Shown one piece after another: positions 1 through 30,548 of a DNA stretch of 30,548 nucleotides. The DNA comes from a virus: positions 1 to 30,548 of IMG/VR virus record IMGVR_UViG_3300003981_000006; one strand, written 5' to 3'. The notes beneath the pieces were generated by a model, which was not told where the DNA came from, ran no database searches, and was given only the letters and a program-made list of their open reading frames with translations. A program made the position numbers and the translations under genes. Positions within the stretch are counted from its first letter, which is position 1, and each line of letters starts with the position of its first letter.

Positions 1-629
1 AAATCACCATATTTCAACATATTGTGAATAATGTTATTTTTTAATTTTTTTTGAATATCAAAGTAAATTAAAACTGTTTTCATAAAACTATTAATATTCT
101 TTTTTGTACGTTCTTCAACATTTGAAAGAAGAATATTGGAATCATTTTCTATAATATTAATAAACTGTTTATTTTGAATATCTTTTACAAGAATATTATC
201 TATATAAACTCTCAACATTCTATACGCAATTGGATTAATTTCAGAAATTTCATTATAAAGATTATATACTTGTTTTCTGTTATTTTGAATACTACTATTA
301 TTAAATATTTTTAAAATATCATTTGATTTCGTATTCAAAAGAGTATCAAGATCTTCCGTATGGTCTTCTCTATCAGATATATCTTTTTGTGTTCCAAGAA
401 CATGTGTTAGATTATTTATTTCAACTCGTTGAACATTGCTACTAAATATCTGCATTTCTGTATTTGCATTAACAACATCTTTATAAATGCTATCAAATTT
501 TGAATTAATATCATCTAGTGATTGTAAATCGTCTAGCACATCTATAGCAGCGTCTTGTTTAGGTTGCTCTTGTTGTATTGCATTTTGAGGAACCCCCCAA
601 TTATCAAATTCATTTTCATTTTCATTCAT
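1..629 (-). CDS. Portal protein, N-terminal part (cut by window edge)
   Basis: A reading frame starts with ATG at 629, behind the ribosome binding site AAAGGAAA, and stays open to the left edge (about 209 residues). The first 40 residues are acidic and probably flexible. They are followed by a helical region with the segment EISEINPIAYRMLRVYIDNI (about residues 130-150) and later IIHNMLKYGDF at the edge. Portal proteins of large myoviruses have this pattern: a segment around a conserved P-x-a-x-A-L-D-I-x-A-D-x, then a helix ending in GD-F. The portal forms the dodecameric DNA channel at the capsid vertex and docks the terminase encoded at 17194. The call is from motif resemblance only, and the diagnostic wing and stem are outside the window. 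Confidence 0.6.
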   Translation of the reverse strand, partial: MNENENEFDNWGVPQNAIQQEQPKQDAAIDVLDDLQSLDDINSKFDSIYKDVVNANTEMQIFSSNVQRVEINNLTHVLGTQKDISDREDHTEDLDTLLNTKSNDILKIFNNSSIQNNRKQVYNLYNEISEINPIAYRMLRVYIDNILVKDIQNKQFINIIENDSNILLSNVEERTKKNINSFMKTVLIYFDIQKKLKNNIIHNMLKYGD

Positions 630-646
630 ATAATTTCCTTTAAAAT

Positions 647-1162
647 TTAGTGTTTAAGTGTATCTTGATCTTTACCAGTCATAAAAAATAAATCTTTCTC
701 AGAAGGTTTTTCATCATTATTGAAAAATTTCATATCTATTTTATTAAAATATATCGAAAATTGTTGATGTACATATAATTCAAGCCCCACAGGACTCATT
801 AAATACATTAAATGATTAAACAATTCTTTTGATATTGTTTGTTTTATATCTAAAAAAAATTTTTCTTTTAATTCTTGAAAATCATCCTTTTTTATTTTCT
901 CTTTTTTATATTCTTCAGAACCAACATACTTAGGAAGTATTTCTTTATATAAATAAAAGTCAAATTTATTTTTTAATAAACTATCAAATAATTCTTTTGC
1001 TTTCAAACTATCTTGGATACTTCGATTCTTTAAATTAACTTGTTTATTTTTTTTATCTATATTTAATTGTTTTAATTTTTGAATATTTTCAACCATAAAA
1101 TAAATTAATAAACTCTCAAAACCTATAATTATATATAAGATGTATTGTGTTATATTTTCCAT
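647..1162 (-). CDS. Membrane-anchored protein of unknown function
   Basis: This 171-residue protein has one hydrophobic N-terminal segment (about residues 5-25, rich in I, L, Y and F). A basic, lysine-rich helical region with coiled-coil character follows, then an amphipathic C-terminal half. The start has a good ribosome binding site (AAAGGATTTT-ATG). It lies 17 bases upstream of the portal gene in the same direction and directly downstream of a virion protein gene, so it probably belongs to the structural operon. The layout (anchor plus cytoplasmic helices) could fit an assembly factor or a minor virion protein. I recognise no family and assign no function. Confidence 0.7.
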   Translation of the reverse strand: MENITQYILYIIIGFESLLIYFMVENIQKLKQLNIDKKNKQVNLKNRSIQDSLKAKELFDSLLKNKFDFYLYKEILPKYVGSEEYKKEKIKKDDFQELKEKFFLDIKQTISKELFNHLMYLMSPVGLELYVHQQFSIYFNKIDMKFFNNDEKPSEKDLFFMTGKDQDTLKH

Positions 1163-1198
1163 TAAAATCCTTTATTTTTTATTTAATTTTTATTTGTT

Positions 1199-2584
1199 TT
1201 ATAACGTAAAGGTGTATGAATTTGCAAATCCTTTAACATATCCACTGTCATAATTTTTTACTTCCATTGTATCATCTCTTTTTGCAGCTGTTGTTCCCTC
1301 ATAAGTGATACCACTCAAACCATCAATTTCATCACCTGGATTTTGAACCCCTAGACCATTTGTACCATAAAGGGATTTATTAGCTCCAGCGAATTTTATA
1401 CCTGTTGATTTTACAGATGCTGAAATACTTTGAAACAATTTTTGCATTGCATCGAAAGCTTCTTTTACTGTGTCACTAATTCCAGAAACAGCTTTAGCTC
1501 CAGCAATTACTTGATCTGAACTATTTTTAGCTAAATTAATAGCTGGTTTTACCATCTTAGCTGTTGAGCTAACAATGGTACTTGTGCTTTTTCCTGAATA
1601 ATGGACTGCGAAGTCTTGCATTAATGGAACAATTGTAACTCTAACATCTACTAAAAGAGGCTGTTTAAGACTATTAAACACTGTCTCATAACTTCCTCTT
1701 GATATAGTCATTGCTGCTAATGTACCTATCTTATAATGAGTTATACCATATGCTCTAACATCCCATATAAGAGGCATAGCATATGTTACTCCATTAATTG
1801 TTATTGGACTACCAGCAGCCATTAATGTCAATATAGGAATGGTAATATATTTTAAAACACTTGCTGGACTTCCATCAGGACTTGCCAATTTTATAAATAA
1901 ATTCAAAGTACTATTATAACTACTACTCTCCCAAACATTAGGAGTTGCAAATTGAACTCCTAGAACTCTTCCTGTCAATAATGAGGCTAGTCCTCCACCA
2001 GAACTAGTTGTCAAAGCATCAAGAGCAGTGTCATAACTCATCATTTGAACTTTATTAATCATTGAATTATTTGATTGATTAATTCCTAACTTTTCCATTG
2101 CAGTGTTTGCCAACGATGCGCCCAATCCAGGAAGATTCATACCATTATTATTATCTGAAAAATTATTTGAAATTGTTTCCGTAAATGTACTATCATTTGC
2201 AGCTAGTATTCGAATACTAGAAGAATTTGTCCACTGTTTTATAATATTTGTCATTACTTCATTTGGAATATCTATTCCAAAAGCATCTTTATATTTTTTA
2301 AGAACATCTTTAGATGTTTTTTCTAAATATGCTCCCATCGTTTTTAAAGTATTTTTAAATATTTTAACAGCAGAACTTCCACTATTACCAGCATTATAAA
2401 CATAAAAATTATTCCAATCTGTTTGTCCACTACCAAGACCAATTAAACCTTTATTAATAGTGTATGATGCTGGAATTAAATCAATATATGTTATATCTCT
2501 TAATAATATTTTTCCAAATGTATTATTTTTATCTAATGTTTGTCCATATCCTGGAATTTTTCCAATTAATATTGTGTTTGACAT
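1199..2584 (-). CDS. Virion structural protein, baseplate/tail-tube-cap-like
   Basis: This 461-residue protein is rich in G, S, N and T and has no signal peptide. The middle part (about residues 205-335) has a pattern I associate with baseplate or tail-tube-initiator proteins of contractile phages: LNLFIKLASPDGSP, then a hydrophobic PILTLMAAGSP, then a strand ending WDVRAYGITHYKIGTLAAMT, then SRGSYETVFNSLKQPLLVDV. The last strands read like the conserved core in which a G-x-x-x-x-K-I-G-x-x segment precedes I-x-R-G. The C-terminus is low complexity, with A, K and S. The start has the ribosome binding site AAAGGACAC. It sits between the portal side and a very large virion candidate, in one leftward operon. 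Structural function is likely; the exact baseplate role is uncertain. Confidence 0.5.
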   Translation of the reverse strand: MSNTILIGKIPGYGQTLDKNNTFGKILLRDITYIDLIPASYTINKGLIGLGSGQTDWNNFYVYNAGNSGSSAVKIFKNTLKTMGAYLEKTSKDVLKKYKDAFGIDIPNEVMTNIIKQWTNSSSIRILAANDSTFTETISNNFSDNNNGMNLPGLGASLANTAMEKLGINQSNNSMINKVQMMSYDTALDALTTSSGGGLASLLTGRVLGVQFATPNVWESSSYNSTLNLFIKLASPDGSPASVLKYITIPILTLMAAGSPITINGVTYAMPLIWDVRAYGITHYKIGTLAAMTISRGSYETVFNSLKQPLLVDVRVTIVPLMQDFAVHYSGKSTSTIVSSTAKMVKPAINLAKNSSDQVIAGAKAVSGISDTVKEAFDAMQKLFQSISASVKSTGIKFAGANKSLYGTNGLGVQNPGDEIDGLSGITYEGTTAAKRDDTMEVKNYDSGYVKGFANSYTFTL

Positions 2585-2605
2585 TTGTGTCCTTTATAAA
2601 TTTAT

Positions 2606-5600
2606 CTAATCGAGAGATGATATTTTAAACTTTGTAGCTTCTACTTGGGCAGCAATTTTCATAACTGCTTTTGTCTGTTCTCCGAGTATACCTGTAATTT
2701 CACCAACATTTTTTAAACTTTCTTTATGAGATTTTAGAAATTCTATATATGCTTGTTGTGTTTCTTTACGTTGTTCTGTATTTTGTTTTTTGAATTCGTC
2801 TATTAATTTGTCAAATTTTTTCTGATCCTTTTCTCGATCTTTTGCATCTATTTTACCATCGTGATTTAAATCTGCTTTTTTCAAAAATTCTTTTTGACGT
2901 TCTTCTTCTTCGTGACGTCTATTTATTAAAAACTGTTTTGCTTCTATTGATAATGTTTTACTATCTTTTATTTTTTTTGTTAAACCGTCATCATAACTGG
3001 AAATTTTAGCAATAGAGAATAATTTTTTATCTATACCTAATTTATCCATATGTGTTTGATATTTTTCAGTTTTTGTTTGATTGTATGAATGTTGTGTAGA
3101 ACGCTGTTCTTTACCTGATACTTTTACAGGTGCAACGTCTCCAATATCAACTCCAACAGCTTTTAAAGCAGTTCCAAATATAGGGAATTTTTTTATAAAA
3201 TCATGAAATATTTTTGTCCAATTTGCAGACATTCCCATACCAGCAAGAGCCATAATACCACCAATTAATTTCAATTGTGGAGCAGGCGAAAGAGCGAGTA
3301 AACCTGTTCCAATAGCAGACATATAAGTACCAATTTTTTGACGAAGAGATTGTTTCTCTTCGTTACCCTCTTTTTCTTCTCCTGAAAAATAAGGAGAAAC
3401 AACACCTAAAATTTTATCAACTGATTTTTTAATAAATGGAAGTTTTTCATATGCTAAATATCCCATACCAGCAATAGCGGCTAGTTTTGAAACTTTTGGA
3501 TATTTTCTTGTTAATGCAAAAACAGATCCGAAAATTTGCCCAATTTTCGGTACTATTATAGGACCTGCTTTACCAAGCATTTTCTCAGCAAATGTACCAA
3601 CTTTTGAAAATGCTCCCATTAGCCCACCGACAGCTAATGTTTTCCCTTTTTGAATATTTTTAGAAACAACTTCTGTGCCTTTGTTTAAAAAACTACCTTT
3701 TGATTTTTTTTCTTCATTTACCAATTCAATAATACCATCAAAAGCTTTAAGCATATGTTGTTTATACTGTTCTTCTTTTTCTTTATCGGAATTTGCTTGT
3801 AATGATAAACCAGAAGTATTTTTTGCAAATTTTAAATGTTCTTTTTTTAATATATGAGCAGATTCTGCAAACTTTTTCTGATATTCTTTTTTATTTCTTG
3901 GATCGCTTTCAATAGCTGTGTCATATTTTTCACGAAGAGATTGTAAATTTTCTTTGAATAAAGTTTTTTGATTTTTAGTAGCTGTTTTTAAACTTGAAAT
4001 ATTCCCTGTAACAGAATCAAAAACTTTTGGTTGTTTTTGTTTTATATTTTTAGCATTTCCACCATTAAGATCAACCAATTCTTCAAGAAGTTTATTTCTA
4101 TGTTCATCTAAAGAAATACTATTTAAAAATAATTGAGGGAATTGAATATCTATGAAAGAAGTTGAATTACTAGCCTCTCCAAAATTAACATCAGAAAAAG
4201 CTTCTTCATCTATATTATTTAGCAATTTATTTTTATTTTCTTCTTTTAATTGCTTTCTTTCTTCTTCTAATTTTTTTTGAGCAGTATCAGCTGTTATATA
4301 GGCAGCAAGTGTTCCAAAAATAGGAATGTTTCCAACAACATCAAGTATTTTATCTTCAATTTTTTTAAATTTTGTATTATTATTTTCAGTATCGTAAATA
4401 TCTTGTGTTCTGTTGAAGAACCCTTTACCATCAATATTATTTCCACGATCATCTAATTTTAATTGGAGAATTTGTTGAATTAAACTAGCAGAAAATGTTT
4501 GAACTGCTAATTGTTTCTCTTCAACTGTTTCACCTTTTGATAGAATTTGTCCAACATCCATCTCTGCTAGTTGAGCCATAGCTGTTGGTATATTTAATTG
4601 AGTTGCTGATGTTGTTTGAGCCTCTTCAATTTTTGAATCTTCATCAAGTCCGTAACGAGCTTTGATTAGTTTTAATGAAGAGTTCCCAAACAGCCCTCCA
4701 GTAAGCATTTTAATAGGATTGAAAATAGTTCCCATAGCACTAATTTTATCAGCACCTGAATAAACACTATCTTTTATATTATCTATAAAATCTTCCAAAG
4801 ACTCAAAAGAACTTTCAACACTACCTTTTTTTCTATGGTTTGTGTAGTTATTGGTTGTTGTAAATTCAGAAGTTTTATTTTCATTTAATAGATCTAATAT
4901 TTCATTATGAGTAACTTTTGATTTATTAGTATCATTTGATACTGAAAGCATATCATAGAGTGCTGGTAATATAGCTAATCTTTTTGCCATATTTTGAAAA
5001 TAGCCAAGAGCTAGTGTTTCATATGGAGATAATTGTCCAGTAACAGACAATAAATTGATTTGAGAGGAAGCACTTTGCATTGTATCATATTTTTCAATAG
5101 CCTGATTTGAACTGGCAGGTCTACCTATATCAGATACTCTATAATTATATTTTTTATTATCTTGACCATTAGCTTTATTTTTTATTGATTTTGTAAGTTT
5201 TGATCCAAGAGAAGTTGCAAGCATATATGGAAGCATTCCAAGCATTTGTGCACTTCCACCACCTAACCAATCAGCTGCACCTTTTATAGCACTACTTCCT
5301 GTCATATCTCCTAAATGTCCAACAGCACTCTGCATTAAAGCGTTTTGATTACTATGACCACCTGTTAATGGAGCTAGATAATTTGCTCCAGCCATTTGAT
5401 TTGCTGCCATATAAGCAGCTCCACCAACATTACTAAAAGAACCTCTCATTTTTCCAAGAGTCATTAAAGTTGCAGGATTAAAAGCAGCTTGTCCAGTAAG
5501 TGCTTGGGCTGCATAACCAAGACCAAAAGCTCCGGAAGCTGCATTACCAATAGATTTACCTGCATTTAATACACTATCAGTTGCTTGCATTCCAGAAACA

Positions 5601-5923
5601 TGTCCACCAAAACGAAGATTTCTATTTCTAGCATTCTCATCTTGTGTGTTTTTAGCAGCTTGTTTTTCTTGTGCTCTAAATAATAATGGTGATGCTAAAG
5701 CTCCAAGAGCACTTCCACCCATCATGGCATAATCGCCTAATTTATCAAAACCTGTGCTAGAAAGGGCAGATTGAGCAAATGTTCCAGCCATTGGAGCCAT
5801 TAATCCAGGTACTAATAGTTTTTTTAGTTTTTTTTCATAGAGACTACCAACTTTACTATTATCATGATCATCTTCTAAACGTTGTGCTAGTGTTTTTGTG
5901 TATTCACTATTATTTGCGCCCAT
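2606..5923 (-). CDS. Very large virion protein with hydrophobic segments and an EF-hand-like loop (tape-measure or internal protein candidate)
   Basis: This protein has 1105 residues. The first 240 are rich in A, G, M and L with several hydrophobic stretches (about 35-55, 85-95, 125-145, 225-245). The middle (about 270-760) is charged and helical, with likely coiled coils. Hydrophobic segments return at about 800-960 (for example AAIAGMGYLAYEKL and LKLIGGIMALAGMGM). Near residue 1035 is a 12-residue loop DLNHDGKIDAKD, which matches the calcium-binding D-x-N-x-D-G-x-I-D-x-x-D pattern of EF-hand and dockerin loops. A helix-rich tail ends the protein. Alternating coiled coils and membrane-like helices fit a tape-measure or ejected internal protein. 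The start follows the ribosome binding site ACAGGAGTATTC, and a terminator for the upstream gene lies just before it. Confidence 0.5.
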   Translation of the reverse strand: MGANNSEYTKTLAQRLEDDHDNSKVGSLYEKKLKKLLVPGLMAPMAGTFAQSALSSTGFDKLGDYAMMGGSALGALASPLLFRAQEKQAAKNTQDENARNRNLRFGGHVSGMQATDSVLNAGKSIGNAASGAFGLGYAAQALTGQAAFNPATLMTLGKMRGSFSNVGGAAYMAANQMAGANYLAPLTGGHSNQNALMQSAVGHLGDMTGSSAIKGAADWLGGGSAQMLGMLPYMLATSLGSKLTKSIKNKANGQDNKKYNYRVSDIGRPASSNQAIEKYDTMQSASSQINLLSVTGQLSPYETLALGYFQNMAKRLAILPALYDMLSVSNDTNKSKVTHNEILDLLNENKTSEFTTTNNYTNHRKKGSVESSFESLEDFIDNIKDSVYSGADKISAMGTIFNPIKMLTGGLFGNSSLKLIKARYGLDEDSKIEEAQTTSATQLNIPTAMAQLAEMDVGQILSKGETVEEKQLAVQTFSASLIQQILQLKLDDRGNNIDGKGFFNRTQDIYDTENNNTKFKKIEDKILDVVGNIPIFGTLAAYITADTAQKKLEEERKQLKEENKNKLLNNIDEEAFSDVNFGEASNSTSFIDIQFPQLFLNSISLDEHRNKLLEELVDLNGGNAKNIKQKQPKVFDSVTGNISSLKTATKNQKTLFKENLQSLREKYDTAIESDPRNKKEYQKKFAESAHILKKEHLKFAKNTSGLSLQANSDKEKEEQYKQHMLKAFDGIIELVNEEKKSKGSFLNKGTEVVSKNIQKGKTLAVGGLMGAFSKVGTFAEKMLGKAGPIIVPKIGQIFGSVFALTRKYPKVSKLAAIAGMGYLAYEKLPFIKKSVDKILGVVSPYFSGEEKEGNEEKQSLRQKIGTYMSAIGTGLLALSPAPQLKLIGGIMALAGMGMSANWTKIFHDFIKKFPIFGTALKAVGVDIGDVAPVKVSGKEQRSTQHSYNQTKTEKYQTHMDKLGIDKKLFSIAKISSYDDGLTKKIKDSKTLSIEAKQFLINRRHEEEERQKEFLKKADLNHDGKIDAKDREKDQKKFDKLIDEFKKQNTEQRKETQQAYIEFLKSHKESLKNVGEITGILGEQTKAVMKIAAQVEATKFKISSLD

Positions 5924-5997
5924 GAATACTCCTGTTTTTATTTGCGTTTAATACTTTGTTTGACTTTTCAAAAAGAGATATAAAAATTAAGGACAGG

Positions 5998-6029
5998 AAA
6001 AACACATGAGAAAATTCTCATGTGTTTAT
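5998..6029 (-). terminator. Leftward intrinsic terminator
   Basis: A perfect 13-base-pair stem (6000-6012 with 6015-6027) is followed, on the leftward strand, by a run of T. It lies just after the stop codon of the gene at 6032-6898 and before the start of the 1105-residue gene, so it separates two transcription units or attenuates between them. Confidence 0.8.
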
Positions 6030-6031
6030 TT

Positions 6032-6898
6032 CTATAATGCGAATGTATCAAATTCACCGACTTCTTCAATTTTTTCAGAATATTCTAAATTAACCATCCC
6101 AATAGTAGAAACAGTTTTTATCCAGATATCATCACCATTTTGATAAAATTCTAGATAAAATTCATCAGGTTTAGAAAATGCAAAAGGATTAAATATTTTA
6201 TAAATTTTAGTCTCTTCTTCAGTTTTCATAAACTCTTGTTTAAAAATATCATCAGATGTACTAATACTAATAATATTAAAATTGCTATCAATTTCAAATT
6301 TTAAATAATCTGACTCAACGGCTTTACTAGCATTTTGAATAGTATCTACAAAATCAAGAGAGACTTCATTTCTATTACGCAATTCGCCTAGTCCAGGAGC
6401 CCCAATTGTCATAGTTCCTTGTGTTTCAGCTTGTGGCAGAGTAATACTAGTACTTGGATTATTATCAACCAAAGAAGTAATTAAATATCTTGAATTAGCA
6501 TTATCTTTTACAAATAAAACATTATCACCGCCTTTAATTAATGAAAGTAATTTAATATTTTTTGATGGATCAACTATATCAAGATCATGATTTTCAAAAA
6601 AAATACTTAAATCTGCATAAATATACCCAGCATTTTTTACTAAATTTAATTTTCCTTCTCTGATATGAATAACATCTTGAGATGTTGTTCCAGCAGAAAG
6701 AAAACTAAGAATTTTAATAAAACCTCCATAAAGACTACTTTGAATCATACCAATATTTGATTGTTCTGTATTGGTAGGAACCGATTGTTGTTGGGGTTGT
6801 TGTTGAGTTTGACTAGCTTTAAACTCATCAAGACTTTGAGTTGTTTCTTGTGTATTTTGAACATTTAGATTATTAATATCTAATTCTAAGTTTTCCAT
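6032..6898 (-). CDS. Unknown protein with Q-rich linker
   Basis: This protein has 288 residues. The first 50 are low complexity with glutamine runs (QTQQQPQQQS), a likely flexible linker. The rest looks like beta-rich globular sequence with alternating hydrophobic residues (for example NLVKNAGYIYADLSIFFEN and FEIDSNFNIISISTSDDIF). There are no membrane segments, signal peptide or cysteine motifs. The start has the ribosome binding site AAAAAGGATTAAA. It is the last gene of the leftward run that begins at the helicase and is followed by a strong terminator. It lies beside virion genes and could be a structural or head-decoration protein. I do not recognise the family. Confidence 0.7.
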   Translation of the reverse strand: MENLELDINNLNVQNTQETTQSLDEFKASQTQQQPQQQSVPTNTEQSNIGMIQSSLYGGFIKILSFLSAGTTSQDVIHIREGKLNLVKNAGYIYADLSIFFENHDLDIVDPSKNIKLLSLIKGGDNVLFVKDNANSRYLITSLVDNNPSTSITLPQAETQGTMTIGAPGLGELRNRNEVSLDFVDTIQNASKAVESDYLKFEIDSNFNIISISTSDDIFKQEFMKTEEETKIYKIFNPFAFSKPDEFYLEFYQNGDDIWIKTVSTIGMVNLEYSEKIEEVGEFDTFAL

Positions 6899-6937
6899 TT
6901 TAATCCTTTTTTATTTTTTTATAATTTATGCGTTATA

Positions 6938-7273
6938 TTATACATCTATTTCAGGTAATGTACCTTGATTTGGATGTTCACCAGGTTTTTTAACATCATT
7001 AAGTACTTGATTTTTATATTCATTATATCTTTCAACAATTTCTTTTGAAATTTCATCAGACTCTAGTACTGTTATTACATGTTTTTTAGCGAATTCTTTA
7101 TATTCTAGTAATGCGCCTGTGAAAAGTGAAAGATAAGGTATCATACCAAGTCCTCCACTCATTGGGTCAAGCATAAGACTCATTGGATGGTGTATTGTGA
7201 TAACCTCATCATTATCACTATCAACAACATTTCCTATAATATTTTCACCATTTACTAATTGAATAATTTCCAT
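6938..7273 (-). CDS. Sm-like (LSm/Hfq-fold) phage protein
   Basis: This 111-residue protein opens with EIIQLVNGENIIGNVVDS, followed by VITIHHPMSLML, a glycine- and methionine-rich turn, PYLSLFTG, and a C-terminal helix VERYNEYKNQVL. This layout (x-x-L-x-N-G-x-x-I-I-x-x-V, then a strand with x-x-x-P, then a G-rich loop and a C-terminal YxxY/Q helix) matches the small Sm-like proteins common in T4-like and marine phages. Sm-fold proteins form rings; in phages their partner is unknown, and RNA binding would be a guess. It has its own promoter-like motif just upstream (7301-7320) and a ribosome binding site CAAGGAAA. Confidence 0.6.
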   Translation of the reverse strand: MEIIQLVNGENIIGNVVDSDNDEVITIHHPMSLMLDPMSGGLGMIPYLSLFTGALLEYKEFAKKHVITVLESDEISKEIVERYNEYKNQVLNDVKKPGEHPNQGTLPEIDV

Positions 7274-7300
7274 TTTTTTTCCTTGTTTTTTATTTATCTT

Positions 7301-7320
7301 AATATATCTATATTGTTAAT
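7301..7320 (-). promoter_or_regulatory. Promoter-like TATAGATATATTA motif before the Sm-like gene
   Basis: Read leftward this is ATTAACAATATAGATATATT, about 30 bases before the start codon. The same core TATAGATAT occurs in several other non-coding regions of the window (near 11860, 12080, 12140, 12412 and 22027), usually upstream of genes. It overlaps a perfect palindrome at 7312-7337. Confidence 0.5.
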
Positions 7321-7337
7321 TTTTAAAAATTAACAAT
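7312..7337. repeat. Perfect 26-bp palindrome at the 7323-7640 stop codon
   Basis: ATTGTTAATTTTT pairs with AAAAATTAACAAT, with no loop bases unpaired. It spans the stop codon of the upstream gene and abuts the promoter-like motif. It could be an operator, or a weak terminator. Confidence 0.55.
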
Positions 7338-7640
7338 AATATTATTTCCATTTTGTGTAAAGCTAATAGTAGGTATTGATGCTTCTGGGCTCTCACCAAC
7401 TTCTTTTAAAATTTCTGACGCTTTAATCGCATAAAATTCAATAATAAAATCCACAAATGAATCATACTGAACTACACTTCCATTGTTTTTCATAAATAAG
7501 TTTAAATCATCTAATGTAATTTCATTATTTATAAGAATGATATTTTTATTTGCCATTGTAACAATTGGAACTGAGCCTAATTTAAACATTAGAAGTTTCT
7601 CAAATAATTTTGTAATTATTTTATTTTTATCTACTTGCAT
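7323..7640 (-). CDS. Small unknown protein, 105 residues
   Basis: I chose the start at 7640 (MQVDKNKIITKLFEK...) because a clear ribosome binding site, AAAAGGAAATATC, stands directly before it. An in-frame ATG 33 bases upstream would overlap the preceding gene and lacks such a site. The protein alternates hydrophobic and charged residues (KLFEKLLMFKLGSVPIVTM, then FVDFIIEFYAIKASEIL) and ends with a strand-like NIIVNF. There are no membrane segments or cysteines. It is part of the leftward operon between the Q/N-rich protein and the Sm-like gene. No family recognised. Confidence 0.65.
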   Translation of the reverse strand: MQVDKNKIITKLFEKLLMFKLGSVPIVTMANKNIILINNEITLDDLNLFMKNNGSVVQYDSFVDFIIEFYAIKASEILKEVGESPEASIPTISFTQNGNNIIVNF

Positions 7641-7666
7641 GATATTTCCTTTTATTTTTTTAAATT

Positions 7667-8110
7667 TTACCATGAACTAAAAACATCTGTATTTACAGGT
7701 GCTTCTGTTGTTTGTGGTTGTGAAACAGGATTACGTTGTTCATTTACATTTCTATTATTTGGTCCAATAGAAGTTGTATTTGAAGTTAGATTAGAATTGT
7801 TTGTTTGAATAATTTCATCACTTTCTACTTCTTTAGCAAAGAATGAGTAAATTGGGTCCAATTTCAAATTTTTAATAGCTAGTAAAATAAAAGCATTTCT
7901 TAATGGTTCTGAAATACTATTGAGAATATCATCCGTTTCGTTATCAAGATCTGTACAAAATGTTGTCTGACCTTTTTGAAAATTTGGCGAAAGTGGAGGA
8001 TGTGGTGAATTTTCAATAGGAATACTATAATTTTGATTTTGTTGCATTTGCATCGGTTGTGTATTCGACTGCATATTTTGGTTGTAATTTGATTGCATAT
8101 TTTGCTGCAT
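7667..8110 (-). CDS. Q/N-rich, largely disordered unknown protein
   Basis: This 147-residue protein begins with about 28 residues made almost only of Q, N, M, S and Y, followed by a proline-rich stretch (SPHPPLSPNF). The only part that looks folded is residues 50-97, with the helical core ILNSISEPLRNAFILLAIKNL. The last 50 residues are again N, S, T, Q and P rich. The start follows AAAAAGGAAATAAAT. It lies between ParM and the 105-residue gene. Possible roles include a partner or adaptor for the ParM-like filament, but this rests on neighbourhood alone. Confidence 0.65.
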   Translation of the reverse strand: MQQNMQSNYNQNMQSNTQPMQMQQNQNYSIPIENSPHPPLSPNFQKGQTTFCTDLDNETDDILNSISEPLRNAFILLAIKNLKLDPIYSFFAKEVESDEIIQTNNSNLTSNTTSIGPNNRNVNEQRNPVSQPQTTEAPVNTDVFSSW

Positions 8111-8142
8111 ATTTATTTCCTTTTTATTTAATAGAATTTATG

Positions 8143-9180
8143 CTAAGCTAGCATAAATCCTCTGACATTTGAATATAACCTTTCTTCATCTACAAAATCA
8201 ACATTTGGTGGGAATTGAGTACCATATAGAAGATTTGCACCGCCTCCTGCAAAAATTACTTTTTCTGAAGTACTAAGCAATTTTCTTTCTCTGACAAGAA
8301 TACTGTTTTTTAGTTTTTTAAGAAAGTTATTTTTTAATTCAAAAATAATAGATTTTACCTTTTCTTGATCGACTCCATTATAAATAAATTTATTTTTTAG
8401 AAAAATTTGAAGAGCTTCGTTATCAGAAAAAGACATACCGTATTCATTTTCAAGAAAATCAGAAAATGATTTAATAATTGAGGATACTCCATGACCCGGA
8501 AAACTTCGAGAATTATTTTTTTGTGGAATACCTTCATTAAAATATAAAACATTAATTGTGTTATATCCAATATCTAAAATCATTGCACTATCTGGATGTT
8601 GAATTTTTTTAGATTGAATATAATCAATATACGCTCCAGCACCTTGAGGAATAATTTTTATATTATTAAATTTAAAAGTTCTTCCATCGATAACAAATTC
8701 TGAAATTCTTGCAATATATTCGTCTTTATTTTTCCAATCCGCAAGAGACAAACCAATCCGAAGTTCAATATGATCTTGTTCTTCTTTATTAAAATTAATA
8801 GCTTTTAATTTAAATAAAATACTAAAAAGAATAATTGGATCATATTTATATTTAAATTTATAATCTAATGTACTAAATGATTCTCCAGCATTTGCACCAA
8901 CAAGAAGATCCTCATTTTCGAATAAGAATGACGTATTTGTACCATAACTTAATCCAGTATCAATATTAAAATTAATGGCAGTTGGTTCAGTCATAAATTG
9001 CCCCAGAAATCCTATTTTACTTGAACTATATCCAAGATCAATTCCAATAGGAGTAATTGAATTAATATCAAGACATATATTATAATCATTATATTTTTCA
9101 TAATTAATTGTTTTTGCCGGCTGACCAGGACTTGTTTGTTTATTTAAATGAACTTCCTGTCCTTGAGGTTTATTTTCCAT
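8143..9180 (-). CDS. parM-like: Actin-like ATPase, ParM/StbA type
   Basis: This 345-residue protein has the motifs of the actin/Hsp70 fold in order: phosphate-1 loop GIDLGYSSSK (residues 46-55), connect region with IGLSLADW and IIPQGAGAYIDY (about 143-187), phosphate-2 loop MILDIGYNTINVLYF (200-214), and adenosine motif VIFAGGGANLLYG (308-320). Length and motif spacing fit ParM/StbA-type plasmid and phage actins rather than MreB. Members polymerise with ATP and move or hold DNA, usually with a small DNA-binding adaptor and a repeat centromere. No such adaptor is recognisable here; the flanking genes are candidates by position. The first 35 residues are an extra, polar N-terminal extension. 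Ribosome binding site: AAAAAGGATATAAA. Confidence 0.85.
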   Translation of the reverse strand: MENKPQGQEVHLNKQTSPGQPAKTINYEKYNDYNICLDINSITPIGIDLGYSSSKIGFLGQFMTEPTAINFNIDTGLSYGTNTSFLFENEDLLVGANAGESFSTLDYKFKYKYDPIILFSILFKLKAINFNKEEQDHIELRIGLSLADWKNKDEYIARISEFVIDGRTFKFNNIKIIPQGAGAYIDYIQSKKIQHPDSAMILDIGYNTINVLYFNEGIPQKNNSRSFPGHGVSSIIKSFSDFLENEYGMSFSDNEALQIFLKNKFIYNGVDQEKVKSIIFELKNNFLKKLKNSILVRERKLLSTSEKVIFAGGGANLLYGTQFPPNVDFVDEERLYSNVRGFMLA

Positions 9181-9181
9181 T

Positions 9182-9856
9182 TTATATCCTTTTTTTAAAT
9201 TTTAATCTTTTTGGTATTTTTCCAATATTTTTTAGAATTTCTTCTTCACTTGTAAAAAACACACTTTGATATTCTTTGATTAATTTTTTAAATTCTCTTT
9301 TTGTAAGATAATCATCTTTATTGCTAAAGTTTATAATTGTTTTTAATATAAATTTTAGATTTTTAATATGCGATAAATCCTTTATAAATTTATTTGGTAT
9401 AAATGGATTCATTTGAGCATTTAATATATCTATTTGTATATTTAAAAAATATTGTAATCGTTGTAATTGAACATATTCCTGATTAAAAACCAAAGAGTGA
9501 TTAATAAAATAAATATAATCATTATATAATGAGTTTAGAAACTCGTTTGATTCTTGTTTAGTTAAAAACTGAGGGAACTCACCAACACCATTTTCGGATG
9601 CAATATATTCATATAATACTTCCTTGTCTTTATCAATTATATCCATTGTTAAATAAATATATAACTTTTTTGTAAATCCATGCAATTTTTCTTTAATAGT
9701 TCTTTTTTTATTTATCAAAGATACATTAAAATAAAACTTTTCTATCGTGTTACAAATATAATCAATTCCTATTGTTTTTCCAATAATTGATTTACGCAGT
9801 TTCCAAAAATAATAATCTGCTTGTATTTTTGAAGCATCAATTGTTTCTATTATCAT
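9182..9856 (-). CDS. Unknown helical protein, 224 residues
   Basis: The sequence is rich in K, I, Y, F and N and predicted by eye to be almost all helical, with no signal peptide, membrane segment or cysteine motif (only one Cys). The start at 9856 lies inside the end of the preceding small gene (20-base overlap), with the ribosome binding site AAAGGATTTTTTAT. It ends one base before the ParM gene begins its own upstream region, so the two are probably translated from one message. Its position next to ParM makes it a possible filament partner, but no family is recognised. Confidence 0.65.
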   Translation of the reverse strand: MIIETIDASKIQADYYFWKLRKSIIGKTIGIDYICNTIEKFYFNVSLINKKRTIKEKLHGFTKKLYIYLTMDIIDKDKEVLYEYIASENGVGEFPQFLTKQESNEFLNSLYNDYIYFINHSLVFNQEYVQLQRLQYFLNIQIDILNAQMNPFIPNKFIKDLSHIKNLKFILKTIINFSNKDDYLTKREFKKLIKEYQSVFFTSEEEILKNIGKIPKRLKFKKRI

Positions 9857-10037
9857 ATAAAAAATCCTTTAGTTTTAATATTTTTTGTTTTAATAATTTA
9901 AATTTATTTGTTAAAATATTCGGCAATCTTTTATCTGATTGTACAACATAATCTGTTGGAAGAACATCAAATTTTTTAACAATCGCAGCTAATTGTTCAT
10001 TATTATATTCATTATTATATTCATTATTTAAATTCAT
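9837..10037 (-). CDS. Small unknown protein with NNEY repeats
   Basis: This 66-residue protein opens with the tandem NNEYNNEYNNE, encoded by a 12-base direct repeat, then has a short basic helical part (KRLPNILTNKFKLLKQKILKL). Its ATG overlaps the stop codon of the helicase gene (TAATG), and the ribosome binding site AAAGGA is formed by the last helicase codons (K-G-F), so translation is probably coupled. It also overlaps the next gene by 20 bases. The tight packing supports a real gene; the function is unknown. Confidence 0.6.
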   Translation of the reverse strand: MNLNNEYNNEYNNEQLAAIVKKFDVLPTDYVVQSDKRLPNILTNKFKLLKQKILKLKDFLYDNRNN

Positions 10038-11833
10038 TAAAATCCTTTATAAATTATTTTAGAGTTTTCAAATTCTGAAAGTATATTTTTTCTTAAAATC
10101 ATACTAGCGTTTGGTTGATAATGTAAAAAAGTACTTGTAAAGAAAAATTGAACTAGTGGAAATTTTTTCCCTTCATGTGTTCTAACAATACGACCAATAC
10201 TTTGGAGAAGAGTTACTTTTCCAATAATAGGACTACCAAATACTATATGACTTAAGTTTGATTTATCAAAACCAGCACTCAACAAACCATAATTCGAAAC
10301 AAGCAAATTACTTCCTTTGATTTTTCTATTATATATTTCAATAGCATTTTGCAAATTCTGTTCTTGAATTATTTTAAATTCTTCTCTTTTTATTTTATAT
10401 AATTCGTTTGCATCTTTTCGTTTGATTTCTTTGTTCTTTACTTTTAAATTTAATTCTTCTTTATACTGTTTTAGTTGTTCTCTTAATTTTTTATTTTCTT
10501 GTTTTGCAAGACTTTGAGAATCTATTTTTGAATTTCCAATTAACTTAAGAGGTTTTGCTTCTTCCTGAATATATTCATTTTCGAATAATTTATTATAATA
10601 TTCTATAAATTTATCAATCATTTTTATAGTGCTAAATAACACTACTGATACATGACCTTGAGATTGTTGATATTTTACCCATCTTGCTAAATAATCAAAA
10701 TAAAAGTTTTTATTATACAAAAACATATTATAAAATGTAAGAAATTTAATATAGTCATTTTTTGCAGCCCAACCTAAGGTTTGCTTTTCTTTAGATGTGA
10801 ATACCATATCATTATCTTCAGAATATAAACTAAAAATTTCAACATCCGGATGATAATTTTTATGGTCTGATTTATAAATTACTTCTCCAGTGCTATTAGT
10901 AAGCAAAAATTCATTAATTCCTCTTCTATAAGGAGTAGCTGTTAATCCGATAATATTATTAGTTTTAAAAATAGAAGAAACTTTTCCATAACCTTTCGCA
11001 CCTGATCCATGACACTCATCAAAGATAAATAAATCAATACTTTCATATAACTGATATAATTCATTATAAGGAATTCTTTTTAACTGAGATAAAATAGATT
11101 GAACCTTAGCTATAATAACTTTAGAATTATTGATTCCTTTTGTGAGGTCTTCTATATTTGATCCCTCTAAACAATATATGTCTTCTTCTTTTAAATCAGT
11201 AAATTGCAAAAAAGCATCTTTCCATTGATTAACCAAAATATCTTTTGGAACTATTATAATAGGTTTTTGAAATAATAAATCATATATGGCATGTATTGCG
11301 AGAACAGTTTTACCAAAACCTGGTGTTGCCTGAATAATACCTCTAAATAATTTATCTTTTGAATATCTAAGTTCTTTTAGTTTTTCAAATGCTTGTATTT
11401 GTTCATCTCTTGGAACTATTTTTGATTCATAAAGAGCATAATTACTATTTATCGTTGTTTCGTCATAATCCGCAGGTTCTTTTTTAAATTGAGCCATTTT
11501 TGGTTCAAGATTAAGATAAGCATTTAACGGTTTTAATTTTTCAAAATTTTGATACCAGAAAAATTTAGGAACCAGTACCCATGATGGTGTAAATGTTTCA
11601 AATTCAGATATTTTATCCATATCTAGATATTTTAAATTTTCATCATAAGAATTTACAAGGTCATGAACTTCTTTTGAATGAAAGTCCTTTATTCCTCGTG
11701 AAATATCAGCTCTTGATAATATTTCAAGCCAAGTTGAATATGGAATAAAATTTTGATATTCCGTATTAATATTTTGGTTTTCTGTAAAATTTGATATAAT
11801 TGGTACGTTTTGTGTATTTAATACTTGACTCAT
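10037..11833 (-). CDS. SF2 DNA/RNA helicase, UvsW/DEAH-like
   Basis: This 598-residue protein carries superfamily 2 helicase motifs: Walker A ATPGFGKT (169-176), motif II DECH (272-275), motif III TATPYR (298-303) and motif VI QSIGRIVR (544-551). The order and the DECH box resemble phage UvsW and XPB-like helicases, which remodel branched DNA during recombination-dependent replication. A charged coiled-coil insertion (about 438-506) interrupts the second RecA domain. I placed the start at 11833 (MSQVLNTQ), where AAAAAGGAATGTTTT precedes the ATG. The frame stays open to 11935, but that extra stretch contains a promoter-like motif and has no ribosome binding site. It is the first gene of a leftward run towards ParM. 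Confidence 0.85.
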   Translation of the reverse strand: MSQVLNTQNVPIISNFTENQNINTEYQNFIPYSTWLEILSRADISRGIKDFHSKEVHDLVNSYDENLKYLDMDKISEFETFTPSWVLVPKFFWYQNFEKLKPLNAYLNLEPKMAQFKKEPADYDETTINSNYALYESKIVPRDEQIQAFEKLKELRYSKDKLFRGIIQATPGFGKTVLAIHAIYDLLFQKPIIIVPKDILVNQWKDAFLQFTDLKEEDIYCLEGSNIEDLTKGINNSKVIIAKVQSILSQLKRIPYNELYQLYESIDLFIFDECHGSGAKGYGKVSSIFKTNNIIGLTATPYRRGINEFLLTNSTGEVIYKSDHKNYHPDVEIFSLYSEDNDMVFTSKEKQTLGWAAKNDYIKFLTFYNMFLYNKNFYFDYLARWVKYQQSQGHVSVVLFSTIKMIDKFIEYYNKLFENEYIQEEAKPLKLIGNSKIDSQSLAKQENKKLREQLKQYKEELNLKVKNKEIKRKDANELYKIKREEFKIIQEQNLQNAIEIYNRKIKGSNLLVSNYGLLSAGFDKSNLSHIVFGSPIIGKVTLLQSIGRIVRTHEGKKFPLVQFFFTSTFLHYQPNASMILRKNILSEFENSKIIYKGF

Positions 11834-11855
11834 AAAACATTCCTTTTTAAAGTTG

Positions 11856-11880
11856 TTTAATATATCTATATTGTTAACAT
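11856..11880 (-). promoter_or_regulatory. Promoter-like TATAGATATATTA motif before the helicase
   Basis: Leftward it reads GTTAACAATATAGATATATT, ending about 25 bases before the helicase start. It shares AACAATATAGATATATTAA with the site before the Sm-like gene at 7301-7320. This supports the shorter helicase start. Confidence 0.55.
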
Positions 11881-11972
11881 TTAAACATTGGGTTCTTGTT
11901 TGTTTAATAAACAAACAACTATTTTTTTTAAACATTAGAGCACTTGAAGAGTTTTATAAGTTTTCTGGAATA

Positions 11973-11999
11973 TCAAACGCCCTAAAATAGGGCGTTTGA
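11973..11999. repeat. Perfect hairpin, copy 1 (11-bp stem)
   Basis: TCAAACGCCCT and AGGGCGTTTGA flank the loop AAAAT. A nearly identical, slightly imperfect copy lies at 12246-12271. No clear T-run follows on either strand, so it may be a terminator of unusual type, a processing site or a protein-binding site. Confidence 0.6.
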
Positions 12000-12072
12000 G
12001 GTCATGCTTTCAGTTTACCTTTAAACTTGTTAGAACCCTCCTAAAACTTCCATTGTTCATTGATCAGAATGG

Positions 12073-12170
12073 AAACAGTATAGATATCTATATTGTTATA
12101 AAATAAACAAACTTTTTCATTGTTTGTAAAACAAACAGTATAGATATCTATATTGTTATAAAATAAACAA
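12073..12170. repeat. Tandem 38-bp repeat containing TATAGATATCTATA (two copies, 60-bp period)
   Basis: Copies are at 12073-12110 and 12133-12170 and appear identical. Each contains the palindrome TATAGATATCTATA, so the promoter-like core TATAGATAT is present on both strands. The end of copy 2 (12155-12170) pairs perfectly with 12178-12193 around a 7-base loop. Confidence 0.7.
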
Positions 12171-12193
12171 GAATGCGTTGTTTATTTTATAAC
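12155..12193. repeat. Hairpin, perfect 16-bp stem
   Basis: GTTATAAAATAAACAA (12155-12170) pairs with TTGTTTATTTTATAAC (12178-12193), loop GAATGCG. It is AT-rich and lies between promoter-like motifs. Confidence 0.65.
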
Positions 12194-12387
12194 ATAATAG
12201 ATATATTTATCTATACTTCAGATTTCTTTCAGTTTTCATATCCTCTCAAACGCCCTAAAATAGGGCTGTTTAAAATTTTTACTTTAAAATAACTATTCAT
12301 TGTTCATTGATCGGAATGGAAACAATGAAAAATCTCTAGGGAAGAGGAACCATATATCTATACAATATGAAAAATTGCTCCAAAATT

Positions 12388-12427
12388 TACTTTAAAATAA
12401 CTATCAGTTTGTATAGATATATTATAA
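12388..12427 (+). promoter_or_regulatory. Rightward promoter candidate
   Basis: TACTTTAAAATAACT, nine bases, then TATAGATATATTATAA. The same two blocks with the same nine-base spacing occur at 22003-22042 before the repeat-gene cassette. TATTATAA resembles a sigma-70 -10 element. It would drive the large structured RNA region and perhaps the genes beyond it. Confidence 0.65.
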
Positions 12428-12429
12428 GC

Positions 12430-13160
12430 GAATAAAGAATAAGTATTGTTTATTCAATTGTTATTTACAATTGAATTAATAAATAGTTATTATAATTATT
12501 TAATTGTATTCCTAATAATGGAAGAGATTAATATAATTTAAACTTTATTTATTTGGGGATCGTAGATCCTCAGTTATGGAGTAAAAGGTAGTTTACTACC
12601 TTTGAAAGTAACGAGAATATATTCGATATATAGTATATTGACCTGTTAATTCCAGTGATGAGCTTCTTCGGAAGTTTCTGAAGGGTTAACACAGGCAATA
12701 ATATTATTGAGAGTATATTTAAATGTGAGAAATCAATATATCATTATAATTCGTTGTAAAATAAGTAATGATATACTACACTAAATCAACGAGATCATTT
12801 CTTCAATTAGTGACAAATTCACTTGAATAAGTGTATTTTCATATGTAAATGTTTCAGATGATTTTATGTTAGTTTGTGCGAGATACTTTTAGAGTATCCT
12901 TGAACCGCGTACATTTAAGCTGATATATATGATTCAAAAGACAGTTACAATGAATAATTCATTTTGGATATGGATTTGAAACTATTTGTTGATTTGATTA
13001 AAATTTCATACTAAAGAATATTAATTAAAAGCAATTTATAATAGTTGCTCTTAATTAAGATTCTTATTTAGAATCATGTTGTCTTGATGAACAATAGACA
13101 TAAAAGATAAGAGTTCCTACCTCGATTTACCCTTCCGACGGGAAGGGTATTGGTTTCTAA
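12430..13160 (+). ncRNA. Candidate large structured non-coding RNA
   Basis: There is no usable reading frame for about 700 bases, yet stems are dense: 12557-12569 (GGATC/GATCC), 12584-12603 (8 bp), an arm 12642-12695 that closes on CCTGTTAA with TTAACACAGG and contains a UUCG tetraloop (12663-12674), 12737-12775 (10 bp), 12882-12898, 13021-13058 (one mismatch in 14), 13059-13075 and 13128-13149 (9 bp, GC-rich, terminator-like). The promoter candidate lies directly upstream. Size, structure density and phage context resemble ornate phage RNAs such as GOLLD or ROOL, but I cannot assign a class from sequence alone. Exact ends are estimated. Confidence 0.55.
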
Positions 13161-13166
13161 AATTTA

Positions 13167-13251
13167 AAACCTTTCAAGAAGTATTCAAAGAATATAGTAA
13201 TCTAGACGATGTTACTCTCAGATGAAATATCGAATACTTCTTGAAAGGTTT
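13167..13251 (+). ncRNA. Structured RNA motif, copy 1, before the lipoprotein gene
   Basis: A perfect 20-base-pair outer stem (13167-13186 with 13232-13251) encloses a conserved inner element AGTAATCTAGACGATGTTACT, whose ends AGTAA/TTACT can pair, followed by CTCAGATGAAA. The inner element recurs at 14158-14188 with few changes, inside a different outer stem. Confidence 0.6.
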
Positions 13252-13265
13252 AGTGGATAGTTAAT

Positions 13266-13294
13266 AAAAGCAGAGCAACTGCTAGAATTAAAGC
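13266..13294 (+). promoter_or_regulatory. Shared 5' leader element, copy 1
   Basis: AAAAGCAGAGCAACTGC and GCTAGAATTAAAGC form the start of a leader also found at 13666 and 14246. GCAG-AGCAA-CTGC can form a small hairpin. In this copy the similarity stops before the ribosome binding site. Confidence 0.65.
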
Positions 13295-13320
13295 AAAAAT
13301 TAAATTAAAAAGGATTAACA

Positions 13321-13581
13321 ATGAAAAAGTTAATTATATTTACACTAGTTATTATTGCTATAACAGCAAGTGGGTGTGCGTCTAAAGATGCATTAACAAA
13401 AGGAGGTTTCGGACCTCGAAAAATGATCCATTCTGTTAACATGGGAAATGCAGTGAAAGTCTGTATCGATCATGTTATGTATCTAAGCCTCTATAACGGG
13501 ATGGCTCCTGCCTTAAATAAGGAGCTAAAACCACAACATTGTGATGTGGATGAATACGGAAGAGTTATTCCAATGCCTTAG
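13321..13581 (+). CDS. Small lipoprotein
   Basis: This 86-residue protein has a type II signal peptide: MKKL, a hydrophobic core (LIIFTLVIIAITA) and the lipobox ASGC, with Cys19 as the predicted lipidated residue. The mature part is about 68 residues, with two further cysteines and basic and proline residues. Such lipoproteins near holin and lysozyme genes are often outer-membrane spanins (Rz1-like), but this one lacks the proline-rich composition typical of Rz1, and no partner i-spanin is evident. Superinfection exclusion is an alternative. The start follows AAAAAGGATTAAC. The stop codon sits in the loop of a 15-bp hairpin. Confidence 0.75.
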   Translation: MKKLIIFTLVIIAITASGCASKDALTKGGFGPRKMIHSVNMGNAVKVCIDHVMYLSLYNGMAPALNKELKPQHCDVDEYGRVIPMP

Positions 13582-13595
13582 CATTGGAATAACTC
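13562..13595 (+). terminator. Perfect 15-bp hairpin over the lipoprotein stop codon
   Basis: GAGTTATTCCAATGC pairs with GCATTGGAATAACTC around CTTA, which contains part of the stop codon. No T-run follows, so it may protect or process the mRNA end rather than terminate. Confidence 0.55.
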
Positions 13596-13608
13596 ATAAT
13601 TAATATAT

Positions 13609-13655
13609 AAAATATTCATTAATAGTATTAATGAAATACTATTAATGAATATTTT
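13609..13655 (+). terminator. Perfect 20-bp AT-rich hairpin
   Basis: Positions 13609-13628 pair fully with 13636-13655, loop TAATGAA. It ends in TTTTAG, just upstream of leader copy 2. It could be a terminator or an RNase III-type processing site. Confidence 0.55.
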
Positions 13656-13665
13656 AGTTTATGTT

Positions 13666-13728
13666 AAAAAAGCAGAGCAACTGCTAGAATTAAAGCTACG
13701 CCTAAAAAAACTCGAGAAGGAGTAAATT
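13666..13728 (+). promoter_or_regulatory. Shared 5' leader element, copy 2
   Basis: About 63 bases identical to those at 14246-14308, including the GCAG-AGCAA-CTGC hairpin and the ribosome binding site GAAGGAG before TAAATT-ATG. The element delivers the same translation start to two unrelated genes. Confidence 0.7.
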
Positions 13729-14067
13729 ATGGAAACAAGAATAAGTAAAACAATAAACACAAAAATCGGTTCAATGTTATTATTAGCAAGCATATTGGGT
13801 GTTTGGATAGCAACATACGGAGTTGTCCAATACGGCATGTGGAGTAATTTTTCCATAGGAAGTTTGGGAGTAATTGGAGCATTAGTTATACTTCAAGTGA
13901 GCATACTCACAGTTGTTATGTCGTATTCATCTTCATCATTATTAGTATGGAATAAAAAAACAATAGTTATATACTTTGCATCTATATTAATAATGCCTTT
14001 ATGTGTTGGTGTAATCGCATATCACACTTGGTATACATTTACAAAAACCAAAAGAGTTAAATCATAA
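13729..14067 (+). CDS. Three-segment membrane protein, holin candidate
   Basis: This 112-residue protein has three hydrophobic segments (about 14-36, 44-66, 77-100), a short N-terminus and a basic C-terminal tail (KTKRVKS). Size and topology fit class I holins, which open the inner membrane to release lysozyme; a lysozyme is encoded 0.7 kb downstream. Holins share little sequence, so this rests on topology and position. The start uses the strong ribosome binding site GAAGGAG of the shared leader. An unrelated membrane protein is the main alternative. Confidence 0.6.
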   Translation: METRISKTINTKIGSMLLLASILGVWIATYGVVQYGMWSNFSIGSLGVIGALVILQVSILTVVMSYSSSSLLVWNKKTIVIYFASILIMPLCVGVIAYHTWYTFTKTKRVKS

Positions 14068-14080
14068 TATTCCGTCGAGC

Positions 14081-14103
14081 TGGACGTAAAACGAAGCGTC
14101 CAG
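14081..14103 (+). repeat. Short hairpin after the holin-like gene
   Basis: CTGGACG pairs with CGTCCAG around a ten-base loop, directly before the 28-bp palindrome that starts at 14102. Confidence 0.5.
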
Positions 14104-14129
14104 ATGAAGTCTCCGCGGAGACTTCATCT
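14102..14129 (+). terminator. 28-bp perfect palindrome, possible terminator
   Basis: AGATGAAGTCTCCG and CGGAGACTTCATCT form a 12-bp stem with a CGCG loop, followed by TTAAGAATC. GC content is higher than its surroundings. It separates the holin-like gene from the next leader. Confidence 0.6.
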
Positions 14130-14130
14130 T

Positions 14131-14213
14131 AAGAATCTTTACTAAGAGCACAAAGCGAGTAATCTAGATGATGTTACTCTCAGATAAAAAATATGCTATT
14201 ATTAAAGATTCTT
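14131..14213 (+). ncRNA. Structured RNA motif, copy 2
   Basis: The outer stem AAGAATCTTTA (14131-14141) pairs with TAAAGATTCTT (14203-14213). The inner element AGTAATCTAGATGATGTTACT and the following CTCAGAT match copy 1 at 13196. The outer stem differs in sequence from copy 1 but still pairs, which points to a conserved RNA shape. The 3' strand can alternatively pair downstream (14206-14222). Confidence 0.6.
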
Positions 14214-14245
14214 TTAGAATCTGAATGTGTCTCAAAAAAGATTAA

Positions 14246-14308
14246 AAAAAAGCAGAGCAACTGCTAGAATTAAAGCTACGCCTAAAAAAACTCGAGAAGG
14301 AGTAAATT
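14246..14308 (+). promoter_or_regulatory. Shared 5' leader element, copy 3
   Basis: Identical to copy 2 through the ribosome binding site and start codon of the next gene. The offset between copies is 580 bases. Confidence 0.7.
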
Positions 14309-14536
14309 ATGGAACTTAACACAAATATAAAAAACTACAAAAGAGCAATTGCCGAAGTCGCAGAACTTAACGATGCAGTTGCATCACTAAGCAATATCAG
14401 TGCTAAAAGAGCAATTAAAAGAGAGCTTATTAACGAGCTCTTTGCTGCTAAAAAATCTCTTTATGAAGAGATAAAACGATTAGATAACCAGCTTGAAAAA
14501 GCTGGTTATGTTAAAAAAAATCAAAGAAAGTCGTAA
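14309..14536 (+). CDS. Small coiled-coil protein
   Basis: This 75-residue protein is almost entirely helical with heptad-like spacing of L, A and I (AEVAELNDAVASLSNIS, then KKSLYEEIKRLDNQLEKAG) and a basic tail. It has no signal peptide or membrane segment. The start uses the same leader and ribosome binding site as the holin-like gene. The hairpin-like end GCTTGAAAAAGC and a pairing of AAGTCGTAAGACTT near the stop are short. Function unknown; a cytoplasmic regulator or structural chaperone is possible. Confidence 0.65.
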   Translation: MELNTNIKNYKRAIAEVAELNDAVASLSNISAKRAIKRELINELFAAKKSLYEEIKRLDNQLEKAGYVKKNQRKS

Positions 14537-14575
14537 GACTTCTCTTTGGTTTTTAATACTTAAAAAAGGATAAAC

Positions 14576-14743
14576 ATGTTACATTTTTTATTATTATCAA
14601 TTATATTGATAATCGTTATTGGGTTAATGTATTTTCTATCGATTTTGATAGGAAAAAATATCGAAAATAAAGAATACGTTTTAGGTGTAGTTAATATTAA
14701 TACATATTTTCTTTTATTGCTGTCTCTCATTAAAATATATTGA
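14576..14743 (+). CDS. Tiny two-segment membrane protein
   Basis: A 55-residue frame, MLHFLLLSIILIIVIG..., starts with ATG at 14576 behind AAAAAAGGATAAAC. Two hydrophobic segments (about 2-26 and 40-54) flank a short polar loop with charged residues (GKNIENKEY). It lies immediately before the lysozyme gene. Size, topology and position would fit an antiholin or second holin. The good ribosome binding site supports a real gene. Confidence 0.6.
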   Translation: MLHFLLLSIILIIVIGLMYFLSILIGKNIENKEYVLGVVNINTYFLLLLSLIKIY

Positions 14744-14752
14744 GATGCAATA

Positions 14753-15241
14753 ATGAAAAAAATTATTTATATTATTTTATTTTTTGCGTTAACAATTAAT
14801 TTAAATGCAAATAATTTAATAGAAAGCACTGTCAATCAAGTAAAATTACATGAAGGGTTTAGAGCTAAACCTTATAAAGACACATGCGGTTTATCAATAG
14901 GGTATGGTACTACACTAATTTTAACTAAAAATGAAGCTGAAGTACTACTTAGAATGAGGTTACTTAAACTATATGCTGAATTAAATAAATACTATTGGTT
15001 CACACAGTCCAATAATGCTCGTAAACAAGTATTACTAGACATGGCTTATAATTTAGGGTTAAATGGACTGAAATCATTTAAAAAAATGATATGGTCGTTA
15101 AATCATAAATACTATCATGGAGCCGCAAACGCAATGAAAGATAGTTTATGGTATAGACAAGTTGGGAATAGAGGCAAGCTATTATATAAGATGATGTATT
15201 ATGGAAAAAGGAAAAAATATTTGAAAACCCATGATATGTAG
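14753..15241 (+). CDS. Exported T4-type lysozyme (GH24 endolysin)
   Basis: This 162-residue protein cleaves peptidoglycan. Residues 1-19 (MKKIIYIILFFALTINLNA) are a signal peptide or signal-anchor. Then comes the GH24 core: LHEGFRAKPYKDTCGLSIGYGT, with the catalytic Glu34 and Asp43 in the E-x8-D spacing of the family. The third catalytic position, normally Thr before IGYG, is Ser48 and one residue closer to Asp43. The C-terminal lobe retains the helical DMAYNLGLNGLKSFKKM motif (family form: FNLG...GS-L). Because it carries its own export signal, the holin would serve timing or depolarisation. The ribosome binding site is weak (GAGATGCAATA), so translation may depend on the preceding gene, nine bases upstream. 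Confidence 0.88.
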   Translation: MKKIIYIILFFALTINLNANNLIESTVNQVKLHEGFRAKPYKDTCGLSIGYGTTLILTKNEAEVLLRMRLLKLYAELNKYYWFTQSNNARKQVLLDMAYNLGLNGLKSFKKMIWSLNHKYYHGAANAMKDSLWYRQVGNRGKLLYKMMYYGKRKKYLKTHDM

Positions 15242-15311
15242 TTTACAAACAATGTAAATTATTGTACTTAAATGTATAATAAATTAATAAAAAATAATAA
15301 AAGGAAAGAAA

Positions 15312-15539
15312 TTGAGAGAAATTTATTTAGTACTTGATGAGTACGAAGATAACGACGGATATTTCACTTATAGTGCTGCTTTTGAAAAAGAAGAAGAAGC
15401 AAACAAGTTTAAAGACTTAATAATTGAACATAATAGAAAACGAGGCTATGAAACGAATCATGATGTTTTTCCAGTCATAATACATGACGATAAAACTCCA
15501 GAAGAGGTTCTTGAACACATAACAGGAGGTTCTAAGTGA
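15312..15539 (+). CDS. Small acidic unknown protein
   Basis: This 75-residue protein starts with TTG behind AAGGAAAGAAA. It is rich in E, D, K and Y (REIYLVLDEYEDNDGYFTYSAAFEKEEEA) and looks like a small alpha/beta fold with no membrane segment. The pattern of a strand, an acidic turn and a KEEEANKFKDLI helix is common in small phage host-takeover or accessory proteins, but I recognise no family. Its stop codon overlaps the start of the next small gene. Confidence 0.6.
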   Translation: MREIYLVLDEYEDNDGYFTYSAAFEKEEEANKFKDLIIEHNRKRGYETNHDVFPVIIHDDKTPEEVLEHITGGSK

Positions 15540-15673
15540 TTTGGTTGAAAAAGTGGAAAAATAGAAGAAGAGTAAAAAGGATGATAAAAGAATTAAATAA
15601 AGCTGGTTTTAGTATAACTCAGATTTTAAATCTTTTAAAATACGGACAAACACCAAATACAAAAGTGTTGTGA
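15536..15673 (+). CDS. Tiny basic protein, GTG start
   Basis: This is a 45-residue frame. The GTG start overlaps the stop codon of the previous gene (GTGA) and has an excellent ribosome binding site AGGAGG six bases upstream. The N-terminus is strongly basic and tryptophan-rich (IWLKKWKNRRRVKRM); the second half (ELNKAGFSITQILNLLKYG) could be a small helix-turn-helix. It may bind nucleic acid; the function is otherwise unknown. Confidence 0.6.
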   Translation: MIWLKKWKNRRRVKRMIKELNKAGFSITQILNLLKYGQTPNTKVL

Positions 15674-15707
15674 TGCTTTTGCATTGTACTTTTAATAAGG
15701 AATTGTT

Positions 15708-16052
15708 ATGAATGATTTTAGTCCTGAAATTCTTGAAAAAATGGACATAATATTATACCAGATTTTGAATAAAATAATAGATATAAAAAAAAATCAAAAA
15801 AACTTATACAGTGTTTTAAAAGTATATTTAAACAGAATGTCTGTTTCTAAATGTGAATATATATACGCATCACAGAATTACTGTTTTGAAATACCATGTA
15901 GTACTTATATAAAACTACTTGAAGAAATAGGTTTTGTTATAACGTATGAAGGACGCACTGGTTATACTTTGGAATGGAGTTTAAAAAATTTCCAGCAAAA
16001 ATTAAAAAAGTATACATCAGAAAAACAAAAAAAGATTATCCATTTTGAGTAA
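15708..16052 (+). CDS. Unknown protein, 114 residues
   Basis: The protein is mainly helical at the start (DIILYQILNKIIDIKKNQKNLYSVLKVYL), with a middle section containing two cysteines and a tyrosine-rich turn (YIYASQNYCFEIP), then a GYTLEWSLKNFQQKL helix. It is soluble, with a basic C-terminus. The middle resembles a small winged-helix with a short hairpin (EEIGFVITYEGRTGYTLEWS), so DNA binding is possible but not shown. Ribosome binding site AATAAGGAATTGTT. Confidence 0.6.
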   Translation: MNDFSPEILEKMDIILYQILNKIIDIKKNQKNLYSVLKVYLNRMSVSKCEYIYASQNYCFEIPCSTYIKLLEEIGFVITYEGRTGYTLEWSLKNFQQKLKKYTSEKQKKIIHFE

Positions 16053-16083
16053 TCTTTAAATTAAAATTAAAAAGGAAGTTATT

Positions 16084-16401
16084 ATGGGATATTATATTAA
16101 TCCAGTAGATATGGAAAAAGAAGAATGGTTAACTAAAAATGCATTATCTGAATTAAATAAAGAAGATTTAAAAATATTTAATTTTAATCAAACGCAAACA
16201 AGACCAGTATGTTTATTAAATAATGGGTTTTTTACAGCAGCAGGTATTGCATTTAATGAACGCGAATTAAATGTATTTGCGTCAGAAGAAGACACAAGAC
16301 CAAAAAAATTTTATGAAGTAGAGGTAAAAAAAATATTAAATAATAATATTGGACTTACTTTAGAAGATAAAAAAAATTTGAAAAAGTTAATAGGTCTGTA
16401 A
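16084..16401 (+). CDS. Unknown protein, 105 residues
   Basis: This soluble alpha/beta-looking protein has an early acidic segment (DMEKEEWLTKNALSELNKEDLKIF), a central strand pair with LLNNGFFTAAGIAFNERELNVF and a C-terminal helix (LEDKKNLKKLIGL). It has no cysteine motif beyond one residue. Such sequences are common small accessory phage proteins. Ribosome binding site AAAAAGGAAGTT. No family recognised. Confidence 0.6.
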   Translation: MGYYINPVDMEKEEWLTKNALSELNKEDLKIFNFNQTQTRPVCLLNNGFFTAAGIAFNERELNVFASEEDTRPKKFYEVEVKKILNNNIGLTLEDKKNLKKLIGL

Positions 16402-16496
16402 ATAAAAGTAGAAATTTCAAAAAATTGCTATAGCCTGGATTAACGATTCACAAGAACAATGTATTAATTTACTAAAACAAGAAAAAGGAAAATAAA
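16402..16496 (+). other. Probable gene remnant
   Basis: A frame reading IAIAWINDSQEQCINLLKQE... ends at a stop directly before the next gene, has a stop codon just upstream and no usable start. It looks like the C-terminal remnant of a small protein. No other feature is seen here. Confidence 0.3.
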
Positions 16497-16700
16497 ATGG
16501 AAAATAAAATAGATGTAAGAGAATTAAGTGAAGAATTTCAAGATGAAATTGACAGTTGCCTAGATGCAGAAATGCAAAGAGAAATGTATACAACTGGATT
16601 AGAGATGTTTTATGAAGAAGATTTTAAATTTGCTGATGAGTTAAAAGCTTTGGGAATAAAACCAGAGTGTGGTGAGTTTTGTATAATCGTTACTCATTGA
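16497..16700 (+). CDS. Small acidic unknown protein
   Basis: This protein has 67 residues and is very acidic (VRELSEEFQDEIDSCLDAEMQREMY, then FYEEDFKFADELKALG). The start follows AAAAAGGAAAATAAA. The acidic, helical character could fit a DNA-mimic or inhibitor type of protein, but this is only suggestive. It is followed by a 67-base gap with no gene. Confidence 0.5.
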   Translation: MENKIDVRELSEEFQDEIDSCLDAEMQREMYTTGLEMFYEEDFKFADELKALGIKPECGEFCIIVTH

Positions 16701-16767
16701 GACAAAAAACAAAATGAATAAACAACAAGAAAAATAAGTAAAAAATTTAAAAAAAGCAGGTTTATAA

Positions 16768-17124
16768 ATGAAAGTAGAATTTTCAAAAAAACTAAAAAAA
16801 TTATTACCTTGTTTTGAAAAGTATTCAAGTTTAGAAGAATATAATTCAAAAAATAAGGAAGTTACAAAAGATGAATTATTGGTCATGTTAAAACAAAAAA
16901 TTTGTACAAGAGGGTTGCCCAAGTTGTCTTTAGGTTTTCTATTAACAAGTCATCAAAATTTTTATACGAGTTTTGATGGAAGTACTTGGTACTGTGGATT
17001 TTTAAAAATCCACAGTACCTATGATAATAAAATAATAGACGAAATGATTGGGAAAGGACATACTGAATTAGAGGCAGTTATGAAATTTATAAACACTCTC
17101 AAAATAAAAAAATTTGAAGATTAA
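16768..17124 (+). CDS. Unknown protein, 118 residues, with a palindrome inside
   Basis: The helical, lysine-rich N-terminus (KVEFSKKLKKLLPCFEKYSSLEEY) is followed by the segment YTSFDGSTWYCGF and a C-terminal motif EMIGKGHTELEAVMKFINTL. Small phage proteins with S-F-D-G-x-W-x-C-G and D-x-x-I-G-K-G-x-T-E-x-E-A are common, and the latter segment resembles a small helical cap. Function unknown. The codons for GSTWYCGFLKIHSTYD include a 32-bp perfect palindrome. A weak ribosome binding site (AAAGCAGGTTTATAA) precedes the start. Confidence 0.55.
   Translation: MKVEFSKKLKKLLPCFEKYSSLEEYNSKNKEVTKDELLVMLKQKICTRGLPKLSLGFLLTSHQNFYTSFDGSTWYCGFLKIHSTYDNKIIDEMIGKGHTELEAVMKFINTLKIKKFED
16988..17019. repeat. 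32-bp perfect palindrome inside a coding region
   Basis: GGTACTGTGGATTTTT (16988-17003) is directly followed by its reverse complement (17004-17019), with no spacer. It lies within the gene at 16768-17124. Confidence 0.7.
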
Positions 17125-17140
17125 TTTCTTCAACTTTTTT

Positions 17141-17178
17141 TGTAGAGATATATTTGGATATATCTATACAATCTTTTT
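17141..17178 (+). terminator. Rightward terminator between convergent genes
   Basis: TGTAGAGATATAT (17141-17153) pairs with ATATATCTATACA (17158-17170) with one mismatch, loop TTGG, followed by ATCTTTTTT. The right arm also contains the TATAGATAT core on the leftward strand, so a promoter or operator role is possible instead. Confidence 0.55.
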
Positions 17179-17193
17179 TATTTGTATTCTTTT

Positions 17194-19170
17194 TTAAAAA
17201 ATCATATAATCATCCATATTTTCTTCATCTTCTTCATCTGTTATATAAGTAGTATGTCCTGGAATTTGATATTCTTTTAGAATTTCCATCTTTATTTTTT
17301 TTTCTTCTTCTTTATCTACATAATGATTTCCAAGAACTTTTATATCATTAGATTTATCAGATATTAATTTTTTTTCATTTTTGAATTTATAATCCATTGA
17401 ACTAAAGGTAACATTTGTGTAATCAATAATATCTTTTTGTGTTATTTTCAGACCATCAGGAGTATCTTCTGTTGTTATTTCCCCTTCTGTAATAAGTTGT
17501 TTTCGAACATAAATTGTGAAGTTATAAGCCATTATAACATCATCATGTTGACCTGAACTTGCTTCAAATCTTCCATTTCCCTTCTGTTCTAAAGTTCGTA
17601 ATTCATTTTGAAGATGTTTTCCTTGAATAGCATCCGGATAAGTATTTACAAGCGATAAAAGTATATTAAACATATCTTCTCTATTACTCTTATTTGTAAT
17701 AATTCCTGGAACTAATTCTCCACTTGCTTTCAATCGATGTTGATATAAAAAAGATTCAAACTCATGCTTTACTTTTTCAGGGGCTTCCGAAAATATAATT
17801 TCTTCAATTATTCCAATACCAAAACTATTTCGTTCTATAATTACTGTTAATGTTTTTGGTGTTAATGAAAATAATAATTGAAGTTGTAAAATACATGACT
17901 TTACAACATTAGCATATCTTTTTATTACATTAAATTTTCCTCTGTATTCTCCAACTTGTTTTCCAGATATAGCTTCTGTTAAAACCATAGTACTGTAATC
18001 GGCTTTTGCCGCTGTACTTGCAGCATTATCAACACCTAGAAGATATTCTTTGCTTGGATCTAATTCTTCAAAAAGATCGAATGTTTCACCATAAGCTAAA
18101 TCTATTTGCATATGTGGTTTTACAGGTTTAAAATGTTCCAAAACTTCATCTGGAAAAACAGCATTTTGAGAACCTAAAAAAACTAAGTTAAGCTCCTGAT
18201 TAACTCTTCTCATGTCAAAGTTTAATTCTTTTACTTGAGTATTATACCATTCTTCATCTTTATCGGTTTCGGACCAATGCAATTCTAATTTTGCGAAGTT
18301 ATTTCTAGTTTTTGAACTATTGAGTATTTTTTCAAATTCTGTTTTTGGTTTATTTTTTTCTTTATCCCAGATTTCAGAATAATCCCAAGAATTTTGCCAA
18401 ACATCATAAAAAAAGTTACCATTTGAACCATTTGGAGTTGTTGTCATAATTAATAATGTTGGGAAATTATTTTTCTTAGCAAGTATACGAGCTTTTGATA
18501 ATACTGGTTGTAATGATCCCCAAACGATATCCATATGAGGGATGAACGCAGCCTCATCAATATAAACGATAGGAGCCGTCATACCACGACCAACTGTATC
18601 TGGATTAATAGCTCCCGAAACATAGTTTGAATTTAATCGACTACCATTAGCTAGTTCCAAATAAGTTTGTTTTTCCCCTTTATTACTTTTTGGAACAGCT
18701 AACCATTTTGGAAGAAGACTTAGCATTGAATACATTCTCTCAACAAAATCTAAAGCTGATTTTTGTTTTAGAGTCAGAAACTCTATCCTAACTCTTGGAA
18801 AGAATAACATAGCCCATAAAAGAAATTGACCAACAGTAGTTGTTTTAAAATGTTGTCGAGATGCCATCATTAAAACATTATCTGTATGTTGAAGTAATTT
18901 AATAAAATCAGAATATTTTGTTGTTTTTACCCATTCTTCTGAATCCTTCACTGGGAGAATTGCCCCTGGAACTTGAACTTTTATATAGTTTTTAATAAAA
19001 TACAAAGCTGATAATTTGCATTTAAGGTATTCTCTTGTTCTCCAATCAATATCTTCTTCTTGTTTTTTCATATAATCAACAGCTTTATATTTTTGAATTA
19101 AATTCATTTCTTTATTTATTTCAGTTTTATCTGTTATTATTTTTTTGTCATCTATTATAATATTTTCCAT
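17194..19170 (-). CDS. terL: Terminase large subunit
   Basis: This 658-residue protein packages DNA into the capsid. The ATPase domain shows a Walker-A-like SRQHFKTT (104-111), Walker B IVYIDEA (201-207) and coupling motif TTTPNG (243-248). The C-terminal nuclease domain has the RNase-H-like acidic residues in GVDNAAS (Asp381), IIERNSFG (Glu446) and QHDDVIMAYN (Asp543/544). The usual glycine before the Walker-A lysine (SRQxGKT in T4-like terminases) is phenylalanine here. The start follows ATAAGGATTAAT. It is leftward, downstream of the beta' fragments, and separated from the portal by more than 15 kb. Confidence 0.95.
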   Translation of the reverse strand: MENIIIDDKKIITDKTEINKEMNLIQKYKAVDYMKKQEEDIDWRTREYLKCKLSALYFIKNYIKVQVPGAILPVKDSEEWVKTTKYSDFIKLLQHTDNVLMMASRQHFKTTTVGQFLLWAMLFFPRVRIEFLTLKQKSALDFVERMYSMLSLLPKWLAVPKSNKGEKQTYLELANGSRLNSNYVSGAINPDTVGRGMTAPIVYIDEAAFIPHMDIVWGSLQPVLSKARILAKKNNFPTLLIMTTTPNGSNGNFFYDVWQNSWDYSEIWDKEKNKPKTEFEKILNSSKTRNNFAKLELHWSETDKDEEWYNTQVKELNFDMRRVNQELNLVFLGSQNAVFPDEVLEHFKPVKPHMQIDLAYGETFDLFEELDPSKEYLLGVDNAASTAAKADYSTMVLTEAISGKQVGEYRGKFNVIKRYANVVKSCILQLQLLFSLTPKTLTVIIERNSFGIGIIEEIIFSEAPEKVKHEFESFLYQHRLKASGELVPGIITNKSNREDMFNILLSLVNTYPDAIQGKHLQNELRTLEQKGNGRFEASSGQHDDVIMAYNFTIYVRKQLITEGEITTEDTPDGLKITQKDIIDYTNVTFSSMDYKFKNEKKLISDKSNDIKVLGNHYVDKEEEKKIKMEILKEYQIPGHTTYITDEEDEENMDDYMIF

Positions 19171-19192
19171 ATTAATCCTTATGTATAATTAT

Positions 19193-19228
19193 GTTTGATT
19201 TTATTTTTTTAATTTAATAAAATCAAAC
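19193..19228 (-). repeat. AT-rich 13-bp stem before terL
   Basis: GTTTGATTTTATT pairs with AATAAAATCAAAC across a ten-base loop. It lies in the leader of the terminase gene and may help end transcription from the beta' genes or shape the terL leader. Confidence 0.45.
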
Positions 19229-19238
19229 GCAAAAATGG

Positions 19239-19261
19239 AAGGAGCCGTTACCAGACTCCTT
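19239..19261 (-). terminator. Leftward terminator candidate after the beta' genes
   Basis: AAGGAGTC and GGCTCCTT form an 8-bp stem (one G-T pair), loop TGGTAAC, followed leftward by CCATTTTTG. It lies about 90 bases after the beta' C fragment. The rest of the 180-base gap shows nothing else. Confidence 0.5.
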
Positions 19262-19351
19262 TATTAGATAACACTAGGGATTATATCCGATCAGTCTATC
19301 ATTTATAATGTAATGTTATTCTAATATTTGTTTAAGTTAAAATTAAGTTAG

Positions 19352-20521
19352 TTAGTTTACATATTTTTTAAAATCTTTTATTAAATCAACTTCATCCATA
19401 TCTAATTTTAGACCAGTATGTGATGATTTTAATGTAATATTTACTAATGATTCTGCAAATGAATTCACTGATAATTTCCCAATAGGATCTCCAGGTTTAA
19501 GATTAAGTTCATCAACATATAACGAACCATAACAAGTTTCACAAATTCCATCTCTTGCCTTACAATATAGAGGACTTCTTAACTCTATTGTTTTACCCAA
19601 AAGATTTTTTACATCTGTTATATCTTTAGGTATTTGCGAGAGTTTTTCTAAACTAAAAGAACTTTTATAATAACGTCCTTTTAGATTTTTTAATATTTTT
19701 TCTCCTTCTTTACCTGTTGGGATTTTAAATTTAAAGTATCTATTTGTACCACAGTCTTTGTGTTTTGATAATTCAAGATTGTCCATAATTGTATAAAGTT
19801 TACGAATTAAATAACCTGGTTTTGCTGTATTTTGAGATTTTGAATACAGCGCAACAATCGCTTGTGAACTATAATTAAAAAATTGTTTTTTTGTTAATCC
19901 TTCAGTATGTGATCTCAAAATAAAATCATTTATATTGCCTGTTGAATTAATAGAAACCCCAACACCAAGAAGAAGCTTTCTGATATCATCAACAGATCCC
20001 TTACTTCCAGAATCTATTAAATCAACAACATCTATATTATTTTGTCTGAAATATGCCATAACTTCTTCTGCTAATTTATCTAGTTTTTTAATAGCTTTTA
20101 AAATATCTTTTTCTGTTTTTTTGGACTTTTCAAATTCTTTATCTATTTCAAGTTTTGCTTTTTTAAATCGTTCTGGCAATATCATACTTTCTGGAGAGAA
20201 CGAGCTAGGATTTAAAGTACTTAAAAAGAAACCAAATTCATAAATAATTTGATATTTCCATAAAAAAACATCATTACCAAAGGCTTTATATAATTTATCA
20301 AATAAATCATTAACATTATCTTTATTTAGAGGATACTTGATTTTAAATTTGTGTTCTATTATTTCTTCTAAAATATCTTTTACTAGATTTTTATTGAGTT
20401 TTCCTGTTTTTTTCATATCCATAAGAACTCGTTCTTTTATTATTTTTTTTGTGTCCTCAAACCATTTTGGAGGAGCAAAAACATCAGGTATTAATATATT
20501 ACCGTTGTATAATTCTTGCAT
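19352..20521 (-). CDS. RNA polymerase beta' subunit, C-terminal catalytic fragment
   Basis: These 389 residues align with bacterial beta' downstream of the catalytic motif. Seen in order are: the bridge-helix region DLIDSGSKGSVDDIRKLL (167-184; E. coli DSGARGSAAQIRQLAG); then KSQNTAKPGYLIRKL (228-242; E. coli ALKTANSGYLTRRL); zinc-site cysteines at DCGT (257) and YCKARDGICETCYG (320, 327, 330); and the trigger-loop start AESLVNITLKSSHTG with the conserved His368. The chain ends 21 residues later, before the second trigger helix, so the remaining beta' C-terminus must lie in another gene. It begins 13 bases after the beta' N fragment gene, with the ribosome binding site AAAGGAAACTT. It works only with the other fragments and with a beta chain outside the window. 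Confidence 0.88.
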   Translation of the reverse strand: MQELYNGNILIPDVFAPPKWFEDTKKIIKERVLMDMKKTGKLNKNLVKDILEEIIEHKFKIKYPLNKDNVNDLFDKLYKAFGNDVFLWKYQIIYEFGFFLSTLNPSSFSPESMILPERFKKAKLEIDKEFEKSKKTEKDILKAIKKLDKLAEEVMAYFRQNNIDVVDLIDSGSKGSVDDIRKLLLGVGVSINSTGNINDFILRSHTEGLTKKQFFNYSSQAIVALYSKSQNTAKPGYLIRKLYTIMDNLELSKHKDCGTNRYFKFKIPTGKEGEKILKNLKGRYYKSSFSLEKLSQIPKDITDVKNLLGKTIELRSPLYCKARDGICETCYGSLYVDELNLKPGDPIGKLSVNSFAESLVNITLKSSHTGLKLDMDEVDLIKDFKKYVN

Positions 20522-20534
20522 AAGTTTCCTTTAA

Positions 20535-20771
20535 TTATAATTTTTTTATGCCGCTTTTTAACATAAGCTGTTCAAAAGCATTATCATCGATCGGTGTATT
20601 GTTGATTTTGTTAATTTCTTTTTCATTATTTTTTTCAAAACCTAAAAATTGAATATATGAATAAATATTAAAAATTTCATTTGTTTTTTTAGGACTTGTT
20701 ATTTTTATATCATTATCTTCATATATGATGTTTGTTTTTGTTTCTGAAACAATGAAATTTGTTTTGAAACT
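20535..20771 (-). other. 78-residue tail of beta' N fragment: candidate N-intein
   Basis: It starts directly after Asp393 with serine, an allowed first intein residue, exactly where the C-intein plus S-DGDQ fragment would be joined. However, it has no recognisable intein block B (no T-x-x-H), and its match to block A is poor. It is either a strongly diverged N-intein or a replacement tail. Confidence 0.35.
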
Positions 20772-21950
20772 GTCACCACCAATAGGTGAATACATAAAAC
20801 TAGGAACAACCATTTGATACTGTGCTCCAGTTAAAATAACTGGTTTAAAAGCCCACCAAGATAAATGAGTCCATCCTGGATCACGCTTAGCAATTATGCG
20901 AAGTTCTGGATTTTCAGTAAAAATATTATTAAGTACTTCTATCCAAAGTTTTTCATGTGTTGGATTATTATTTAAATATTCTTCAACATTTCTAAATATA
21001 TAATCTAATTTTTTACCAAGAGCATCGAGATCAATATTAAAAACACCGAGTTGTTTTGCCTGATTTTCATTTGATGGTTTATTAATATAAGCTGCTACAA
21101 AAACATCAAAAGTTACCAATAACCCTTGCCAAGGAACAGCGGCGCAATCTATAGGTAAATCAGGATGTGCATTAATAACATATCTGGCAACATTATCAAC
21201 TCGTTTTCCAAATAAGGCACTTCTAAAAAACCCACTTTTTGCTGATAATTTATCAAGAAAATAGTCATAAAGTTCAAGAATATATCTTTGGATATATTCT
21301 TTTTTTGATGTATTTTTATACATAGATTTAACAATGTCATTCATTGGATTATCAGAATCACTCACCCAATCTTTGCTCTCTTCAATATTAACAATTTTTT
21401 TATAAATACTTGTTAAATCATCTTCTTCTAATTTACCATGAGATTCTGTATAATTTCTATAACCTATTGGTAAAACAGGTATTTTTTTTATTATTAGTAA
21501 ATCTTTATCTTTTAATAAAATATTTATAAAATCTGAATTTGTTTCAGTTCTATAATTTTCAAAGTTAATTTTATTAAAATTATTAATAATAAATTGTATT
21601 CCAGTTCCAGAAGCACCAGTACCTTTTTCATCTTCAACAAGCATTGAATTTTTTATAGTACAATTTATTTTTTTAGAAATACATTTTTTAAAAATTCCAT
21701 TGATCTTACCAATATTTTTAAATATGAATGGATGTAAAACTGGTTCAACTAGTTGTATGTATGCAAATTGATTAAAAATTTCTTTTGAGCTGAATCCAAA
21801 AATAGAAGGATCATAAAAACTTCCTGAATTTGGTACTAGAGAACCATCTTTATTTACGAATGTTTTTGCTGTTGAAATAGGTCTTGTTGGTTTTTCTCCA
21901 GATTGTGGAGAATTCAAAAATTTTTCAACATTTAATAATTTAAATGACAT
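20535..21950 (-). CDS. RNA polymerase beta' subunit, N-terminal fragment, ending at the active-site motif
   Basis: This protein has 471 residues. Beta'-like landmarks are: YIQLVEPVLHPFIF (64-77; bacterial I-x-L-A-x-P-V-x-H), IPVLPIGYR (157-165; VLPVPPxxLRP), FRSALFGKRVDNVARYVI (242-259; LLGKRVDFSGRSVI), RIIAKRDPGWTHLSWWAFKP (351-370; LNRAPTLHRLGIQAFEP) and VVPSFMYSPIGGD (381-393), which aligns with the residues leading into NADFDGD. After Asp393 the match stops. The last 78 residues (SFKTNFIV...SGIKKL) are not beta'-like and lack the DGD motif, which is instead encoded at 29620-29793. The other two reading frames of this tail contain no DGDQ and soon hit stops, so a simple frameshift does not explain it. 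Confidence 0.88.
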   Translation of the reverse strand: MSFKLLNVEKFLNSPQSGEKPTRPISTAKTFVNKDGSLVPNSGSFYDPSIFGFSSKEIFNQFAYIQLVEPVLHPFIFKNIGKINGIFKKCISKKINCTIKNSMLVEDEKGTGASGTGIQFIINNFNKINFENYRTETNSDFINILLKDKDLLIIKKIPVLPIGYRNYTESHGKLEEDDLTSIYKKIVNIEESKDWVSDSDNPMNDIVKSMYKNTSKKEYIQRYILELYDYFLDKLSAKSGFFRSALFGKRVDNVARYVINAHPDLPIDCAAVPWQGLLVTFDVFVAAYINKPSNENQAKQLGVFNIDLDALGKKLDYIFRNVEEYLNNNPTHEKLWIEVLNNIFTENPELRIIAKRDPGWTHLSWWAFKPVILTGAQYQMVVPSFMYSPIGGDSFKTNFIVSETKTNIIYEDNDIKITSPKKTNEIFNIYSYIQFLGFEKNNEKEINKINNTPIDDNAFEQLMLKSGIKKL

Positions 21951-22002
21951 GTTAATTCCTTATTGTATTTTTATTTAATTCTTGGTTCGAAAGACAAAAT
22001 AA

Positions 22003-22042
22003 TACTTTAAAATAACTTAGTTATTATATAGATATATTATAA
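22003..22042 (+). promoter_or_regulatory. Rightward promoter of the repeat-gene cassette
   Basis: TACTTTAAAATAACT, nine bases, TATAGATATATTATAA: the same two blocks and spacing as at 12388-12427. It lies 74 bases before the first cassette gene, in the divergent gap with the beta' N gene. Confidence 0.7.
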
Positions 22043-22115
22043 TTGGAAATATATATATATCATTATAAATATTAACTAGAAAATATTTTTTTTAAAAATT
22101 AAAAAAGGAAAAATA

Positions 22116-22592
22116 ATGAAAAGCATAAAAACAGTTCATGAAGATGGAACTATTGAATATAGAAATGAAAACGGAAAACTCCATAGAGAAGATGGACCAG
22201 CTATTGAACGACCTAATGGAGCAATTGAATGGTGGGTAAATGGAAAACCTCATAGAGAAGATGGACCAGCTGTTAAATTTGCAAATGGGACAGATGAATG
22301 GTGGCTAAATGGAAAACTTCATAGAGAAGATGGTCCAGCTATCGATTATGCTAATGGAGATAAAGAATGGTGTTTAAATGGGGAACGTCATAGAGAAGAT
22401 GGACCATCTATCGAATATGCTGATGGTGGTAAAGAGTGGTGGTTAAATAATAAACGTCATAAAGAAGATGGACCAGCTGTTGAACTGTCTAATGGTAATA
22501 AATATTGGTTCTTAAATGGTAAAAAAATATCTAAAAATGAATTTTTAGACTTTTTAAAAAATAAAATAAAAAAAGAAATTCATTTTGAGTAG
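22116..22592 (+). CDS. EDGPA-repeat protein 1 (5 repeats)
   Basis: This 158-residue protein has an N-terminal cap MKSIKTVHEDGTIEYRNENG, then five 23-residue repeats built on NG-x-x-HREDGPA-I-E-x-x-NG-x-x-x-W-x-x, and a C-terminal cap KKISKNEFLDFLKNKIKKEI. The repeats resemble MORN/YwqK-type antitoxin repeats, which form beta-hairpin solenoids, and are known in giant viruses and bacterial genomes; function is unknown. No signal peptide. The start follows AAAAAAGGAAAAATA. It is the first of five paralogues on the opposite strand to the surrounding replication and transcription genes, so the group probably came in as a unit. Confidence 0.85.
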   Translation: MKSIKTVHEDGTIEYRNENGKLHREDGPAIERPNGAIEWWVNGKPHREDGPAVKFANGTDEWWLNGKLHREDGPAIDYANGDKEWCLNGERHREDGPSIEYADGGKEWWLNNKRHKEDGPAVELSNGNKYWFLNGKKISKNEFLDFLKNKIKKEIHFE

Positions 22593-22618
22593 TTGAGTAA
22601 TATTTTAAAAGGAAAATA

Positions 22619-23095
22619 ATGAAAAGTATAAAAACAGTTCAAGAAGATGGAACCATTGAATATAGAAATAAAAACTTGCAATTTCATAGGGAAGATGGTC
22701 CAGCTATTGAAAGTGATAATGGAGATAAAGAATGGTGGATAAATGGAGAACTCCATAGAGAAGACGGTCCAGCTATTGAGTATGCTGATGGTGATGTATA
22801 TTGGTGTTTAAATGGAAGATATCATAGAGAAGACGGTCCAGCTATTGAATGTGTTAATGGTACTAAAGAATGGTGGATAAATGGAGAACTTCATAGAGAA
22901 GATGGTCCAGCTGTTGAATGTGCTAATGGAAATAAAGAATGGTATATAAACGGAAAACTCCATAGAGAAGACGGTCCAGCTGTTGAGTATGCTGATGGTG
23001 ATAAAGCATGGTGGGTAAATGGTAAAAAAATATCGGAAAATGATTTTTTAGACTTTTTAAAAAATAAAACTAAAAAAGAAATTCAATTTGAATAA
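22619..23095 (+). CDS. EDGPA-repeat protein 2 (5 repeats)
   Basis: Same architecture as its neighbour: cap, five 23-residue repeats and the conserved FLDFLKNKTKKEIQFE tail. The first repeat is divergent (LQFHREDGPAIESDNG) and the last has VNGKKISEN. Each repeat has an aromatic pair (EWW, YWC) one strand away from HREDGPA, which suggests a stacked beta-solenoid with variable faces. The gene starts 26 bases after the previous stop, with the ribosome binding site AAAAGGAAAATA, and is probably on the same transcript. Confidence 0.85.
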   Translation: MKSIKTVQEDGTIEYRNKNLQFHREDGPAIESDNGDKEWWINGELHREDGPAIEYADGDVYWCLNGRYHREDGPAIECVNGTKEWWINGELHREDGPAVECANGNKEWYINGKLHREDGPAVEYADGDKAWWVNGKKISENDFLDFLKNKTKKEIQFE

Positions 23096-23117
23096 TTAAG
23101 CATTTAAAAGGAAACTG

Positions 23118-23732
23118 ATGAAAAGTATAAAAACAGTTCTTGAAAACGGAACCATTGAATATAGGAATGAAAACGGAGAACCTCATAGAGAAGATGGACC
23201 AGCTATCGAGTACACTAATGGAAATAAAGAATGGTACAAAAATGGAAAACTCCATAGAGAAGATGGTCCAGCTATTGAATACAGTAATGGCGATAAGGAA
23301 TGGTATATAAATGGGGGACGTCATCGAGAAGATGGACCAGCTGTCGAAAAGGCAAATGGAGATAAAATATGGTGGATGAATAATAAGTGTCATCGAGAAG
23401 ACGGACCCGCTGTCGAGCGCCATAATGGTAATAAAGAATGGTTTATAAATAATAATCGCCATAGAGAAGATGGACCAGCTATTGAATATGATAATGGTGA
23501 TAAAGTGTGGTACAAAAATGGAAAACGTCATAGAGAAGATGGTCCAACAGTTATCGTAGCTAATGGTGATGAGGAATGGTATTTAAATGGAAAACGTCAT
23601 CGAGAAGATGGTCCAGCTATCGAACGATTCAATGGAGTTAAATATTGGTATTTAAATGGTAAAAAAATATCTGAAAATGAATTTTTAGACTTTTTAAAAA
23701 ATAAAATAAAAAAAGAAATATATTTTGAATAA
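23118..23732 (+). CDS. EDGPA-repeat protein 3 (7 repeats)
   Basis: This 204-residue protein has seven repeats between the same caps. Variation is concentrated at the positions around HREDGPA and in the residues before NG (for example GGRHREDGPAVEKANG, NKCHREDGPAVERHNG). The sixth repeat ends ATVIVANG-type, replacing the usual AIE. The first 60 bases are nearly identical to those of the fifth gene, and the spacer with its ribosome binding site (AAAAGGAAACTG) recurs between genes 3, 4 and 5, indicating duplication or gene conversion of whole units. Confidence 0.85.
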   Translation: MKSIKTVLENGTIEYRNENGEPHREDGPAIEYTNGNKEWYKNGKLHREDGPAIEYSNGDKEWYINGGRHREDGPAVEKANGDKIWWMNNKCHREDGPAVERHNGNKEWFINNNRHREDGPAIEYDNGDKVWYKNGKRHREDGPTVIVANGDEEWYLNGKRHREDGPAIERFNGVKYWYLNGKKISENEFLDFLKNKIKKEIYFE

Positions 23733-23754
23733 TTAATCATTTAAAAGGAAACTG

Positions 23755-24024
23755 ATGAAAAGCATAAAAACAGTTCATGAAGATGAAACTATTGATTATA
23801 GAAAGGAAAATGGAGAAATCCATCTAGAAGATGGACATACTATTGAAGTTATTAATGTGTATCAAGAATGGTGGGTAAATAATAATCATACAATAGAAGA
23901 TAGACCAACTATTGAACAAGCTAATAGAGATAAAGAATGGATGTTAAATGGTGAAAAAATATCTGAAAATGAATTTTTAGACTTTTTAAAAAATAAAACT
24001 AAAAAAGAAATTCAATTTGAATAA
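23755..24024 (+). CDS. EDGPA-repeat protein 4, degenerate (2 decayed repeats)
   Basis: This 89-residue protein keeps both caps intact (MKSIKTVHEDETIDYRKENG and KKISENEFLDFLKNKTKKEIQFE-type), but the two repeats in between are changed: HLEDGHTIE and TIEDRPTIE instead of HREDGPAIE, and W-free strands such as INVYQEWWVNN. The frame is open and the ribosome binding site AAAAGGAAACTG is kept, so it is still translated in principle. It may be a decaying copy or a shortened form with a new role. Confidence 0.75.
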   Translation: MKSIKTVHEDETIDYRKENGEIHLEDGHTIEVINVYQEWWVNNNHTIEDRPTIEQANRDKEWMLNGEKISENEFLDFLKNKTKKEIQFE

Positions 24025-24046
24025 TTAAGCATTTAAAAGGAAATTG

Positions 24047-25144
24047 ATGAAAAGTATAAAAACAGTTCTTGAAAACGGAACCATTGAATATAGGAATGAA
24101 AACGGAGAACTTCATAGAGAAGATGGACCTGCTGTTGAATTTATTAATAGTGATAGAGAATGGTATTTACATGGAGAACGTCATAGAGAAGATGGACCAG
24201 CTATTGAATATGCTAATGGTGATAAAGTATGGTTTTTAAATGGAAAACTTCAAAGAGAAGATGGACCAGCGATTGAACGAGCTAATGGTGACAAGTATTG
24301 GTATATGCATAATAAACGTCATAGAGAAGATGGACCAGCGATTGAACGAGCTAATGGTGACAAGTATTGGTATATGCATGATAAACTTCATCGAGAAGAT
24401 GGACCAGCGATTGAACGAGCTAATGGTGACAAAGAATGGAGGATAAAAGGTAAACGTCATAGAGAAGATGGACCAACTATTGAAACTAATGATGGCAATA
24501 AAGAATGGTATAAAAATGGAGAACGTCATCGAGAAGATGGACCAGCTTCTATTAGAGCTAATGGCAATAAAGAATGGTATAAAAATGGAGAACTTCATAG
24601 AGAAGATGGACCAGCTATTGAATATGTTAATGGTACCAAAGAATGGTACAAAAATAGTGAACTTCATAGAGAAGATGGACCAGCTATTGAATATGTTAAT
24701 GGTACCAAAGAGTGGTATATAAATGGGGGACGTCATAGAGAAGAGGGTCCTGCTATTGAATATGCTAATGGTGCCAAAGAGTGGTATATAGATAATAAAT
24801 TACACAGAAAAGATGGACCAGCTATTGAATATGATAATGGAGATAAATATTGGTATGCAAACGGAAGACGACATAGAGAAAATGGTCCAGCTATTGAATA
24901 TGATAATGGAGATAAATATTGGTACATAAATGGAAAATTCCATAGGGAAGATGGTCCAGCTGTTGAATGTGCTAATGGTGATAAAGAATGGTATTTAAAT
25001 GGAAAACGTCATCGAGAAGATGGTCCAGCTATTGTACATTACGATGGTAATAAATATTGGTATTTAAATGGCAATAAGATACAAGAAAAAGAATTTTTAA
25101 TTTTTTTAAAAAATCAAATAAAAAAAGAAATTCATTTTGAATAG
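24047..25144 (+). CDS. EDGPA-repeat protein 5 (14 repeats)
   Basis: At 365 residues this is the longest of the group, with about 14 repeats of 23 residues (69 bases) between the common caps. I placed the start at the ATG at 24047 to match the paralogues; a TTG lies one codon upstream. Several repeats are almost identical in DNA: three copies near 24261, 24330 and 24399 (offset 69), and a further close pair in 24590-24720, so repeats were recently duplicated in tandem. Late repeats vary the core (HREEGPA, HRKDGPA, HRENGPA). The ribosome binding site AAAAGGAAATTG precedes it; a bidirectional terminator follows. Confidence 0.85.
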   Translation: MKSIKTVLENGTIEYRNENGELHREDGPAVEFINSDREWYLHGERHREDGPAIEYANGDKVWFLNGKLQREDGPAIERANGDKYWYMHNKRHREDGPAIERANGDKYWYMHDKLHREDGPAIERANGDKEWRIKGKRHREDGPTIETNDGNKEWYKNGERHREDGPASIRANGNKEWYKNGELHREDGPAIEYVNGTKEWYKNSELHREDGPAIEYVNGTKEWYINGGRHREEGPAIEYANGAKEWYIDNKLHRKDGPAIEYDNGDKYWYANGRRHRENGPAIEYDNGDKYWYINGKFHREDGPAVECANGDKEWYLNGKRHREDGPAIVHYDGNKYWYLNGNKIQEKEFLIFLKNQIKKEIHFE

Positions 25145-25193
25145 TGTCTAAAAAATTTCTGTAGAGTATTCATACAAATAGACATTTAAAGAC

Positions 25194-25235
25194 AAATATA
25201 GTGACGAGCCAAGGCTCGTCACTATATTTTTTATT
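25194..25235. terminator. Bidirectional terminator, perfect 17-bp stem
   Basis: Positions 25194-25210 pair fully with 25213-25229, loop AA, with T-runs reading out on the right (TTTTTT) and A-rich sequence on the left. It separates the repeat-gene cassette from the convergent primase-helicase gene. Confidence 0.9.
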
Positions 25236-25246
25236 TATACACTTTT

Positions 25247-28222
25247 TTAAAATTCTTTTAATTTTGGTGCATTTGGAATATTATTTTCTTTTATTTTAAT
25301 TCCTGCATTTTCTTCAGCATATTTTACTTCTTCTTCTGCTAATTGTGTTTCTCCTGAACTTAAAACCTCTTGAGGATTCATTTTTTTAATTTTTGTTTGT
25401 ATTCTTTTAATTTTTTTAGAAATTTCAGGAACATATTCCAGAATCTGATTATTAATTTCCAAAGAGTTATTTAATTTTGATTTATCAATTATTAAAAGAA
25501 CTTCCCCATTTTTTATTTCGATAGTAATACCAAAAAATTCTAGATTATTATTTGCTAAAAATCTTTGAACAGATGTACTTACTTTATAATTAAGACTATT
25601 TAAATATCTATTTATAAGAGTTAATGAAATACTGCCTGCTTTACTTTCAAATTGGGATCTGATTTGATCCAGTAATTCAAGATTGTTCTTCATTATTAAA
25701 GAATCCGCAACATTTTCATTCAATTGTAATCCGATTTCTTTCCATTCTCCTCGTAACATTTGCAGGATTAATTCTCCAGCTGGGTGCATTTTTAGAATTT
25801 GTGTCCAAAAAGTAGCATTTTTTAAATTTGTCATAGCTTTTGGTTTATTTAATTTCGTATTTAAGATAATACTCCAAAAAGTTTCCAGTTCCGATTTAAC
25901 ATTTTCAATAAATTTATCTATCGTTAATCCTAAACTAGTTACTAATTCTAATAATGTGATCTCAGAGTTAAAATATACTATTCTTCTATCAGTACTCGGA
26001 TGTCTAGCAGGAACTTGACCATTACTAAACATTAGTATATTAAAGCTTCTTGTTTTACTTTGAGTATCAACACCTTTTTTCTCAATTAACATTTTCTCAG
26101 AACCAGAAATAAGTTTTAAAGCATCATTACTTTTTTGTGTACTGAAATCTCCTTCATCTAAAACTAGTAATGAACAAGCTTCTAAAATACTATTAAAATT
26201 ACTTAATAAACGATCAGTGCTTAAAATTTTAGTAAATTCCGAGTTAACAAACCATTCCATTATAGTACTTACAAATAAATTTTTTCCCGCTCCAGGTACT
26301 CCAAAAAAGACTGGGATGGTTGGTAAAACATAATGATTAGCTGTTGCCACAAGCCAGTTTATAAACCATTGTAAATCGCCTTTTTGTACCAATTGTAGAA
26401 TATATTTAAACGTCCAAGGAGTTTTTTCTCGAAGCATTATAATAGTATCTTCAATATTTAATTTTTCTTCAAAGTCTTCTGATAATTTATCAGCTGCTAT
26501 ATTTGCGTTTGTATAATGTTTGCTTGGAACCCATAAATTTACAAATTTAATAAAGTTTCTTTGAAATACTGTATCTTTGCCTGGTCGAAACTCTTCAAAT
26601 GCTTCAATAACGATTTTCATTTCAAATTTTCGAGCAAACTCTTTTTGAAAATCATAATCAATATCTTGAATATTTAATTGATTACTTAATACATGATTTG
26701 ACAAAAGATGCATTCCATCAAATGAAAAAGTTTCTCCTGTATCAATATGTCTAATAATACAAGCTCTATTTTTATTAGCAAGTCTATAGTAGACATAATT
26801 TTCAACATCTATTTTATCAATGAGTGTTTCTATTAACTCATCCATTTCCATTTTTTCAAAATCTTTTCTATCGCTTTTCTTAAACTTAATACCAGCAATA
26901 TCTGCAATTTTATTTATTGCGTCACCTTTATTAACATCATATAATTTCATATAAATATCTACAATATTATATGATTCATTATCATGAAAATCTTGAAATT
27001 TTAGAGAATTTCTATAAACTGCCATACTTGCTTTTGATTCTTCATGAAAAGGACATAAAATTTTCCAATAACTACCATGATTTTCAAAAATAATATCTGG
27101 AAATAATTGATTTAACGAAAACCCTCCATTTTCAATAAGATTTTTTAGATTCTGAACTAGTTCATATTCTAAAGGAGATGTATTAACAATATTTAAATTA
27201 TTTTGATTTTGTGCTTTCGCAATTCTAGCATCTTCACTTAATTCTGTTTTATCAAGAAATTTATTTGTCTCAACTGATATTTTGTGAAAACTTTTAGTTA
27301 TTTTTGTATAATACTCTTCAAAATTTTTCTTCTGAACATCTGTGTATGCTGTTGCTAAGATTTCTTGATCTATTTCTGTAATTAAACCAGTAAGTGTATT
27401 TTTTAATTCTTCTTGATTATAAAAATTAAAGATTCCTTCATTTTTTTGTGTTATAAAAGAAGCCATATAATTATATTTATTATTATAAACTCCGGCTAAT
27501 CTTTGTGTATGAGAAATATCTTTAAATGTGCTATCGATTTCCATTTCAATAGGTGTGAAATTTCCCATTAAATCTTTTATAAGAACATCGAATTTTTTAC
27601 CACCTATTATTTCACCAAGCCTATTAAAAATTAATTTAGCATCTTCAGAATACAAATCATCATTAAACTCAAAAGCTATTTGTATACCTCCACCGGAAAC
27701 GATAGAAAATATTGGAGAAGCTAATTTTATATTATATTGGCTAAAATATTTATGTAATTCAAGATAACTTCTTACTATTAATAATTGTATATACTTATTA
27801 TCTAATGTGTATACATGAAAGCGTTCTTTTGAGTTTTTTATATGTGCATCAATATCAAGAACAACTGTGCGAAGTCTTTTGAAAGTGTTTATACTTGGTG
27901 CTACAACGTTGCCTTTTTCATTAAGGTTATTTGGATCATATGTAAATATTCCAGAAGATATTGAGATACCACAATTATGATGGACATTTTCCTGAATTTT
28001 TCTATCCATATATTGTATTATATCTGTTGCATTTTTTAACTGTTTATTATCTGTTATTTGGAAGTCTTTTATATTTTCATATTTTCCTCTATACTCCGGT
28101 TTAACATTTGCTTGAAAAACAACTCTAGCTGTTTCATCTGCATTTAGCTCATCTGTTTTAAATATATTTTTCCAATAATCTCTTATTTGGCTCTGATCTA
28201 GTAGATTTAATGCTGTTGACAT
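25247..28222 (-). CDS. Primase-helicase: AEP-like primase, CHC2-like segment, SF3/D5 helicase
   Basis: This 991-residue protein probably starts replication. I placed the start at 28222 (MSTALNLL), where AAAAGGAAGGATACAAAAA precedes ATG. The N-terminal part has AEP-type primase motifs: VVLDIDAH (120-127), SGGGIQI (176-182) and HTQRLAG (about 238). A segment GSYWKILCPFHEESKASMAVY (near 383-403) is like the CHC2 zinc finger (CPFHxE) but its second cysteine pair is missing. The helicase part has Walker A GVPGAGKN (641-648), Walker B LVLDEGD (686-692), FNILMFSNG (727-735, motif C/sensor) and RR (746-747), as in D5/SF3 helicases. The charged C-terminus (KEEVKYAEENAG-like) may recruit partners. The gene begins just after the stop of the homing endonuclease gene. 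Confidence 0.85.
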   Translation of the reverse strand: MSTALNLLDQSQIRDYWKNIFKTDELNADETARVVFQANVKPEYRGKYENIKDFQITDNKQLKNATDIIQYMDRKIQENVHHNCGISISSGIFTYDPNNLNEKGNVVAPSINTFKRLRTVVLDIDAHIKNSKERFHVYTLDNKYIQLLIVRSYLELHKYFSQYNIKLASPIFSIVSGGGIQIAFEFNDDLYSEDAKLIFNRLGEIIGGKKFDVLIKDLMGNFTPIEMEIDSTFKDISHTQRLAGVYNNKYNYMASFITQKNEGIFNFYNQEELKNTLTGLITEIDQEILATAYTDVQKKNFEEYYTKITKSFHKISVETNKFLDKTELSEDARIAKAQNQNNLNIVNTSPLEYELVQNLKNLIENGGFSLNQLFPDIIFENHGSYWKILCPFHEESKASMAVYRNSLKFQDFHDNESYNIVDIYMKLYDVNKGDAINKIADIAGIKFKKSDRKDFEKMEMDELIETLIDKIDVENYVYYRLANKNRACIIRHIDTGETFSFDGMHLLSNHVLSNQLNIQDIDYDFQKEFARKFEMKIVIEAFEEFRPGKDTVFQRNFIKFVNLWVPSKHYTNANIAADKLSEDFEEKLNIEDTIIMLREKTPWTFKYILQLVQKGDLQWFINWLVATANHYVLPTIPVFFGVPGAGKNLFVSTIMEWFVNSEFTKILSTDRLLSNFNSILEACSLLVLDEGDFSTQKSNDALKLISGSEKMLIEKKGVDTQSKTRSFNILMFSNGQVPARHPSTDRRIVYFNSEITLLELVTSLGLTIDKFIENVKSELETFWSIILNTKLNKPKAMTNLKNATFWTQILKMHPAGELILQMLRGEWKEIGLQLNENVADSLIMKNNLELLDQIRSQFESKAGSISLTLINRYLNSLNYKVSTSVQRFLANNNLEFFGITIEIKNGEVLLIIDKSKLNNSLEINNQILEYVPEISKKIKRIQTKIKKMNPQEVLSSGETQLAEEEVKYAEENAGIKIKENNIPNAPKLKEF

Positions 28223-28239
28223 TTTTTGTATCCTTCCTT

Positions 28240-29544
28240 TTAACATTTTTTATTTTTATTTATTTTGAATCTTAAAATTTCATCGATATAATTTTTAAAA
28301 ATATATGGTATTCTAATAATATCTATATTGTTTGTTTTACAATAATTGTTTTTTATTTGATCTCTTTTTTGTTGTTTTTTAAATTTTTCTTCTCCTCCAA
28401 AAAAATCTATTTTTTGGAAGTGTTGTTCTCCATCATACTCTATTAAAACATCATAATCTGGTAAATAAAAATCAAAAGTTAATCTATTTTTATCTCTGCA
28501 GTTCTTAAATGAATACTGTTCTTTATAAGAAATATTGTTATTGTCCAGATATTTTTTTACTAATATTTCCCCATAACTTCTTGAATGTTCCAGTGAACAT
28601 TCTGGGCAACAAAACACTGATTTTAGATGGTTATCAGGAGTTTGAAAAAAACTCCCATGAACAGGACAAATTATTTCAACTTTTGTATTTCTATTTATGT
28701 ATTTAACTTTTGAATAATCAAAATTGATATGTTTTTTCTTTGATAATTTAAAAAATTCTTCACGTGTTAATGAATTTTTTCCTGAGCATTTCAGGCATCC
28801 ATAGTCAAAATGATTTCCAGGAGTTTGAAAAAAACTCCCATGAACAGGACAAATTATTTCAACTTTAGTATTTCTATTTATATATTTAACTTTTGAATAA
28901 TCATATTTATATTTATGAATAGTATTAAATTTTTCAATAATTTCTTCTTGATTATTTTTAACGCATCCTGAACATTCAGGACATCCAAAACCTCTTTGAT
29001 GAACATCAGGTCTTTGAAAAAAACTTCCATGAATAGGACATATAATTTCAACAGGAGTTGCAAGATTAGTATAATCGACTTTTGAATAATTATATTTATT
29101 ATGAACACTATTAAATTTTTCAATAATTGTTTGATTTGTATATTTATTTTTTTTAACTTTTTCTGGTTTCGAACATTTAGGGCAATTTTGCCGAGATAGA
29201 TGATTTCCAGGAGTTTGAAAAAAACTCCCATGAACAGGACAAATTATTTCAACTTTTGTATTTCTATTTATGTATTTAACTTTTGAATAATCATATTTAT
29301 ATTTATGAATAGTATTAAATTTTTCAATAATTTCTTCTGTTGTTAATTTTTTATTTCCTGCACATTTTGGACAGCCTCTTCCTTTCCAATGTCTTTCAGC
29401 TACTTGATAAAAATCGCCATGTTCGTAACAGATAATTTTTACTTTTTCACTTGCTTTTGTATATATTGTTTTGGAATAATCATATTTATTATTATGAATT
29501 TTTTTAAATCTTTTTATTACTTCGTTTTGAGTCAATGGTGGCAT
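28240..29544 (-). CDS. Homing endonuclease, Vsr-like (EDxHD), with five zinc-repeat units
   Basis: This protein has 434 residues. Residues 1-318 consist of five related units of about 60 residues, each with a KF-x-x-x-H-x-x-x-YDYSK part, then VEIICPVHGSFFQTPxNH and CP-x-C (treble-clef-like zinc-binding repeats, DUF723 type). The C-terminal domain (about 320-434) has a Vsr/PD-(D/E)XK-type nuclease core: SYGEILVKKYL (Glu325), FDFYLPDYDVLIEYDGEQHF (Asp358, Glu369, Asp371, His375), and a later KNNYCKTNNIDIIRI strand. This E-D-x-H-D arrangement is known from free-standing homing endonucleases near split inteins in phage fractured genes. It lies between the primase gene and the intein-bearing beta' fragment. 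The start has a modest site, CAGGAAAACGCAGTT. Confidence 0.82.
   Translation of the reverse strand: MPPLTQNEVIKRFKKIHNNKYDYSKTIYTKASEKVKIICYEHGDFYQVAERHWKGRGCPKCAGNKKLTTEEIIEKFNTIHKYKYDYSKVKYINRNTKVEIICPVHGSFFQTPGNHLSRQNCPKCSKPEKVKKNKYTNQTIIEKFNSVHNKYNYSKVDYTNLATPVEIICPIHGSFFQRPDVHQRGFGCPECSGCVKNNQEEIIEKFNTIHKYKYDYSKVKYINRNTKVEIICPVHGSFFQTPGNHFDYGCLKCSGKNSLTREEFFKLSKKKHINFDYSKVKYINRNTKVEIICPVHGSFFQTPDNHLKSVFCCPECSLEHSRSYGEILVKKYLDNNNISYKEQYSFKNCRDKNRLTFDFYLPDYDVLIEYDGEQHFQKIDFFGGEEKFKKQQKRDQIKNNYCKTNNIDIIRIPYIFKNYIDEILRFKINKNKKC
28811..29338 (-). repeat. Near-identical 138-bp direct repeat in the endonuclease gene
   Basis: Positions 28811-28948 recur at 29201-29338 (offset 390 bases) with few changes; a shorter copy lies at about 28629-28730. 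They encode the zinc-repeat units 4, 2 and 5. Confidence 0.75.
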
Positions 29545-29616
29545 AACTGCGTTTTCCTGAACTATTTATATGAGGCATTCGATGATTTGAAAAATTAAAA
29601 TTCTTTCTATTTATGC

Positions 29617-30548
29617 CTATTTAGTGGCGTTATATAGCCCTAGTTGTGAGTCTGTTTTCACACCCCAATTATGAATAGATAAATTTCCTGTGTGTTTGAA
29701 TTTTGTTTTGTTATGTGGACTAAAATTTTTATCTGCATCTTGAGCAGCTTCTTTTGTAAAAATTCCAAAAACTCCAACTTGATCTCCGTCTGAATTATGC
29801 ACAAACGGCATACCATCCAAAGAAAAATTATGTAAAAAACTACCATCTTGGATTGGAACATCCATTATTAAATCAAACATTTCTTTATCTTCATTAACAG
29901 CTTCTATTTTTTCAAAAATTAGATCAGTACATGGAATCAATTCTATCTTACTATTAAATAAATCCTTTTCGTCAATATTATTTAAAATATTTGGATTAAA
30001 TGAACTAAAAATTCGTTTATTTTTATAATCTATATAGTATCTGAATTTTCTAAAATTGTATTTAAAATCGCTAATAATTTGGGCATCTTCTTTTAAAATT
30101 TTATAGTGATATGGTGAAAATTTGAAACGCACTAAAAATAAACCATCTGATTTACGAATACTGTAACTCGCTTCTAATAAATTGAGAAGAAGACTTATGC
30201 TATAAACATTAAAATTATTTGGAATTGTATTATCTTCTAGAATACCTTTAAGAAATCCTAATTGAAAATTATAATTTGTGTTCGCTATAAGTTGTTTATT
30301 TAATTTATTTTTTTCAAGTAACTTATCTCTAAATATTTTTTGAAATGTATTAAATTTTATTTCATTATTAACTGATTGTCCAACTTTTTTACCAAATTCG
30401 TATGTTAACTCTACTTCTGACTCTGTTTCAGTATTTTTATTATATATGTTAATTGAATCAACATTTCGAGAAGCATTATTAAATGAATATCTATATATAA
30501 TAAAATTATTTTGCATATTTGAAAGAGCGTCTTTCACATTTGTGTGAA
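29617..30548 (-). CDS. RNA polymerase beta' middle fragment fused to an intein C-terminal part (5' end outside window)
   Basis: The frame is open to the right edge; the GTG at 30537 has no ribosome binding site in the visible upstream bases, so it is not a start. Counting from that GTG, residues 1-248 are intein: a degenerate LAGLIDADG-like pair, YEFGKKVGQSVNN (46-58) and FQLGFLKGILEDNTI (91-105), then block F/G MFDLIMDV and HNFSLDGMPFVHN (220-248). Residue 249 is the +1 serine. The 58 extein residues SDGDQVGVFGIFTKEAAQDA...LGLYNATK match beta' from the DGD motif to LGLYYMTR in bacteria. They would continue directly into MQELYNGN of the fragment at 19352. Both LAGLIDADG motifs lack the usual acidic residues, so the endonuclease is probably inactive. 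Confidence 0.82.
   Translation of the reverse strand, partial: HTNVKDALSNMQNNFIIYRYSFNNASRNVDSINIYNKNTETESEVELTYEFGKKVGQSVNNEIKFNTFQKIFRDKLLEKNKLNKQLIANTNYNFQLGFLKGILEDNTIPNNFNVYSISLLLNLLEASYSIRKSDGLFLVRFKFSPYHYKILKEDAQIISDFKYNFRKFRYYIDYKNKRIFSSFNPNILNNIDEKDLFNSKIELIPCTDLIFEKIEAVNEDKEMFDLIMDVPIQDGSFLHNFSLDGMPFVHNSDGDQVGVFGIFTKEAAQDADKNFSPHNKTKFKHTGNLSIHNWGVKTDSQLGLYNATK
29794..30548 (-). other. Intein: C-terminal splicing block and endonuclease remnant
   Basis: The splice site is between Asn (29794-29796) and Ser (29791-29793). The preceding His-Asn and the block F pattern FDLIMDV...HNFSLDG are the standard C-terminal splicing signals. The beginning of the intein, with blocks A and B, is outside the window if it is in this gene at all. 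Confidence 0.82.

Follow-up and report, generated by a model that had tools for sequence, protein, structure and literature searches.

Positions 12430-13160 of a giant (jumbo) phage fragment lie between two divergent gene blocks and fold strongly. The question raised by this locus was whether the stretch encodes a large ornate RNA of the GOLLD or ROOL kind, as proposed in the initial annotation, or belongs to a different transcript or element. The whole stretch of DNA analysed, 30,548 nt long, is referred to as the window.

Locus and early-type promoter

The folded stretch and other features of the locus are as follows:

10037-11935, leftward: helicase gene, on the left side of the folded stretch
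11973-12268, no strand assigned: palindromic and direct repeats (GCCCTAAAATAGGGC twice, GTATAGATATCTATATTGTT twice), upstream of the promoter
12389-12427, plus strand: early-type promoter of 39 bp, consensus ACTTTADAATAA-N13-TAGATATHTTATAA, likely RNA start at ~12430
12430-13160: folded stretch
13321-13581, plus strand: first operon gene, small lipoprotein-like protein of 86 aa (PHROG 7772, function unknown)
20535-21950: RNAP-like subunit, whose family model also matches cellular RNAP

The ~700 gene-free bases between divergent blocks described in the initial annotation were confirmed, as no ORF of at least 50 aa was found within 12430-13160 and the longest reading frame, in any frame, was ~42 aa on the opposite strand. 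The helicase has homologues in the related contigs G001, G002, and G003 at 68-72% identity, with the alignment to relatives running from residue 60 onward only. Homologues of the lipoprotein gene are located downstream of a conserved element, termed type A (see below), in G001, G002, and G004. Within the operon, a leader repeat, GCAGAGCAACTGCTAGAATTAAAGC, was observed shortly upstream of three successive genes (window 13263-13294, 13665-13696, and 14245-14276), and two of its copies are near-identical over ~67 nt, a length that takes in the ribosome-binding site and ATG. On the minus strand, positions 8143-9180 of the window encode an actin/ParM-like protein (Pfam MreB-like_C and ALP_N) with ~81% DNA identity in G001 and G002. 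A reading of this 'partition' gene as tubulin was rejected on the Pfam assignment, and a nucleus-forming phage is not claimed because the gene is actin/ParM-like.

The promoter-like site immediately before the folded stretch, also pointed out initially, proved to be a conserved motif. Scanning IMG/VR for the spaced consensus returned 30 stretches from related contigs; the window together with fifteen related contigs contains 36 exactly spaced copies, ahead of genes or leaders. The block ACTTTAAAATAACT...TATAGATATATTATAA of 12389-12427 recurs at window positions 22004-22042, with 0 occurrences expected from shuffles. With six to seven per 130-167 kb, the promoter sites are rare, as expected for a special class. 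Over the 36 sites the AT-rich promoter resembles, compared by eye, the early promoter motif of phage AR9, which is AT-rich and reads AAATATATATTAT-(6N)-G (PMC5312081). In phiKZ-related phages, which carry multisubunit RNA polymerase genes with one set in the virion, the virion polymerase makes early transcripts from extended, conserved AT-rich promoters, starting about 6 nt downstream. We infer that a virion RNA polymerase reads the promoters found here early in infection, starting at ~12430 in the window. The median leader length behind the promoter was 126 nt, and the longest leaders were those of the window (893 nt), G003 (710 nt), and G002 (579 nt). Behind other early promoters, tiny ORFs preceded by a strong ribosome-binding site were observed (promoter positions G001:47630, G002:42904, G007:4501, G009:9396, and G006:20137); the encoded peptides (MGTDITPGC, MGCDVSPGNC, MGAVDITGNC, MGAIDMT, and MGCDITPGNC) may be conserved micro-peptides or leader peptides.

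Folding and strand bias of the stretch

The plus strand of 12430-13160 folded at -192 kcal/mol versus -138.5 +/- 6.4 kcal/mol in composition-preserving dinucleotide shuffles (20 per strand), giving z = -8.4, and the minus strand gave z = -7.4. Segment z values on the plus and minus strands were -5.2/-3.3 for 12428-12745, -4.1/-1.7 for 12746-13010, and -4.3/-5.5 for 13011-13110. The initial claim that the stem density exceeds AT-rich noise is supported by the z value and the plus-strand bias, but a low z by itself is unspecific in this AT-rich phage group, in which other gaps score as low on both strands (G001 gap c, -9.0/-8.2; G002 gap c, -6.9/-7.5).

The plus-strand bias is better evidence than z for distinguishing 12428-12760 from other folded gaps. 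From ~12420 to ~12760 the plus strand is far more stable than the minus strand, and 160-nt windows starting at 12420-12600 contained 5-9 G-U pairs on the plus strand versus 0-1 on the minus strand. Of 100 shuffles, 98 had a higher plus-minus energy difference than 12428-12745, and 96 a higher one than 12746-13010. This excess is only modest (z about -2), since the plus strand contains more G than C (0.167 vs 0.088 in 12428-12745), a composition that by itself favours plus. The upstream palindromic control, taken whole, gave z = -2.0 for the plus-minus difference, although its absolute difference is small (-4 vs -29 kcal/mol).

Upstream of 12389, folding is similar on the two strands, G-U pairs are few, and there is no plus-strand lean; the palindromes there reach z about -9, similarly low on both strands. 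The repeats at 11973-12268 are accordingly a DNA-level structure outside the RNA. A DNA-level reading of the folded stretch itself, as a replication origin, a bidirectional insulator, or a recombination hot spot whose palindromes only mimic RNA stems, would fit the divergent gene blocks, these strong palindromes and repeats, and the similar gaps in G003 and G009. However, the unbiased palindromes sit upstream of the promoter, the folding downstream of it is plus-strand-biased with many G-U pairs, and the conserved promoter is directed into the stretch; we consider this reading very unlikely. Palindromic gaps rich in repeats, with hairpins of the GCCCTAAAAATAGGGC type, were observed at window 11973-12268, G003:2786-3635 and 14767-15763, and G009:12079-12658; in G003 and G009 these hairpins are tandemly arranged. 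The gaps are perhaps insulators or replication sites. Another gap, G011:73362-74194, resembles a tRNA cluster, with several tRNA-like sequences recognizable by eye.

The structured features downstream of the promoter, all on the plus strand, were as follows:

12428-13112: 5' part of the leader, structured and lineage-specific, ~685 nt, AT-rich, without ORF (folding z and strand bias)
12438-12538: AT-rich 5' hairpins (local fold of 12428-12545, z = -3.8)
12554-12572: hairpin GGGGATC/GATCCTC (minimum free energy fold, MFE)
12584-12603: hairpin AAGGTAGT/ACTACCTT, enclosed by a 5-bp helix, 12573-12612
12615-12720: main arm of 42 pairs with CCTG/CAGG, TTAA/TTAA, and a c(UUCG)g loop (z = -4.1, equalled in 0 of 200 shuffles)
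13014-13065: long AT hairpin, 21-nt arms 90% complementary (z = -4.8)
13128-13149: GC-rich 9-bp hairpin with GACG loop, terminator-like (terminator-like scan)
13160-13261: type A element, copy 1, with a 20-bp helix (13167-13186/13232-13251) and core AGTAATCTAGACGATGTTACTCTCAGATGAAA (13196-13227); cmsearch 88.6 bits
14102-14220: type A element, copy 2, with a GC-rich hairpin (14102-14129), helix (14131-14150/14194-14213), and core (14158-14189)

The eight or more strong stems of the initial annotation were all recovered in the MFE, at 12554-12572, 12584-12603, 12615-12720, 12737-12775, 12882-12898, 13014-13065, and 13128-13149, together with two AT hairpins before 12540. The arm with the cUUCGg tetraloop is among them, formed by CCTGTTAA (12642-12649) and TTAACACAGG (12686-12695) with the loop C12666(UUCG)G12671 (local fold 12609-12727, z = -4.1). 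The local fold of 12554-12612 gave z = -4.0, and a fold as good was obtained in 0 of 200 shuffles. BLAST detected no homologue of 12428-13112 in 920 kb of related contigs, in which a covariance model built on the single main-arm sequence also matched only itself; an exact 24-mer of the main arm was absent from viral contigs, and no DNA similarity to the stretch was found in 50,697 phage records. The 5' part, so far known from one phage alone, appears to be a long representative, restricted to its lineage, of the known kind of structured phage leaders.

The promoter slot in relatives and the type A element

Downstream of an early-type promoter, G001, G002, and G004 have a variable leader, then a GC-rich hairpin and type A, and after these a small gene ahead of the lipoprotein gene. 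The variable part consists of little beyond a short hairpin in G004 and of 172 nt plus a 155-aa membrane-protein gene in G001, and it is non-coding in G002, with a truncated remnant of the G001 membrane-protein gene. As the contents of the syntenic slot differ in every relative, the ~680 nt of the window occupy a fast-changing slot, and the quite different leaders at the same promoter position indicate that the large 5' part does not belong to a conserved family. The gene in G001 and its remnant in G002 also raise the idea that the window stretch is a decayed early-gene relic, folding from AT-richness and hairpin insertions only. Against this, blastx of the stretch detected no similarity to 1585 ORFs of relatives (best E = 3.2), and its z of -8.4 was obtained against shuffles that preserve composition; a relic is highly improbable.

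A second non-coding, strand-biased leader, ~700 nt long, is located behind the same promoter type in G003. Homology between this leader and that of the window was not supported: BLAST detected no similarity, and only the promoter, length, and strand bias agree. Shorter structured leaders were observed elsewhere. Type C, a long helix around CTTTTATTAAATTTATAG/CTATGGATTTGRTAAGGG, lies behind the early promoter at L082:10443-10600 (plus), G001:82940-83106 (minus), G002:79364 (minus), and G012:42666 (plus); homology of the window hairpins to type C leaders (G001, G002, G010, and G012) was rejected because type C is one long helix. Type B, a ~220-nt structured RNA directly behind the early promoter, was observed at G001:39782-40070, L070:14258-14500, L080:905-1126, and L085:14960-15217, all on the minus strand. 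It contains a conserved CGGRTTACCGG...GGYGCGGGAYCATTTT, and its covariation is strong, with changes on both sides in 17 of 39 predicted pairs (RNAalifold on a MAFFT alignment of four contigs). Type B generated no Rfam match for L070, L080, and L085 and no meaningful similarity in 50,697 phage records, and is possibly the better ncRNA family of types A and B.

The GC-rich hairpin at 13128-13149, predicted initially as the end of the folded feature, was present and has counterparts in G001, G002, and G004 and upstream of the second type A copy in the window. Across relatives its stem letters vary while pairing is kept, and the loop is mostly kept. Hairpin and type A together make up a conserved module at 13128-13261. 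The hairpin of the window may not terminate transcription because the T-run following it is weak (TTGGTTTCTA); the tails in G002 and G005 are T5-T7. The folded feature does not end at 13160, as had been assumed, and continues to ~13261 through type A.

Type A is composed of a 20-21-bp helix, an inner 5-bp helix, and a nearly invariant core, ATCNNGANGNTGTNACNCTCNGATNAA. In an alignment of seven copies (two from the window and one each from G001, G002, G003, G004, and G005), changes on both sides occurred in 18 of 30 pairs and 96% of cells were paired, and 0 of 500 shuffles reached these values. When the partner was moved by one column as a control, pairing fell to about half. As the copies from G001, G002, G004, and G005 are mutually close, the independent comparisons are the two window copies, G003, and that group; pairwise both-side changes numbered 5 to 11 per 20 pairs. 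A cmsearch over 920 kb returned the seven copies with E values of 8e-21 to 4e-10, which are not independent scores because the same sequences built the model. In G008 the helix is kept and the core is lost. A 3-bp pseudoknot between the core loop and the following AGA pairs in seven of seven copies with a single compensatory change, and is only a suggestion. Nothing corresponding to type A was found in Rfam, nor was any meaningful DNA similarity found among 50,697 phage records. The covariation indicates that type A is a real, previously undescribed structured RNA element with evolutionary support, and within the leader only this 3' end appears to be conserved and covarying.

Leader model and comparison with known systems

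The stretch very probably gives rise to a long, folded RNA with which an early gene group begins. The probable reading that we favour is that an early phage transcript starts with a long 5' leader, non-coding and folded, spanning 12428 to ~13320 (~890 nt), in which type A acts in cis. A leader is preferred because the promoter is conserved, exactly spaced, directly upstream, and pointing in; because strand-biased folding starts at the promoter and is weak upstream; because the promoter slot of relatives gives a variable leader, GC hairpin, type A, and lipoprotein gene; and because type A covaries and the phiKZ p40 and AR9 UTRs give precedents.

With respect to the polymerase, termination, and processing, we infer the following course. 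The phage-type early promoter would start RNA near 12430, and ~680 nt of hairpins would be transcribed, followed by the terminator-like GC-rich hairpin. Part of the transcription probably ends at 13128-13149, which would free the leader RNA (cf. phiKZ p40, PMC8545117), and read-through would proceed into type A and then the lipoprotein operon. Type A would most likely act as a binding or processing site, either RNase III-like or for a phage RNA-binding protein, determining where the downstream mRNA starts and how stable it is, and may do so again ahead of a later operon gene, where it recurs (14102-14220). An RNase III-type cut in the two-turn helix is our preferred guess.

Alternatively, a free-standing large structured RNA could be made from the early promoter, end at the GC hairpin, and, like GOLLD and ROOL, act in trans, for example as an RNA scaffold or on ribosomes. 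The ~700 gene-free nt with a strong fold, many arms, their own promoter, and a terminator-like end would suit such an RNA, as would the comparable G003 leader. GOLLD and ROOL are often located near tRNA islands, but ARAGORN found no tRNAs in the 30.5-kb window, which is a fragment. The Infernal search of Rfam proposed in the initial annotation returned no match to GOLLD, ROOL, or HEARO at the gathering threshold in the window or L041, and none at E up to 10 in 11900-14400, where only sub-threshold chance matches to microRNA, snoRNA, and small-RNA models appeared. Moreover, neither a sequence nor a structure homologue of the stretch was found in 920 kb, its syntenic slot differs in each relative, and the window and G003 leaders share no detectable sequence similarity. 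An early transcript that is non-coding, folds strongly, and shows strand bias thus has good support, whereas the large ornate RNA first proposed, as a free-standing RNA of the GOLLD/ROOL type, is unlikely. More tentatively, and still doubtful, the phage group may set unrelated structured RNAs behind early promoters (~680 nt in the window, ~700 nt in G003, ~220 nt in type B, and type A), of which at least the large ones would be trans-acting early regulators of host or phage expression.

Little is charted of the structured RNAs that giant phages make in the first minutes of infection. For uncultured giant phages, a conserved promoter marking the start points of such RNAs and a covarying element from phages of several samples are concrete targets in the search for processing signals and early-acting RNA regulators.

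GOLLD and ROOL are large ornate RNAs of phage origin with 650-800+ nt and many stems (PMC12286853). The window leader shares their phage origin, size range, and many stems, but lacks a covariance-model match, tRNA neighbours, or a conserved family, and heads an early operon. Early mRNA of T7 contains RNase III processing hairpins. Type A similarly places a long helix, about two turns in length, between early genes and recurs within one operon, but has a nearly invariant apical core of ~30 nt, which to our knowledge has no counterpart in the T7 sites. In AR9, UTRs of 26-491 nt carry predicted motifs (PMC5312081). The window resembles AR9 in an AT-rich, putatively early promoter whose last block is TATTAT-like and in a long predicted 5' UTR, but the window leader extends 893 nt to the first ORF. 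The 5'-UTR of phiKZ p40 is a structured ncRNA of ~180 nt with two stems, the second of which was proposed to stop transcription before the gene (PMC8545117). The window leader would likewise be a structured, non-coding transcript start in a giant phage, but has ~680 nt, many stems, and a conserved downstream element.
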